In this document: positions 1-58,042 of the stretch, piece after piece
Position numbering within the stretch: the stretch's first letter is position 1
Layout: every line of letters starts with the position of its first letter
Assembly (NCBI GenBank): GCA_002686085.1
Contig: NZAC01000064.1
Location: 1-58,042 of the forward strand
Direction of reading: 5' to 3'
Length of the DNA: 58,042 nt
Source: Roseibacillus sp.
Lineage (GTDB): Bacteria > Verrucomicrobiota > Verrucomicrobiia > Verrucomicrobiales > Akkermansiaceae
Made by a program: the position numbers and the translations under genes
Notes under the pieces: model-generated
What the model was told of the DNA's origin: nothing
What the model saw: the letters and a program-made list of their open reading frames with translations, nothing else
The model's database searches: none

Positions 1-139
1 CGATATCCATCCCAAGAACCCGGAATCCTCGATCCACAAAACCGAGGACCAAAGGAAGACCCACATAGCCGAGCCCCACGACTCCGATCACTGCCGACTT
101 GTCGGTCACTTTTTGAAATGCTTGTTCTAATTCATTCAT
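1..139 (-). CDS. Nucleotide-sugar dehydrogenase, N-terminal part (cut by window edge)
   Basis: Only the first 46 codons are inside the window. The ATG is at 139. Residues about 16-30 read VIGVVGLGYVGLPL, the Rossmann NAD-binding loop of UDP-sugar 6-dehydrogenases of the WbpA/TviB/Ugd group, which oxidise the C6 of UDP-hexoses to uronic acids with NAD. The spacing and the following hydrophobic GF-V-GMDI stretch fit that family well. It starts 8 bases after the cysN stop and is the last visible gene of the polysaccharide operon that begins near 6480, so a role in supplying a uronic acid precursor is inferred. Which UDP-sugar it uses cannot be told from this fragment. Confidence 0.85.
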   Translation of the reverse strand, partial: MNELEQAFQKVTDKSAVIGVVGLGYVGLPLVLGFVDRGFRVLGMDI

Positions 140-146
140 AGCTTGT

Positions 147-1415
147 TTAAAGAATCATTCCCGCTCCAACGGTTTCATTGCTGCCCGGATCAATTAGAAT
201 AAACGATCCGGTATGCCGGTTCCGGCGATAAGGATCATGCAACAAGGGAGCCGCGGATCTCAGCTTGATGCGGCCTATCTCATTCAGCTCAAAGGAATCT
301 ACCTCTTCCTGCTTGCGCAAGGTATTGATGTCCACCTTGTAGCGAACCTCCTGAACGATCGCCTTGGTTTCCCTCGTGGTGTGCCGAAGGATATATTTCC
401 CTCTAGTTCGCAGGGGCTTTTTGGAAAACCAGCATACCATGGCATCAATATCCTGGCCGACTGCAGGCTGGTTGTTGGGCTTGGCGATCATGTCGCCCCG
501 CGAAAGGTCAATCTCGTCCTCCAGGGTGAGGCACACCGACTGCGGGGCAAACGCTTCCTCCTGCTCACCATCCGCTGAATGAATTCCCTTCACCCGGGTG
601 GTAAATCCGGACGGCATGACAGCAACTTCGTCCCCCGGCTTGAAGACGCCCCCCGCAACCCGCCCTGCGTAACCACGGAAATCATGCCACTGATCACTTT
701 GCGGGCGGATCACCCATTGAACAGGAAAGCGAGGATCAATATGGTTCTCCTCACCCCCGATGTAGACATTTTCAAGATGATAGAGCAGCGACGGGCCCTC
801 ATACCAAGGAGTCTCCCCTGAGCGCTCTACCACATTGGTTCCCTCCAGAGCAGAGATCGGGATCGCTTGAATTCCAATAATGCAATCCAGCCGGGAGGCA
901 AAGGATTCATACTCCCGCACGATGTTCTCGTAGACCTCCTGAGAGTAGTCCACGAGGTCCATTTTGTTCACCGCTAGAACGACGTGCTGGATACGAAGCA
1001 AGTTAGCAATAAAGGAATGCCGTTTGGTCTGCTCGATGATCCCCTTCCGTGCGTCCACAAGAACGATCGCCACATTTGCAGTGGAAGCCCCGGTCACCAT
1101 ATTTCGGGTGTATTGGATATGCCCAGGAGTATCCGCGATGATGAACTTGCGCTTGGGCGTTGCGAAATACCGATAGGCGACATCAATAGTGATGCCCTGC
1201 TCTCGCTCGGCCCGCAGACCATCAGTCAGGAGCGCCAGATTGACATGCTCATCGCCTCGTTTGCGGGAACTCTCCTCAATCGCCTCAAGCTGATCCTCAA
1301 AGATCGATTTTGAATCATGAAGCAAGCGGCCAATCAGTGTCGACTTTCCATCATCGACCGAACCTGCTGTGGTAAATCTCAATAAATCCATCGTTTTTGC
1401 GTGTGTCATGGCCAC
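147..1415 (-). CDS. cysN: Sulfate adenylyltransferase subunit 1 (GTPase)
   Basis: This is the GTPase subunit of ATP sulfurylase; with CysD it makes adenosine 5'-phosphosulfate from ATP and sulfate, driven by GTP hydrolysis. Visible motifs are the P-loop GSVDDGKST (18-26), DTPGH (95-99) and NKMD (150-153), followed by two beta-barrel domains as in EF-Tu-like proteins. At 422 residues it is a little short for the family but complete, without a fused CysC domain; cysC is separate two genes upstream. Starts at residues 4 (MTHAK) and 9 (MDLLRF) are also possible. It follows cysD by about 53 bases and precedes a sugar dehydrogenase by 8 bases, so it is cotranscribed with polysaccharide genes. Confidence 0.95.
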   Translation of the reverse strand: MAMTHAKTMDLLRFTTAGSVDDGKSTLIGRLLHDSKSIFEDQLEAIEESSRKRGDEHVNLALLTDGLRAEREQGITIDVAYRYFATPKRKFIIADTPGHIQYTRNMVTGASTANVAIVLVDARKGIIEQTKRHSFIANLLRIQHVVLAVNKMDLVDYSQEVYENIVREYESFASRLDCIIGIQAIPISALEGTNVVERSGETPWYEGPSLLYHLENVYIGGEENHIDPRFPVQWVIRPQSDQWHDFRGYAGRVAGGVFKPGDEVAVMPSGFTTRVKGIHSADGEQEEAFAPQSVCLTLEDEIDLSRGDMIAKPNNQPAVGQDIDAMVCWFSKKPLRTRGKYILRHTTRETKAIVQEVRYKVDINTLRKQEEVDSFELNEIGRIKLRSAAPLLHDPYRRNRHTGSFILIDPGSNETVGAGMIL

Positions 1416-1468
1416 CCGAATCAGGAGCTCTATCTCCTTTTTCCAGGCAAGACTCTCCCCCGGAGCGA

Positions 1469-2374
1469 TTAAAAGTATCCTTCTTTCTTACGGTCTTCCA
1501 TCGCGGTCTCCGACCTCTTGTCATCCGCTCGATTACCGCGCTCTGTCTGACGGGCTGCTGCCACTTCCTCGATAATCTTCTCCATCGTGTCGGCAGTTGA
1601 CTCCACCGCACCAGTGATGGTGGCATCTCCCATGGTCCGGAAACGGATCATTTTCTGTTCCACCACCTCGCCTTCTCGAGGCTGCACAAATTCAGAGACG
1701 GCAAGAATGGTCCCATTCCGGCAGACCGTTTCACGCTCATGAGCGTAATAGAGACTGGGCAATTGGATGCCTTCTCTCTGCATGTACATCCAAACGTCCA
1801 TCTCGGTAAAATTGGAGAGGGGAAATATCCGGAAATGCTCTCCTTCGTGTTTCCGCCCGTTAAAAAGATTCCACAACTCGGGGCGCTGGTTCTTCGGATC
1901 CCACTGCCCGAAATCATCTCGGTGGGAGAAAAAACGCTCCTTCGCGCGAGCCTTCTCCTCATCGCGGCGTCCTCCACCCAGCGCGGCATCAAATCCATAC
2001 TCTTCGATCGTATCCAGAAGGGTCGTAATCTGCAGGCTGTTCCGGGACGCGTTCGCACTCTTTTCTTCCTCAACTTTCCCCTCGTCAATCGACTTCTGAA
2101 CCGAACCCACAACCAAGCGAGCGCCCAGTTTTTCTACAAAGGCATCCCGATAGTCGAGGGTCTCCTGAAAATTGTGCCCTGTGTCAATGTGCACCAGTGG
2201 AAAGGGCAGTTTGGCTGGCCAGAAGGCCTTACAGGCGAGGTGAGCCATCACGATCGAGTCCTTTCCTCCGGAAAAAAGGAGGGCAGGATTTTCAAATTGG
2301 CTCGCCGTTTCTCTCAGCACGAAAATGGATTCGGCTTCAAGCTGGTCGAGGTGGCTTAGTTGGTAGTCAGGCAT
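1469..2374 (-). CDS. cysD: Sulfate adenylyltransferase subunit 2
   Basis: This is the catalytic PP-loop subunit of ATP sulfurylase that adenylylates sulfate. The PP-loop SGGKDS is at residues 35-40 and an HIDTGHNF segment follows, as in the family; the protein is 301 residues, the normal length. The start ATG at 2374 is chosen over an upstream in-frame codon because the protein then begins MPDYQLSHLDQLEAES, like other CysD proteins, and because it overlaps the cysC stop by 8 bases, which suggests translational coupling. No sulfite or PAPS reductase genes are seen nearby, so the product may be meant for sulfation rather than cysteine synthesis (inference). Confidence 0.95.
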   Translation of the reverse strand: MPDYQLSHLDQLEAESIFVLRETASQFENPALLFSGGKDSIVMAHLACKAFWPAKLPFPLVHIDTGHNFQETLDYRDAFVEKLGARLVVGSVQKSIDEGKVEEEKSANASRNSLQITTLLDTIEEYGFDAALGGGRRDEEKARAKERFFSHRDDFGQWDPKNQRPELWNLFNGRKHEGEHFRIFPLSNFTEMDVWMYMQREGIQLPSLYYAHERETVCRNGTILAVSEFVQPREGEVVEQKMIRFRTMGDATITGAVESTADTMEKIIEEVAAARQTERGNRADDKRSETAMEDRKKEGYF

Positions 2375-2987
2375 GAGACTCTCCGGTGTGCCTTGCGGAA
2401 CGCGCAGCGAGGTAGTTGAGAAGGATCTGTGCGCAGGCCTCTGCGCTCTGAGAATTTGTATCAAGGGTCAATTCCGCTTCACTCTGAGGCTCCTCGAACC
2501 CGCTATCCTTGCCGGTGAAGTCTGCAATACCTCCTGCACTGGCCTTGGCGTAGAGGCCCTTGGGATCGCGCTGCGCGCAGGTCGCGTAATCTGCTTTTAC
2601 GAATACCTCCACAAAATCGCTCCCGATGATCTCTCTTGCGATAGATCGCAGGGACCCACGCGGGGTGATCGCGGCGACGATGGTGATGATTCCGGCCTCG
2701 GAAAAGAGCCGAGCGACCTCTGCATTACGACGAATGTTTTCCGCCCGGTCCTCATCAGAAAAACCAAGGTCCGCATTCAGTCGGGAACGGAGGTTATCGC
2801 CATCGAGTATTACGGTGAAGCGACCCGCCTGATTCAACTCGCGCTCGACAATGTTCGCGATGGTTGACTTGCCTGATCCCGAAAGCCCATAAAACCATAA
2901 CACGATCCCCTTCTGCCCCAGCAATTGCTCCTTGTCCTCTCTTTTGAGAAACCGGTGGAACTCGGTATGAATATTGGTCTCAGGCAT
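2367..2987 (-). CDS. cysC: Adenylyl-sulfate kinase
   Basis: It phosphorylates APS at the 3' position to give PAPS, the universal sulfate donor for sulfotransferases. The Walker A motif GLSGSGKST is at 34-42, DGDN follows near 77, and the RDPKGLY and FTGKDS segments are typical of the family. The length of 206 residues is normal. The end overlaps the cysD start by 8 bases. Gene order cysC-cysD-cysN inside a polysaccharide operon, next to a DUF2061 gene, points to PAPS production for sulfating an exported polymer; this job is inferred from context, while the reaction is well established for the family. Confidence 0.95.
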   Translation of the reverse strand: MPETNIHTEFHRFLKREDKEQLLGQKGIVLWFYGLSGSGKSTIANIVERELNQAGRFTVILDGDNLRSRLNADLGFSDEDRAENIRRNAEVARLFSEAGIITIVAAITPRGSLRSIAREIIGSDFVEVFVKADYATCAQRDPKGLYAKASAGGIADFTGKDSGFEEPQSEAELTLDTNSQSAEACAQILLNYLAARSARHTGESHA

Positions 2988-3002
2988 CGCTTATGCAGGA
3001 GG

Positions 3003-3230
3003 TTAGGAGTGCGCCGCCGGGGAGCGCGGAAAGATCTGCCATGCCCGTTCGTGGAGATAATAGACAAGAAACTTGGCTAGAAACTCAATCCCCCCGATCG
3101 CGAGGGCAGGCTTGATATCTCGATATACGGCCCACGCAATCAGGATGGTGGTCGCGGTAGCCAGAATTCTCCAGCTTACCGCCTTGAGAAGGCTTCGCCT
3201 CCTCGATTCCCTTACAGTTTCCGTCATCAT
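3003..3230 (-). CDS. DUF2061 small membrane protein
   Basis: The 75-residue protein begins MMTETVRESRRRSLLKAVSWR and has two probable membrane segments (about residues 20-36 and 42-58), ending in a YYLHERAW stretch. This is the DUF2061 pattern; members are often found beside or fused to sulfate-activation genes, but their function is not known. It lies 2 bases after the wecG-like gene and 15 bases before cysC, so it belongs to the same transcript. A helper role in sulfate activation or transport is a guess from neighbourhood only. Confidence 0.8.
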   Translation of the reverse strand: MMTETVRESRRRSLLKAVSWRILATATTILIAWAVYRDIKPALAIGGIEFLAKFLVYYLHERAWQIFPRSPAAHS

Positions 3231-3232
3231 GA

Positions 3233-4111
3233 CTACTTCTCTATCGGATGGTTCTTGAGCCCCATCAGCTGGGGAAGAATGGAAAGCAGGAAGGCCGTAT
3301 TGTTGAAGGCGTAGCGTCGCCAGAGGCGGCGCGGCTCACACGCAAGGCGAAATAACCACTCCAGACCGCATCTTTGCATCAGGCTGGGGGCCTGCCGGAC
3401 CCTGCCCGTATGAAAATCAAACGCCGCACCCACTCCGAATAATATGAGCCCGTGATCCCACCCCTCACAGAGGTCTGGATTTCGACTCAACAGGTCATGC
3501 ATGAAGCGCTCCTGTTTCGGAGTACTCAACCCCACCCAGAGGAAATGGGGCCTCCTTTCCTTGAGTAGCCTCACCAGTTCCTTTTCTTCCGCATTGGTCA
3601 GAGGACGAAAGGGGGGGCAGCAGGTACCAGTCACCTCCGTCCCGGGAAATTGTTCCACCATCCGTTCCGCAAGTTCTTCCGCTACTCCCTCGTTACCACC
3701 CCAGAAATAATGTGTTCGCCCGGTCGCAGCCGTCGCCTGAACAACCTCCAGCATCAGATCAGGGCCATAGACTCGTTCCACCTCCGATTGGCCATTCCAT
3801 TTCGCGACCCAGACCATAGGCATCCCATCGGGAGTAGAGAGATAGGAACGGTTATGAATGCGCCTGAGTTCTGGGTCGCGGCTAGACTCCATTACGCCAT
3901 GCACTCCTGAAACCGTGACATAGCCGGCGAAGCCCGGCTTGGCAGCACCCTCGAGCACCTGCTCGAGGGCAGTGTTCATATTGAGGGCACTGATGCCAAC
4001 GCCAAGAACGTTGACACGCGGAACCTCACTGGGACTCGCTTCGCTCACGGACTTTTCCTGGCCAAGGCCTGAATTAATCAACCACGATTTCGCCCCTCTT
4101 CCGGCGCTCAT
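3233..4111 (-). CDS. WecG/TagA/CpsF family glycosyltransferase
   Basis: GT26-type glycosyltransferase, which transfers a sugar (ManNAc or a uronic acid derivative in known members) onto a lipid-linked intermediate at the cytoplasmic face of the membrane. Conserved stretches seen are TPDGMPMVW, YFWGGNEG, VGLSTPKQERF and GVGAAFDFHTGRVRQAP, the last two being the family hallmark. The start is uncertain: ATG at 4111 overlaps the epimerase gene by 38 bases, while a TTG at 4081 would overlap it by only 8 bases and has an AGAGGGG stretch upstream. It sits between the GDP-mannose epimerase and DUF2061 genes in the polysaccharide operon. Confidence 0.88.
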   Translation of the reverse strand: MSAGRGAKSWLINSGLGQEKSVSEASPSEVPRVNVLGVGISALNMNTALEQVLEGAAKPGFAGYVTVSGVHGVMESSRDPELRRIHNRSYLSTPDGMPMVWVAKWNGQSEVERVYGPDLMLEVVQATAATGRTHYFWGGNEGVAEELAERMVEQFPGTEVTGTCCPPFRPLTNAEEKELVRLLKERRPHFLWVGLSTPKQERFMHDLLSRNPDLCEGWDHGLILFGVGAAFDFHTGRVRQAPSLMQRCGLEWLFRLACEPRRLWRRYAFNNTAFLLSILPQLMGLKNHPIEK

Positions 4112-5078
4112 ACTGTTCCTCAATCCAACGGTAGGTCTTTTCCAAGCCGGTGGCGAGATTGACTTCCGGCTCCCATCCAAGAGTGCTTTGAATGAGGGCA
4201 TTATCAGAGTTTCGACCCCTTACCCCCTGCGGTTTACTCAAGTCATAGTTCCGCTTGAGGGTAATCCCGGCGATCCCCTCAATGATATCGAGGAGTCCAT
4301 TAATAGACACCAGCTCGGCTCGCCCAAGATTCAACGGATCCGTGTAACTGGATTCCATCAACCTCGCCATCCCGCTGAGACAATCATCGATATACATGAA
4401 TGATCTGGTTTGCTCACCGTCACCCCAGATCTCAATGTCGTGATTACCCGTATCGACGGCCTCAATGACCTTCCGGCAAAGAGCCGCCGGAGCCTTCTCT
4501 CGACCTCCCGTCCACGTTCCGAAAGGCCCATACACATTATGAAAACGAAACACCCGGACATTACTTCCAAAATCCTCGCGGAAGTTCTGACACATCCGCT
4601 CGGAAAACAGTTTTTCCCACCCGTAGCCATCCTCAGGTTGTGCCGGATAGGCATCTGATTCCTTTAGGGCCATTACGTCTGCATCGTCCTGCCGGTAGTC
4701 CGGGTAGACACATGCACTGCTCGCATAGAAAAAGCCTTTGACCCCCTGATCACGAGCCGCCATCAGGAGATGGGTATTGATCAGAACGCTGATCATGCAC
4801 AGGGCGCGGTTGAACTCGATGAAGCCCATCCCACCCATGTTACAGGCGAGATTGTAGACCTCATCGCATCCCTCCATCACTGTGTAGCAGGCTTCTTTTT
4901 CCTCGAGGTTGACTACGTGGTTTTGCGCGCCTTCATGGACTTGATACCACTTGTCCAGTTGTTTGACGTCGGCCACGACCACTTCGTGCCCTTGGGCGAG
5001 AAGGGAACCCGCAAGGTGCCCGCCTATGAAGCCTCCCCCTCCAGCGACTAGAATTTTTTTTGGTTGGTTTTGGGACAT
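4074..5078 (-). CDS. GDP-mannose 3,5-epimerase-like NAD-dependent epimerase
   Basis: An extended short-chain dehydrogenase of 334 residues. The NAD loop GGGGFIGGH is at 13-21, the catalytic YGWEK at 152-156. Cys123 in YASSACVYP and Lys195 in GGREKAP sit at the same spacing as Cys145 and Lys217, the epimerising acid/base pair of Arabidopsis GDP-mannose 3,5-epimerase (constant offset of 22, also for the YxxxK pair), and GVRGRNSDN near 285-293 matches as well. The enzyme should therefore convert GDP-D-mannose to GDP-L-galactose and/or GDP-L-gulose. It is the first structural gene after the leader at 5079-5419. Homology to the plant enzyme is judged from motifs remembered, not from an alignment run. 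Confidence 0.85.
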   Translation of the reverse strand: MSQNQPKKILVAGGGGFIGGHLAGSLLAQGHEVVVADVKQLDKWYQVHEGAQNHVVNLEEKEACYTVMEGCDEVYNLACNMGGMGFIEFNRALCMISVLINTHLLMAARDQGVKGFFYASSACVYPDYRQDDADVMALKESDAYPAQPEDGYGWEKLFSERMCQNFREDFGSNVRVFRFHNVYGPFGTWTGGREKAPAALCRKVIEAVDTGNHDIEIWGDGEQTRSFMYIDDCLSGMARLMESSYTDPLNLGRAELVSINGLLDIIEGIAGITLKRNYDLSKPQGVRGRNSDNALIQSTLGWEPEVNLATGLEKTYRWIEEQYERRKRGEIVVD

Positions 5079-5419
5079 GTTGTTTTCTTGGTTTGAGCTA
5101 AGAGCGAATCGGCTCAGGGTTAGCCTTGGTCGCTAAGGAATGAATTCGAATTGAGGCAATAGATCACCACATCGGGCAAAAAGGCCCCCAAATCAGATTT
5201 GATGTGAGTAATCTGTGGATAAGCTGATATTGGCCAGATCGCTTCCCAAGCTGCCGCCCTTGGTCATCTGGCGGAATGTTCCGTCAAGACCTGCATCGCA
5301 CTCCGGAGGCGGTGTGAATAAGCTTCTCAACTTCCGCTTGATATGGTCGAAAAACACAAAATCTGAGCAATGTTCAAGAAAAAATGAACTGATTCATTAA
5401 AAAATGAACTTATAAAAAA
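5079..5419 (-). promoter_or_regulatory. Leader region of the polysaccharide operon
   Basis: This 341-base stretch without a gene separates the NusG-like gene from the epimerase gene; all are on the minus strand. Its promoter-distal part is AT-rich and carries two copies of TTCA-N8-TGAA (5373-5388 and 5393-5408). Further on, minus-strand positions 5263-5246 form a 5-bp hairpin (CCAAG/CTTGG) whose loop is GGCGGCAG, close to the ops/JUMPstart core used by RfaH. No ORF with a ribosome site was found. Its proposed role is an antitermination or repression zone (inference). Confidence 0.5.
5372..5409. promoter_or_regulatory. Two tandem inverted-repeat operator candidates
   Basis: Site A at 5373-5388 and site B at 5393-5408 both read TTCA, eight A/T-rich bases, TGAA. 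Their centres are 20 bp apart, two helical turns, so two dimers could bind the same DNA face. Site A extends to GTTCA-N8-TGAAC; site B has an A in place of the first G. The same arrangement recurs at 6511-6526 in front of the GbsR-like gene. The likely ligand is that regulator (inference). Confidence 0.6.
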
Positions 5420-5980
5420 TTATGGTCCTGTCTCGTCGGTGCGTAGTGAGCCCTTTCTAGGCAGGAGAAGTGAATAGAGGTCCACATCAACTGGCTGAGC
5501 CTGACCGAGAAACTCGATGAAAATCCGGACCCTCTCTTCCGCCGGCCGGACCTCGAGAACTGTTCCGGTCATTCCCCGCAGGGGGCCGTCGGCCAGCTCC
5601 ACCTGATCACCCGGCTCCGCGATTGGCTGAAGGGTAAGAACTTCTCCCTGATTCTCCTCTCTGGCCAGCTCTGCTCTCAGTTCCTCGATAAAATCCGGGG
5701 CCACCACAGGAACGCTTTCCCCGAAACGAAGAATCCCGCTTACACCAGCTGCGTAGCTGACGGCCCGATGCTTCTCCTCGAGTCTAAAACGAGCAAGGAG
5801 GTAGCCCGGAAACAATGGTTCCATCCACCAGATTTTTCCGCGGCGCGTCACTTTCTTGTAGCGGAGACGAGGACAAACAACCTCCACCCCGCCAATCGCC
5901 CTGAGAGAGGCTGCTGCGATGTGCTCCCGCTTGGGCTGCGCTCGCAAGCAATACCACGCTGCACCCTCAGTCTCTCTCAT
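5420..5980 (-). CDS. NusG paralogue, RfaH/UpxY-like transcription antiterminator
   Basis: A 186-residue specialised NusG protein. Residues about 8-105 are the NGN domain (WYCLRAQPKREHIAA near the start and EPLFPGYLLARF in the middle) and about 120-150 a KOW motif (GDQVELADGPLRGMTGTV). Proteins of this kind bind elongating RNA polymerase and let it pass terminators in long polysaccharide operons. The ATG at 5980 is preferred because it lies 5 bases after the regulator stop with GGGGA as ribosome site. Being the second gene of a polysaccharide operon fits an UpxY/RfaH role; housekeeping NusG would sit with secE and rplK, which are absent here. Confidence 0.88.
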   Translation of the reverse strand: MRETEGAAWYCLRAQPKREHIAAASLRAIGGVEVVCPRLRYKKVTRRGKIWWMEPLFPGYLLARFRLEEKHRAVSYAAGVSGILRFGESVPVVAPDFIEELRAELAREENQGEVLTLQPIAEPGDQVELADGPLRGMTGTVLEVRPAEERVRIFIEFLGQAQPVDVDLYSLLLPRKGSLRTDETGP

Positions 5981-5985
5981 TGCTG

Positions 5986-6480
5986 CTATTCCCCAAGGAC
6001 TCTCTGAATCAGGGGCAGGACAAGCTTGGCCTGCTTTAACCACCGTTCCAACTTCTTCACTCTTTCGTCATAAAATGCCTGCTTGGCTCCGTCCACCTCC
6101 TTCGCGACCTCCGCCTCCAAGGCCTTCAGGCGATCTTTTCCACTCTCCATGTGCGGCCGCATTTGCTCCCGGATGAAGCCCCCTACCAGCTTCTTCAGCT
6201 CGATATCCGCTTCGTAATACGTCCGGCGGACATCAGGTCCCTCCACTTCCTTGATTGCGCCCAAGGTCCTGAGAAATTTGAGCCCCTGACTGACAGAGCC
6301 CTTAGAAATGTTGAGACGCACCACGAGATCGTCCATGGCCAGGGGTTCGGCCGAGACAAACAGCAATCCGTAGATTTCCCCTACTGATCGAGGCAAACCT
6401 GCCACCCGAACTCCATCGGCAAAGAGAGAAACTACCTGTCGTTCAATTTCCACAAGGGTGTTGGGCTTAGCGTCGGACAC
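5986..6480 (-). CDS. GbsR/MarR-family transcriptional regulator
   Basis: A 164-residue DNA-binding protein. Residues about 27-95 form the winged helix (GLPRSVGEIYGLLFVS, then DDLVVRLNISKGSVSQGLKFL as the recognition part); the rest is charged and helical, probably for dimer formation. GbsR-type regulators control osmoprotectant or envelope operons in other bacteria. The start is GTG at 6480, supported by GAGG seven bases upstream. A TTCA-N8-TGAA repeat 31-46 bases upstream of the start suggests autoregulation. It heads the polysaccharide operon, and the same repeat in the leader suggests that it controls that operon (inference). Confidence 0.85.
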   Translation of the reverse strand: MSDAKPNTLVEIERQVVSLFADGVRVAGLPRSVGEIYGLLFVSAEPLAMDDLVVRLNISKGSVSQGLKFLRTLGAIKEVEGPDVRRTYYEADIELKKLVGGFIREQMRPHMESGKDRLKALEAEVAKEVDGAKQAFYDERVKKLERWLKQAKLVLPLIQRVLGE

Positions 6481-6509
6481 AGGCCCACCTCAACACATGA
6501 AATTCGACT

Positions 6510-6527
6510 GTTCAATTTTTAATGAAC
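6510..6527. promoter_or_regulatory. Inverted repeat at the GbsR-like gene promoter
   Basis: The 18-base palindrome reads GTTCA, eight A/T bases, TGAAC. On the minus strand its left arm contains TTGAAC, which resembles a -35 box, so binding could block transcription of the regulator gene. It matches the two sites in the operon leader, with the same 8-base spacer. Confidence 0.6.
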
Positions 6528-6685
6528 TGACAGTGCAGCAACGGTAAACGCTATATCGCCAAATAGAAGGTAACCTAAAACCATGCCGCTCGTACCGGGA
6601 CCTTATAATTTATAAATATTTAATGTAAAAATAAGTCGACTTTTCTGATTTTTTATAAAAAGTTAGCTCTCTTTCTCGATCATCA

Positions 6686-9600
6686 ATGTGCCGCTTCCCA
6701 TCATCTCTCTGGACCCTAATTCTCCTCGGAACAGCCTGTATCTTGGCGCAGGCAGCAAATGAGCTTCATGTCGCCCCCCCTCCCCTTGGGAACGACTCCA
6801 ACCCCGGAACCCTCTCCCAACCCTTCGCGACCATCGCCCACGCAGAACTCCAGACTCAGGCAGGCGATACCGTACTTCTTCACGAGGGTGTCTACCGCGA
6901 ATCTGTCAGGTTCCGGCGGAGCGGAACTCCGCATGCCCCGATTCGCTACCAGCCCTACCACGCGGGCCAGAACCCAGCCGAGGTCTGTATTTCTGCCTTC
7001 ACCATCATTGAACCGGGTATCAACGGCGCAGGAATTTGGGAACGACACGATGGGCCAATTTTCAAAATCCAACTCACCCCGGAGTATGGCCTCGGCCTTG
7101 GGAAATCCTGTGTCCTGATCGACGGGGCGCCACAGAAGATCGCCCGCTGGCCTGATGCTCCCATGGCCTTTGACTTTAATTGGGAGGGCATGGCCTCTCC
7201 TCAGCGTGCCACCCACGATCCCTCTTCCGCCGGGCCGGAGCCTCCCTACGAGGGCACTTTTTTTACCGCAACCTACGAGGATCGGGCTCTCCCACACGGC
7301 GCACGCAACAGTTGGCGAGGGGCCCGGATTGATACCAGCCCCGGAGGGGGAGTATTTCGTGACACTGGCATCGTCACTCAGTCCGCTGAGGGTTCCGTGA
7401 CTTTTCGCTACCGCCCCTTTCGTAAACCTGGTGCTTACGCTGCAAAAGCAGATCCCTATTTTCTCTGGAACCACCTCAATGCCCTCGATCAAGAGGGAGA
7501 ATATTTCTTCGATATCGAGGGAGTCAGCGGACCAGCCTACACCCTCTATCTTTTCCCTCCCGGCAATATCTCTCCAGACCAAACCACTGTCGAGATCAAG
7601 AGCCGGGAGTATGGATTTGATATGAATTGGACGAGTCACATCCATTTGACGCAGCTCAATTTTATTGGAGGAGGAATCGAATGTCCTGTTTCCAGCTCCT
7701 TCATCGTCATGGACGACCTTCATCTTCGCTACTGCGGATCCGGTCTTGATGCGCTGCAAACCGGACGAGCGGCAGTCTGGCTGAAGGGCGACGGACACAG
7801 ACTACTCAACAGCCAGGTCGAATATTCCTACGGAGGAGGAGCCATCACACTGGGCACAAATACCGAAATCGCGAACAACGTCATTCGAGACTGCATGCTC
7901 TACGGAATAGCTTCTTTTGATAGCTCCGACATTCACGCTCACCACAATACCATTTTCGGAAATCAGGGAGTAAACATCCACATGTATTCTCCTCGCGGCA
8001 GATTTAATTACAACCACTGCTATCACGCCGGCATGCGAGTCACGGACTCGGCGAGTATGAACTCGAATTACAACGGGGACTTGCAGGGAATGGAGATTGC
8101 CTACAACTGGGTGCATAGCAATGTAGCACGATTCAATCTGACTAGAACGGAGGAGAACGGAGCGAGCCGGCCAGTCTGGGGAGGAGGCCGAGGCATCCGG
8201 ATGGATACCAGTCCCTCGAATGTCTTCATTCATCACAACCTCATCTGGGGCATTTCCGCACCGAATCTCAGCTTAACCTTATGGGCTCTGGACCCGAACC
8301 AGATCAATTACCGGAACTCTATGCAGCGAGTGTACAACAATACCATCGACGGGCAGATCCATATCGCCAATCGCGGTAGCATCGGCGGCATCGATATTCG
8401 CAACAATATCTGTAGCGAAGTACGAGAATTTGGTGCGGAAATAGATCCGCACATCGTTCGGAACAACTTTATGACCATCGGGAAATTTGAATCGCGATGG
8501 CCCGGCAATACCGCCGACAACTCCCTCTTCAAATCGGCCACCACCGGGAATTTTGAACTCCATGGGGACGCTGCTGCCATCGATGCCGGAGAGCACATTT
8601 CCGGTATCACTACCAACTATGCTGGAGAGGCTCCAGACGTGGGAGCCCTCGAGCATGACGGCTCCTCCAACCCTCACTGGAGCGCAGGTGCCCTGCTCCG
8701 TCCCAAAGATGCCAGAGCGCTACGATTTTCCCTGCTCGTGAAACCAAATAGTGAGCGCTATCTGGTTGTTTCGGGAATGCCTGAGGGAAGAATTCCAGCC
8801 AGAGAATTCACCATCCGCCTTGGCCCAGCCGTTCTTCAGGACCATCGCCTGATTTACTCGACCAAAACCCATCACGCCGAGGCCTACTTCAAGATTGAAG
8901 CAGAGGACCTCTCGGGAAACATTCCGGTTAATTTTTCCCTCGATGGAGAAGCCTTTCAAAATAATGGCGAGGTAATGGACCTGCAGGGTTCCTCTCTGTC
9001 CATCAACGACGTGGACGTTGAAACCACCACCCCTTCAGGGGGCACGATGCATACGATTTCAGGCCGAGGATTTGGCTCAACCGGGTGGACGCTCCCCCTG
9101 AAGATGGAAAACACCACCGGCGAGGACCTGAACCATGCGCCCGTACCCGTCATCTTCAACACCAGAGAACACATCGAGACAGGCCGAATGAGCCCTGACT
9201 GCTCTGATCTTCGAGTCCTGCACTGGGAAACTGGAAGAGAACTTAAATACTGGATTGAGTCCGGTAGAAATTCCGAAGCGACGCTCCTCTGGGTAAAATA
9301 CGGAGATGACTCCCCCCTGATGAATCGATTCAGTCACCTTGATGAATCCGGCTACTACTTATCATTTGGGGAATCTGGCCGAGAATCCGCCACTGACCCC
9401 GCCATCGTGTATGACTACTTTCCTGAGTTACTTGATGAGGGTCTGAAAGTGTGGATCTCAGCAAACCGTCTGGCAGAAACCCACCAGGATGGTGACTCGA
9501 TAAGCTCGTGGGACAATATTGCTTCCCCGAATTCCCTGACTCAGGCGGATCCCTCGGCGACACCCACCCTGATATTCAATCAACTCAATCAGCTTCCTGC

Positions 9601-10669
9601 TGCCAACTTCAACGGCTCCGCTTACCTGCAAATCAATGGATTTCCTCAGCAGGTATCTGAAGGATTGACGGTCTTTTCTGTCATCAAATCTGACCCCGGC
9701 CACGACCCTCAAGGACGGCTGATCAGTATTGGAAACGGCGACCGAGAAACAGACAATGTGAGGCAGGGCGGAGAACGTGGGTGGAGGGTATTTGGAGTCA
9801 AGAGAGCCTATAGTGATAACATCACAGCTATTGGATCGGGTCGGCGGTTCGCGGGCCATTCTCACTACATGACCGCTGACGTCGCGGAACTCCTCGTATT
9901 CGCCAATCTGCAGAGTAACTCGACAGGAGTGGGAATGGATCGAATCCGTAAATACCTCGAGAGAAAATATGCCATAGGCAATACCGCCCGGGGCGTAGTG
10001 GAAACTAACCGTCTGCAAGACCCAACTCGATTTTATCTCGGGGGCCAACTGATTGAATCGGTGACTATTCTGGACGATCAAACCGCTACCTTTATCTCTC
10101 CTTTCTTACCGCCCTCCGGAAATCATGGTGATTTGGCTCCTTCAGATCTGAGTACACTCCCGATTGGGCCCGTTTCTCTGGCTCTTACAGCCGAAAGAAA
10201 CGGCGAGACAGCTCGTGCCGGGCAGCCTCTTACTTACTCCCTCCCAGCCTACGACCAATGGGCACGCGACAACCTGCCTCCGGAAAGGCGAGGCAGTCTC
10301 GAGGACTCTGATGGAGACGGAATTGTCAATCTGCTGGAATTCGCCACCTCTTCGAACGCCTTGGAGCCCACAGTTGGCCCTCTGTTCTCGATTTCATCCC
10401 CCGAAGCCGCCGCCCCTTACATGGAATTCAATCGGAATATCAACGCTACAGACGTTATCCTGTCCGTTGAATATTCTTCGAATCTCCGCGATTGGACCAT
10501 CGTTCCTGAGCATAGCCCGGACTTGTCCGTGATTCCTCTATCCCCACCTAATGACAGCAGCCTACTAAAGATACGATACTCCCCGAGCGCTCGCTCTCCA
10601 GAAATTTACTACCGACTGCGTGCGACAAAAATTCCCATTGCAGATCCCCCGCCTAGGGATGCAAATTAG
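6686..10669 (+). CDS. Large secreted right-handed beta-helix protein with DUF2341 and LamG-like domains
   Basis: A 1327-residue exported protein with a signal peptide (about 1-24, ending LAQAAN). Residues 30-90 resemble the DUF1565/beta-helix entry segment (DSNPGTLSQPFATI, then GDTVLLHEGVYRES). About 320-650 is a run of short N-rich turns (EIANNVIRD, NTIFGNQG, FIHHNLIWG, VYNNTIDG) typical of a parallel beta-helix as in polysaccharide lyases. About 800-890 resembles DUF2341, about 910-1095 a concanavalin/LamG-like fold, and DSDGDGIVNLLEF near 1206 a calcium-binding tail. It ends with a YYRLR segment also seen in the following sulfatase. A role in binding or cleaving polysaccharide is likely; no catalytic residues can be assigned. 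Confidence 0.75.
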   Translation: MCRFPSSLWTLILLGTACILAQAANELHVAPPPLGNDSNPGTLSQPFATIAHAELQTQAGDTVLLHEGVYRESVRFRRSGTPHAPIRYQPYHAGQNPAEVCISAFTIIEPGINGAGIWERHDGPIFKIQLTPEYGLGLGKSCVLIDGAPQKIARWPDAPMAFDFNWEGMASPQRATHDPSSAGPEPPYEGTFFTATYEDRALPHGARNSWRGARIDTSPGGGVFRDTGIVTQSAEGSVTFRYRPFRKPGAYAAKADPYFLWNHLNALDQEGEYFFDIEGVSGPAYTLYLFPPGNISPDQTTVEIKSREYGFDMNWTSHIHLTQLNFIGGGIECPVSSSFIVMDDLHLRYCGSGLDALQTGRAAVWLKGDGHRLLNSQVEYSYGGGAITLGTNTEIANNVIRDCMLYGIASFDSSDIHAHHNTIFGNQGVNIHMYSPRGRFNYNHCYHAGMRVTDSASMNSNYNGDLQGMEIAYNWVHSNVARFNLTRTEENGASRPVWGGGRGIRMDTSPSNVFIHHNLIWGISAPNLSLTLWALDPNQINYRNSMQRVYNNTIDGQIHIANRGSIGGIDIRNNICSEVREFGAEIDPHIVRNNFMTIGKFESRWPGNTADNSLFKSATTGNFELHGDAAAIDAGEHISGITTNYAGEAPDVGALEHDGSSNPHWSAGALLRPKDARALRFSLLVKPNSERYLVVSGMPEGRIPAREFTIRLGPAVLQDHRLIYSTKTHHAEAYFKIEAEDLSGNIPVNFSLDGEAFQNNGEVMDLQGSSLSINDVDVETTTPSGGTMHTISGRGFGSTGWTLPLKMENTTGEDLNHAPVPVIFNTREHIETGRMSPDCSDLRVLHWETGRELKYWIESGRNSEATLLWVKYGDDSPLMNRFSHLDESGYYLSFGESGRESATDPAIVYDYFPELLDEGLKVWISANRLAETHQDGDSISSWDNIASPNSLTQADPSATPTLIFNQLNQLPAANFNGSAYLQINGFPQQVSEGLTVFSVIKSDPGHDPQGRLISIGNGDRETDNVRQGGERGWRVFGVKRAYSDNITAIGSGRRFAGHSHYMTADVAELLVFANLQSNSTGVGMDRIRKYLERKYAIGNTARGVVETNRLQDPTRFYLGGQLIESVTILDDQTATFISPFLPPSGNHGDLAPSDLSTLPIGPVSLALTAERNGETARAGQPLTYSLPAYDQWARDNLPPERRGSLEDSDGDGIVNLLEFATSSNALEPTVGPLFSISSPEAAAPYMEFNRNINATDVILSVEYSSNLRDWTIVPEHSPDLSVIPLSPPNDSSLLKIRYSPSARSPEIYYRLRATKIPIADPPPRDAN

Positions 10670-10675
10670 GAACTG

Positions 10676-12487
10676 ATGATAAGTTCCGGAATGAGGAGTC
10701 GCCGCATCCAAGCTCTTCTCGGGGTGGGATTTCTTCTAAGCCCTCTATCAGCCCTCGCTGAAGAACCCTACAATGTCCTGCTTATTATTGCGGATGATTT
10801 GAATAGTCGCATCGCGCCGTTGGGAGACCCGCAGGCGGTCACCCCTCACCTGACCAGACTGGCTCAGCGCTCGGTGACTTACCGGAATTGTGTGAGCCAA
10901 TACCCATTCTGTGCCCCTTCCAGAGGGTCCTTCCTTACCGGCCTCCACCCATGGCACCTGGGCATCCACGCCGCCGGTGGTAACCAGGCCAACGGAGAAA
11001 ATATTGTGCCAGGGAGAATGCGGATGTCCCAATTCTTCCAGTCCCAAGGCTATTGGACTGGCAGCTACGGTAAAGTTGAGCACTACGAACGTGCCGAACG
11101 ATGGGATGAGCTCATTCCCCGCGCTCTCGCCGTAGATGGCACCCTCCAATCCGTTCAGGATTTCAGCGCCCACAAGGGTATCAGCGGTAACACCAACTTC
11201 CTGATTTATGAGGACGGGGAGCCAGAAAATTTTATGGACGGGCTGACAGCCACCAACGCCCTTACCGCCATGGAAAAATGCCTGGCCAGGGACCAGAGAT
11301 TCTTTGTCGCGGCGGGTTTCTATATGCCGCACACCCCTTGGATTGTGCCCGCCAGCATTGCAGATCTCCATGATCCAGCGAACTTCGTTCTACCGGAATC
11401 CCCTCCGGGCTCCTACGACAACGCTTACTGGCCACCTTACGCCTATACCTACGGCAAAGCGAGTGACACCAGGCCCTACCTTACGGAGGACGAACTTCGC
11501 TCCCTGTTTCACGCCTACTACAGTGCAGTCACGTTGATGGATTATAATCTGGGGCGCCTGCTCGATTTTGCAAATTCACACAATCTCTGGGACAACACGG
11601 TAATTGCTTTCATCAGCGATAACGGATTTAGCCTGATGGAGCATCAACACCTCTACTCGAAAAGGAACTACTCCCGTGAATCCATCCACGTCCCGATGAT
11701 GATTCACCATCCGGCAATGACGTCCGAAGGCCGCTTCTGCGATCGCCAGGTAGGACTGGTTGACCTTATGCCAACCCTCATCGAGCTAGCCGGAATTGAG
11801 CCTTACCCGAAGCATCTGGACGGCCGATCTCTTGCGCCGCTGCAGGCAGACCCCGACAGGGAGTGGGAAACGCCTGCGCTCTCCTGTCTGACCTACCGAG
11901 ATAGCTCGAAACCAAGATTCCGGATCGGGCAGGTTGGTCCGTGGAAGCTGATCGAAGGGCCTTTCTCTCCCTCTTTGCGGAGAGTCATGAACCACCGTGA
12001 TGATCCCTTCGAGCATTTTGGAACATTCCCCAACGGGATCACCCCTCAGGCCCTTAGATCCCTCGAGACGGCCGTAGCGGAGATTCCCTTCATTGATAAC
12101 ATGTTTTACGTAGGTAAACCGGATCTGGGACAGACTGACAGAGACGGGGATGGATTACCTGATGAGACCGAAATTGACCTTCTCCCTCTTGGTTTTCACC
12201 CTTTCGAGGAAAGTAGCACAGAATTGAGGCGCCTCGTGAGTAGCGCCCTTGAAGTAGACCCAACTCCCGATGGATTTACCCTCACCTTTCCTGACTTTCG
12301 CGTTAACCCCGCGGAGTTTCGCGCGTGGCATACGTATCCACTCTCTCTCGAGAGGTCGTCCGACCTTTCGACGTGGGAAAATGTCCCTGAAAATTTCCAG
12401 CTAAATTCCTTGGGGGCTCTCCAGTGGCTGGAAAGGCCAGACCCTGTATCAGGCAAATCGTTTTACCGGCTGCGCATCGCTCCGTGA
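10676..12487 (+). CDS. Secreted sulfatase, type I (CxPxR)
   Basis: A 603-residue sulfatase that hydrolyses sulfate esters after conversion of Cys79 to formylglycine; the signature CAPSR is at 79-83. The metal-binding IIADD is at 37-41, SDNGF follows near 314, and a signal peptide covers about residues 1-28 (LSPLSALA). The overall pattern is closest to iduronate-2-sulfatase-like enzymes. After the catalytic part comes DRDGDGLPDE and a C-terminal segment (LERSSDLSTWENVPE... FYRLR) like that of the preceding protein. It starts 6 bases after the beta-helix gene with AGGA just upstream, so both are probably cotranscribed for handling a sulfated polysaccharide. Confidence 0.9.
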   Translation: MISSGMRSRRIQALLGVGFLLSPLSALAEEPYNVLLIIADDLNSRIAPLGDPQAVTPHLTRLAQRSVTYRNCVSQYPFCAPSRGSFLTGLHPWHLGIHAAGGNQANGENIVPGRMRMSQFFQSQGYWTGSYGKVEHYERAERWDELIPRALAVDGTLQSVQDFSAHKGISGNTNFLIYEDGEPENFMDGLTATNALTAMEKCLARDQRFFVAAGFYMPHTPWIVPASIADLHDPANFVLPESPPGSYDNAYWPPYAYTYGKASDTRPYLTEDELRSLFHAYYSAVTLMDYNLGRLLDFANSHNLWDNTVIAFISDNGFSLMEHQHLYSKRNYSRESIHVPMMIHHPAMTSEGRFCDRQVGLVDLMPTLIELAGIEPYPKHLDGRSLAPLQADPDREWETPALSCLTYRDSSKPRFRIGQVGPWKLIEGPFSPSLRRVMNHRDDPFEHFGTFPNGITPQALRSLETAVAEIPFIDNMFYVGKPDLGQTDRDGDGLPDETEIDLLPLGFHPFEESSTELRRLVSSALEVDPTPDGFTLTFPDFRVNPAEFRAWHTYPLSLERSSDLSTWENVPENFQLNSLGALQWLERPDPVSGKSFYRLRIAP

Positions 12488-12489
12488 TA

Positions 12490-15400
12490 CTAATCCACCC
12501 ACCGGCCAAGCGCTGCAGACAGGGCCTCGGATTTCTGAACTCGGAACTGCTCTCCACACTCAACCGTAGCCCTCTTCCCCGTCCCGCTCTGGAAATGGAG
12601 GAGAACCGGTGTTTTCCCTGGATGAGAGGCTAGCACTTCTTCGATTTTTCTGAGGTCTTCGACTCGGCTGCGCGAAACCCACAGTGAGAGCTCTAGTGGA
12701 CCTCCCCCATTACTACCGTTCTGGTTCGAGCGTAGCTTCAACTCCTTGAGCCCACTTCCCATGATTTTCCGACTCTCGGTTCTGTCATCAATCGAGATCT
12801 CACCCTTCAAGGCGATGACAGCCCCTTCCTCGAGAATACCCGCATCTCGTGCCGGGGTATAAGACTCCCCCCAGCAGAGCACTTCCTGACTCCCCGTAAA
12901 ATCCTCAATCACGAGTATCCCAAATGGCTTCCCCTTTCGGGTAAGCCGTTGATCAATTTTCCGGATCATCCCGGCAAATGGGAAACGGGCACGCCGGTCG
13001 CCAATGTCGAGGTCATCGAGCAAGCCTAACTTGCAGAAGCGGTCTGAATCCAGGAGGCTACGGTATTTATCCAGCGGATGTCCGGTGACATAGTAACCCA
13101 GCAATTCCTTCTCTTTCTCAAGACGCTCATCCTTTGGCCATTCAGGGATTTGCTTTCTCGCTGCAGGCGCAGCCAGCTCCTCGTCAGCAAACAACGCAAC
13201 TTGGCCACTTTCCCGGTCACGCTGGGCAGCACTGGCAGCAGCAGTGACCTCCTCGACCCGGGCATGCATACCTGCCCTTGTTTCACCGGTCCAGTCCATC
13301 GCCCCCGAGAGCACCAGATTCTCCAGAATCCGCTTGTTCACGACCTTGGAATCCTGACGGTTCGTAAAATCATCCATGGTAGAGAACCTCCCGTTCAACT
13401 CCCGTTCGGCGATGGCCTGCGCCATGGCGCCTTCTCCCACGTTCTTAATTGCCGCAAGCCCATACCGAATCGCCATTTTCCCACTGGATAGTTGCTCCGG
13501 AGCGAACCGTAACTGGGACCGATTCAAGTCCGGCGGAAGGATCTCAATATCCATCCGGTGACACTCCGAGACAAAAACGCCTATCTTGTCGGTGTTGCTA
13601 AACTCGTTGGAGAGGAGAGCCGCCATGAACTCGACAGGGAAGTTCGCCTTGAGATACGCCGTCCAGTAGGAGATGTGGGCATAGCAGGCCGAGTGCGACT
13701 TATTGAATCCATACCCGGCAAAGCTCGCAATCTTATCGAAGATCCGGTTAGCCAGAACAGAGTCGATATCATTCTCCGCCTTACACCCCTCAACAAAGGT
13801 GACCCGCTGCTTGTCCATTTCGGACTGCTTTTTCTTACCCATCGCCCGCCGAAGGATATCCGCACCCCCAAGAGTGTAGCCGGCCAGCAGCTTTGCTGCA
13901 TTCTGAACCTGCTCCTGATAAATCATGACCCCGTAGGTATCTCCACAAATCTGCTCCAGCATAGGGTGCTCATAGGCCACCTCCTTGCGCCCCTCCTTGA
14001 CCTCAATCATCTCGTCAATGAACTGCATGGCGCCTGGGCGATAGAGCGCGAGAAGATCCGTGATATCATCGATTCGGCGGATACCGTAACGCTTGCAGGT
14101 CTCTGTCATTCCACCTGACTCCAGCTGAAAAACCCCCATGGTCTCCCCGTTGTTTAGCAGGTCAAAGGTGGGCTGATCATCAAGCGGAACCCGGTGAATC
14201 TCAAAGTCTGGAATTGCGCTCCGGATGAACTCTGAGGCCTCCTGAATTACGGTCAGGTTCTTGAGCCCTAGAAAATCCATCTTCAGAAGGCCCACCTCCG
14301 TAATGGCACCCATATCATACTGGGTAACCACCTCTCCTTCATTACCTCGACTGAGAGGAACATGCTCATCCAGAGGGCGGTCCCCAATCACCACTCCGGC
14401 GGCATGAACTCCGGTATTTCTTGTTAAACCCTCCAGCTTGGTGGCGTAACCCCAGAGCTCACGATAACTGGCATTACCCTCGATTGTTTGGCGGAGCTCC
14501 GCCTTGCTATCGTATTCCTCTTTGAGTTTTACCCCGGGGCGTGCCTCGATCATCTTGGCGATCATATCGGCTTCGCCGTAGCTCACTCCCATGACCCGCG
14601 CGACGTCTCGAATCACACTTTTCGCACCCAGAGTTCCGTAGGTGATAATGTGAGACACACAACGGTCACCGTATTTGCGCCTCACATAATCTATGACCTC
14701 AGGGCGCCGCGTTTGACAAAAATCAATATCAACGTCGGGGGGGCTGACTCGCTCCGGATTTAAAAACCGCTCAAACAGCAGACCAAAGCGCATCGGACAG
14801 ATGTCTGTAATTCCTAGCGTATAAGCCACCAGAGAACCGGCTGCCGATCCTCGTCCCGGGCCAACTGGAATCCCGTTTTCCTTGGCCCAGTTGATGAAGT
14901 CTGCAGTGATCAGGAAATAGCTGCTGAACCCAAGGTCGCTGATAGTTCTGATCTCGTAATCCAGTCGCTTCCTCAGCTCTTCATCTTTGCTCGCCTTTTC
15001 TTTGCCGTAGCGCATTTCAAGGCCGGCAAAACACTGCTCGCGAATATAGTCGTCACGACACATGCCGCCGGGCGCTTCGAAATTTGGATACTTCTCTGAG
15101 CTTGTAGCATCAAGGCTGAGGGTCACATTACAGCGCTCCGCGATCTCCAGAGTATTGTCACAAGCGTCAGGGACGTCTGCAAAGACCTCGCGCATCTCCT
15201 CCGCGGTCTTGAAATACACCTCTGGGGGATACCGCATTCGCTTCTCGTCAAAGACCAGCTTCCCAGTCCCAATACAGATCATTACGTCATGAGCGTCATG
15301 GTCGTCACGAGATAGGAAATGCACGTCGTTGGCGGCAACGAGTTTGAGCCCGAGTTCCCGTGCCAGCGCAATCAACTGGGGCTTTACCTCAAGCTGCATC

Positions 15401-15951
15401 TCCAATCCGTGGTCATGAAGCTCCACGTAAAGGTTGTCGCGCCCGAAAATGTCGCATAGCTCCTCAAGTGTTTCGCGCGCCTGGAGAGGCTGTTTCTGCA
15501 AGAGCCACTCGTTCACCGGCCCTGCGATGCACCCACTGAGGCAGATGATTCCTTCCGCATGCTCGCGCAGAAGCGGGAGGTCCACCCGGGGTTTCCCATA
15601 GTAAGAGCCATCCAAGTGTCCCTTACTGACAAGCTGAACCAGGTTCTCCCAGCCCGTATTGTTTTCCGCGAGAAGAGTCAGGTGGGTTGCTCGCTTGCGA
15701 CCCGGGATTTCCTGCCGGTGCGCCATCGACTCTGGGGCTAGATAAATCTCACAACCCAGAATCGGTTTGACTCCCTCTTTGCGTGCAGCTTCGTAAAATT
15801 CGATAGCCCCGTAGAGGTTGCCATGGTCGGTCATCGCAACCGCCGGCATCCCCAGCTCTGCGGCCCTTGCTGCCGCCTCTTTGCAACGCACCGCGCCATC
15901 AAGAGTCGAATACTCCGTGTGGAGGTGAAGATGAACAAAAGAGGCGGCCAT
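12490..15951 (-). CDS. dnaE: DNA polymerase III subunit alpha
   Basis: The replicative polymerase catalytic subunit, 1153 residues, the normal DnaE1 length. The N-terminal PHP domain starts FVHLHLHTEYSTLDGA; the catalytic DVDIDF motif is near 406-411; helix-hairpin-helix and OB-fold regions follow in the last 400 residues (OB-fold about 985-1065). It is a single gene with its own promoter region presumably in 15952-16094. Its stop lies only 2 bases from the convergent sulfatase stop, so the two transcripts must overlap at their ends. Confidence 0.97.
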   Translation of the reverse strand: MAASFVHLHLHTEYSTLDGAVRCKEAAARAAELGMPAVAMTDHGNLYGAIEFYEAARKEGVKPILGCEIYLAPESMAHRQEIPGRKRATHLTLLAENNTGWENLVQLVSKGHLDGSYYGKPRVDLPLLREHAEGIICLSGCIAGPVNEWLLQKQPLQARETLEELCDIFGRDNLYVELHDHGLEMQLEVKPQLIALARELGLKLVAANDVHFLSRDDHDAHDVMICIGTGKLVFDEKRMRYPPEVYFKTAEEMREVFADVPDACDNTLEIAERCNVTLSLDATSSEKYPNFEAPGGMCRDDYIREQCFAGLEMRYGKEKASKDEELRKRLDYEIRTISDLGFSSYFLITADFINWAKENGIPVGPGRGSAAGSLVAYTLGITDICPMRFGLLFERFLNPERVSPPDVDIDFCQTRRPEVIDYVRRKYGDRCVSHIITYGTLGAKSVIRDVARVMGVSYGEADMIAKMIEARPGVKLKEEYDSKAELRQTIEGNASYRELWGYATKLEGLTRNTGVHAAGVVIGDRPLDEHVPLSRGNEGEVVTQYDMGAITEVGLLKMDFLGLKNLTVIQEASEFIRSAIPDFEIHRVPLDDQPTFDLLNNGETMGVFQLESGGMTETCKRYGIRRIDDITDLLALYRPGAMQFIDEMIEVKEGRKEVAYEHPMLEQICGDTYGVMIYQEQVQNAAKLLAGYTLGGADILRRAMGKKKQSEMDKQRVTFVEGCKAENDIDSVLANRIFDKIASFAGYGFNKSHSACYAHISYWTAYLKANFPVEFMAALLSNEFSNTDKIGVFVSECHRMDIEILPPDLNRSQLRFAPEQLSSGKMAIRYGLAAIKNVGEGAMAQAIAERELNGRFSTMDDFTNRQDSKVVNKRILENLVLSGAMDWTGETRAGMHARVEEVTAAASAAQRDRESGQVALFADEELAAPAARKQIPEWPKDERLEKEKELLGYYVTGHPLDKYRSLLDSDRFCKLGLLDDLDIGDRRARFPFAGMIRKIDQRLTRKGKPFGILVIEDFTGSQEVLCWGESYTPARDAGILEEGAVIALKGEISIDDRTESRKIMGSGLKELKLRSNQNGSNGGGPLELSLWVSRSRVEDLRKIEEVLASHPGKTPVLLHFQSGTGKRATVECGEQFRVQKSEALSAALGRWVD

Positions 15952-16094
15952 AGCAATTCCGGCCGGGACAGCATAGGCCCACCCGCGATCCCCGCAACGC
16001 CGAAGCGGGCCGGCTTTCTCATTTCGTCAGGCGAACCCCGCAGGATCGTATTTTTCGCTGGCGCTTCCGCCAAACCAGCCCTTCCTTGTAGATC

Positions 16095-16859
16095 ATGGCT
16101 TTTTTCATTTCGCGCCTTCTGGCCATACATCTGCTTCTTCAACTGATGGGTCCCTTAACTTTCGCGGACGAGGAAAACGGACCTCCGGCAGAGGAGAAAG
16201 CGGAAGATGCACCCAAAAAAGCTCCCGATCTATCCGAATTTAGGACCTTCACCTCCGCGAAAGGTAACAAAACCCTGCAGCTCAAGGTTGTCGCTCGCAT
16301 CGACGATGAGACCTACAAGGTTCAGAATCCCGAAGGAAGGATCTTCAACATCAAGACCAGCAATCTCAGTCGGTCCGACCAGCTCTTTCTCGATTTCTGG
16401 GAACCCGACTCCATTCTTAATCTGAAGAAGGCCGAGCTCCCTGACGTCCTTGACCAGATGGGCTACAGTGCTCTGGACATGACCGTTGTCGAAAGCACCT
16501 TCTTTGTGACAGCTACCGTTGATGGGAAGACCGGGAAGTTCCTACTCGATCCCAGTCGGGGATGGTCGACTTTCGACCCTGCTGCCGCGAAGGAAATCGG
16601 AATGACCCTCACTCAGGGTCGCATCAACTTTACTGACAATACCGGTAAAAGCAGCCGGTCACAGCGGGGCGCGGTCAAGGAATTCAAAGCTGGGATGGTC
16701 TCCGTTAACTCACATGAATTCGAGGTAATCGAGGTCGCTAAAATGTTCCGAGCTGTTCCCGCCAACACGATCGGCGCTATCGGTGGGGACATGCTCAAAA
16801 AGCTCAACGCCCTTGTTGATTTCGGGGGCAAACGACTCTTCGTGCGCACAAATCAGTAG
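16095..16859 (+). CDS. Secreted SHD1-like / retropepsin-fold protein
   Basis: A 254-residue protein with a signal peptide (about 1-24, ending FADEE). Residues about 45-100 look like an SHD1 domain (FTSAKGNKTLQLKVVARIDD, then GRIFNIKTSNLS). The second half resembles retropepsin-like aspartic proteases: it keeps the late signature GAIGGDMLKKLNALVDF, but where a catalytic D-T/S-G should stand it has LLDPSRGWSTFD (about 151-162), so the active site seems altered. It may be a non-enzymatic fold or an unusual protease. The gene stands alone between dnaE (divergent) and glnB. Confidence 0.6.
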   Translation: MAFFISRLLAIHLLLQLMGPLTFADEENGPPAEEKAEDAPKKAPDLSEFRTFTSAKGNKTLQLKVVARIDDETYKVQNPEGRIFNIKTSNLSRSDQLFLDFWEPDSILNLKKAELPDVLDQMGYSALDMTVVESTFFVTATVDGKTGKFLLDPSRGWSTFDPAAAKEIGMTLTQGRINFTDNTGKSSRSQRGAVKEFKAGMVSVNSHEFEVIEVAKMFRAVPANTIGAIGGDMLKKLNALVDFGGKRLFVRTNQ

Positions 16860-17045
16860 TGGGCCAACACAGGGCCGGGAACTGCACACTGCGAGCGAAC
16901 TCCTCTGTCCCACTCTGCCCCTCGCACGAGAGCTCAGGATTTCGAGGGCGTTGGGAGGGTCCGACTCGCTATCTCGGCCATGTTTACAGCGAGACATTTC
17001 CTCGCTAAGGCCTCAGTTCAAACCTCCCTTGGCAGCTTCCACTAG

Positions 17046-17444
<399 letters not shown>

Positions 17445-17446
17445 CG

Positions 17447-17469
17447 TTCTGGGCAAGAAGCTCCCAGAA
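17447..17469 (+). terminator. Possible hairpin behind glnB
   Basis: TTCTGGG and CCCAGAA can pair over a 9-base loop just 3 bases after the glnB stop. There is no T-run after it, so it may be a transcript-stabilising hairpin rather than a true intrinsic terminator. Confidence 0.3.
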
Positions 17470-17619
17470 AGTATTGGGGTCAAAGATCGCCTCTCTGCTC
17501 AGTGCGTGCAGAAAGAGCGGGGCCAGCAACTTCTGCTGCGGTCCCTGCGGGTGCCTCTGGTTTATCCTACTCTTCAGGGCCCGCCCCGGCGATCATGGCG
17601 GAGGGCAAGAGGCGCATCC

Positions 17620-19140
17620 TCAGGGGGTAATAACAACCCGGTCTCCTAGCTTTGTGAGATCCCAGAACCGTCCAGCACTTCTGGGGGGTATCCGCAGGCA
17701 CCCATGAGAAGCCGGATGGTCCGGACAGTAGCCCTCGTGAAAACCAATCGCACTGCAATTAAGGCGCTGGAAGAAGGGCATTCTCACTCCCTGATATATA
17801 TTCGACTCATGATCGCGGTGCCTGTCGGTAATCACAAACTCCCCAGGTTCTGTCCGGAACCCCCTCTTTCCAGTTGATACCCTTGTGGTCAGCAGCATCT
17901 GGTCCTCAGTGCCGTAAACCCAGGCCCTCTGCTCAGACAAATCGACCTTGATCCAGCGCTCTTCATGTTCCGGATCTACACCCAGCAGTAGCTGCATCAT
18001 CTTCACGTCCCCACGACGCGCTGCAAATCCGATCGCACAAAAGGATTTACCACTGGTCAGCACCGAACGCCGTGCTCCATGATCTATCAAAAGCTTGGCC
18101 ATTTCGAGATTCCCGCTATCTGCTGCCGCCATCAGAGGCGTCACTCCTGAATCGTATTGCAAGTGACTTTTGAGAAATCCCACTGGTCGCACCCATGCGA
18201 GAAATGCGGGCGTCACCGGACACACAAACGGTTCGTTTACATCGGCTCCTTTCCGGACCAGAGCACGGCAAAGGTCTATGCGATCCATTGCAACCGCAAG
18301 ATGAAGCGGGCCCTGACCCTCCCGCCCCCGGCTTTTCAGTTCCTGATCACTCAAATTGCCTGCCTCCAGAATATCCTCCACCAGACCACACCTTCCTCCG
18401 CGTACCGCCGCTACCAACAGCGCATCCGTAGAATCCTCGTCGGGCTTTACTCCATGCTGGAGAAGAAACCGCAGGAGCTCACGATCTCCCTCCACGGTCG
18501 CATTGTAGAGAGCCGGCCCTGCCACGCCGCCGTACCGTAGAATCACTTCGGCTCGCTCAAGGTCTCTTACCTGTAACAGGGCGCTAATCGCAGGACGGCC
18601 TCCAGGACCCGGCAAGTTCGGATTAGCCCCAGCCTTAAGAAGTATTTCGAGTTCCATCGGAGTCGAATTCAATGCGAGCGCAAGCCCGAGGGAGGTCTCC
18701 CCTCCCGGGCCTCGCTCGCGTGGATCTGCCCCATGGGAAATTAGAATTCTCAGGGCCTCCTGATTGCCACAATGAAGGGCCAGTTGTAGCGGGCTCCATC
18801 CACTCGGATGCCGCAGGTTGCAACTCCCACCCCTGGCCAACAACTGGGAAAGAATATCGGACCCTCCCTGCAGGATTGCACGGTGTATCGCCGACTCCGT
18901 CCATCTACCAAGTATCAGCCCCTGTGCGACCTTCCAATGAGGAGCTGCCATGCGTGATGGAAGTTGCCCATGTGGCACACCGATAACGGGTCGAGGAAAC
19001 ATGAGAGCCTTAAGGCCTCCTCCATCACTCCTCAAAACCTCGCCAAAGGCTGGCATCCCATTCGGGGGAGCCCCAGCCAAGGCACCTGCCATCGCAAGAC
19101 CGAGGGCGCATATCCCTGCAATACCGCGTAACGTTTGCAT
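17620..19140 (-). CDS. Ankyrin-repeat protein fused to an L,D-transpeptidase (YkuD) domain
   Basis: A 506-residue exported protein. The start at 19140 gives a clear signal peptide (MQTLRGIAGICALGLAMAGA). Residues about 85-385 are a series of ankyrin repeats (for example HPSGWSPLQLALHCGN, GPLHLAVAMDRID, GVTPLMAAADSGN). Residues about 400-506 are an L,D-transpeptidase/YkuD domain with SHGCLRI; the catalytic Cys is near 481. Such enzymes cross-link peptidoglycan or attach proteins to it in the periplasm. The ankyrin part probably binds a protein partner. It is convergent with glnB and has no obvious operon partners. Confidence 0.82.
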   Translation of the reverse strand: MQTLRGIAGICALGLAMAGALAGAPPNGMPAFGEVLRSDGGGLKALMFPRPVIGVPHGQLPSRMAAPHWKVAQGLILGRWTESAIHRAILQGGSDILSQLLARGGSCNLRHPSGWSPLQLALHCGNQEALRILISHGADPRERGPGGETSLGLALALNSTPMELEILLKAGANPNLPGPGGRPAISALLQVRDLERAEVILRYGGVAGPALYNATVEGDRELLRFLLQHGVKPDEDSTDALLVAAVRGGRCGLVEDILEAGNLSDQELKSRGREGQGPLHLAVAMDRIDLCRALVRKGADVNEPFVCPVTPAFLAWVRPVGFLKSHLQYDSGVTPLMAAADSGNLEMAKLLIDHGARRSVLTSGKSFCAIGFAARRGDVKMMQLLLGVDPEHEERWIKVDLSEQRAWVYGTEDQMLLTTRVSTGKRGFRTEPGEFVITDRHRDHESNIYQGVRMPFFQRLNCSAIGFHEGYCPDHPASHGCLRIPPRSAGRFWDLTKLGDRVVITP

Positions 19141-19274
19141 CTGATCCTGCAGTTCATCATTGGGCCCCCTGAAATGTCGAGGCCCTTTCACTCCTCTTCA
19201 TCGCCGCACCAATCACGGGTTTCCGCTGATACGCAAATCACAATCTTCGGCCGGAGCCCTTCACGAGCATCCCA

Positions 19275-20507
19275 CTATCCGAGCATCGCCCCCAGGCGGG
19301 TACACACTTCCTCCACATTCTCTCGCGAGTTAAAGGCAGATATCCGAAAGTAGCCTTCACCTGCAGCGCCAAATCCGGCACCCGGGGTGACCACCACCTG
19401 TGCTTCGTGTAACATTCGGTCAAACATCGCCCAGCTATCAACCCCCTCGGGGCAGCGCACCCAGACATAAGGAGAATGCTCTCCTCCATAAACGTCCAAT
19501 CCACAGTTTTCACAGGCGCTCTTCAAAAGAGCCGCATTGCCCATGTAGTGCTCGACCAGCTTACTGATCTCGGCCTTGCCCTCCGGCGAATAGAGAGCTT
19601 CCGCCGCGCGCTGAACCGGGTAGCTCACGCCATTAAACTTAGTGGAATGTCGACGGGCCCACAGACCGTGCAGAGACACTCTTTCCCCACTTCCATCAGA
19701 CCCCGTAAGCTCCTTTGGGACGACGATAAAGGCACAACGTGTTCCCGTGAATCCACCATTTTTGGAGAAGGATCGGAACTCGATTGCACACTCCCGGGCT
19801 CCCTCAATCTCATAAATTGACCGCGGCAGGCCAGGGTCCTGAACAAAGGCCTCATAGGCCGCATCATAAAGAATGACCGCATCATGTTCACGCGCGTAGG
19901 CTACCCATTGTTCCAGCTGCTCTCTGGTTGCCACCGTTCCGGTCGGATTGTTCGGGTAACAGAGGTAGATCAGGTCTACTTTTCCCTGCGGTATTGCAGG
20001 AGTGAAATTGTTTTCTGCGGTGCACGGCAGGTAAACCAGCCCCTCATACTGACCGCTCTCGTCTCCTTCTCCGGTGTTTCCCATCATTACATTGGTATCC
20101 ACGTACACAGGATACACTGGATCCGTGATGGCGATCCTCTGTCCAACCCCGAAAATATCGAGGATGTTCCCGCTGTCGCACTTTGACCCATCTGAGACAA
20201 ATACCTCGTCCGCATCTACGTTTAATCCTTGGTAGGAATTGTCCGCGATAGCCTGCCGTAGAAAGTCGTATCCCTGCTCGGGGCCGTATCCCCGGAAACT
20301 TCCCCTCTCGCCCAGCTCATCTACTGCCTCTTTCATTGCCGTTCTTGCAGCGAGAGGCAGTGGTTCGGTTACATCCCCGATTCCGCAGCGGATAAGCCGC
20401 TTCGTTTTCTCAGGTTCAGCATCAGAAAATGCGTTCACCCGCCGCGCGATCTCAGGAAAGAGGTAGCCCGCCTGGAGCTTCAGGAAATTTTCGTTGATTC
20501 GAGCCAT
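19275..20507 (-). CDS. dapL: LL-diaminopimelate aminotransferase
   Basis: A PLP enzyme that converts tetrahydrodipicolinate directly to LL-diaminopimelate, the one-step route to lysine and peptidoglycan precursors used by plants, Chlamydiae and related phyla. The 410-residue protein starts [23 protein letters not shown], exactly the family beginning, which fixes the ATG at 20507. YPNNPTGT is at about 184-191 and the PLP lysine is Lys249 in [10 protein letters not shown]. It lies downstream of the superoxide dismutase gene but is separated from it by a strong terminator. Confidence 0.95.
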
Positions 20508-20573
20508 GGCGTGCACCCTGTAGCTGGCATCAGCCAAACTCGCAAGCACCAGAGTTCCCTCCGCGAATTTTGA

Positions 20574-20611
20574 GACCAAAATAAGTCAGCCGGGCCCACT
20601 GGCCCGGCTGA
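20574..20611 (-). terminator. Intrinsic terminator of the superoxide dismutase gene
   Basis: An 11-bp perfect stem (20586-20596 with 20601-20611) and a 4-base loop, followed on the minus strand by CTTATTTTGG. It lies 28 bases past the sod stop and separates it from dapL, whose start is about 66 bases further on. Confidence 0.85.
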
Positions 20612-20639
20612 TTCATGAGGAGTCTCGTTTCCCCGAAGC

Positions 20640-21269
20640 TTATCCTACGGCCTTGTTCAAGCCCTCTGCCACTGTGTCCCAATTGATAACGTTAAAGAAA
20701 GCCCCGACGTAATCAGGACGTCGGTTCTGGTAATTCAGGTAGTAAGCGTGCTCCCACACATCAAGGCCAAGAATTGGAATACACCCCGCACATCCGGAGA
20801 TTTCACCCATGAGGGGATTGTCCTGATTCGCGGTGGAGCAGACCCCAAGCTTGCCTTCTTTATCTGAGCAGAGCCACGCCCATCCGGAACCAAACCTTGT
20901 CATCGCCGCCTTCGTGAAGGCTTCCTTAAAACCGTCAAGAGAGCCGAATGCAGCGTTGATCCCGTCCGAAACCTCACTGGTCGGCTCGTTGGACCCACCT
21001 GGCTTGATGCAGTCCCAGAAGTGACTGTGATTGAAATGGCCCCCTCCGTTGTTCCGCACAGCCCCCCGGATGGCTTCGGGAACATCCCCGATATTCATCA
21101 CCAGCTCACGGATGGACTTATCCGCAAGCTCCGTTCCTTCGATTGCCGCATTCAGGTTAGTTACGTAGGCATTGTGATGTTTGCTGTGATGGATTTCCAT
21201 CGTGCGCGCGTCGATGTGCGGCTCGAGCGCATCATATGCATAGCCAAGATCGGGAAGTGTATGAGCCAT
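20640..21269 (-). CDS. sodA: Superoxide dismutase, Mn-type
   Basis: Converts superoxide to hydrogen peroxide and oxygen. The 209-residue protein starts [20 protein letters not shown], which sets the ATG at 21269. Metal ligands are in [20 protein letters not shown] and [12 protein letters not shown]. The NNGGGH stretch and the Gln in ANQDNPL are the pattern usual in manganese enzymes rather than iron ones, but cambialistic use cannot be excluded. It is a single-gene transcript ending at the hairpin 20586-20611. Confidence 0.93.
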
Positions 21270-21399
21270 TGGAATAATGTGTTGATAGATGTTAGCATGT
21301 TTGCTTTGCGCCTCCCGGAGATTTCCGGATAAATGACACCCAAAGCTTCTTCCTTCGTAAGAAAGCAGCTTCCATCCATTCCGCAAGGGCAACTTCACC

Positions 21400-21957
21400 A
21401 TGGAACTACAACCTTCGCTCTTTCTTCTCCTCCTTATTCTAGGCACCTCGCTGGGGGCATCCCTGACTTGGTTCCTGTGCCACAACAGCAAGCAGGCGAC
21501 GCGCATTCGTCACCGCGAGCGCACCAAGGCTCTCCTTAAATCTTCTGCAGAGCTCGAGGCCTGCTGCGCCAAGCTGGAAGCACAAGTTCAGAAGCTCCGC
21601 AGCAGCGAGGCCGGATCCCTTCGGCGTGAAGTAAAACTTGAGACCCTCCTCCAAGCGGAGCAACAACGCACCGCTGACAGGGAGCAGCTTCTAAGAGAGT
21701 CCGAATCCCGGATTCTTCAGGGATTTCAGTCAGCCTCTCTCCGGATTCTCCAAGCGAGTGAGGTAAGCGGGGCCGAAAATACCCGTCCAGCAAAGGGAGC
21801 CTCCATGGAAAAGGGCTTTTCCGAAGATCAGGATGCAAACAGCCCCTCTGCCACGCTCCGGGAGAACGTGGTTTACGGTATGCTCGAAAATAGTGCTGCA
21901 GTTATTCCCGCACCTTCTCAAGACACGCCGGTCTCCCTAACACAAGTTGAACCGTAG
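21400..21957 (+). CDS. Membrane-anchored coiled-coil protein
   Basis: A 185-residue hypothetical protein. A single membrane segment (about 6-26) is followed by a charged coiled coil (about 40-105; repeated E/K/Q/L spacing) and a low-complexity tail. The N-terminal arrangement of one helix plus long coiled coil and the segment [18 protein letters not shown] recall the beginning of RmuC, but the nuclease-like core of RmuC is missing, so it may be a truncated relative or unrelated. It is transcribed away from the sod gene. Function unknown. Confidence 0.5.
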
Positions 21958-21990
21958 GATGCCCTCATCACTCTCTCACCTCAGGTAGCG

Positions 21991-23289
21991 CTAAAGCTCC
22001 TTCACGAAAATGTTAGCGAACTCAAGTGGATTCCCGTGGTGCTGAAATCCCAACCGGCCAGTGGGGTTCACGCCGGGTAACTGTGCCTCATGGAGAACCA
22101 CCTTCCCATTGAGGACCACCGTAAGACGGTCGCCCTTCACGGTAATAACATAACGGTTCCACTCTCCCACCTTGTTGTCCGCAGGAACCCGAGGAGTAAG
22201 CGCAGCCCGGATTGGAAGGGGCTGTTTCCCATCATTACGAATCCCATAGACCTCACCGGAGCCAACCGTCCAATTCCAGAGATTGACCTGGGTCCGGACC
22301 GCTCCGCGTAAGAGCACGCCGCTGTCGTACTCATCGATCTCAGCAGTAACACCCTTCTTATCGGGTCCCGTCTTCTGCAATCCATTGAGCAGAAGGACAG
22401 GCTGATTACGTTTTCCACTATGATCACCGGTCCAGCGCCAGTCCACCACAGTGGTGAAATCCTTGTATTCCTTGCCGGTCCAGAGATTGGTGCCCTTTCC
22501 GTCATAGTGCAGGATCCAATCATCCTTGACCGTCCAATGTCCCTTGTTCTTTGGGTCCTCGGCAAAGTTCTTGAGAGACCCGCCCGCCATGATGGGCATA
22601 AAACCCTCTGCTACCAGCGTGTCATCCGCCTTTCCGGCCGGCTGGTACCAAGCTTCCGATTTGTCCTCTCCGAAGGAAATCTCCGCGATCCGCATCTTCC
22701 TCACCTTGATGATATCGCCATGGCCGGCAAAGCAGATGTGACCCTTTCTGCGCTTAACCCCCTGGTGCTTGGGCTTCTTTTTGCTCAGCTCGTCCAGATT
22801 GGCATCCGTAATGCAGACCCCGTTTAACTCCACCGTGAGACGAGGTCCCCGGATCGTTACCCGCTGCTTGTTCCACTCCCCAACCGGAGCAAGGTGCCCG
22901 CGAAGGGACGGCGCCAGGGAATAGACCGAGCCATGGAACTGCCATTCCTTGAGATTCTTGTACTTGTCGGCGGTATTATCCAGAATCTGCAATTCCATCC
23001 CCGTATAGGCCGCATCCCCGCTACCCGGGTAATGAACCCCCAGCCCGTTGTTGGCTCCGGGAGTAAGTTGAAATTCAAATTCCAGAATATAGTCCGCATA
23101 TTGTTTCTCAGTAATCAGGTTCCTGCACTTGCGGGAAGATTCGATGACCCCGTCCTTGACGAAATATCCATTCTGTTCGGTTTTCCCGGGTGCCCCAAAG
23201 TTGGTGAAGTCCTTGCCGTTGAATAGCTCCACCCATTCGGCGGAGGCGGGAAGGGACAGGATGAGAATAGAGGCAGCGAGTGCTTTCAT
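21991..23289 (-). CDS. Two-domain DUF1080 (3-keto-glycoside hydrolase-like) secreted protein
   Basis: A 432-residue protein with a signal peptide (1-17, LSLPASA) and two tandem DUF1080 domains: the first at about 18-205 (EWVELFNGKDFTNFG, then GANNGLGVHYPG), the second at about 220-432 (GTNLWTGKEYKDF, then RLGFQHHGNPLEFANIFVKEL). DUF1080 proteins have a concanavalin-like fold and some cleave 3-keto-glycosides. It is the last gene of a minus-strand set behind two Gfo/Idh/MocA oxidoreductases, which fits oxidation of a glycoside followed by cleavage of its 3-keto form (inference). Confidence 0.85.
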   Translation of the reverse strand: MKALAASILILSLPASAEWVELFNGKDFTNFGAPGKTEQNGYFVKDGVIESSRKCRNLITEKQYADYILEFEFQLTPGANNGLGVHYPGSGDAAYTGMELQILDNTADKYKNLKEWQFHGSVYSLAPSLRGHLAPVGEWNKQRVTIRGPRLTVELNGVCITDANLDELSKKKPKHQGVKRRKGHICFAGHGDIIKVRKMRIAEISFGEDKSEAWYQPAGKADDTLVAEGFMPIMAGGSLKNFAEDPKNKGHWTVKDDWILHYDGKGTNLWTGKEYKDFTTVVDWRWTGDHSGKRNQPVLLLNGLQKTGPDKKGVTAEIDEYDSGVLLRGAVRTQVNLWNWTVGSGEVYGIRNDGKQPLPIRAALTPRVPADNKVGEWNRYVITVKGDRLTVVLNGKVVLHEAQLPGVNPTGRLGFQHHGNPLEFANIFVKEL

Positions 23290-23355
23290 GACGGTCTTAT
23301 AGTTGGTTTGAATAATGTTGAATCTGGTTCGTTTGAGCGAAGAAACTGAGAGAGG

Positions 23356-24432
23356 TTATAAATCGACGGTTTTCCCGGTCCGATAGGATTCGTCAGCGGC
23401 TGCCACGATCCGCATGGAATTGAGGGCATCCTCCATGTGATCTCCCAGATCGAGATCCTCACGAATGGCCTTTAGGAAGTATTCCTGCTCGCGGAAGCAA
23501 AGTTCGTCATGATCTGGTTCATCGGTCATGTCGATCCACTCATCCTCCCTCGTAAACTCCTTGTTTTCATCCAGCTCACTGTGGTGAATCCGCAGCGACT
23601 CGGTCTTGCTGTGCGCGTCCACATCCGCGGAGGCTCCCGCGCCACCCGCATCCTTGGCCTCAATTGTCACACAACCCTTCGGGCCCACCACGTCCTTCAC
23701 GAAGAAGGCCATTTCACTCATCATGGGACCCCACCCTGCCTCATACCACCCAACACTTCCGTCTTCAAAGGCCACCTGCAAGTGCCCGTAATTGATTTTA
23801 TCCTCAGGGATATCATCCGTAAGCCGCGCCCCCAGGCCCGACACCCGAACTGGCCGGGAACGGGTCATCTGGCACATCACGTCGACGTAGTGCACACCAC
23901 AGTCCACGATCGGAGAGATCGAGGAAATCAGGTTCCGATGGGTCTCCCAGGCCGAGCCTGAGCTTTGTTGATTCAGGTTCATCCGCATCACCAGCGGCTT
24001 GCCCAGAGTCCGGGCGATCTCAATAAAACGGATCCAGCTCGGATGGACTCTGAGAATGTAGCCAATCACCAGCTTCTTGCCACTTTCCCTCGCCTTCGCC
24101 ACGATACTCTCTGCTTCCGCCACGGTCTCTGCCAGTGGCTTTTCAATGAACACATGAGCTCCGGCCGCGAAAGCCGCCTCCGCGTAGGGGCCGTGCGTAT
24201 CGGGATAGGTTGATATGCTTACTGCATCTGGCTTGGTCTCAGCGAGGGCCTCATGAAAATCCCCGAACTCCGGATAGCCCCCTCCCAGCTCCTCGTTGAG
24301 CTTTCCGCGCGATTCAGGCGACCGGGTGACAATGCCTGCAATCTCAAATTCCTCCAGCTTGTGATAGGCCCGTGCATGCGAGCTTCCCATGTTACCAGCG
24401 CCAACACATAGAATACGAATCTTGTTACTCAT
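23356..24432 (-). CDS. Gfo/Idh/MocA family oxidoreductase
   Basis: A 358-residue cytoplasmic NAD(P)-dependent oxidoreductase. The Rossmann loop GAGNMGSSH is near 12-20, the family signature EKPLAET follows near 98-104, and the substrate-side segment DCGVHYVDV is near 177-185. Family members oxidise or isomerise sugars or inositols. It lies between a Tat-exported Gfo/Idh/MocA gene and a DUF1080 gene in the same direction; lacking a signal peptide, it probably acts on the imported product. The exact substrate cannot be told. Confidence 0.88.
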   Translation of the reverse strand: MSNKIRILCVGAGNMGSSHARAYHKLEEFEIAGIVTRSPESRGKLNEELGGGYPEFGDFHEALAETKPDAVSISTYPDTHGPYAEAAFAAGAHVFIEKPLAETVAEAESIVAKARESGKKLVIGYILRVHPSWIRFIEIARTLGKPLVMRMNLNQQSSGSAWETHRNLISSISPIVDCGVHYVDVMCQMTRSRPVRVSGLGARLTDDIPEDKINYGHLQVAFEDGSVGWYEAGWGPMMSEMAFFVKDVVGPKGCVTIEAKDAGGAGASADVDAHSKTESLRIHHSELDENKEFTREDEWIDMTDEPDHDELCFREQEYFLKAIREDLDLGDHMEDALNSMRIVAAADESYRTGKTVDL

Positions 24433-24500
24433 AGATTGCAGACAGACGTTCGCACTATCATCTCCGCTATGTCCAGTCGAGACGGAGCCACAAGACTAAG

Positions 24501-25781
24501 CTACACTTTCCAAGGGCCCCGCATCTCCTGGTGCACATACTGGTCCGCCTCCGGCTCATCAATTTTGAAGGTTTTCGGATCATAGCGGAAACTTTTGTTC
24601 GAGCGATGCGCGATTACACCAAGGTTCACGATCGATGCGGAACGGAATCCATTGCTTTCATTAAGGGCGAAGGTCTTGCGCTCCCGCACCGCCTGATGAA
24701 AGTCGGTGACCTGTGGATCCGGGTCCTTCAGGGCCTTGAGCTTTTCCTTCAAGCCCGTGATATCAGAAGCCATCCCCCGACTGATACTCCCCTCTGAACC
24801 TTTGATATAGGGGGTATTTTTCTCACGGTTATCTCCATCAAGAACGATTTTCGTCCCATCTTCATACTTATACTCGATGCGCCGCCAACGTCCCACTGCA
24901 TCATCGTGCTGCTTGTCCGCATCGATAAACACCTCCACGGGGCTCTCCTCGTCCTTCCCGATAATATACTGAACCGGGTCCAGATAGTGCTGGCCCATGT
25001 CTCCCAGCCCACCTCCATCGTAGTCCCAGTAGCCACGAAATGACCCATGCGTTCGGTGCCGGGTGTAGGGCTTCACAGGAGCCGGACCGAGCCACATATT
25101 GTAATCGAAATGGTCAGGAATCTTTTCCTCGGGCTGGTCGACCTTGCCGGACCAGCCGAACTTCCAGTTAAAGCCCTGATTGCCACCGACCGTCACAGTG
25201 AGCGGCCCATCCCCGAGGAGGCCATGCATAACCGCCTTGCGCAGAGGAGTCACAGGTGTGCCCATTCCATAAAAGCCTCCCTCAAAGCGGAACCAGGTGT
25301 TGATCCGGAAGATCCGCTTGTGCCTCTGCACCGCCTTCATCATTGCAATGCCCTCCCCGATGGTTCGGCTCATCGGCTTCTCACACCAGACGTCCTTCCC
25401 CTGCTTTGCTGCCTCAATAGCCTGCAGAGCATGCCAATGGGGGGGCGTACAAATGTGGACCACGTCGATATCATCACGAGCGCATAGCTCGCGGAAATCG
25501 TGATAACCCTTCGGGTCATGCCCTCGCTTCTTGGCGTCGTTGGTCCGGTTGGCGAGATGGTTCTTGTCCACGTCGCAGAGGGCCAGCAAAGGGCCCTGCT
25601 GACCCACGTGTGCCCCGGATCCCGAAATCCCCCCGCACCCGATGATTCCCCGGGTAATCTGCTCACTGGGAGGCTTTTTCCCGCCGGCCCCGATGACGTG
25701 GCTGGGAACGACCTGAATGGTGGCAAGGGCCGCAAGTCCCTTCAGGGCTTTGCGACGGGGGAGCGAATGCTGATTTTCCAT
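24501..25781 (-). CDS. Tat-exported Gfo/Idh/MocA family oxidoreductase
   Basis: A 426-residue oxidoreductase. The ATG at 25781 is chosen because it gives a twin-arginine signal (SLPRRKALKGLAAL, residues about 6-19), as in many Verrucomicrobia and Planctomycetes members that fold with bound cofactor before export. GIIGCGGISGSG is the nucleotide loop, CEKPMSRTIGE the family signature, and GGGLGDMGQHYLDPV the region with the likely catalytic His. It starts the minus-strand arm of a divergent sugar module; 107 bases separate it from the MFS transporter gene. Confidence 0.87.
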   Translation of the reverse strand: MENQHSLPRRKALKGLAALATIQVVPSHVIGAGGKKPPSEQITRGIIGCGGISGSGAHVGQQGPLLALCDVDKNHLANRTNDAKKRGHDPKGYHDFRELCARDDIDVVHICTPPHWHALQAIEAAKQGKDVWCEKPMSRTIGEGIAMMKAVQRHKRIFRINTWFRFEGGFYGMGTPVTPLRKAVMHGLLGDGPLTVTVGGNQGFNWKFGWSGKVDQPEEKIPDHFDYNMWLGPAPVKPYTRHRTHGSFRGYWDYDGGGLGDMGQHYLDPVQYIIGKDEESPVEVFIDADKQHDDAVGRWRRIEYKYEDGTKIVLDGDNREKNTPYIKGSEGSISRGMASDITGLKEKLKALKDPDPQVTDFHQAVRERKTFALNESNGFRSASIVNLGVIAHRSNKSFRYDPKTFKIDEPEADQYVHQEMRGPWKV

Positions 25782-25888
25782 GACTTCTCCTACTGAACGC
25801 ACTGGACATCTATTTCAAGTCGGAAGCACGATATTTCCTTCCAGCCCAGTGAGTTTTCGCTAAACATCCTAAAAAATACATCCCAGCC
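25782..25888. promoter_or_regulatory. Divergent intergenic region of the sugar module
   Basis: These 107 bases lie between the start of the Tat-exported oxidoreductase (minus) and the MFS transporter (plus), so both promoters must be here. An A-rich CCTAAAAAATACA stretch lies close to the MFS start. No clear operator palindrome was seen. Confidence 0.4.
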
Positions 25889-27169
25889 ATGTCTCAATCC
25901 ACCTCCGCCTTGAAACCGCGCCTCTGCGTGATGATGTTCATCCAATTCTTCATCTGGGGCGTCTGGTATGTCCCAATGTGGAAGTTTCTATCCGAGATGG
26001 GCGCGACCGACGAACAGATCGGATCCGCCTACGCCTCCACGGGCTTGGCGGCAATATTCTCTCCTTTCCTCGTGGGAATGGTTGCGGATCGATTCTTCCC
26101 AACCCAGATAGTTTTTGGCGTCCTACACCTCCTCGGTGGCCTTCTCCTCTTTGGATGCTCGAGGGCAGATAGCTTTGAAGCATTCTACCCTCTGCTTCTA
26201 GGGCACCTCCTGTGCTACATGCCTACCTTGGCACTCGCCAACTCGCTCCTTTTCCGCAACTCGGACAACGTCGAGCGAGATGCTCCCCCTATCCGCACCC
26301 TCGGCACCATCGGCTGGATTGCTTCCGGCATTCTCATCGGTAGCGGCTTTCTGGCATCCGGCTCACTCAAGGTCGTATGGCCGGAATTCCTCGGCGGGGA
26401 AAAGTCCCCGGCAGAATGGATCGGCCTTGGCGCAACTCCATGGCCCTACTACTTCGGGGCTGGCGCATCGATCGTTCTGGGCATTTACGCATTCTTCCTT
26501 CCCCACACTCCACCCGAACTGAAGGGAAAACCGGTCAGCGTTGGAGACGTGCTTGGCCTCAAGGCCCTGCGGCTCATGAAGGATCCCTCTTTCGCGATCT
26601 TCATCATCTGCTCCCTTCTCCTCTGCATCCCTCTTTCCTTCTACTTCCAACTCGCTAATGGATATCTTGGGGAGATGGGAGTCGGTAACTCTGAGGGAGT
26701 GATGACCCTTGGACAGGTCTCAGAGATCTTCTTCCTCTTCCTCATTCCATTTTTCTTCCGGAAGCTTGGCGTAAAGAAAATGCTGCTAATTGGAATGGGA
26801 TTCTGGGTCCTGAGATACGTTCTCTTCGCCAGTGCCGGACCCGAAACCCACGCGCTCCTCTACCTTGGGGTTATTTTCCACGGCATATGCTATGACTTCT
26901 TCTTTTTCACCGGACAAATCTACGTCGACAAACGCGCTCCGGAGGACATTCGCTCCAGTGCTCAGGGATTCATCGCGGTAGTCACACTTGGGGTTGGGAT
27001 GTTTATAGGCGGCAAACTCGCTGGATGGTGGGCTGCCAGGAGCAAGACAGAAGCGGGCCTCCCTGACTGGCCAGCGATCTGGTATTTCCCGGCTATTCTT
27101 GCCGCCATCGTAATGGTTGCCTTCTTAATCCTCTTTAAAGACCGGAGAACAGAACCAGCCGAAAGCTGA
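25889..27169 (+). CDS. MFS transporter, NupG-like (nucleoside/sugar:H+ symporter type)
   Basis: A 426-residue inner-membrane protein with about 12 hydrophobic segments. It begins with a WGVWYVPMW stretch and has a TLGTIGWIASG motif in the middle; this layout is that of the nucleoside:H+ symporter branch of the major facilitator family, many of which in this phylum sit with Gfo/Idh/MocA genes and may move sugar derivatives. It is followed by another Tat-exported oxidoreductase in the same direction 146 bases downstream. Confidence 0.8.
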   Translation: MSQSTSALKPRLCVMMFIQFFIWGVWYVPMWKFLSEMGATDEQIGSAYASTGLAAIFSPFLVGMVADRFFPTQIVFGVLHLLGGLLLFGCSRADSFEAFYPLLLGHLLCYMPTLALANSLLFRNSDNVERDAPPIRTLGTIGWIASGILIGSGFLASGSLKVVWPEFLGGEKSPAEWIGLGATPWPYYFGAGASIVLGIYAFFLPHTPPELKGKPVSVGDVLGLKALRLMKDPSFAIFIICSLLLCIPLSFYFQLANGYLGEMGVGNSEGVMTLGQVSEIFFLFLIPFFFRKLGVKKMLLIGMGFWVLRYVLFASAGPETHALLYLGVIFHGICYDFFFFTGQIYVDKRAPEDIRSSAQGFIAVVTLGVGMFIGGKLAGWWAARSKTEAGLPDWPAIWYFPAILAAIVMVAFLILFKDRRTEPAES

Positions 27170-27315
27170 TCTTCCCGAAAAAGCCCTACCGTCGGGGTAA
27201 ACAAATGCTCCGCACTGGTGCTTTGGTGACTCATTTCGCCCCTAAGCGGGCCTAAAACCTTGAAAGAAAGGGCCGAAACCCTACCGTATCCGCCCATACG
27301 ACACCCGACCATCCA

Positions 27316-28623
27316 ATGAGCGAGACTACCAACTCCAACCGACGTAATTTTGTCAAGACCGCCACAGCCGCTACGGCCGTCGCTGGCTTCCCCCACATCG
27401 GCCGTGCCGAGATCGGCAGCAGCAATACCATCAAGATTGGTCTGATTGGATGTGGTGGCCGGGGCACAGGCGCGGCTACTCAAGCCCTGAAGTCTGATGA
27501 CAAGGTCAAGCTTTGGGCCATGGCTGACGCTTTCCCCGAAAAAATCGAGGGCCCTCTCAAGACCCTCGGAGCAGCCTTCGGAAAAGAGCGTGTCGAGGTC
27601 GACAAAAGCCGCCAGTTCACCGGGCTTGATGCCTTCGAGAAGCTGGCCAATTCCGATGTAGATGTGGTCCTGATGGCGACTCCTCCCGGGTATCGACCTT
27701 CAATGCTTCGAAAGTGTATTGAAGCTGGAAAGCATGTGTTCGCTGAGAAGCCTATGGCTATCGACATGGCCGGCATCCATCACCTGATGGAAACCGCCAA
27801 GATCGCAGAGGATAAGAAACTCGCTATCCAGCACGGTTACTGCTGGCGCTACAGTCCAGCCAACCGGGTTGGCTTCGCCAAGGCCCTTGGTGGAGAGCTG
27901 GGTCGGATCACAAGTTTCGTGGGCACCTACCTCGGCGGCACCGTGCGTGCGCTCTCCCCCGACGCCAAGCAGCCCGAGGGAATGGGAGACGTCGAATGGC
28001 AGCTGCGCAACTGGATCAACTTCGAATGGCTCTCAGGCGGACCACTCCTTGAACAGTGTATTCACGCTGTCGATAAGATGGCATGGGCCATGAACGACGT
28101 TGCCCCAATTGCGGCCTTTGGTAACGGAGGCCGTGGTCAGCGCCGTGACGCCGGAAACGTCTACGACAACTACTCAATCACTTATGAGTATCCTGGCAAC
28201 GTCTTCTGCCAGATCCAGCAACGCCAGTACAGTAACTCCTTTAACGAAAACGTGAGCCGCATTATCTGCGAAGGCGGCACCGTGGTCGGCCCATGGAAGG
28301 TCTCTACCAAGGACGCCAAGGGTAAGACCAACTGGAAATACCGGGCGGAGAAGGGTGTGGAACAGAACATGTACCAAACATGTCACAACGAGTTCTTCGC
28401 CAATCTCAGGGCGGGTAAGATCGTCAACTCCTGCGAGTTCATGGCCAATTCGACCGCAGTCGGCATTCTCGGCCGAGAGGCCGCTCACACCGGCCAGCGT
28501 ATCACCTGGGACGACCTCTGGGCAACGAGTGAGGATCAGGCCCCGGACAATCCTCCGATGAGCGGCAAGATGCCGATTCCAGCTCCGCCCATTCCCGGGA
28601 CCGATTCCCTCGCCAAAGCCTGA
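27316..28623 (+). CDS. Tat-exported Gfo/Idh/MocA family oxidoreductase
   Basis: A 435-residue oxidoreductase with a clear twin-arginine signal (SNRRNFVKTATAATAVAG, residues 7-24). The nucleotide loop GLIGCGGRGTG is near 41-51, AEKPMAID is the family signature near 140, and GYCWRYSP follows. It belongs to the branch with a WINFEWLSGGPLLEQCIHAVD segment that carries the probable substrate-binding His. It lies in the rightward arm of the divergent sugar module. Confidence 0.88.
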   Translation: MSETTNSNRRNFVKTATAATAVAGFPHIGRAEIGSSNTIKIGLIGCGGRGTGAATQALKSDDKVKLWAMADAFPEKIEGPLKTLGAAFGKERVEVDKSRQFTGLDAFEKLANSDVDVVLMATPPGYRPSMLRKCIEAGKHVFAEKPMAIDMAGIHHLMETAKIAEDKKLAIQHGYCWRYSPANRVGFAKALGGELGRITSFVGTYLGGTVRALSPDAKQPEGMGDVEWQLRNWINFEWLSGGPLLEQCIHAVDKMAWAMNDVAPIAAFGNGGRGQRRDAGNVYDNYSITYEYPGNVFCQIQQRQYSNSFNENVSRIICEGGTVVGPWKVSTKDAKGKTNWKYRAEKGVEQNMYQTCHNEFFANLRAGKIVNSCEFMANSTAVGILGREAAHTGQRITWDDLWATSEDQAPDNPPMSGKMPIPAPPIPGTDSLAKA

Positions 28624-28723
28624 CACACGCCACAGGCGGGAGGGTATCAAAGCAGTAGCCGGCGGGGCAGAATCGCCCCCGAGTATGCAGCGGCCCTGCC
28701 TTCCAAATTTTTCCATCAACCCC

Positions 28724-29983
28724 ATGAAAAGCATCCACCTAATCTTCCCCTCGACTGCAGCCATCGTGCTGGTCGGCATCGCTGCCCTTGCAGATGACTC
28801 CAAGTCAGAGGAATCCCCGGCCGCCAAAGCCCCGGCAAAGTTTACCAACTCTACCCCTACTCCGGCCCAGTGGGACCTTCCTTCGACTCACCGACTCTTC
28901 GTCAGCAAGAAGATTCACGAGCTCGTCACCAAAAAGGGAGGGCCTGGTGAGGCTCCCGAAATGAAGGACTACGAGGAAGTAGCGCCCAGAGCCAATGATG
29001 CGAAATATAAGATGATTGCGCTGAAGGGGGGAGAGTTCGTCATGGGATCTCCAGAAGGCGAACACGAAAATCGCACGGATGACGAGGGCCCTCAGAAGAA
29101 AGTAAAAATCGAGCCGTTCTGGATCGGACAAACTGAAATTCCCTGGGCTCTCTATAAGCCCTTCTACGAAAACGGTATTGCCCGTAACAAGGACGGCAGC
29201 CTGCTTGCGTCCGATAAGGACAAGGAAGTGACCGTCCGCGGAAAACAGCGCAAGAAAGCAGTGAAAGATGCTCTCGCCCGTGGTGATAGCAGTAACATCG
29301 TAGACGTGGTCTCACAGCCAACGCCCCAATACCACGACATGTTCGGGAGCGGAGAGCACGCCTCCGAATTGAACTATCCTGCCATGTGCACCACCCACCA
29401 CGCTGCCTCCAAGTTCTGCCAGTGGCTTAGCGCCCAGACTGGGCACTTTTACAGACTGCCCACCGAGGCCGAATGGGAATATGCGTGCCGTGCGGGAACT
29501 ACCACCGCCTTTCACTTCGGGGACGACATCGCCAAGCTAGACGACTACGCGTGGCACGGCGATAATTCCGAATTTACCTATTATCCCGTCGGCACCAAAA
29601 AGCCGAATCCGTGGGGGCTTCATGACATGCACGGCAATGTCGGCGAGTGGGTCCTTGATGGATTCAGCGAAGGATATCGTGACACCATCAAGGATGGAGC
29701 CGTCAATCCCTGGAATATTTCCCTTACTCGTTATCCTCGGATCGTAAAAGGGGGCTCATGGGACCAGAACCCTGATGAATGCCGAAGTGCAGCCCGGGCG
29801 CAATCCGTGAAGGACTGGAAAGATACTGACCCGCAAGTACCAAAAAGTATCTGGTATCACACGGACGGTCAGTTCATCGGCTTCCGCATCGTACGGCCCC
29901 TGAAAACTCCGACCGCCGAAGAGATGCACGTTTACTGGAACACCGACTGGTGGGAACCCACCAGAAATGCCGAGGACCTTTAG
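28724..29983 (+). CDS. Formylglycine-enzyme-fold (SUMF1-like) secreted protein, probably not a true FGE
   Basis: A 419-residue exported protein. The ATG at 28724 is chosen because it gives a signal peptide (MKSIHLIFPSTAAIVLVG). Residues about 90-400 are the FGE-sulfatase fold: GGEFVMGS, then RLPTEAEWEYACRAGT, NPWGLHDMHGNVGEWV, IVKGGSWDQNPDECRSAAR and GFR. The pair of Cys that does catalysis in real formylglycine-generating enzymes (in the stretch right after GGS) is not present, so it most likely has another role, as many members of this superfamily do. A terminator follows at 30016-30050. Confidence 0.85.
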   Translation: MKSIHLIFPSTAAIVLVGIAALADDSKSEESPAAKAPAKFTNSTPTPAQWDLPSTHRLFVSKKIHELVTKKGGPGEAPEMKDYEEVAPRANDAKYKMIALKGGEFVMGSPEGEHENRTDDEGPQKKVKIEPFWIGQTEIPWALYKPFYENGIARNKDGSLLASDKDKEVTVRGKQRKKAVKDALARGDSSNIVDVVSQPTPQYHDMFGSGEHASELNYPAMCTTHHAASKFCQWLSAQTGHFYRLPTEAEWEYACRAGTTTAFHFGDDIAKLDDYAWHGDNSEFTYYPVGTKKPNPWGLHDMHGNVGEWVLDGFSEGYRDTIKDGAVNPWNISLTRYPRIVKGGSWDQNPDECRSAARAQSVKDWKDTDPQVPKSIWYHTDGQFIGFRIVRPLKTPTAEEMHVYWNTDWWEPTRNAEDL

Positions 29984-30015
29984 GGCGAATCCGCCCAGCC
30001 CCTTCTTATCTCATC

Positions 30016-30050
30016 AAAGGCGCAGCTTCGTGCTGCGCCTTTCTTGTCGG
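30016..30050 (+). terminator. Intrinsic terminator
   Basis: AAAGGCGCAGC pairs with GCTGCGCCTTT over a 5-base TTCGT loop (30016-30042), followed by CTTGT. It stands 33 bases past the FGE-like gene and 19 bases before the end of the convergent peroxiredoxin gene, and may act in both directions. Confidence 0.85.
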
Positions 30051-30060
30051 CGGGTCGGGG

Positions 30061-30579
30061 CTATTCGAAAGCCTCCAGGGCCTGAAGCAAATCCTCCCCT
30101 TGGCTACCCGCAGACACCTTCTCTTGCTTCCAGACCAGCTTCCCATCCTTGAATAAGTAAGCCTGCCGAGAGGCAAATTTCCCCAGATGTGGAACGCCAA
30201 AGGCCTTGATAATCCTTCCTTTCACGTCTGCCAGAAGTTCAAAGGGGAGCATTTGCTTTTCCACGAAGGCTTTCTGAGCGGATACCGTGTCGAAAGACAC
30301 TCCGTAAATTCTGAGACCTTTCTTCAGTAACTTTTCGTTTACGTCCCGTAAACTACACACCTGCTTTGTTCATCCCCCGGTCAGGGCCTTGGGATAGAAA
30401 AAGAAAAACGCCAATCCCTCTGCTGCCACTTCGTGAACTCGGACGAGCTCTCCCTTATGGTTCTTCGCCTCAGCCCTGGGAAGGGCTTTGCCAAGGTCCA
30501 AGCTTTCCGCCATCGTTGGCTGAGCGAAGGCAAACAGCGACCCAAGCCCCGTTAGCCATCTCGAAAGTTTTTTCTTCAT
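30061..30579 (-). CDS. Peroxiredoxin, BCP type, with in-frame UGA at the peroxidatic residue (probable selenoprotein)
   Basis: Read through the UGA at 30372-30370, the frame gives a 172-residue exported thiol peroxidase (signal peptide MKKKLSRWLTGLGSLFAFAQ) that would reduce peroxides. It continues without shift: YPKALTGG-UGA-TKQVCSLRD. In E. coli BCP the same place reads PGC-TVQAC-GLRD, so UGA is exactly the peroxidatic Cys codon (position 70), and the resolving Cys five residues later is kept (Cys75). After the UGA comes a perfect 7-bp hairpin with a GGA loop at 30353-30337, at the distance expected for a bacterial SECIS. Automatic annotation would call this two genes or a pseudogene. A single nonsense mutation is the main alternative. 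The start codon overlaps the divergent apbE start. Confidence 0.8.
30337..30353 (-). promoter_or_regulatory. SECIS-like hairpin downstream of the UGA
   Basis: On the minus strand GTTTACG, GGA loop, CGTAAAC form a 7-bp perfect stem. The loop begins 23 bases after the UGA and opens with G residues, both as described for bacterial SECIS elements (apical loop 16-37 bases away with an early G). It lies within coding sequence of a peroxiredoxin. Confidence 0.65.
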
Positions 30580-31657
30580 GACTCGACCCATATCCCGCCC
30601 GAGCAGGAATGCCAGAAGGATTTTCGTGGCCCTCATCATCATCGTGGCCGGTGCCTGCTCCCTCCTGGTCGGTCCCAGAATTTGGGAAAGGCTCCAAACT
30701 CCCCGGCATGGGCAAGAACAAGCCTTAGAGACAGTTCCTGTCTACTCCAGCGACCATCCCATGATGGGCACCACAGCACGGATTGTGGTCTATGCGACAG
30801 ATCTGAAGAAAGGAGAGGTCGCCATCAAGGCCGCATTCGATCGCGCTGATGAGATCGGTTTTATCTGCAGCGACTACAATCCGGAGAGCGAACTTATGCG
30901 TCTGTGCCGGGGGCCGGTTAATGAACCAATTCCAGTCTCCCGTACGCTGGCGACAGTTCTGACCCATGCACACAGTATCGCAGAAACCACCGAAGGAGCC
31001 TTCGATCCCACTCTTGGGGGATTTACCAAGCTCTGGCGAAGGTCGAAGCGAAAAAATGCGCTGCCTGATCCCTCTCTACTCGAGAGAGCTCGCAATGCGG
31101 CAGGCTGGACAAAATTCGACGTCTTTCTGGAACAGCAGACCGTAATTATAAAAGACGAAAACCTGCTCTTCGACCTTGGGGGCATCGCCAAGGGCTATGC
31201 TGCGGATGAAATGCTGCGCGTCATCAAGTCCCACGGGATTTCCTCCGCGATGGTAGCTGTCGCAGGAGACGTCAGACTGGGCTCTCCTCCCCCGGGCCGA
31301 TCCGGGTGGGCCGTTGGCATCAGGACCCTGGGCGCCGACGTTGAGCAAATCATGCACGTAGCCAACTGTGCTGTCTCCACCTCGGGGGATATTGAACGCT
31401 TTGTGGATATCGAGGGAACCCGCTACTCGCATATCATTGACCCCGAGACGGGCGTTGGGCTCACCCGGCGAATCGCCGCCACGGTAGTCGCACCCACCGC
31501 GGTCCAAAGCGACCCTCTGGCCACCTTCTGCTGCATCAAGCCACAATTCGCCTCCAAGATCTTTGCAGCCGGAGAGATTTCCTGCCGAATTGTGACTCTT
31601 GGGGAGGGCCCCTTTGACCAGAGAACCCGGCAATTCCCAACCTTAACCCGCCCTTAG
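30578..31657 (+). CDS. apbE: FAD:protein FMN transferase (ApbE)
   Basis: Transfers FMN from FAD to Thr residues of target flavoproteins outside the cytoplasm. The 359-residue protein has an N-terminal membrane/signal segment (about 14-34) and ApbE motifs: HPMMGTTARIVVY, DPTLGGFTKLWR, FDLGGIAKGYAAD, AGDVRLGS and SHIIDPETG with the family's metal-binding Asp. The ATG at 30578 shares bases with the minus-strand ATG of the peroxiredoxin (CATG), so no promoter can lie between the genes. No clear target flavoprotein is visible in the window. Confidence 0.9.
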   Translation: MTRPISRPSRNARRIFVALIIIVAGACSLLVGPRIWERLQTPRHGQEQALETVPVYSSDHPMMGTTARIVVYATDLKKGEVAIKAAFDRADEIGFICSDYNPESELMRLCRGPVNEPIPVSRTLATVLTHAHSIAETTEGAFDPTLGGFTKLWRRSKRKNALPDPSLLERARNAAGWTKFDVFLEQQTVIIKDENLLFDLGGIAKGYAADEMLRVIKSHGISSAMVAVAGDVRLGSPPPGRSGWAVGIRTLGADVEQIMHVANCAVSTSGDIERFVDIEGTRYSHIIDPETGVGLTRRIAATVVAPTAVQSDPLATFCCIKPQFASKIFAAGEISCRIVTLGEGPFDQRTRQFPTLTRP

Positions 31658-31762
31658 AACGCCATTCCTGTCTCTTGGGTAAATCCGCGAGGCATTTTTA
31701 CCACGACTTCCCCGGTAGAAAATACTGGCAAAGTCCCTCCCAGCGCCTTTGATCGGCCCTCC

Positions 31763-32764
31763 GTGTTTCTTGATCCTTGGCTGCCTGATTTCTCGTTCCT
31801 CTTCCTCTCTATTCTGGTCGAGGGAGCTCCCTTCATCCTCCTGGGAACGATCATAAGCGGCTTCATCGATGTCTACCTCCCCTCGGGAGCGATTGATCGT
31901 CTTCTTCCCCGAAACCGTGGTCTAGCCGTACTGATGAGCGGCCTGCTGGGCATTATTTTCCCGGTTTGCGAGTGTGCCGTCGTTCCCGTCATCCGCCGAC
32001 TTGTCAAGAAAGGCCTGCCTCCTGCCTGTGCCATCACCTACATGCTGGCCGCTCCAATCGTGAATCCCGTCACTTTCTTAAGCACATACAGTGCCTTTAA
32101 AAAAATTCCCCTCGAAATGGCAGGATCACGACTTCTCTTTGGCTACGTGATCGCGGTCATAGTCGGCCTGATTCTCCTGAAAGTTGGAGTCGGGCGAATC
32201 TTAAAGCCGCGCCTCGTGGAAGAGCTCAAGGAAGTTGAGTCCAGTCACGATCACCACCACGACCGTGGAGACAACTTCGTAGAAAAAAACAATCGCCTTA
32301 TCATGGCTCTCCGAGCCGCCATGCGGGACTTCGTAGATGTAGGGATCTACTTCGTAATCGGAATCACCATCGTAGCAATCGTCAACACGCCCCCTCCTGT
32401 CGACCAGCAGACCATCCCCCTACGTGATTACATCGACGGCACCGCAGAAAGCATATGGGGCGCTCCGGCTGCCCTTATGGGCCTCTCTTTCCTTCTCAGC
32501 TTGTGCAGCACATCGGACGCCTTCATTGCAGCCACCCTTGACACTTTCAGTATTGGACCGCGTCTCGCCTTTCTCGTCTTTGGGCCAATGATGGACGTAA
32601 AACTACTCTTCCTCTACAGCACGATCCTGTCCCGAAAATTCATCCTTATCCTCGCTGCAGGTCTCTTCATCGGAATAGGAGCACTGAGTGTTCTCCTTGA
32701 GCCGGTTTTTGAAGGTTTTGAACGCAATAAGCCCCCCCCCTTCGCCCAGACGGCACAGGACTAA
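31763..32764 (+). CDS. Permease of the DUF318/ArsP-1 (YcgR/YraQ) family
   Basis: A 333-residue membrane protein with 8 or so hydrophobic segments. It carries the family motifs PVCECAVVP (cysteine-rich helix), APIVNPVTF and CSTSDAFIA. A histidine-rich loop (SHDHHHDRGD, about 155-164) lies between the halves. Family members move metal or metalloid ions. It starts with GTG at 31763 and is followed 12 bases later by a DUF1980 gene, the same pair as ycgR-ycgQ of Bacillus subtilis, which is zinc-regulated there; a role in zinc or a similar metal is inferred. Confidence 0.82.
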   Translation: MFLDPWLPDFSFLFLSILVEGAPFILLGTIISGFIDVYLPSGAIDRLLPRNRGLAVLMSGLLGIIFPVCECAVVPVIRRLVKKGLPPACAITYMLAAPIVNPVTFLSTYSAFKKIPLEMAGSRLLFGYVIAVIVGLILLKVGVGRILKPRLVEELKEVESSHDHHHDRGDNFVEKNNRLIMALRAAMRDFVDVGIYFVIGITIVAIVNTPPPVDQQTIPLRDYIDGTAESIWGAPAALMGLSFLLSLCSTSDAFIAATLDTFSIGPRLAFLVFGPMMDVKLLFLYSTILSRKFILILAAGLFIGIGALSVLLEPVFEGFERNKPPPFAQTAQD

Positions 32765-32776
32765 CGCCTCGAACCT

Positions 32777-33664
32777 ATGACCAAGGCGACCTTCAATCAG
32801 ATCATCTCCAGTCTCGCTACAATCTCGTGGGGAGTAGTTCCGGTCTATCTCTATACCAAAGGCCTTATTGGCGAGTATCTGAGTGAGTCCTTTCACCTCA
32901 TTGCACTGAGTGGAGGGCTGGCTATGATTGTTCTCGGTCTTTTCAATCTCCTTCACGCCGGACGAGAGGTAGGTTGCGGACATGATCATAGCCACGAGCA
33001 TGATCACGGCCACGACCATGATCACAGCCACGACCATGATCACAGCCACGACCATGGTCACAGCCACGACCACGATCACAGCCACGACCATCATGAGCAG
33101 AATCCAGTTGCTGCGATCTGCCTGATGATCATTCCGGTGATCCTGTGCACTGGCTTTACCAAGCATGAATACTCCAAGGAAGCTCTCCGGTGGAAGGGCC
33201 TCTACAAACAGCGCACCCTTAAATCGCTGTATTCCACCTACAATACCGAATTTACTCGTGAGCTTCTCGAAAAGCGCACCCCCAAGACCTCAGAGGGCAA
33301 TTTTCTCCTTCAGCTCACCGAGCTATATTGGTCGGCGGGGGATGAAAAAATCATGAAGATCTATGATGGCCTTCCCGCACAGCTCGAAGGCCGTCTTATC
33401 GAGGAGGAGCCCACTCTCAATCCTGACAACAACCGCAAGCGCCTCTACAGGGTTGTAATGACATGCTGCGCAGCTGATGCCCAAGTGCTGGGCGTGCCGC
33501 TCGAGTTCAGCGCCTCTCTTCCGGCAATCGCAGACAAGACATGGATTACCGCCAAAGGGAAAGTCGCCTTTGAACTGATCGATGGGCAACATTTTGCCTA
33601 CCTCAGGGATTGCGAAGTCGAAGCGACAGAAGCCCCTGAGACCCAAAATAAAAAGCGCCCCTGA
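32777..33664 (+). CDS. DUF1980 (TIGR03943, YcgQ-like) membrane protein with a His/Asp-rich linker
   Basis: A 295-residue partner of the preceding permease. Two N-terminal membrane helices (about 12-28 and 40-57) are followed by a linker of repeated HDHSHD (about 67-107, some 22 His), then a third helix (AICLMIIPVILCTGF) and an extracytoplasmic domain (about 150-280) that ends in a VPLEF...KGKVAFE stretch typical of the family. The His/Asp run should bind Zn or another divalent metal. The linker is encoded by a tandem 18-bp repeat. Confidence 0.8.
   Translation: MTKATFNQIISSLATISWGVVPVYLYTKGLIGEYLSESFHLIALSGGLAMIVLGLFNLLHAGREVGCGHDHSHEHDHGHDHDHSHDHDHSHDHGHSHDHDHSHDHHEQNPVAAICLMIIPVILCTGFTKHEYSKEALRWKGLYKQRTLKSLYSTYNTEFTRELLEKRTPKTSEGNFLLQLTELYWSAGDEKIMKIYDGLPAQLEGRLIEEEPTLNPDNNRKRLYRVVMTCCAADAQVLGVPLEFSASLPAIADKTWITAKGKVAFELIDGQHFAYLRDCEVEATEAPETQNKKRP
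32981..33088. repeat. Tandem 18-bp repeat inside the DUF1980 gene
   Basis: Six units of an 18-base sequence (consensus CATGATCACAGCCACGAC) in frame, encoding HDHSHD. Unit boundaries are at 32981 plus multiples of 18; the first, second and later units differ by single bases. The number of copies probably varies between strains. Confidence 0.9.
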
Positions 33665-33697
33665 GGCACCCCGCGTATTGCACCCCCCCTTCCTAGG

Positions 33698-34681
33698 CTA
33701 GAAGCCCAATTCTTCGGAAGAATCGGAAGCTCCTTCCGAGGCCCCGGGCTCCTCTGCTGGCGGAGTGGCAACTTGTCCCTTAACTGCAGCCTGAAATTCC
33801 GTAATCCAAGTCGCTATGTCCCGGTGAGACGGATGGGCTTCAATGTGTTGCAGCATTCGGAGGGCCGCCTGCTTCTGGTCCCCAACGCCGAACAGGTCCA
33901 TTTCCTTCTTCCACTGCAACTGCGGCCGTCGAACTCCAAGAAACTTTTCCATCGGAGCGGAATGCTCCGGGCGGCCAAGCCCCTTCTTTGGCTTGTTCCA
34001 TATCTCTATCATCTTCCCCTCATGGAGGATTCTTCGATCCCAAGCCTGCCCCAGCTCAGCCAGAGTCTTCTTGCTGCGCAAAGAAGGCAGCACTAGCCCC
34101 TCGTACACCGCTTCCAACTGCAAAGGCGAACCAGGCCAATCGGTAATATCAATATTATCAACGGAATAGGCCTCGGCGAAGACGGTGCCCAGAACGTTCT
34201 GGCGAAGCATCGCCTGTGCGCCCTCCAGGTCCTCCGCGTCCTTGAGGACCGTATCGATATGATCGAGAGCCTTTGCCCACATTTCATCCCTCTTCTTGGG
34301 CTCAGAGGCGGCCTCGAGCGTGAGAAGGAGCCAGTTCAATTGATGCCGGAGAGCGCGGCGAAAAGCCGGGCTATCCGAACGCTCCTTATGGCGCCTCTTC
34401 CAATCACGAAACTCACTTCCACTCTTCTGTTCCTCCTCGAACTTCACTTTCTCCGTACAATTCACAAAGAGAGCGTATGCCGCGGAGTCACTTTGGATTG
34501 CGGATCGAAATGCGGAACGGGCAGTCGTATAGCGGGCCCCAATAGCCTTTTGAGACCCTTCTTTGAGAGTCTTAATCTTCTCCAGGAGAAGCTGAACGTC
34601 GAGCGCACTCAGCTTCTCCGGCTCACCGGAGAGAGAGGAAGAAAATACTAGGAGCAACAGAAAAGCGGCAAATCTCGACAT
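33698..34681 (-). CDS. Secreted hypothetical protein
   Basis: A 327-residue protein with a signal peptide (MSRFAAFLLLLVFSSSLSG). The mature part is mostly alpha-helical and charged: an N-terminal helix-rich region (LDVQLLLEKIKTLKEG, ARSAFRSAIQSD) followed by segments with TPR-like length, and a Glu/Pro/Ser-rich tail. No catalytic motif or known domain was recognised. It probably forms its own transcript, convergent with the DUF1980 gene. Similar proteins may be restricted to Verrucomicrobiota (inference). Confidence 0.6.
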   Translation of the reverse strand: MSRFAAFLLLLVFSSSLSGEPEKLSALDVQLLLEKIKTLKEGSQKAIGARYTTARSAFRSAIQSDSAAYALFVNCTEKVKFEEEQKSGSEFRDWKRRHKERSDSPAFRRALRHQLNWLLLTLEAASEPKKRDEMWAKALDHIDTVLKDAEDLEGAQAMLRQNVLGTVFAEAYSVDNIDITDWPGSPLQLEAVYEGLVLPSLRSKKTLAELGQAWDRRILHEGKMIEIWNKPKKGLGRPEHSAPMEKFLGVRRPQLQWKKEMDLFGVGDQKQAALRMLQHIEAHPSHRDIATWITEFQAAVKGQVATPPAEEPGASEGASDSSEELGF

Positions 34682-35064
34682 GGCTAAAAAAGAAACGTTG
34701 CCTGACCCTCAACCAATTAAAGCAACGGATCAAAGGGAATTTACAGAGACTTGCCCAACCTCCCACATTTTGGGGAAACCTCATGACGGGTAAAAGCGGC
34801 TGCAACCGCGAGACGTAGCCTTCACGACTACCCCGTGAGCACAATCATGAACAGCCCACCTGTGTCCCAGAACGCCCCCTCGGGTGGGTTTAGGAGCTCT
34901 CCCATTCGTTGCGCCTAAAATTTAAGCCAAAGACCGAATCTACTACGGAAACTGCGTGTCACTAAAACTAGATCCTCTTCTCCCGGCCTTAACCCAAAAT
35001 CACTCCTCCCATACAAAGCATCAGACGGAGACCAGGCTCCCTTCTGAAGAGTGCGTCTTCGCCT
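34682..35064. other. Gene-free stretch of 383 bases
   Basis: Between two minus-strand genes. No ORF with a ribosome site, tRNA cloverleaf, long hairpin or repeat was found on either strand. It must hold the promoter of the secreted protein gene ending at 34681. Confidence 0.4.
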
Positions 35065-35757
35065 CTATCCAGTTGTTTTCCGTAACGTCCCACAAGCCCT
35101 CATAAAAAAAATACTATAGAAAACCGGAATAAGGCCAAAGCATGCTCCAATGATCAAATCCGCTTCCAGCATTGGGCTCTCCAAATGTTCAGGAACGCCA
35201 ACAAGAGGAAGGGGGTATGCTCCATCACTCCATGCATAGGCGAGAGCTACCACGCCTACTGAAAGAACTAGCCATCCCAAGCGTGCAATTGATCTTGGCG
35301 CCCTCCTACGAGTTGCGAGAAGGGCTATCCCGAAGGAGACAGCCCATAGAGCAGCCCCGATTGCAGGTGTGAGCAAGAGCACAAGCATGAACCCCACCCC
35401 ACCTCCTATCACCATGAGGATACCAAAGGTGCTGAGAATATTTTTGAGAGCTCCGAGGGGAAATGCCGTGCCATCTGAGCGCGCCTTATGCAAGGCCAGC
35501 AGACTCGAGTAAAGTGCCACGAGGAGCAGGGCTATCAGCCAACAAACTCCCCAAGCAAGTTCCGAGATACCCGTTGTTGCGACCGTTCCCTTGTCGAGAT
35601 CCGACATCTCGCGGAGAAAAAGTACGGAAGAGAGTATCAGCACAAGGGTTCCTCCACCCAGCAGGGCCAGTCGTAGAACAGCAAGATAGGCGGACCCCCG
35701 TCCCTGCGGGGATCCCGCTCCCCGGTGAGCCTTAACCTCCTTCGCCTTACTCTTCAC
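35065..35757 (-). CDS. Multi-pass membrane protein of unknown function
   Basis: A 230-residue protein if it starts at GTG 35757 (an in-frame codon at 35841 gives 258). About six membrane segments are visible (for example LAVLRLALLGGGTLVLILSS, WGVCWLIALLLVALYSSLLA, LSTFGILMVIGGGVGFMLV and IIGACFGLIPVFYSIFFM). A stretch of basic residues precedes the first. No family was recognised. It is divergent from the rpsB operon. Confidence 0.5.
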   Translation of the reverse strand: MKSKAKEVKAHRGAGSPQGRGSAYLAVLRLALLGGGTLVLILSSVLFLREMSDLDKGTVATTGISELAWGVCWLIALLLVALYSSLLALHKARSDGTAFPLGALKNILSTFGILMVIGGGVGFMLVLLLTPAIGAALWAVSFGIALLATRRRAPRSIARLGWLVLSVGVVALAYAWSDGAYPLPLVGVPEHLESPMLEADLIIGACFGLIPVFYSIFFMRACGTLRKTTG

Positions 35758-35882
35758 GGCAACCAGCGTACATTTTCGCCCGAGAGATTCAAACCGACAG
35801 AGCCTGTCCCAGAGGCAGCCATTCCCTTTTCGCGCCCCCAAGACTACAATTTAAGGGAAATTTCTTGCCAAGGAGGTCTCAA

Positions 35883-36005
35883 TTGCCTACTTCCCCCGCC
35901 CCTTCCTCGCGCCGCCGCAGAACAATGGAGAGCCGAAGGGGAACAATACGCGGCGGGCCTCCTGACAAAAGAGCTTCTGTGAATCAACGGAAGACACCGA
36001 AATGA
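35883..36005 (+). CDS. 40-residue basic ORF, candidate ribosomal protein (bTHX-like?)
   Basis: A small ORF begins with TTG at 35883, has a perfect AAGGAGGT six bases upstream (35870-35877), and ends with TGA that overlaps the rpsB ATG (ATGA). The 40-residue product is very basic; its second half reads ESRRGTIRGGPPDKR, which recalls the small ribosomal protein bTHX (SRRGKI--G pattern, about 27 residues). From its internal ATG at 35925 it would be 26 residues. Its match to bTHX is loose and unproven. The stop-start overlap suggests it is translationally coupled to rpsB, either as a true protein or a leader peptide. Confidence 0.55.
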   Translation: MPTSPAPSSRRRRTMESRRGTIRGGPPDKRASVNQRKTPK

Positions 36006-36685
36006 TAAACGACCTAATAAAGGAAATGGTAGAGGCGGGAGTCCATTACGGACACCAGACCCGCAAATGGAACCCAGGAATGCGCCCCTACCTGATGAGG
36101 GATAAAGGAGGCATTCATATTATCAACCTCGAAGAGACCGTTCGCTGCCTCGACAAGGCTTCGGACTTCATCTCCGGGCTGGCCGCCAAGAAGAGAAAGA
36201 TTCTTTTTGTCGGCTGTAAACAGCAGGCTCAGCAGGCAGTCAGCGAAGCAGCTCAGACAGCTGGACAATTTTACGTCAACCACCGGTGGCTGGGTGGCAC
36301 TCTGACAAACCTCGCCACCATCCGGAAATCTGTTGAACGTCTGAAATATCTCGAGGGCATCGAGAAGGCCCCGGAGTATAAGGCCATGTCAAAGAAAGAG
36401 CTGGCCGCTCTGAACCGCGAAAAAAACAAACTTCTTCGCAACCTTCAGGGGATTCGCGAAATGGATAAGCCTCCCCAGGCTGTCGTCATTGTCGATACCG
36501 CCAAGGAATCCATCGCAGTCGCCGAAGCCCGGCGGCTCAAGATTCCCATTGTAGGAATCATTGATACCAATGGAGACCCCAGCGTCATCGATTACCCCAT
36601 TCCCGCAAATGACGACTCGATCCGCTCAGTGCGGATTATCTTGCAGAACCTTGTCGACTCCATCGTAGTTGCCAGCAAGGGCTAG
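36002..36685 (+). CDS. rpsB: 30S ribosomal protein S2 (uS2)
   Basis: A small-subunit ribosomal protein, 227 residues. It starts INDLIKEMVEAGVHYGHQTR and contains KWNPGMRPYL, FVGCKQQAQQAV, NHRWLGGTLTNLATI and PIVGIIDTNGDPSVIDYPIP, all typical of S2. It is followed 86 bases later by tsf, the usual gene order. The start overlaps the stop of a 40-codon ORF with a strong ribosome site. Confidence 0.97.
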   Translation: MINDLIKEMVEAGVHYGHQTRKWNPGMRPYLMRDKGGIHIINLEETVRCLDKASDFISGLAAKKRKILFVGCKQQAQQAVSEAAQTAGQFYVNHRWLGGTLTNLATIRKSVERLKYLEGIEKAPEYKAMSKKELAALNREKNKLLRNLQGIREMDKPPQAVVIVDTAKESIAVAEARRLKIPIVGIIDTNGDPSVIDYPIPANDDSIRSVRIILQNLVDSIVVASKG

Positions 36686-36771
36686 AGCGCGTCCCTTTCA
36701 GGCAGAAGCTGCATTAAGCTCCGCCCCTAAAGGGCTCATCTGAACCGATCAACACCAAGCTTACCACCCCA

Positions 36772-37641
36772 ATGTCTATTACCGCCTCTCAAGTTAAGGA
36801 ACTCCGCGACCGCACCAATGCAGGCATGATGGAGTGCAAAAAAGCACTACAGGAAACTGATGGAGATATCGAGGCTGCCATCAAAAAGCTGCGGGAAGCC
36901 GGGGCTATCAAGGCCGCCAAGAAGGCGGATCGCTCCGCGAAGGAAGGCATCGTTGCCGCACAAATTGACCCGGACGCCAAGCATGGCATCCTTGCAGAGA
37001 TCAACTGCGAGACCGACTTCGTAGCCAAGAACGACAACTTTCAGGCATTTGTAGCGGAGCTGGTCAGGGCCGTCGCAGAGTCGGGAGCTACCGATGTGGA
37101 GGCCGCGCACGCACTTCCGCATGCCGACGGCAGTATCGAGGACTTCGTAAAGTCCAAGGTGATTGAACTTGGAGAGAACCTGCAGTTCCGCCGGATGACA
37201 CGCTACGATATGGAGGGATCAGGATTGGTCGGTTCCTATATCCACCTCGGAGGCAAGGTCGGGGTCATGCTGGAAGTCGGGTGCGAAAGCGACAATACCG
37301 CGTCAAACGATGACTTCCGGGCCCTCGTCAAGGACCTGACCCTCCACATTGCCGCACTTTCTCCTGCAGGGATCAACCGCGACGATATTCCCGCCGAACT
37401 CGTTGAGTCGGAGAAGGCAATCGCCCGGAAGGAGCTGGAAGCCCGCGGAGTCCCCGCAGAACGTATCGACGGAGCCGCCCAGGGAAAACTTGGCAAATTC
37501 TACGCCGAGCGGTGCCTGCTGGAGCAAGCTTTCGTTAAGGACCCAGACGTTTCTGTGGGAGCACTCCTTGAGACGACGGGAAAGTCACTTGGTGATACCC
37601 TGTCAATTCGTCGGTTTGTGCGCTACGCTCTAGGAGAGTAA
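36772..37641 (+). CDS. tsf: Elongation factor Ts
   Basis: The GDP exchange factor for EF-Tu, 289 residues. The N-terminal UBA-like region reads SQVKELRDRTNAGMMECKKAL, and INCETDFVAKND is the family signature near 81-92. The C-terminal part repeats the core fold. The terminator at 37671-37700 ends the rpsB-tsf transcript. Confidence 0.97.
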   Translation: MSITASQVKELRDRTNAGMMECKKALQETDGDIEAAIKKLREAGAIKAAKKADRSAKEGIVAAQIDPDAKHGILAEINCETDFVAKNDNFQAFVAELVRAVAESGATDVEAAHALPHADGSIEDFVKSKVIELGENLQFRRMTRYDMEGSGLVGSYIHLGGKVGVMLEVGCESDNTASNDDFRALVKDLTLHIAALSPAGINRDDIPAELVESEKAIARKELEARGVPAERIDGAAQGKLGKFYAERCLLEQAFVKDPDVSVGALLETTGKSLGDTLSIRRFVRYALGE

Positions 37642-37670
37642 CGCTCGCCCAACCCACAACCTTTTATGCA

Positions 37671-37700
37671 AACCCCGCGCTTACCCGCGGGGTTTTTTGT
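37671..37700 (+). terminator. Intrinsic terminator of rpsB-tsf
   Basis: AACCCCGCG pairs with CGCGGGGTT (37671-37679 and 37686-37694) over a 6-base loop, followed by TTTTGTT. It lies 29 bases past the tsf stop. Confidence 0.92.
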
Positions 37701-37780
37701 TCTGCATCGGGCTCGCTCGCTTTCCCCGAAAGCCAAAATAATTCTGGCCTTCCCTCCTCCGCACGCTTAGGCGCTTAACT

Positions 37781-38323
37781 GTGATCTCCAAACTGCTTTC
37801 CCCTCTGTTGATTCTCCTCCTCTGGCTCACCTCTGGAAATATCCTTCAGGCAGGTAAGCTCTCTTTTTCGAATGGCCGCTTCTCTGTCGAGATTCCTGCC
37901 GGATGGAAAAAATCTTCACTAAAGGAAGAAAGCTCCGCTCTACTGCAATTCGATGCCCCGGGCGGCTCAGGTTCTTTTTCCACCTACCAACTCCCGGTAG
38001 TGAAAGAGAGGAAGGCCGACCTTGAAGGGACCCTCACGGCACGAATCAGAGCGTTTGAAAAGGCTGGTCTGAAGCTCAGTGCCAAGGTCCAATCGCAAAA
38101 GCAGGAGAACTTCGACGGCAAACCCGCAATCTTCGGAGTGGTCCCCGTGGAGGCAACCGCTCAGGGCATGGTCGTCAGGTTTACCTATTATCTTGTCCTC
38201 ATCGATGCGAAGGATTCCGTAATCCTCATGCAGGCGGCTCTTCCCCGGCCCCTCACCCCAGAGCTCCAAAAAGATGCACTCTCGATCATCCAGTCCTTCC
38301 GGGAAAAATCTCCTGGATTCTGA
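37781..38323 (+). CDS. Secreted hypothetical protein (PsbP/DcrB-like fold possible)
   Basis: A 180-residue protein starting at GTG 37781, with a signal peptide (LLILLLWLTSGNILQAG). The mature sequence FSNGRFSVEIPAGWKKSS, then LLQFDAP...SFSTYQLP and a final ALSIIQSFR is the layout of small PsbP/DcrB-type exported proteins. No enzyme motif is seen. It has its own transcript after the rpsB-tsf terminator and is convergent with mazG (2 bases between stops). Confidence 0.55.
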   Translation: MISKLLSPLLILLLWLTSGNILQAGKLSFSNGRFSVEIPAGWKKSSLKEESSALLQFDAPGGSGSFSTYQLPVVKERKADLEGTLTARIRAFEKAGLKLSAKVQSQKQENFDGKPAIFGVVPVEATAQGMVVRFTYYLVLIDAKDSVILMQAALPRPLTPELQKDALSIIQSFREKSPGF

Positions 38324-38325
38324 CC

Positions 38326-39135
38326 CTATCTTTCCGACGGCAACGATTTCGCACGCACCCAGCCGCTCTCCATCTCCTCCAGGCTGGCATCCTTAAGCGA
38401 GTTGCCTCTTGCAAGTAGTTCCCTCTCCATCACCGCGAACCGGTCCTCGAATTTTACATTCGTCCCCTCCAGGGCAGCTTCGGGGTCGACCCCCAGTTTG
38501 CGGGCCAGATTCACAACGGAAAAAAGTAAGTCTCCCACTTCGGCCTCGAGAGCACGAGTTGCCTCCTCTCCATTAGTGGGCAACTCATCCTTTACCTCCT
38601 TTAGCTCTTCATCGATTTTAGCCACAACCCCCACAAGGTCCGGCCAGTCGAAGCCCACCTTACTGGCCTTTTTCTGGAGCTTTCCCGCTCGCAGGACAGC
38701 AGGGAGGCCCTTCCCCACTCCATATAGATAGGGCTTCGCCTCATCTCCTTTTTCCTCCCGCTTGATCTCTTCCCACCGGTTTAGAACCGCTCCCGTACTC
38801 TTGGCTTCGCCATCGGAATAGACATGCGGATGACGCCGCACCAGCTTATCGCAAATCCCCTTCGCGATATCGTCAAGGTTGTATCTCCCTTGTTCCTCAG
38901 CGAGCTCACCATGAAACACGACTTGTAAAAGCAGGTCTCCCAGTTCTTCCTCCAGATGCACCCAATCTTCCCGCCGGATCGCATCGACAGTTTCATACGT
39001 TTCCTCGATTAAATTTGAAATGAGACTGGCATGAGACTGCTCCGCATCCCAGGGGCACCCCCCCGGAGCCCGCAGCCTATGCATGATGGCCCGCAGCCTC
39101 TCCATTTGACGCCCAGGAACCGCGCAATTGATCAT
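38326..39135 (-). CDS. mazG: Nucleoside triphosphate pyrophosphohydrolase
   Basis: A house-cleaning enzyme that hydrolyses NTPs to NMPs and pyrophosphate, removing abnormal nucleotides. GGCPWDAEQSH is near 25-35, and the two EExxE-type metal sites are in IEETYETVD and EEELGDLLLQVVFH; VLNRWEEIKREEK and EVGDLLFSVVNLARKLGVDPE follow in the second half, as in full-length MazG. The start is not certain: ATG 39135 (MINCAVPGRQ) or 39105 (MERLRAIMHRL). Confidence 0.92.
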   Translation of the reverse strand: MINCAVPGRQMERLRAIMHRLRAPGGCPWDAEQSHASLISNLIEETYETVDAIRREDWVHLEEELGDLLLQVVFHGELAEEQGRYNLDDIAKGICDKLVRRHPHVYSDGEAKSTGAVLNRWEEIKREEKGDEAKPYLYGVGKGLPAVLRAGKLQKKASKVGFDWPDLVGVVAKIDEELKEVKDELPTNGEEATRALEAEVGDLLFSVVNLARKLGVDPEAALEGTNVKFEDRFAVMERELLARGNSLKDASLEEMESGWVRAKSLPSER

Positions 39136-39245
39136 TTCCTCATCCGTCACAGGGGAAGTGAAAGCGAAATCAGGGCGAAAAGAGAGCCTTAAAAAATATC
39201 GCCACACCTCACAGGCCGCTCCCTGCCGACGACTTCCCTCGCTGC

Positions 39246-40121
39246 TTATTTATTGCCTGAATCACTGAGAAGCCTTCTCTCCTCTTCCGTAAGCGACTGC
39301 AGACCATGCTCGTTGATCTTATCAAGAATCCGGTCAACGGCGGCGGCGTCTCCCCCGCGGTCCTTGATTTTTGGCCCAAGCTTACGGGTGTAGCTCTTTT
39401 TCTCTTTGGTGATACGAATTCCAAAGCCTCCTCGTTTCCTTGAGGCTCCACCCTGGGAGCGTGCAAGATTCTGAAGAAATTGACGGAGCATGGGAATTTT
39501 CCACATGAGAAACCCTGCCAGCGCCCCTCCGAGATGCCCGGCCTCTCCCCCTGCATTCCTCCCTCCAGAAAGAACCACGAACGCGCCCCAGGCGAGCATG
39601 ATAATGGCAAGAAGCCGCATGGTGAGAGTCACCGGGGGAAAAAGGAGCTGAACCCGCATATCCGGCGCGATCAACGCCGCAACAGCCAGAATACCAAAAA
39701 TTCCTCCAGATGCTCCGACCACGCCGATATCCGGGTCTGAATTAATGGAAACGAGAACGGCGTAACCGAGGGCACCCGCCCCACCACAGAGGAGATAAAA
39801 GGCGAGAAACGCCCGGCTTCGGAGCTGCTGCTCGACAAATGCACCAAAAAAATAAATCGCAATGGAATTGAAGAGGAGGTGCCCAAAATCTACATGAAGA
39901 AACTGGAATGTGATGAACCTCCAGATCTGGAAGCCCATAATACCCTTTTCGACCGTGAAGCAGCCCACTGCTTCAAACGCGTCCCTCAAATCGACCAAAA
40001 GTCCTAGAACGAACACTCCCAGATTGAGAATCAGGAGCCACTTAACAACCGGAGTACGAGCCAGACGTCCAGAGGAACTCCCTCCCCCATCCCTGAAATA
40101 CTCTCTGTCGGCATATCCCAT
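39246..40121 (-). CDS. Rhomboid family intramembrane serine protease with DUF6576-like tail
   Basis: A 291-residue membrane protease that cuts substrate helices inside the bilayer. The catalytic Ser138 is in GASGG (136-140) and His196 in AGHLGGALAG; the HxxxN stretch HLLFN is at 81-85. Six hydrophobic segments are seen. The cytoplasmic C-terminus (about 245-291: VDRILDKINEHGLQSLTEEERRLL) is the DUF6576-type tail seen in many rhomboids of Bacteroidota and related phyla. It is the first of two rhomboid genes in the window. Confidence 0.92.
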   Translation of the reverse strand: MGYADREYFRDGGGSSSGRLARTPVVKWLLILNLGVFVLGLLVDLRDAFEAVGCFTVEKGIMGFQIWRFITFQFLHVDFGHLLFNSIAIYFFGAFVEQQLRSRAFLAFYLLCGGAGALGYAVLVSINSDPDIGVVGASGGIFGILAVAALIAPDMRVQLLFPPVTLTMRLLAIIMLAWGAFVVLSGGRNAGGEAGHLGGALAGFLMWKIPMLRQFLQNLARSQGGASRKRGGFGIRITKEKKSYTRKLGPKIKDRGGDAAAVDRILDKINEHGLQSLTEEERRLLSDSGNK

Positions 40122-40285
40122 AGTTCGGCTTTCTCATACCATTGCTCGCCCCCTTTCTCAAGCGAAGCAGTCTCAATTACATACCGGTCAAAAACCAAAC
40201 TTCCATTGAACCCTGCCAACCCTGCATCTCAATTGCAGTTTTTGGTTCCCCGATTTCTCTGCATCTCACAATCTCGCCCGGTCAT

Positions 40286-42379
40286 ATGAAATTCGCCGGG
40301 CTCATTCTTCTTGTCCTCTTTTGTAATTCATTACTCGCCGGCGCAGGCCAGCTTACCGAGGCCGAGGTGAAATTAGCATCAGGACATCCACGGGCCACCT
40401 ATCGGGAGGTTCCTAACATCACCGCGATGGCCGAAGCTCTTCGCCGGGAACTATCTCTCAGGAACACTTATTCTTTTTCTCGGGGATGGTGGGTGTGGGA
40501 CCGCCTTCGTGCGCGCTACATCGACGGAGGGCGCCGCGATCGGAACGAAATATTAATCCTCCAAGCTGTGTTCCGCGCCTTGATTCTCGACTGGCATGCC
40601 AAACTTGAGAAACAAGGAGAGGAGGAGCTCATGTTTATCTTCTTTGTCACCACTGCTCCGGGCAGCAAGGTGGAGCGGAAACTTCCCGACGGAGCGGTTC
40701 TGAAAAGGGATTATCATGGTGGAGGCTACCATGGCGGCTGGGGGGGTGGGGCACGAATGCGGATCTACGAGGAACTCGTCAAGCAGAAGATGCTCACCGC
40801 GGAGGAACAGGCTCGATTCAAGGAGATCGTTTACCAGAGTATGAGCCGCCGCTTCCTCGACTTCAGCAAGGGCTCACAGTCGGCAGACAATCACTCTTTC
40901 GGAAATGCCGGAGGCATTGCGATGGCCTTGAAACTTTTTCCCGAAGCCCCGCAGGCACAGGAGGCCCGCGCATGGATCGGAAGAATCTGGAAGCATCTCG
41001 CTGATTTTGGTGATTGGACGGAATGGAACTATTTCCCTTACGGACCAATCTTCCTTCACGGGATGATCGATATCGCAGAGTCCATGGGCTGGATCGAAAC
41101 GGAAGCCGAGTTGATTCACGCCGTAGGAAAACGCGTGCTGGGATTCATCCATGGAGGAGGGCTACGGGGGGGGCCCAACTGTGGCAGTTCAGTGTTTTCA
41201 GACCGCGCTGCTCTTTATCGTGATCCATGGAACCTAGGCAACTACCGGGTTGAAAGCCCCGGACGGGACGGCCATTTCTGGTATCGGCTCGCCCAACATT
41301 ACCGCAATGGCCACTATCTGTGGGCAGCAACGCAGAGTGTTTTCGGTGGAGATCCGGCGAAATCACCTGGTATAGAATCCTTTAAAGCCGCCTACTCTAA
41401 GCGCTTCGGCTGGTTCCTGCAGAGGTCTATTCACCCCGAGGTCCCGGAGGACACCTCTCGTATTGGACTCCTAAGTGCCCTTAAATATAAAATTCCGGAG
41501 CGTCTTTACCTTGGGGCCAATCGCAAGGCCGGGACCCCCTTCGTCTCCTATTTCTTGTATCCAAAAAAAGACCAGCACCTCGATAGCCTCTCGGGGCAGC
41601 TTTACGAATACGTTGCTAATGGAGCCAAGTTTCTCCACAGCTCCGGCAAATACAGTATGCTTGGAAAAGGTGGTGGCACAGGGGAAGAAAGCCTCGATGT
41701 TCTTCTCGTCATGCAGGGGAAGAACCCTTTCCCGCTCCACCCTGACCGGGCCGAAGGAGGCGACTTCATCAGAAAGGGATCCATCGAGCTGATCCCCTCA
41801 GCACTAAAGGTAGGAAGTAATAGGCATGGTGACTCCTATGGCCAGTTTGGCTGGGAAAACTACTATGGAAAAGGCAGCAAGTGGATTCGCCGTACTGTCC
41901 TGACGAAAGAGGGCTTTCTAGTCGTATCGGACATCTACACTCCTTCTTCCGAAATGGAAGGCGGATACCTTGGCGGTCCGATATGGCATCTGGCACGTGA
42001 GGACGGTCAGAAAGATGGCCCCCGGAAGGAACCGTGGTTCGATGCCCCTGCTTTTGAACACGCCTGGTGGCAGAAATCCCCGCAGCGTATTCGACTTACC
42101 CTGCACCCAAGCAAGGATCTCAAATTCGGCCAGATATTTCAGAAAGCCTCCCAGGATCTCGATCCTAATATCACTTCATACGCATACCGCCCGGTCACAC
42201 CAGGGAAGCCTGCCCGCTTTCTTAGCGTTTTCACCCCCTACCCCGCCGGCACCCTCCCTCCGGAGATCGACACGGTCATCTCGAACCAAGGGGCCTGCTC
42301 AGCCTTATTCGCTGACATCAAGGTGGATATTTACCCAGATGGAGGGTGGCGCGTCACGAGGACACGGAGCCGGAACTGA
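40286..42379 (+). CDS. Large secreted protein, possibly a polysaccharide-active alpha/alpha-toroid enzyme
   Basis: A 697-residue exported protein; the ATG at 40286 is chosen because it begins a signal peptide (MKFAGLILLVLFCNSLLAG). The first 400 residues are helical and rich in Trp and Tyr with short repeats (FLDFSKGSQSADNHSFGNA, YFPYGPIFLHGMID), as in alpha/alpha-toroid lyases and glycosidases; the rest is beta-rich (GQFGWENYYGKGSKWIRRTV). This resembles heparinase- or alginate-lyase-type proteins, but no confident family or catalytic residues could be assigned. It ends 18 bases before a hairpin shared with the anti-sigma gene. Confidence 0.5.
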   Translation: MKFAGLILLVLFCNSLLAGAGQLTEAEVKLASGHPRATYREVPNITAMAEALRRELSLRNTYSFSRGWWVWDRLRARYIDGGRRDRNEILILQAVFRALILDWHAKLEKQGEEELMFIFFVTTAPGSKVERKLPDGAVLKRDYHGGGYHGGWGGGARMRIYEELVKQKMLTAEEQARFKEIVYQSMSRRFLDFSKGSQSADNHSFGNAGGIAMALKLFPEAPQAQEARAWIGRIWKHLADFGDWTEWNYFPYGPIFLHGMIDIAESMGWIETEAELIHAVGKRVLGFIHGGGLRGGPNCGSSVFSDRAALYRDPWNLGNYRVESPGRDGHFWYRLAQHYRNGHYLWAATQSVFGGDPAKSPGIESFKAAYSKRFGWFLQRSIHPEVPEDTSRIGLLSALKYKIPERLYLGANRKAGTPFVSYFLYPKKDQHLDSLSGQLYEYVANGAKFLHSSGKYSMLGKGGGTGEESLDVLLVMQGKNPFPLHPDRAEGGDFIRKGSIELIPSALKVGSNRHGDSYGQFGWENYYGKGSKWIRRTVLTKEGFLVVSDIYTPSSEMEGGYLGGPIWHLAREDGQKDGPRKEPWFDAPAFEHAWWQKSPQRIRLTLHPSKDLKFGQIFQKASQDLDPNITSYAYRPVTPGKPARFLSVFTPYPAGTLPPEIDTVISNQGACSALFADIKVDIYPDGGWRVTRTRSRN

Positions 42380-42396
42380 GCGCCTCCTATCAAAGC

Positions 42397-42420
42397 TGTC
42401 AGGGCCCTGTCGCCCTGACA
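42397..42420. terminator. GC-rich hairpin at a convergent gene end
   Basis: TGTCAGGGC (42397-42405) pairs with GCCCTGACA (42412-42420), a 9-bp stem with a 6-base loop. It covers the stop of the anti-sigma gene (minus) and lies 18 bases after the large secreted protein gene (plus). A T-run is missing on both sides, so the terminator call is weak. Confidence 0.4.
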
Positions 42421-43364
42421 AGGTCTGTTAGTACCTGTTCCTCGTGCTCACTCAGGAAAAACCATATCCTACTTTCGAGCCTCTGAGCGACCACTGCGAC
42501 GCCGGTCTCGGGGCATGTCCAACAGTCGGCAGCGACCCGCCACCCAGAGGGAGCATCCTTGACCGGCATGGTCGGAACCACGAAGACGTGAACAGGAACA
42601 TTCTCCACCTCGAAACAGAGATGGGCCGCTCGAGCCTCTCCGACCGTAGATACCCGGCAACCCAAGAGTTGCCCTCCAGAAATCTTCCTAGGAAGAGCCA
42701 TGAAATCAAACCGGGGCCCTCCCTCAGCCCGAATCCAATCCTGATAGCCATAAAGGCCATTCCCCTGAAGTTCGAATGGCAACTCTTGGCTAACCACAAC
42801 GAGGGCCTCCCGGCCGAGGGCCTGCAAAGTCATTGGTTCCCTCCCACTGGCCATGGAATCGGGGTTACTGGAGGTCAACTCGAAGGCGGCAAAGGCACCG
42901 ACCACAAGCAACCCCGTCAGAAGAACGACCTTCATCATTCCTTCCTTTCGCTCCCCGGAACTCGTGTAGTCCAGAGAATATCCCGGACTTGTAAGACCAC
43001 TGGCCCTACCTGCGACTTCCACTTTTAATACCGTCATCTGCTTCTCATCAGATGCCCCTACCTGCACAGGAGACCGCACCTCTCGGAGGCCTGCCTGATC
43101 CGCCGCAAGGTCTTCGGAAGAAGCTCTCGACCCTTTCTCCAATCTTACTGCAGCCAGAATGTCTTCCGGTAGGGACGCAGGAACCGGGATATCCTCAAAA
43201 GTTGCTGCGATCGCGGCGTCCCGCTTGCGCTCAGCTGATAGCCACGCCCCGAGGGCTGCATCCTCTGACGCAACGCCCAAGGCTTCCTCAAAATCCGCAC
43301 TCTCTTCGTCCGTTCCATCAGGACGAAGGCTCTGAAGAATGAAGCGTGCCTGCTCCCTATCCAT
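42399..43364 (-). CDS. Anti-sigma-factor-like membrane protein
   Basis: A 321-residue protein starting at ATG 43364. The cytoplasmic N-terminus (MDREQARFILQSLRPDGTDE... and a segment with the RKRDAAI stretch) may bind the sigma factor; one membrane helix (VVLLTGLLVVGAFAAFEL) lies in the middle, and the remainder is extracytoplasmic (DFMALPRKISGGQLLGCRV, CWTCPETGVAVVAQRL). Its start overlaps the stop of the sigma gene by 8 bases, the usual arrangement of coupled sigma/anti-sigma pairs. No zinc HxxxCxxC motif was seen, so it is an atypical anti-sigma. Confidence 0.7.
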   Translation of the reverse strand: MDREQARFILQSLRPDGTDEESADFEEALGVASEDAALGAWLSAERKRDAAIAATFEDIPVPASLPEDILAAVRLEKGSRASSEDLAADQAGLREVRSPVQVGASDEKQMTVLKVEVAGRASGLTSPGYSLDYTSSGERKEGMMKVVLLTGLLVVGAFAAFELTSSNPDSMASGREPMTLQALGREALVVVSQELPFELQGNGLYGYQDWIRAEGGPRFDFMALPRKISGGQLLGCRVSTVGEARAAHLCFEVENVPVHVFVVPTMPVKDAPSGWRVAADCWTCPETGVAVVAQRLESRIWFFLSEHEEQVLTDLVRATGP

Positions 43365-43818
43365 TCTTCCCCCCTCTGGCTTTTTCCTGAAGCTGATCCT
43401 TACCGCTGGCAATGCGCGACATCACAGTCCCGATCGGAAGGTCAAGAATAGTAGCTATCTCTCTATAATTGTGTCGCTGAAGATAGAATAATGTCAGGGC
43501 AGGAAGCAGGTCGGCGTCGAGAGAACCAAGCGGTTCGACGAGGTCCCCCGGCACCTTCGCAACTACAGCGGGTGAGAGCATCGCCTTTCCGACATTATCA
43601 ACTCTCGAGCCAAAACGACCTAAGTGTTCCCGGTAAAGAGTTGAGAAGAGCCCCTCATTTGCCTTCACGCACTTTACCCCCTCTCCTTGCCGTAGACTCC
43701 AGATCACGAACGTCCGGGTTACCAGATCGACAGCACGGTCCAAGTCCCGCACAAGTGAAAGAGCAAACCTGTACAAGGGTTGATTGTAGGCATCGACGAG
43801 CTCCTCAAATTGGTTCAT
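43357..43818 (-). CDS. ECF-type RNA polymerase sigma factor
   Basis: A 153-residue sigma factor. Residues about 1-80 show region 2 (LVDAYNQPLYRFALSLVRDLDRAVDLVTRTFVIW) and the last third shows region 4 (LTLFYLQRHNYREIATILDLPIGTVMSRIASGKDQL), the helix-turn-helix that reads the -35 box. The ATG at 43818 is preferred for its natural start. It is followed by, and overlaps, the membrane anti-sigma gene, so release by an envelope signal is likely. Its target genes are unknown. Confidence 0.87.
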   Translation of the reverse strand: MNQFEELVDAYNQPLYRFALSLVRDLDRAVDLVTRTFVIWSLRQGEGVKCVKANEGLFSTLYREHLGRFGSRVDNVGKAMLSPAVVAKVPGDLVEPLGSLDADLLPALTLFYLQRHNYREIATILDLPIGTVMSRIASGKDQLQEKARGGKNG

Positions 43819-44022
43819 AGCTCCACAGGCTTTGACTCTCTGCTTCTCTAAATTGCGGAGAGGGCTCACCTTTTCAACATTCTGTGATTAGCAGCAGATG
43901 CAAAAATTCAGAGGCCTTTAACGCTCTTTAGGGGAACAAGTTGGCCCGGATCGAGCCGCGAAGCAATCTGCATTCCTCCTTCCCCCCGGCAAGTCTCCCT
44001 GCTTCACTTCTGCCCTGACGAC

Positions 44023-44973
44023 ATGCGCACTCTCAACCTTACTCTCGCCCTCGCACTGCTCTCGGCTGCTTCTATTTCCGCCGACATTAAGATTAGTCTT
44101 AAACAGGATAATACAAACCTGAAGGTGCTCGTAGACGGGAAGCTCTTCACCGAATATCACGGAGATACCCGGGTTCCATGCCTCTACCCCCTGATGAGCC
44201 CCTCCGGCACCCATCTCACAAGGCAGTATCCCTTCGTGAAGGAAGTAGCAGGGGAGAAATCAGATCACCCTCATCACACCGGTTTCTGGTTCACTCACGG
44301 AAATGTGAATGGCCATGACTTCTGGCATAAGGACGATTGCAAGATCGTGACACGCAGTGTCGGCGAGACCAAGGTGAGCTCAAGCAAAGATCAAGCCACC
44401 GTTAGCTTTACCACCGAGCTCGCCTGGGAAGCAAAAGGGAATCCCATCCTCCTGGAGAACCGCCGCTATGAAATCACACTTGCAGCAACCGCCCGCTACA
44501 TTGATGTCACCTCCACCATGAAGCCCGCTGAGGGCAAGGTGACCTTTGGCGACACCAAGGAAGGGAGTTTCGCCATCAGGACGGCTCCTTCTCTGCGCCT
44601 TGTGGGTGAAGTGGCCAAGGGAAAAATTACGAACAGCGAAGGAGTAAAGGATAACGACGCATGGGGAAAAAGGGCTCGCTGGGTTGCCTATCACGGCCCT
44701 GACTCAGCTGGTACACCCCAGGTGATCGCCATTCTTGATCATAACAAGAATTTACGCCATCCCACTTGGTGGCATGCCCGGAACTACGGTCTCCTGACCG
44801 CAAACCCCTTTGGAATCCGGGCCTTTCGAGACAACTCGGTAAAAGGTAGCGGCGACTTTCACCTCAACGAGGGCCAGAGCCTGACACAACGCTATCAACT
44901 TCTCCTTCACGAAGGTAGCTTGGAGAGCGCAAAGATCGAAGAGGCTTGGGCCTCATTTGCTGCAGACGAGTAA
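44023..44973 (+). CDS. PmoA-like (DUF6807) secreted protein
   Basis: A 316-residue protein with a signal peptide (MRTLNLTLALALLSAASISA). Conserved stretches are YPLMSPSGTHLTRQYPF, DHPHHTGFWFTHGNVNGHDFW (with a His cluster suitable for metal), FAIRTAPSLR and HPTWWHARNYGLLTANPFG. Databases name this family after methane monooxygenase (PmoA), but it is not one; it is common in Verrucomicrobia and Planctomycetes beside sugar catabolism genes and its activity is unknown. It is divergent from the sigma operon and convergent with the methyltransferase gene. Confidence 0.85.
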   Translation: MRTLNLTLALALLSAASISADIKISLKQDNTNLKVLVDGKLFTEYHGDTRVPCLYPLMSPSGTHLTRQYPFVKEVAGEKSDHPHHTGFWFTHGNVNGHDFWHKDDCKIVTRSVGETKVSSSKDQATVSFTTELAWEAKGNPILLENRRYEITLAATARYIDVTSTMKPAEGKVTFGDTKEGSFAIRTAPSLRLVGEVAKGKITNSEGVKDNDAWGKRARWVAYHGPDSAGTPQVIAILDHNKNLRHPTWWHARNYGLLTANPFGIRAFRDNSVKGSGDFHLNEGQSLTQRYQLLLHEGSLESAKIEEAWASFAADE

Positions 44974-44991
44974 TCTTTGCGGCGGTATTTG

Positions 44992-45714
44992 CTAAGTCCG
45001 CCGCCATTTGGTCAGAAGTGCTACAGTCCATTGGAACTTGCGTGCAGTCTCCCTGATTAGAAAAGGTTCATCGTGCTCTTCCAGAAGGTCGAAGGACCCA
45101 CCCAGTTCCATTTTGAGCCACTCCAAAGTCTTGCCCGGCGGCCAGTGATTCCTCGGGGTAAATTCCTCCAGCCAAGTGCAGGGCGTAGTCAAAACTAATT
45201 CCCCACCCGCCCTGACAAGACTCGGCAGGCGCGCAATCAAAAGGGACGGGTCCCTCAGGCGACACAAGAGATTGGCTGCCAGAACCCGGTCAAAATCTCC
45301 AAGGTCTGCTCTAAGGTTCATAGCGTCCCCCTGTTCGAACGAAATACATTCGGGCCGCGCATCTGCAGGTGCGTGGACATCAACAGACTCCAAAAGACTG
45401 CCCTCAGTAAGACGGGACACCTGGCATCTCCCTCGCTTCTGCATATCTATCCCCGCTTCGACGAAGGAGTGTGAATAGTCGATGGCTACCACCTCTCCAG
45501 CCAACCGGGACATTTCGAAAGCAGATCGACCCACTGCACACCCAAGGTCCAAGGCCCTATCCACAAGTCCCGACGAGAACTTTTCAACGATTCTCTTTGG
45601 AAAATCGAGGGCCCGGTCAGGGCCACCTTCCCAACCATGAATCTGTTCAGGTCTCCCATAATGGAAGAGCAGATACTCGTCCCTCAGACGCTCTGACTCG
45701 TATATGTTCGCCAT
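44992..45714 (-). CDS. Stand-alone methyltransferase like the OvoA C-terminal domain
   Basis: A 240-residue SAM-dependent methyltransferase. It matches from memory the C-terminal half of OvoA, which N-methylates 4-mercaptohistidine to ovothiol (TIGR04345): YESERLRDEYLLFHYG at the start, ALDLGCAVGRSAFEMSRL as the SAM loop, IDYSHSFVEAG, FEQGDAMNLRADLGDFD, TPCTWLEEFTPRNHW, and LIRETARKFQWTVA at the end. The OvoA sulfoxide synthase half is not in the window, so this could act alone or complement an enzyme elsewhere. It lies 36 bases after the cupin gene in the same direction. Confidence 0.85.
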   Translation of the reverse strand: MANIYESERLRDEYLLFHYGRPEQIHGWEGGPDRALDFPKRIVEKFSSGLVDRALDLGCAVGRSAFEMSRLAGEVVAIDYSHSFVEAGIDMQKRGRCQVSRLTEGSLLESVDVHAPADARPECISFEQGDAMNLRADLGDFDRVLAANLLCRLRDPSLLIARLPSLVRAGGELVLTTPCTWLEEFTPRNHWPPGKTLEWLKMELGGSFDLLEEHDEPFLIRETARKFQWTVALLTKWRRT

Positions 45715-45749
45715 TCTTGTTCAAATTGACTCATTCCATCCACAGGGTC

Positions 45750-46136
45750 TCAGTGGACGGGCTTAACTCCCTCTACGGCCACGTCACTTTGATCGTAGTA
45801 GAAATCATCAGGATCGAATTTGGGCACGGAGATATTAAACAACCTCAGCTTTCCTATTCCCCGGTGCCGACACCCAGGTTTGATCATGACCGCCGAGAGG
45901 GGTTTCACCGGAATCAACTCACCGTCCAACTCTAGGTAGCCCTCCCCTTCGAGGACAACATAGATCTCTGTGGTCTTCCGATGGTAGTGGCTCGTTGGCT
46001 CGTCCGCGAGGTCCAACAGGTGCACCGATGCAGGACCGTCCTGACCATCCGCAAATGCCCTCCGGACGACCCCGCAGCAGCAATCCTGCTCGGCAAGGCC
46101 GGCAAAATTGACTTCCTCGTACCTTTTCACGGGCAT
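45750..46136 (-). CDS. Small cupin protein
   Basis: A 128-residue single-domain cupin. Cupin motif 1 is SHYHRKTTEIYVVLEGEG (two His and a Glu as metal ligands), motif 2 KPGCRHRG; an EQDCCCGVVRR stretch with three adjacent Cys precedes it. Such proteins bind sugars or metal and may act as isomerases or dioxygenases. The ATG at 46136 overlaps the preceding stop in TAATG, so translation is coupled to the metallopeptidase-like gene. A function with the OvoA-type methyltransferase is suggested by the operon only. Confidence 0.8.
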   Translation of the reverse strand: MPVKRYEEVNFAGLAEQDCCCGVVRRAFADGQDGPASVHLLDLADEPTSHYHRKTTEIYVVLEGEGYLELDGELIPVKPLSAVMIKPGCRHRGIGKLRLFNISVPKFDPDDFYYDQSDVAVEGVKPVH

Positions 46137-47344
46137 TATCCGCCAGCCAGAGCCTCCATGATATACTTGCTTGGCCTGAAGTTTTCGATGATCACATGCC
46201 ATTCGCCCCCCCTCTTCATCCGCACTTCTTTCAGGTTGAAATTCGGGGTCTTATGGGGAGCAAAAAGAATGTCGTCATGAGTACTGTTTTCGTGCTTCTT
46301 GAACATTTCCGGCACGATATCACCACCAAGGTGATCATCTCTTCCCGTGGCGAGGTGACAGGTTCCTAGCACCTTCTCATCCTGAATATCTTGATACGAC
46401 ACTGGGAGAACTTGCGTCCCAAACCCAAGTTCTCCAAGGGTTCCCGTCATAGGGTCGTCCGCGAGACGTCTGTTGTGTTGGTCGATGGTATCCTGGTTCC
46501 CCTCGATCAGGGTCGCTTTGACGACATCTCGGTTCACCACATCGAGAATTCCAAGCGTGCCATCTTCATACTTCATGGGGAACTGACCTTGGGCGTCCTC
46601 TGGAACGAAATACACCTCTCCCGCGGGAAGATTCGCAATATCCGGGGTTGTTCCCTTACACAACCCGTGGGACTTCTGAGCCTCCTGCTCTCCAAGGTCA
46701 AGGGAGGCTTCAAGAACACGGCCATCTTCGAGGCCGAACTCAATCTCAACTTTTTCAGCACGGGTCATCGCCAGACGGATCCTTTCGGCATCTGCTGACA
46801 CCTCATCGTAATCAACCGCAAGTCCAGAACTGAGAATGATTTCATTCATCCCGTGCATGGTTGCTCCCCTGAACCCATATTCTTTGCATTTGGCGGTGAG
46901 AGGAGCCGTTGCAGAATACGTGGAAACGCAGAGAATCAGATCGTAATTTGCATAGATATCCCGGTCCAGGGAGAGCTCTTCTCCCTTCGTGTTCCAAACC
47001 TCGTCGTCAAGATCAAGATTCGACCCCTTGGTGCACCGATAGGCAAACATTTCTCCCCCAGTCATCCCAAGCTGGTCCATGACCCCCGCGTGAAGTGTCT
47101 CGTAGAAGTACTTGTGAGCGTTTTTCTGCACTTCAAATCCTTCCTGCTCGAGAAAAGCAAAGTTTCGTATCAGTTCTTGCGGCTCCTGAAAATCGGTGAG
47201 GATACAGACCCGGCACCCCTGCGTCGGCTCGAAAACAGTCGATAGGAGCCGCGCTGGGTCAAAGGGAGGAAACTTTCTCCTCGAGGGATTCTGCAAAATT
47301 GCCTCGTCGAGGTAGGGCGGGAGCATTCGGGTGATGGATTGCAT
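46136..47344 (-). CDS. M29-like metallopeptidase (thermophilic aminopeptidase fold)
   Basis: A 402-residue protein resembling family M29 aminopeptidases (AmpS/AmpT). Putative metal ligands are kept in order: GEVYFVPED, GELGFGT, TCHLATGRDDHLGG and the H-x-D in THDDILF. M29 enzymes use two metal ions to remove N-terminal residues. The N-terminus (MLPPYLDEAILQNPSRRK) is not standard. Starts at 47365 (ATG) or 47380 (TTG) are alternatives. Its stop overlaps the cupin start, so the three genes from here to 44992 form a unit. Confidence 0.7.
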   Translation of the reverse strand: MQSITRMLPPYLDEAILQNPSRRKFPPFDPARLLSTVFEPTQGCRVCILTDFQEPQELIRNFAFLEQEGFEVQKNAHKYFYETLHAGVMDQLGMTGGEMFAYRCTKGSNLDLDDEVWNTKGEELSLDRDIYANYDLILCVSTYSATAPLTAKCKEYGFRGATMHGMNEIILSSGLAVDYDEVSADAERIRLAMTRAEKVEIEFGLEDGRVLEASLDLGEQEAQKSHGLCKGTTPDIANLPAGEVYFVPEDAQGQFPMKYEDGTLGILDVVNRDVVKATLIEGNQDTIDQHNRRLADDPMTGTLGELGFGTQVLPVSYQDIQDEKVLGTCHLATGRDDHLGGDIVPEMFKKHENSTHDDILFAPHKTPNFNLKEVRMKRGGEWHVIIENFRPSKYIMEALAGG

Positions 47345-47413
47345 GGCAGGGCACACTACGAGCATTCGAAAATCGGGCAAGAGAAGAAGGAGACCACAAA
47401 CGCTATTATCTCT

Positions 47414-47878
47414 TCAGGAATCCCCTCCCTCCATCTCCATCCCCTTGTCCCTCAGCTCCTCAAGGACGCTGGTCATATCCTTCAAGCCCTCCCAAACCTC
47501 TCTCAGGACATACAACGGGGCCTGCTGGCGAACGGCCAATGCGATCGAATCGCTTGGGCGGGCATCGAGCTCAACAATCAGCTTCTCGCTGATTTCATTT
47601 TCTGCCTCGATAAACAGTCGCGCGAAGAATACGTCATTTTCGACCCTCACGATGACGACCCTCTGCACCACGGCCCCAAAGGCCCTCAGTGCATCATTGA
47701 AGAGGTCATGGGTAAGAGGACGCGGCGGCTTACGATCGGAAAGCGCATCATTGATGGAAGCCCCAATCGCTGGTTCGATGTAAAAGACGATCGACTTCTT
47801 CCCGTCACCCAGAAATACCGCACAACCTGCCTGCGTGGGCAAGAGCGCCACGGGGTCCACTTTCACTAGATCAGGCAC
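47414..47878 (-). CDS. Bifunctional nuclease (BFN/DUF151) domain protein
   Basis: A 154-residue protein of the bifunctional nuclease family (acts on DNA and RNA in plant and Thermotoga members). The core reads VFFARLFIE... and VELDARPSDSIALAVRQQAPLYV, the family signature. It starts at GTG 47878; GTG 47866 (MKVDPVALLPTQAG) is the more typical N-terminus. It follows the gamma carbonic anhydrase gene by 9 bases in the same direction. Confidence 0.87.
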   Translation of the reverse strand: MPDLVKVDPVALLPTQAGCAVFLGDGKKSIVFYIEPAIGASINDALSDRKPPRPLTHDLFNDALRAFGAVVQRVVIVRVENDVFFARLFIEAENEISEKLIVELDARPSDSIALAVRQQAPLYVLREVWEGLKDMTSVLEELRDKGMEMEGGDS

Positions 47879-47887
47879 GACGAAAGG

Positions 47888-48409
47888 TTACCGACGATCC
47901 AGGTTTCGGGCGAGGAACTTCCGCCTATTTTCGACATATTTCTCGGCCCACACCTTAACCCCAGCCTGCTCCTCGACACTCAATCGGCGAACCACTTTTC
48001 CAGGAGAACCAAGCACAAGAGAACCCGGTGGAATCTTCATACCCATAGTGATAAGAGTGTTGGCTCCAATGATGCATCGCTCTCCAATGATTGCGCCATC
48101 AAGCACGGTCGCTCCCATTCCCACAAGGACCTCATTCCCAATCTGGCAGGCATGGACAATAGCTCCATGGCCTACCGTGACGAGCTCTCCTAGATAACAG
48201 CCCTGGTTGCTCTCGACGTGCAGAACCGCGTTATCCTGGACATTTGACCGCGGGCCCACCTCGATTTCATGAATATCTCCCCGGAGGGTCGAATTATACC
48301 AGACACTCGCTTCCTCACCAACTTTCACTCTGCCGATGAGATCAGCACTCGATGCCACAAAGGCGCTCTCATCAATTTGTGGCCAGTGGTCCTCAAACGG
48401 CTCAATCAT
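47888..48409 (-). CDS. Gamma-class carbonic anhydrase family protein
   Basis: A 173-residue left-handed beta-helix protein. It reads SVWYNSTLRGDIHEIEVG, SNVQDNAVLHV, TVGHGAIVHACQIGN and VLVGMGATVLDGAIIGERCIIGA, with three His at the spacing of the trimer-interface zinc/iron site of the gamma class. It is short, lacking the acidic loop of Methanosarcina Cam, so activity is uncertain. First gene of a short minus-strand set. Confidence 0.88.
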   Translation of the reverse strand: MIEPFEDHWPQIDESAFVASSADLIGRVKVGEEASVWYNSTLRGDIHEIEVGPRSNVQDNAVLHVESNQGCYLGELVTVGHGAIVHACQIGNEVLVGMGATVLDGAIIGERCIIGANTLITMGMKIPPGSLVLGSPGKVVRRLSVEEQAGVKVWAEKYVENRRKFLARNLDRR

Positions 48410-48552
48410 CTCTGGATCTTAAGAAGACCTCTCGAAAACCCAAGGAACGAAACCTCTAGAATTGGCTGGGAACACTCCGAGGAAAGACTGGCGGGACAAG
48501 AAAGCGAGAGGTCAAGCTGGTCAGGCCGGGGCGTTCACTGCTAAGTGGGACC

Positions 48553-49575
48553 GTGGAATTGATTACTATCGCCCAGCTCAGGCAAACCGCCAGTGAGACC
48601 CCCAAGGAAGCGTTTTTCTACGCCCAGATCCAAGACCGCTCGGATAAGACGACCAAAAGCGGTTCTCCCTACATGGAACTTACCCTCGCCGATGCTACCA
48701 GCAACTTTACCCTCAAGGTATGGAGCAACCACTCTCAATTCACAGAGCTGAGTGAACTCCCCTCTGGATCCTCTATCCGGGCGGAGGGTCATTGGAGTCA
48801 GAATCAATACGGAATCGATGGCAAAAACTGGCGATGGCGCTCTCTCAACGAATCAGAAACCGAGGACTTCCTCCGGGGCGATCCCGCCACTGCGCGTAAA
48901 CAGCAGGAGGACTGGGATCATATCATCGCTGCTTGTGCCGCATTGAAGGACCCTCGCCTGCTCGCACTCGCCAACAAGTTTCTGGAGGACTTTGGCGAGC
49001 GCTTCCGCCGCGCCGCCGCAGCTCGCCGGAACCACCACGCCCGCCGTGGTGGCCTCATCGAGCATGTGTCACAGATGATGCGCACGGCCTCTGCGATCTC
49101 AAGCGCATACCCGGACCTCAACAAAGACCTTCTTCTCTCCGGTGTCCTTTTTCACGATTGTGGCAAGCTATGGGAAAACAACTACCCGGAAGCAGGATTT
49201 GCTCAAAACATCAACCTACACGGCGAGATGATGGGGCACATCGCACTCGGTATTGAGCTCGTTAACAAGCTCTGGCGAGATCTTCTAGAATCGCCTCTTT
49301 CCAGCTCCTGGGGAACACTTGACCCTCCCAGCGACCTCGTTCGCCTTCACCTTCTTCATCTCATTGCCAGCCACCATGGCACCCGCGAGTTTGGCTCACC
49401 AACTCTACCCTCAACACCAGAGGCCTTCGCCCTCCATTATATCGATAACCTCGATGCAAAATACGAAATGCTCGCCATGGCCTACGAGGCCAATAACGAG
49501 CTCGCCCCCGGCATTCTCGCCCGACAATTTCCATTGCCGGCTAACCCCATTACCCCCCTTCGGGCCTTCGACTAA
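48553..49575 (+). CDS. 3'-5' exoribonuclease YhaM-like (OB-fold plus HD domain)
   Basis: A 340-residue protein starting at GTG 48553. Residues about 10-100 form an OB-fold nucleic-acid-binding domain (FFYAQIQDRSDKTTKSGSPY), and about 160-300 the HD phosphohydrolase domain (NHHARRGGLIEHVSQMM, VLFHDCGKLWE, LIASHHGTREFG and DNLDAKYEM). This is the YhaM/CbfA layout, which degrades RNA or single-stranded DNA from the 3' end. It is a lone gene divergent from the carbonic anhydrase gene. Confidence 0.92.
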   Translation: MELITIAQLRQTASETPKEAFFYAQIQDRSDKTTKSGSPYMELTLADATSNFTLKVWSNHSQFTELSELPSGSSIRAEGHWSQNQYGIDGKNWRWRSLNESETEDFLRGDPATARKQQEDWDHIIAACAALKDPRLLALANKFLEDFGERFRRAAAARRNHHARRGGLIEHVSQMMRTASAISSAYPDLNKDLLLSGVLFHDCGKLWENNYPEAGFAQNINLHGEMMGHIALGIELVNKLWRDLLESPLSSSWGTLDPPSDLVRLHLLHLIASHHGTREFGSPTLPSTPEAFALHYIDNLDAKYEMLAMAYEANNELAPGILARQFPLPANPITPLRAFD

Positions 49576-49608
49576 CTCTCCTCATTGGGGCACAAAGCCA
49601 AGCCCTTT

Positions 49609-49977
49609 TTAAATCCTCTCACCCGAATCGATCCGCTCCTGAACCTGTTGGAGAAGCACTTCCAGTTCGTTGGCCCGCCGCACAGTCACCGAGTATTTTA
49701 TCCCCACTCCAACCGCCCCAACGAGGCAACACAGCAAACCCACCCCTGCCAGTACGACCCCTCCAAAGACGTAGTAAAGTCCTTCCCACCTCGGTGAGGA
49801 ACTGATGCCGGCTGCTACCGCCGCAATCAGAGGGGCAAGAGTCAGACAGGAAGCTCCTACCGTAAGCGTGATCGTCGCCCAATTCTTGACCGCCCGCACT
49901 AAGAGAAAGGCCCCTACCAGAAACGGGATCTGGATCACGGCATAGCTAAGGCAGTGAATGAGAAATTCTGAACGCAT
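49609..49977 (-). CDS. Small membrane protein of unknown function
   Basis: A 122-residue protein with about three membrane helices (AVIQIPFLVGAFLLVRAV, TLTVGASCLTLAPLIAAVAA, GLYYVFGGVVLAGVGLLCCL) and a short coiled-coil tail (ANELEVLLQQVQERIDSG). No family was recognised. It is convergent with the exoribonuclease gene (33 bases between). Confidence 0.5.
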   Translation of the reverse strand: MRSEFLIHCLSYAVIQIPFLVGAFLLVRAVKNWATITLTVGASCLTLAPLIAAVAAGISSSPRWEGLYYVFGGVVLAGVGLLCCLVGAVGVGIKYSVTVRRANELEVLLQQVQERIDSGERI

Positions 49978-50068
49978 CCGGTGATCTTGCCTCGGAGATG
50001 ACGAGAGCGCGATCTAATTGCCGGCGTAGTTCTGGCGCCTCCTGAAGATCTCGTGCACGTGAGAGCCC

Positions 50069-50938
50069 TTATCCTGCTGCCTTCACCGCCGCTAAAACCT
50101 TCACCGCCTGCCACGTGGCATCCACATTGTGCACCCGGAAGATTTGGGCTCCCTCTGCCATCCCAGCGGCCAGAAGCCCGATCGTTCCGGCATCCCGCGC
50201 GACCGGGTCCTCAAGGCCCAGGACGTCCCCGATCACCGTCTTTCTTGAGACCGGCAGTAAAATCGGCCGATTGAATTGGTGGAGCCGCCCCAGCTCGCGA
50301 ATTAGACGCAGGTTGTCTTCTCGCTGTTTGGCAAAATCAATTCCCGGATCGAGAACAAGATGGTCCCCGGAAAGGCCCGCGGACGTGGCTAGGTTCATCT
50401 TCTCACCGAAAAATCGCTCCAGCTCGCCCATGATGTCCTCCCATTGCTGGCCGGTCCGCTCCTCCTTGGGAGGACCTGCCGTGTGCATCACTAAAAGGGC
50501 CGCTCCATAATCTGCAACGAGGCGAGCATTCTCGTCATCGGGCAATCCACTCATGTCATTGATCAATTCTCCCCCCAGCTCCAGCGCAACCTTGATCACT
50601 TCCGGCCGCCACGTATTCACTGAAAGAACGGGTGGCCACACCTGCTCAGAATCCCGAGGCTGCATCCTCGCGAGAGCCTCCTTCCATTTCCCGAGGACTC
50701 CCCGGAGCCGTTCGCATTCCTCCTCCACAGATATCGCAGCCCGGTTCGTCCGCGCACTCTCCGCCCCGATGTCCACAATATCAGCTCCTGCTGCAACCTG
50801 AAGGCAGGCCTGATCGAGAGCCTCGGTGGCATCAAGCGTGCCGTCACCTGAGAAAGAATCATCGTTCACATTAACGATCCCCATCAACAGCGAGCGTCTT
50901 GGAAATCTCAAGTTTCGCTCGGGGAGACACAGGTTCAT
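50069..50938 (-). CDS. folP: Dihydropteroate synthase, divergent
   Basis: Makes dihydropteroate from hydroxymethyl-dihydropterin pyrophosphate and p-aminobenzoate in folate synthesis. The 289-residue protein (ATG 50938) keeps most active-site residues: MGIVNVNDDSFS, INDMSG, LVLDPGIDFAKQREDN, LPVSRK and RVHNV. Two loops differ from the norm: DIGAESARTNR instead of GGESTRPG, and VNTWRPE instead of VDTSKPE (Asp to Asn). These loops bind pterin and p-aminobenzoate, so substrate or sulfonamide response may be altered. An upstream in-frame start at 51094 would overlap the SDR gene. Confidence 0.85.
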   Translation of the reverse strand: MNLCLPERNLRFPRRSLLMGIVNVNDDSFSGDGTLDATEALDQACLQVAAGADIVDIGAESARTNRAAISVEEECERLRGVLGKWKEALARMQPRDSEQVWPPVLSVNTWRPEVIKVALELGGELINDMSGLPDDENARLVADYGAALLVMHTAGPPKEERTGQQWEDIMGELERFFGEKMNLATSAGLSGDHLVLDPGIDFAKQREDNLRLIRELGRLHQFNRPILLPVSRKTVIGDVLGLEDPVARDAGTIGLLAAGMAEGAQIFRVHNVDATWQAVKVLAAVKAAG

Positions 50939-50987
50939 ATCGCTAGCGATAGTTATTTCTGACAAAGGGCCTTTTTTAAAGCCTTGA

Positions 50988-51671
50988 TCATACAGAGAGG
51001 GAACGACCGTTGTCTCCAGCGTCAAGTTTCTCCAGAATCGGCAAGGCGCTCTCTGCCCACTGCTGCGGGTCCGGGCACTCGGATGCGCCCCCACCCCATA
51101 CGGTTCTCAGCATATCCGTATCGATGACTCCAGGGTTGAATGCTACTGCTGCGAGATTCTCAGGCAACTCGCTGGACAGAGCCTGAGTCATCCCCTCAAT
51201 CGCCCACTTGGTCGCGCAGTAAGGAGCTACCTCTGGCGAGGTAGACCGACCCCACCCAGAACTGAAATTCACGATCACCCCCTTATTCTGGTCAATCATG
51301 ATCGGAACTGCGTGACGCAAGACATTCGCTACCCCTTTGATGTTCACATCAATCACCTGCCCGAATTCATCGCTCTGAATCTCCCATAGCGGAGCCGGCT
51401 CATGAATGAGAGCCGCATTGTTGAGGAGAAGCCGTGGCGGACCAACCTCGCGCAGGGCAGCCCCGCAGAAGGCTTTCACCTCGTCTTCTTCCACCACGTC
51501 AACCGAAGCTAAAAAGTGCCCCTCTCCAAGGCGCTCTGCCACCTCCTTCACGGCGCCGGCACTCCTTGCCAGCCCGGCAACAACCCATCCTCTTTCAGCA
51601 AGGCCAACAGCCATTGCCCGCCCCAACCCGCGTGAGCACCCCGTAATCCATGCAACTCTCTGATCGAGCAT
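50988..51671 (-). CDS. Short-chain dehydrogenase/reductase
   Basis: A classical SDR of 227 residues: the NAD(P) loop TGCSRGLGRAM near 11-21, LLNNAALIHE near 83-92, catalytic Ser in VNFSSGWGRS and YCATKWAIEG. The substrate is unknown; lying upstream of folP in the same direction, a pterin role like that of pteridine reductases is conceivable but unsupported by residues. It starts at ATG 51671. Confidence 0.88.
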   Translation of the reverse strand: MLDQRVAWITGCSRGLGRAMAVGLAERGWVVAGLARSAGAVKEVAERLGEGHFLASVDVVEEDEVKAFCGAALREVGPPRLLLNNAALIHEPAPLWEIQSDEFGQVIDVNIKGVANVLRHAVPIMIDQNKGVIVNFSSGWGRSTSPEVAPYCATKWAIEGMTQALSSELPENLAAVAFNPGVIDTDMLRTVWGGGASECPDPQQWAESALPILEKLDAGDNGRSLSV

Positions 51672-51805
51672 GGCGCACGATTAGAGCCTGTCCCTCCGCC
51701 CCACGAGACAATTCTGCATTCCCGTCACAGTTGGAAGGCTGGGTGGAAATGAAGAAAATCACGGTTTGCCCTTATCACTACACGCTCCCATGCCTATGGG
51801 AGGAC

Positions 51806-53200
51806 ATGTCTGAGCAGAAAAGAAAACGCTCTTGGTGGAAATGGCTTCTTTCTCTGACACTTCTTGCACTCCTGACCCCCGTGATTGTTCTCCTTGTGTT
51901 CAAGGCCAGCACCGAGAAAGCCTGGGAGCAATACGAGGCCGAGTGGCACTCTCGTGATCCGTTCTCTGTAAGCCATTACCTACCCGCTCCTGTCCCGAAA
52001 TCGCAGAATCTCGCCTTCCACCCCCTCTTCGAGAATCTCGAAAAGCGCGGATCTCCCGCACACACTTGGTTTGCCTCATTTCGCGCAAACCCTGCCTGCC
52101 CCGGCGCCCAAGATGACTTCAGGGCCAATCCCGCCACAATGCAGCGATCTGATCTATCCAGAATCGCCTCGGTAGCTCTCTTAGACTCCAAGAAAGAACG
52201 TATTGCCGAACTCGTTCGCCTCAATCAGCCCGTGAGCGAACAACTCGACCAACTCTCGGAGGCCCTTGCCCAGCGGCCGCACTACCACGTCCCACATCCA
52301 TGGCATGACTCCCTCCTTCTATTAGAGACGGAGAGCTCTGGTCTGCAGATCCTGAGTGCAGCCCATGGCTATCTCCTTCGCGCAACCCTGCATCTCCATT
52401 CCGAGAACCCATCGGGAGCAGCTGCCGATATCACGAGCTGCCTTCGCCTCTCCTCCGTGGTGGGACAGGATCCCTTGCTGATGAACCTCCTTGCTGAATG
52501 CAAACTCCGCTCACTCGCTCTCAGCGCTCTGTGGGACGGCCTCGCAGGTAAGAGCTGGAGTGAAGAAGACCTTCGAAAGTTGGGCAAGAAGCTCTCGACT
52601 ATTCCCCCAGCACACGACCGACTTCTTAATGTCATCCGAGTATCCCGGGCACAGGTTCTAGGACTTATTGATCAACTTCAGGATTTCTCCGCGGGAGGTG
52701 GCAGTGGGAAGGCCCCCGCACTCACTCGTTTTTTTCTCGCCGCGAATCGACTTTCCTACTGCCGGGATCTTCAAGAATGCATTCTGGCACCAGGAGGAGA
52801 GCTCGCCCAACAAACCACCCGTTCCGGCCTCAGGCATTATGAGGAACGACTTCAGGATCGGGCCCAAGGGCTCTCGAAATATATCAACGCCCCAAGCCTG
52901 ATGATGGCTACCAGTTTCAGCGGCCCGTTCTCCAGCACTCTTGAATCGGACGGAGAAGTCCTCGCCGCACGGTGGGCCATCGAGATTGAGCTTCATCGCG
53001 CGATCCATGGATCCTACCCCTCCACGCTGGAAGCCCTGACGCCAACAGCCTTGAAAACTCTGGAGGCGGCCGTAACGAAGGGGCAGAAGACCGTCTATCA
53101 GCTGAAAAAGGATGGAACCCCGGTGATCTCAATCGAGTGGCCGGCTGGCACCGGGCCTGCAAAAGACACTGTATGGAGCTACCCACCCTCAAATCCCTGA
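51806..53200 (+). CDS. Membrane-anchored hypothetical protein (Verrucomicrobia-type)
   Basis: A 464-residue protein; the ATG at 51806 has an excellent ribosome site (GGGAGGAC). A basic N-terminus and one membrane helix (about 13-33: LLSLTLLALLTPVIVLLVF) anchor it, and the remainder is helical with TPR-like spacing (LRATLHLHSENPSGAAADITSCLRLSSVV) up to a short beta-rich end (TVYQLKKDGTPVISIEW). No enzyme motif was found. It is convergent with nothing and runs 135 bases upstream of rpmB. Confidence 0.55.
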   Translation: MSEQKRKRSWWKWLLSLTLLALLTPVIVLLVFKASTEKAWEQYEAEWHSRDPFSVSHYLPAPVPKSQNLAFHPLFENLEKRGSPAHTWFASFRANPACPGAQDDFRANPATMQRSDLSRIASVALLDSKKERIAELVRLNQPVSEQLDQLSEALAQRPHYHVPHPWHDSLLLLETESSGLQILSAAHGYLLRATLHLHSENPSGAAADITSCLRLSSVVGQDPLLMNLLAECKLRSLALSALWDGLAGKSWSEEDLRKLGKKLSTIPPAHDRLLNVIRVSRAQVLGLIDQLQDFSAGGGSGKAPALTRFFLAANRLSYCRDLQECILAPGGELAQQTTRSGLRHYEERLQDRAQGLSKYINAPSLMMATSFSGPFSSTLESDGEVLAARWAIEIELHRAIHGSYPSTLEALTPTALKTLEAAVTKGQKTVYQLKKDGTPVISIEWPAGTGPAKDTVWSYPPSNP

Positions 53201-53335
53201 ACTTTCCCAGACTGAACTGGCCCTCCCCTAGGCTTGATCTGATAGGTTTTGGTGCTCCCGGGCCCTCGAAATTCCTTGACCGGCTGGCGAATCACCGCTT
53301 TCCTCCCCGCCCCGCAACCCAGATCCCCCTACACA

Positions 53336-53602
53336 ATGTCACGAGTCTGCAGCATTAGAGGTTCCCGCGTCCGCATGGGGCGTAGAATCCACCGTTCCGG
53401 ATTGGCCAAGAAAAAGGGCGGTATCGGTCGTCACGTGACGAAAACGGTTAAGCGCTCCGTGTCGCCAAACTTGAAAACCAAGAGGGTCTGGGTCCCGGAA
53501 CTTGGGCGCTACGTCAAGGTAAAGGCAAGCTGCAAGGCCTTCAAGACCATCAACAAGAATGGCGCCTACTCCACCCTCAAGAAGGCTGGATTGATTAAGT
53601 AA
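53336..53602 (+). CDS. rpmB: 50S ribosomal protein L28 (bL28)
   Basis: An 88-residue large-subunit ribosomal protein. It starts MSRVCSIRGSRVRMGRR and has the typical SPNLKTKRVWVPELGRYVKVK block and an AFKTINKNGAYSTLKKAG end. It lacks the zinc-binding CxxC form of some L28s. The ATG at 53336 is chosen for the canonical start. rpmG is not next to it. Confidence 0.95.
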   Translation: MSRVCSIRGSRVRMGRRIHRSGLAKKKGGIGRHVTKTVKRSVSPNLKTKRVWVPELGRYVKVKASCKAFKTINKNGAYSTLKKAGLIK

Positions 53603-53656
53603 AGGCCATCTGTTCCTCTTCCCTCGAGGGACAATTCGCTTCCCTCAGAGGCTCTT

Positions 53657-55006
53657 TCATTCGCCTACCTCGCAGACGGTAAGGATCGCATCCCGCATTC
53701 CGTGGATCTTCTTCTTGTCAGCAGGAACGATGGCTGCAAGGCAGCCCCCCAACTTAATGCCTCCCTCTTCGTCAACGAAGTAGTAAGGACAGAGCCTCGC
53801 TCGACCCCTCATCATTTTCCGAGAACCAGTCACGGGGTCGAAGTAGGGATGCTCCAATAGTTTTGCCTCCCTGAATTCCTGTAGAAGATGCGGTTGGTTT
53901 TCAAATCCCTCGCACGCCGCACTCAAGGCCTCAACCCACTCTTCCCGGGAGACGTCGTGACCAATCACCACTCCCCGGCTACCCCAGGCGAGTTCACTGA
54001 AACCGCTGACCTTGAGAACCAGCCTCCGCTGTTTCTGGCTGAAATCTCCCAGCTGCTGCCACGAATGTATATCGAGACGGGGCAGGCTTGCGTGAGGGGG
54101 CAGCGGGATCGGGTCGACGACCCAACCGTAAGGCACGAGCTCCTTGATCCTCTGCAAATGGCTCCCTCTCATCTCTGCATCCCATACCTCTCGCAAACTC
54201 GGCGACCAAAGGAGGGCCAACCAGAGTTTTTCCTCAAAGTGAGGCTTGCAGGGTGGAGTAAGATTCCGACACCTCGCAAGGGAGGGCAGAGCAGGAATCG
54301 CCTCCCAGTCAAACAGCTCAAAGAAGCGGTAAAGTTTTTCCGATGAGTCGCTTTCCTGAAAGGCCTCTGCCGATGCAATTCCCCAAGGTCCCTCTGCGGA
54401 ATCATTAAGAGCTTTAACCAGCCATTCCATCTCGGGGCGGTAATCCACAGACTCTGCCGAAATAAGAACCTCTCCGCCACTTGGCATGAGAGAGCGGAAG
54501 CCCTCCACCATTCCCGCCGCCCCCCCCACTAGCCTGTAACCCTCTGCTCCATAATGCTGCGACAGCCACCCTGTGATTCCCATTCCCCCCGGCACTGCGT
54601 CTAATTCCGTCAGGGCGAATCCATTTTCGGTCATCAGCAGATCGGGGCGGATAACCCGGGGGGCCACATCTCGCAGTTCGTCAGACTGCTGAGCCTTTAC
54701 CAACCACTCAGGCTTCCCGCTATCCAGTAATCCGGCAATCCAGCCTGGCAAGGTCCCCTTTACACTCCGGCGATAAATTCGATCGCACCCCTGCTGAAAC
54801 ATCCGCAAGGGATGGCCCAGTCGCTCCAACTGAGAAACTTCGGCGGGAGCCAGCTTCAAAGGCTCAGGCGAAAAGAGCCAGCCACGGTCGTCACGGAAGC
54901 CCACCGCTCCGGCATCACTCATGAAGTCATCAAGACCCAGCCCCATCGGGGAGCAATCTGACCGAGGACCGGCTAGGACTGCAAACAGGAAAGCCTCCTC
55001 ATTCAA
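53657..55006 (-). CDS. Conserved hypothetical protein, ATP-grasp-like
   Basis: A 449-residue cytoplasmic protein. RPDLLMTENGFALTELDAVPGG near 117-138 recalls the metal-binding segment of circularly permuted ATP-grasp proteins, and KVSGFSELAWGSRGVVIG followed by LLQEF looks like the nucleotide-binding half; this assignment is tentative. No substrate can be named. It is followed upstream (22 bases) by ruvA in the same direction, with which it probably shares a transcript. Confidence 0.5.
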   Translation of the reverse strand: MNEEAFLFAVLAGPRSDCSPMGLGLDDFMSDAGAVGFRDDRGWLFSPEPLKLAPAEVSQLERLGHPLRMFQQGCDRIYRRSVKGTLPGWIAGLLDSGKPEWLVKAQQSDELRDVAPRVIRPDLLMTENGFALTELDAVPGGMGITGWLSQHYGAEGYRLVGGAAGMVEGFRSLMPSGGEVLISAESVDYRPEMEWLVKALNDSAEGPWGIASAEAFQESDSSEKLYRFFELFDWEAIPALPSLARCRNLTPPCKPHFEEKLWLALLWSPSLREVWDAEMRGSHLQRIKELVPYGWVVDPIPLPPHASLPRLDIHSWQQLGDFSQKQRRLVLKVSGFSELAWGSRGVVIGHDVSREEWVEALSAACEGFENQPHLLQEFREAKLLEHPYFDPVTGSRKMMRGRARLCPYYFVDEEGGIKLGGCLAAIVPADKKKIHGMRDAILTVCEVGE

Positions 55007-55028
55007 GTCCCATGGATCGGCAAGGGCC

Positions 55029-55625
55029 CTAGCTTAGCTCTCGCAATCCCTCTCGGATAAGGTCCTCCGCAGCCATTCCGGGATCTTGCTCCAGAACCAC
55101 TTTTATTGCTTTCCGGGCCTCTGCCTGTTTGAAGCCAAGCGCGAGGAGCGCGAGTTCCGCGTCCCGGGACGCAACCCCTGCTTCGTTCCCCTCCCCCTCT
55201 ACTTGCCAAGTCTCGGCGACCCCCACCTTATCCTTGAGCTCAAGAACGATGCGCTCCGCGGTCTTTTTGCCGAGTCCTTTTATTGCCGCGAGCGCCTTCG
55301 CATCTTCATCCACGACAGCCCGCTTGAAACGCTCGACGGCCATGCCACTCAGAACCGCCATAGCGATAGTTGGTCCGATGCCACTGACCCTGTCTACCAG
55401 CAGGAGAAAAATGTCCCTCTCTTCCTGACTCGCAAATCCATAGAGAGTATGGGCGTTTTCACGGACATGGAGGTGTGTCAGGAGGGTAATTTCCTGACCT
55501 TGCCTTGGACTCAGGCGGTCGAAGGATGAAATCGGAACAAGGACCTGATAGCCAACTCCGGCAACATCCACCACCAATCGGCTGGGAAGAGCCTCTACCA
55601 CCTCGCCTCGCAAACGCGCGATCAC
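55029..55625 (-). CDS. ruvA: Holliday junction branch migration protein RuvA
   Basis: The junction-binding subunit of the RuvAB branch-migration motor, 198 residues. It starts IARLRGEVVEALPSRLVVDVAGVGYQV (GTG at 55625 as first codon, the typical RuvA start). Two helix-hairpin-helix motifs (VSGIGPTIAMAVLS and IKGLGKKTAERIVLELKDK) and the C-terminal RuvB-binding domain (ELALLALGFKQAEARKAI) are clear. ruvB and ruvC are not in the window. Confidence 0.95.
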   Translation of the reverse strand: MIARLRGEVVEALPSRLVVDVAGVGYQVLVPISSFDRLSPRQGQEITLLTHLHVRENAHTLYGFASQEERDIFLLLVDRVSGIGPTIAMAVLSGMAVERFKRAVVDEDAKALAAIKGLGKKTAERIVLELKDKVGVAETWQVEGEGNEAGVASRDAELALLALGFKQAEARKAIKVVLEQDPGMAAEDLIREGLRELS

Positions 55626-55806
55626 ATGAATACCCTTATGGCGCCAAAAAATGCCCTCCAAGCCAAAAACCCAAAGAAAACGAGACGTCTTGAGGTTTAT
55701 TTCTAATATAAATGAACATTTTACTTGTAAGGAATTTGAAAAAAATATGAGCTACTCCCTTTTTCGTATCGCATTTTTGCCCGATCGCTGCTAAAATGTC
55801 TTCGCT

Positions 55807-56118
55807 ATGGCTACCACGAAAAGAACGCGATTTTCACGTCGGCTCCCTGATCACGTCACTGATGAATTGGTGAATGTGCTCGGAGATGACGACAAGTTCT
55901 TCGGCTTTAACGACCTTTTTGAGCTGGTTTATGATCGGCTGAAGGAGCGAAATGCGGTGAGCGGCGGTGAAGAAATGCTCCGGCTCCGCGCTTACGAGAA
56001 GCTGCAAAACCTTGTCACCCGGGGTCTCGTTGAGAAGAGCGGTAAGGAATACAAAGGCCTTGACCGTATCGAGGAGGCCCACAGCGACAACATTGCTGCT
56101 CAGCAGCAGCAGGCCTGA
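55807..56118 (+). CDS. Small winged-helix-like hypothetical protein
   Basis: A 103-residue protein starting at ATG 55807. The central region (FFGFNDLFELVYDRLKERN... LRAYEKLQNLVTRGLVEKSGKEYKGL) has the length and helix spacing of a small winged-helix, suggesting DNA or RNA binding. Its upstream region (55700-55806) is AT-rich. A strong terminator follows at 56170. Function unknown. Confidence 0.6.
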   Translation: MATTKRTRFSRRLPDHVTDELVNVLGDDDKFFGFNDLFELVYDRLKERNAVSGGEEMLRLRAYEKLQNLVTRGLVEKSGKEYKGLDRIEEAHSDNIAAQQQQA

Positions 56119-56169
56119 GCTGCTGCCATCATTTCATCAGCTGGACAGGTTCCCGCTAGTAATTCTCTA

Positions 56170-56204
56170 AAACCTGCGCCAGTCTCTGGCGCAGGTTTAT
56201 TATT
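56170..56204 (+). terminator. Strong intrinsic terminator just upstream of nuoA
   Basis: AAACCTGCGCCAG pairs with CTGGCGCAGGTTT over a 3-base loop (56170-56198), followed by ATTATT. It ends the 103-residue protein's transcript but is only 14-20 bases before the nuoA ATG, so nuoA must be read from an initiation point at or within it, or by read-through. Confidence 0.85.
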
Positions 56205-56217
56205 TCATAATTAGTCC

Positions 56218-56589
56218 ATGCTTCCTGACTATCTTCCAGTCCTGATGCAGATCCTGGTCGCGATCGGGTTTTGTGCTTCCATGCTGATTGCGAGCGTCGT
56301 CTTCGGTAAACTCGGGCGAAAGACAGGAGTAAAGGACGTGCCCTATGAATGTGGCATGCTTCCGATCGGGGAAGGAGCTCCGCGCTTCAGTGTGAAGTTC
56401 TATCTGGTCGCCATGCTTTTCGTCATCTTCGATATCGAAGTTGTCTTCATGTATCCATGGGCGGTCCAATTCAAAGAGCTTATCCTCACAAACTCCATGG
56501 CTCTACTGTCTATGGCTTCATTCGTTGGGATTCTCGGAGTAGCTTACCTCTACGTCCTCAAGAAAGGAGCCCTGAACTGGAAAGCGTGA
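56218..56589 (+). CDS. nuoA: NADH-quinone oxidoreductase subunit A
   Basis: A 123-residue inner-membrane subunit of complex I with three helices. The loop DVPYECGMLP (after helix 1) and RFSVKFYLVAMLFVIFDIEVVF are the family hallmarks. In most genomes nuoA begins a nuoA-N operon; here the next gene on this side is a convergent rhomboid and nuoB is not present. It could be a split operon or an extra copy. No good ribosome site precedes the ATG. Confidence 0.92.
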   Translation: MLPDYLPVLMQILVAIGFCASMLIASVVFGKLGRKTGVKDVPYECGMLPIGEGAPRFSVKFYLVAMLFVIFDIEVVFMYPWAVQFKELILTNSMALLSMASFVGILGVAYLYVLKKGALNWKA

Positions 56590-56707
56590 CCGTAAGCGCA
56601 GGGCCTCGCCTGTCCACCCTCGCACATTCTTCTTGGGGGCGCGATATCACTTCTCGGAGCCATCTCCTTGAGGCCCAGACCTCCCAGTTGACCGCACACT
56701 GCCATGT

Positions 56708-57880
56708 TTAGGCACCGATCAGTAGCAGCCCGGCCCATACCGAGGAAGCGGCCAATATGAGGAGCCCGGTCACTCCCAGCGCCGTATCCCGCTTACTCGC
56801 CCGGGGGCGCCGGTTGGAACCCGAACAAGGGAAGGCTATTCCGGCGTAAAGCATCCCAGCCAGTAATCCTCCACCATGCGCGAAGTTGTCGATAAACTGA
56901 TATCCGATAAATCCGACAAGCAACGTTACCCCCAGAGCGCCCAGCAAGCGCCGTCTGGAAGACCGGGGAACAAGCCCCCTATGCAGGGTCTCGAAAACAA
57001 GTAGGAACCCCAGCAGGCCCAATACTCCCCCCGACGCCCCAATCGATGCCTTCTCCGGCATGAAGTGACTCGTAGCTAACCCTCCCGCGAGCATGGAAAA
57101 CACCATCACGGAAGAAAGATGAGGCCAGCCGGCCAAGGACTCCACGCGTCTGCCAAGATACCATATGCCCCATACGTTCAGCGCCCAGTGCAGCGGGTGC
57201 CCATGCAAAAATGGCGCAGTCAGGAGGCGGTAGGACTCCGCCGCAACGAAACCACCCGCTCGAAGTCCTGCAGCATCCACGGCAGTCTCTAAACCAACCC
57301 ATGGCTGGATGACTCCGCATACCGCCAAGAGGCAGATAAGAACCCGGGTGAACCAAATCCGATGATTCTTCAACCAGTAATCGAAACGTGCCTCCTGCTC
57401 TTCCATTGCCATCGCCTGCTTGTTCAAGGCTTTCGCCGATCTGCGTTCACGGCAGGCATCATACCAAGGCACTAGACCAAGAACTGTAAGCAAAATTCCC
57501 GCGAGACCCACTGCGAATGACTCGGTAGGTGCGGTGCCATTTGCTACATTCGCGTAGAGCGCCCAAAGAACAAGAAGCGCAAATATGAGGGTATTACGCC
57601 GGGCATTATAGGCGTCTAATCTGGCTTGTTCGAGAAGCCTTGCCCGTAAAGGTTCCACAAACTCTGAGACTGCCTCCGGAGGCATGAGCTGCTCTTGCCC
57701 TGGCATCCACACCGCCTCTACTCCGTCACGGCCATGATGGATATGATGTGTCAGCTCCTCCAGGGTCTGGAACTCAACTTGCCTGCCTCTTGGCGAAACG
57801 GCACCGTAAGGTGCGGCTTTAGGTTTGCCCGGAAACACTTCCGGGCGAGACCAAACTGTCTGTTCAGAATCGCTAGTCAT
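56708..57880 (-). CDS. Rhomboid family intramembrane serine protease with N-terminal extension
   Basis: A 390-residue membrane protease. Catalytic Ser283 is in GASGG (281-285) and His335 in FAHGGGLLAG; HxxxN is seen in HWALN (231-235). The first 95 residues are a soluble N-terminal region with a charged helix (LLEQARLDAYNARR), then two hydrophobic segments before the six-helix rhomboid core. It follows the PATE-repeat protein gene by 76 bases and is convergent with nuoA. Confidence 0.9.
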   Translation of the reverse strand: MTSDSEQTVWSRPEVFPGKPKAAPYGAVSPRGRQVEFQTLEELTHHIHHGRDGVEAVWMPGQEQLMPPEAVSEFVEPLRARLLEQARLDAYNARRNTLIFALLVLWALYANVANGTAPTESFAVGLAGILLTVLGLVPWYDACRERRSAKALNKQAMAMEEQEARFDYWLKNHRIWFTRVLICLLAVCGVIQPWVGLETAVDAAGLRAGGFVAAESYRLLTAPFLHGHPLHWALNVWGIWYLGRRVESLAGWPHLSSVMVFSMLAGGLATSHFMPEKASIGASGGVLGLLGFLLVFETLHRGLVPRSSRRRLLGALGVTLLVGFIGYQFIDNFAHGGGLLAGMLYAGIAFPCSGSNRRPRASKRDTALGVTGLLILAASSVWAGLLLIGA

Positions 57881-57956
57881 GCCCTTTCAGCAGGGCCCTT
57901 GCGAGGCGGACGCCACGAAAGGAAGTCCCAGAGAGCTCAAAAAGAAGCTATCAAGG

Positions 57957-58042
57957 CTACTCGGTAGCAGGCTCGGTAGCAGGCTCGGTAGCAGGCTCGG
58001 TAGCAGGCTCGGTAGCAGGCTCGGTAGCAGGCTCGGTAGCAG
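57957..58042 (-). CDS. C-terminus of a protein ending in PATE repeats (cut by window edge)
   Basis: On the minus strand the end of the window reads (Pro-Ala-Thr-Glu) about seven times and then stops at TAG (57957-57959). Only these repeats are visible, so the main domain is unknown. Such Pro/Ala/Thr/Glu-rich tails are usual as flexible linkers in envelope or RNA-related proteins. It is read in the same direction as the following rhomboid gene. Confidence 0.6.
   Translation of the reverse strand, partial: ATEPATEPATEPATEPATEPATEPATE
57960..58042. repeat. Tandem 12-bp repeat
   Basis: About seven perfect units of CTCGGTAGCAGG run to the window edge. Because 12 is a multiple of 3 and the minus-strand frame stays open until the TAG, the repeat is probably coding. 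The array may continue beyond the window. Confidence 0.9.

Follow-up and report, generated by a model that had tools for sequence, protein, structure and literature searches.

Introduction

Selenocysteine-containing peroxiredoxins of the COG1225/Bcp type, recognised by a TxxU motif, have long been known and are among the commonest marine selenoproteins (PMC1088965, PMC2398784). The family was recorded with 43 sequences in the Sargasso Sea and 253 in the GOS data (PMC1088965, PMC2398784, PMC9312934; the 253 GOS members in PMC2398784). Verrucomicrobia are not mentioned for this family in these three papers, and the unassigned marine reads may include them; in the open-access literature we found nothing relevant on selenocysteine in Verrucomicrobiota or Roseibacillus. 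In a 2006 survey of peroxiredoxins, five conversions from Cys to Sec were counted and none from Sec to Cys (PMC1794560). For the bacterial SECIS element, the published limits are a loop of 3-9 nt, a stem of 4-16 bp, a spacing of 16-37 nt, a G within the first two positions of the loop and an MFE of at most -7.5 (PMC13188914).

Here we compare with these systems a gene of Roseibacillus sp., located in a stretch of 58,042 nucleotides (contig NZAC01000064.1; the whole stretch is called the window below). The product of this gene is almost certainly a selenocysteine peroxiredoxin of the BCP/PrxQ class that is exported from the cytoplasm, with SelB, a tRNA-Sec(UCA) and a hairpin serving to decode the UGA at codon 70 as Sec. 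The reading frame, conservation of the UGA, covariation of the SECIS element, Sec machinery, Sec/Cys exchange, and the sequence and predicted fold of the peroxiredoxin were computed, and the actual insertion of Sec, the export, the catalytic cycle and the reductant are proposed on this basis.

Results

Between 30579 and 30061, the minus strand holds a single frame of 172 codons, running from the ATG at 30579 to the TAG at 30063-30061, and its start and stop are kept in 12 homologues, indicating a complete coding sequence. The only internal stop is the TGA at 30372-30370 (codon 70), in the context YPKALTGG-U-TKQVC. Our re-reading of the strand thus agrees with the initial annotation, which had described an unbroken frame save for this UGA and no frameshift. 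It had also placed the UGA at the position of the peroxidatic Cys of BCP proteins, with the resolving Cys kept five residues on; the same column is Cys in the Cys orthologues, and Cys75 (30355-30357, minus strand) is present as the putative resolving cysteine at Sec +5 in the alignment. Five residues past the peroxidatic residue is also where PrxQ proteins have their resolving Cys. On inspection, residues 1-24 resemble a signal peptide (30508-30579, minus strand; cleavage placed by eye between MKKKLSRWLTGLGSLFAFAQPTMA and ES), and from this we infer export.

The read-through product is an AhpC/TSA protein (PF00578, 2.1e-25, 89.5 bits), and its nearest solved structures are those of yeast Dot5 and bacterial BCP/PrxQ. 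The AF2 model has a mean pLDDT of 89.9, with low confidence for residues 1-20, and finds its best PDB matches in Dot5, BCP and PrxQ. P63, T67, U70 and R138, that is the PxxxTxxC(U) motif and the conserved Arg, are invariant in 48 sequences, position 70 being either Sec or Cys. By sequence and predicted fold, the protein is a peroxiredoxin of the BCP/PrxQ class. The top-scoring NCBIfam model, NF006960 (thioredoxin-dependent thiol peroxidase Bcp), gave 82.6 bits, under its equivalog cut-off of 140, as in a divergent subfamily, and the protein is therefore filed in the broad BCP/PrxQ class. The comparison with PrxU in the initial annotation pointed to the wrong subfamily: membership is rejected by the score against NF040737 (23.2 bits with a cut-off of 270), and the right match is the BCP/COG1225 selenocysteine peroxiredoxin with the TxxU motif.

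Downstream of the UGA, a hairpin with a 7-bp stem (GTTTACG-GGA-CGTAAAC) is found at 30337-30353 on the minus strand, where 30353-30347 pairs with 30343-30337 around a GGA loop at 30346-30344. There are 16 nt from the UGA to the start of the stem and 23 nt to the loop; stem, loop and both distances are in the sequence as originally described. The hairpin lies within all the published bacterial SECIS limits, its MFE of -7.8 being just inside. For the window sequence alone, a hairpin this good has P = 0.021 under synonymous codon shuffling; in one sequence it is only moderately unlikely and alone it would not convince. Judged on the aligned homologues, the comparative evidence lifts the predicted element far above chance. 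Among 29 distinct sequences of Sec forms, two-sided changes occur in four of the seven pairs and 91.6% of the cells are paired, the latter figure carrying some bias as the stem was defined on the window's own sequence. Shifted registers pair much worse, and the annotated register is the best of all slides. In the Cys orthologues (n = 25), in contrast, 39% of the cells pair, with no covariation exceeding that of shuffles; this control and the two-sided changes are independent of the bias in stem definition. Pairs were counted on a fixed structure because folds of 48 nt gave competing structures in several of the 13 genus sequences. A search of the whole window with Rfam at gathering level gave no match, which is not diagnostic for the hairpin, and it was judged by covariation instead.

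The sel genes that the initial annotation had suggested searching for were all found in the same genome: selA (503 bits), selB (281 bits) and selD (369 bits), each above its cut-off, and a tRNA-Sec (67 bits) with the anticodon UCA. The selD bears its own in-frame TGA in the region of the SelD active site. At least 46 of 260 family genomes carry the UGA-containing peroxiredoxin, and among the matches listed, selA was present in 43 of these 46 genomes versus 26 of the 214 others (Fisher p = 2.5e-27 by genome, a value that overstates independence, as shared ancestry of the genomes inflates the test). The carriers in which selA was not detected (G200, G240 and G243) are 70%, 86% and 72% complete, respectively. 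Selenium formate dehydrogenase, sought via its molybdopterin domain, gave three matches, none of which had an internal TGA. A GTPase encoded at 147-1415 on the minus strand of the window matches the SelB model weakly; it is a member of the EF-Tu family whose C-terminal domain is of the eEF1A type, and was rejected as SelB.

Among 48 aligned family members, every residue in the UGA column that is not Sec is Cys, the peroxidatic residue (PKADTPG-C-TKQACSLRD in the Cys form versus PKALTGG-U-TKQVCSLRD in the Sec form), so that the anticipated exchange of Cys and UGA between homologues is seen at the predicted column. Most genomes with Cys orthologues were without selA. On a tree built with the UGA column masked, at least four changes between the Sec and Cys states are needed. 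One Cys member (L083, G226:C174) is nested in a supported Sec clade and has kept TGG, the motif seen in the Sec forms, and it therefore looks like a Sec-to-Cys reversion; as the root of the tree is uncertain, the direction of this apparent change is provisional. Its hairpin is disrupted, and the genome (G226) still carries selA and a Sec paralogue. In relatives from several genera, there is a second selenocysteine peroxiredoxin paralogue (L087-L097), about 35% identical and with a lipobox-like N-terminus, in which the Cys at Sec +5 is mostly absent; these proteins are possible lipoprotein 1-Sec peroxiredoxins.

A standard gene caller stops the ORF at the UGA and gives two short ORFs (30370-30642 and 30061-30360 in the automatic ORF list), as would be expected if a peroxiredoxin gene had been newly inactivated by a nonsense mutation. 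We consider this very improbable, and the reading is refuted by conservation and by selection downstream of the UGA. In all 12 separately deposited records (labelled Roseibacillus, Akkermansiaceae or Verrucomicrobiales; 70-97% identity) and in each of the 14 genomes of the genus for which a match was listed, this codon is TGA and the frame has no further stop or frameshift; the two sets overlap, as some of the assemblies are identical. Within the genus, the UGA is unchanged even in homologues that are only about 56% identical. In 13 sequences, mean pN/pS was 0.20 for codons 25-69 versus 0.16 for codons 71-172, with the minimum (0.07) in the stretch bearing the hairpin; the low values on both sides of the UGA indicate that translation runs on past it. 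Instead of the scattered decay in close relatives that the initial annotation had considered, purifying selection thus extends through the UGA, and its preference for a selenoprotein over a pseudogene is supported by the conserved UGA, this selection, the sel genes and the covarying hairpin. The possibility that an assembly or sequencing error turned TGC or TGT into TGA, also considered there, has a practically negligible probability, had nothing in its favour and is ruled out, as the identical TGA recurs in many assemblies from separate projects. Decoding of the UGA as some other amino acid, or by general readthrough, is equally as improbable as the inactivated gene: although the residue inserted is not visible in a genome sequence, the Sec machinery is complete and includes a tRNA-Sec with the UCA anticodon, the UGA stands in place of the catalytic Cys, the hairpin is found only where the UGA is present, and the genes adjoining the peroxiredoxin in the window read normally with table 11. 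Taken from the genomic evidence, insertion of Sec at codon 70 is strongly supported.

It is also conceivable that Sec is inserted and the protein functions as a thiol-disulfide oxidoreductase or a sensor, since the Pfam AhpC-TSA family takes in non-peroxidase members as well and activity cannot be revealed by sequence. However, the BCP/PrxQ layout (PxxxT..U, Cys at +5 and invariant Arg138) and the nearest structures, which are peroxidases, make such a function unlikely, and a selenocysteine-dependent peroxidase is the preferred reading.

The gene is divergent from an ApbE-type FAD:protein transferase (30578-31657, plus strand; PF02424, 213.8 bits), and the two start codons overlap (CATG, 30577-30580), so that the upstream signals of each would fall within the other gene. 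This linkage is found across the genus and also in genomes with the Cys form from two further genera (L053, L102), and it is therefore not tied to the use of Sec; it is a matter of context and not needed for recoding. On the other side lies a convergent gene for a formylglycine-generating-enzyme-like (SUMF1) protein (28685-29983, plus strand; PF03781, 137 bits), a conserved neighbour. Elsewhere in the window, a gene at 17620-19191 (minus strand) joins ankyrin repeats to a YkuD (L,D-transpeptidase) domain. A tRNA-Val called by ARAGORN at 37288-37355 (minus strand), inside the ORF 36772-37641, is probably false because Rfam has no tRNA there at gathering level.

Discussion

The catalytic cycle of the enzyme can be drawn by analogy with PrxQ. 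The hairpin 16 nt downstream would direct SelB and tRNA-Sec(UCA) to read the UGA at codon 70 as Sec, and the mature protein would have its place of action in the periplasm. There, the selenolate of Sec70 would attack H2O2 or an organic hydroperoxide, the selenenic acid so formed would condense with Cys75, giving a selenenylsulfide, and the enzyme would be regenerated by a thioredoxin-like reductant outside the cytoplasm. The same genome has two tandem thioredoxin-like genes on the minus strand (L117; UPPC, G000:C20:4430-5149, and UGPC, 5211-5747), both with an in-frame UGA in the motif and with what look like export signals. Each of the 15 genomes of the genus has homologues with a UGA, usually two that adjoin; in a quick fold, a clear SECIS was not seen for the first of the genes. 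These proteins are perhaps candidate reductants of the peroxiredoxin. An extracytoplasmic selenium relay, in which the exported Sec-PrxQ is re-reduced by the tandem exported selenocysteine thioredoxin-like proteins (UGPC, UPPC), is a speculative extension that we think has a small chance of being correct; if true, Sec would be used by the enzyme and by its reductants alike.

With these results, a selenoprotein class that is common in marine metagenomes is assigned to a named genus of Verrucomicrobiota; standard annotation breaks the gene into two short ORFs. New are the host in Verrucomicrobiota, the predicted export, the apparent Sec-to-Cys reversion, the lipobox-bearing selenocysteine paralogue and the two tandem selenocysteine thioredoxin-like genes. 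The Sec forms, the Cys forms and the apparent reversion in G226, which is without the hairpin, also offer a natural series for studying what Sec buys an exported peroxidase.

Compared with the described systems, PrxU (NF040737; the selenocysteine peroxiredoxin of Eubacterium acidaminophilum) is likewise a Sec-containing peroxiredoxin with a thioredoxin fold, in a different subfamily. The Cys forms of BCP, PrxQ and yeast Dot5 (PDB 2a4v, 3gkm, 5iiz, 5epf) have the fold, the active-site motif and the second Cys at +5 in common with the Roseibacillus protein, which differs in having Sec for Cys and a predicted export, with about 24-31% identity in the structural matches. The Cys PrxQ orthologues from other genera of the family are closer (about 50% identity) and share the signal peptide/N-terminal region and the active site, but those of the sister genera have TPGC where Roseibacillus has TGGU, and no SECIS-like hairpin. 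Closest is the COG1225 TxxU family, which is likewise of the BCP type and marine, with Sec for the peroxidatic Cys (here TGGU) and a downstream bacterial SECIS. As that family is already abundant in marine metagenomes, the Roseibacillus gene adds a member to a known class, and it differs from the earlier reports in its assignment to Roseibacillus (Verrucomicrobiota) and in its predicted signal peptide.
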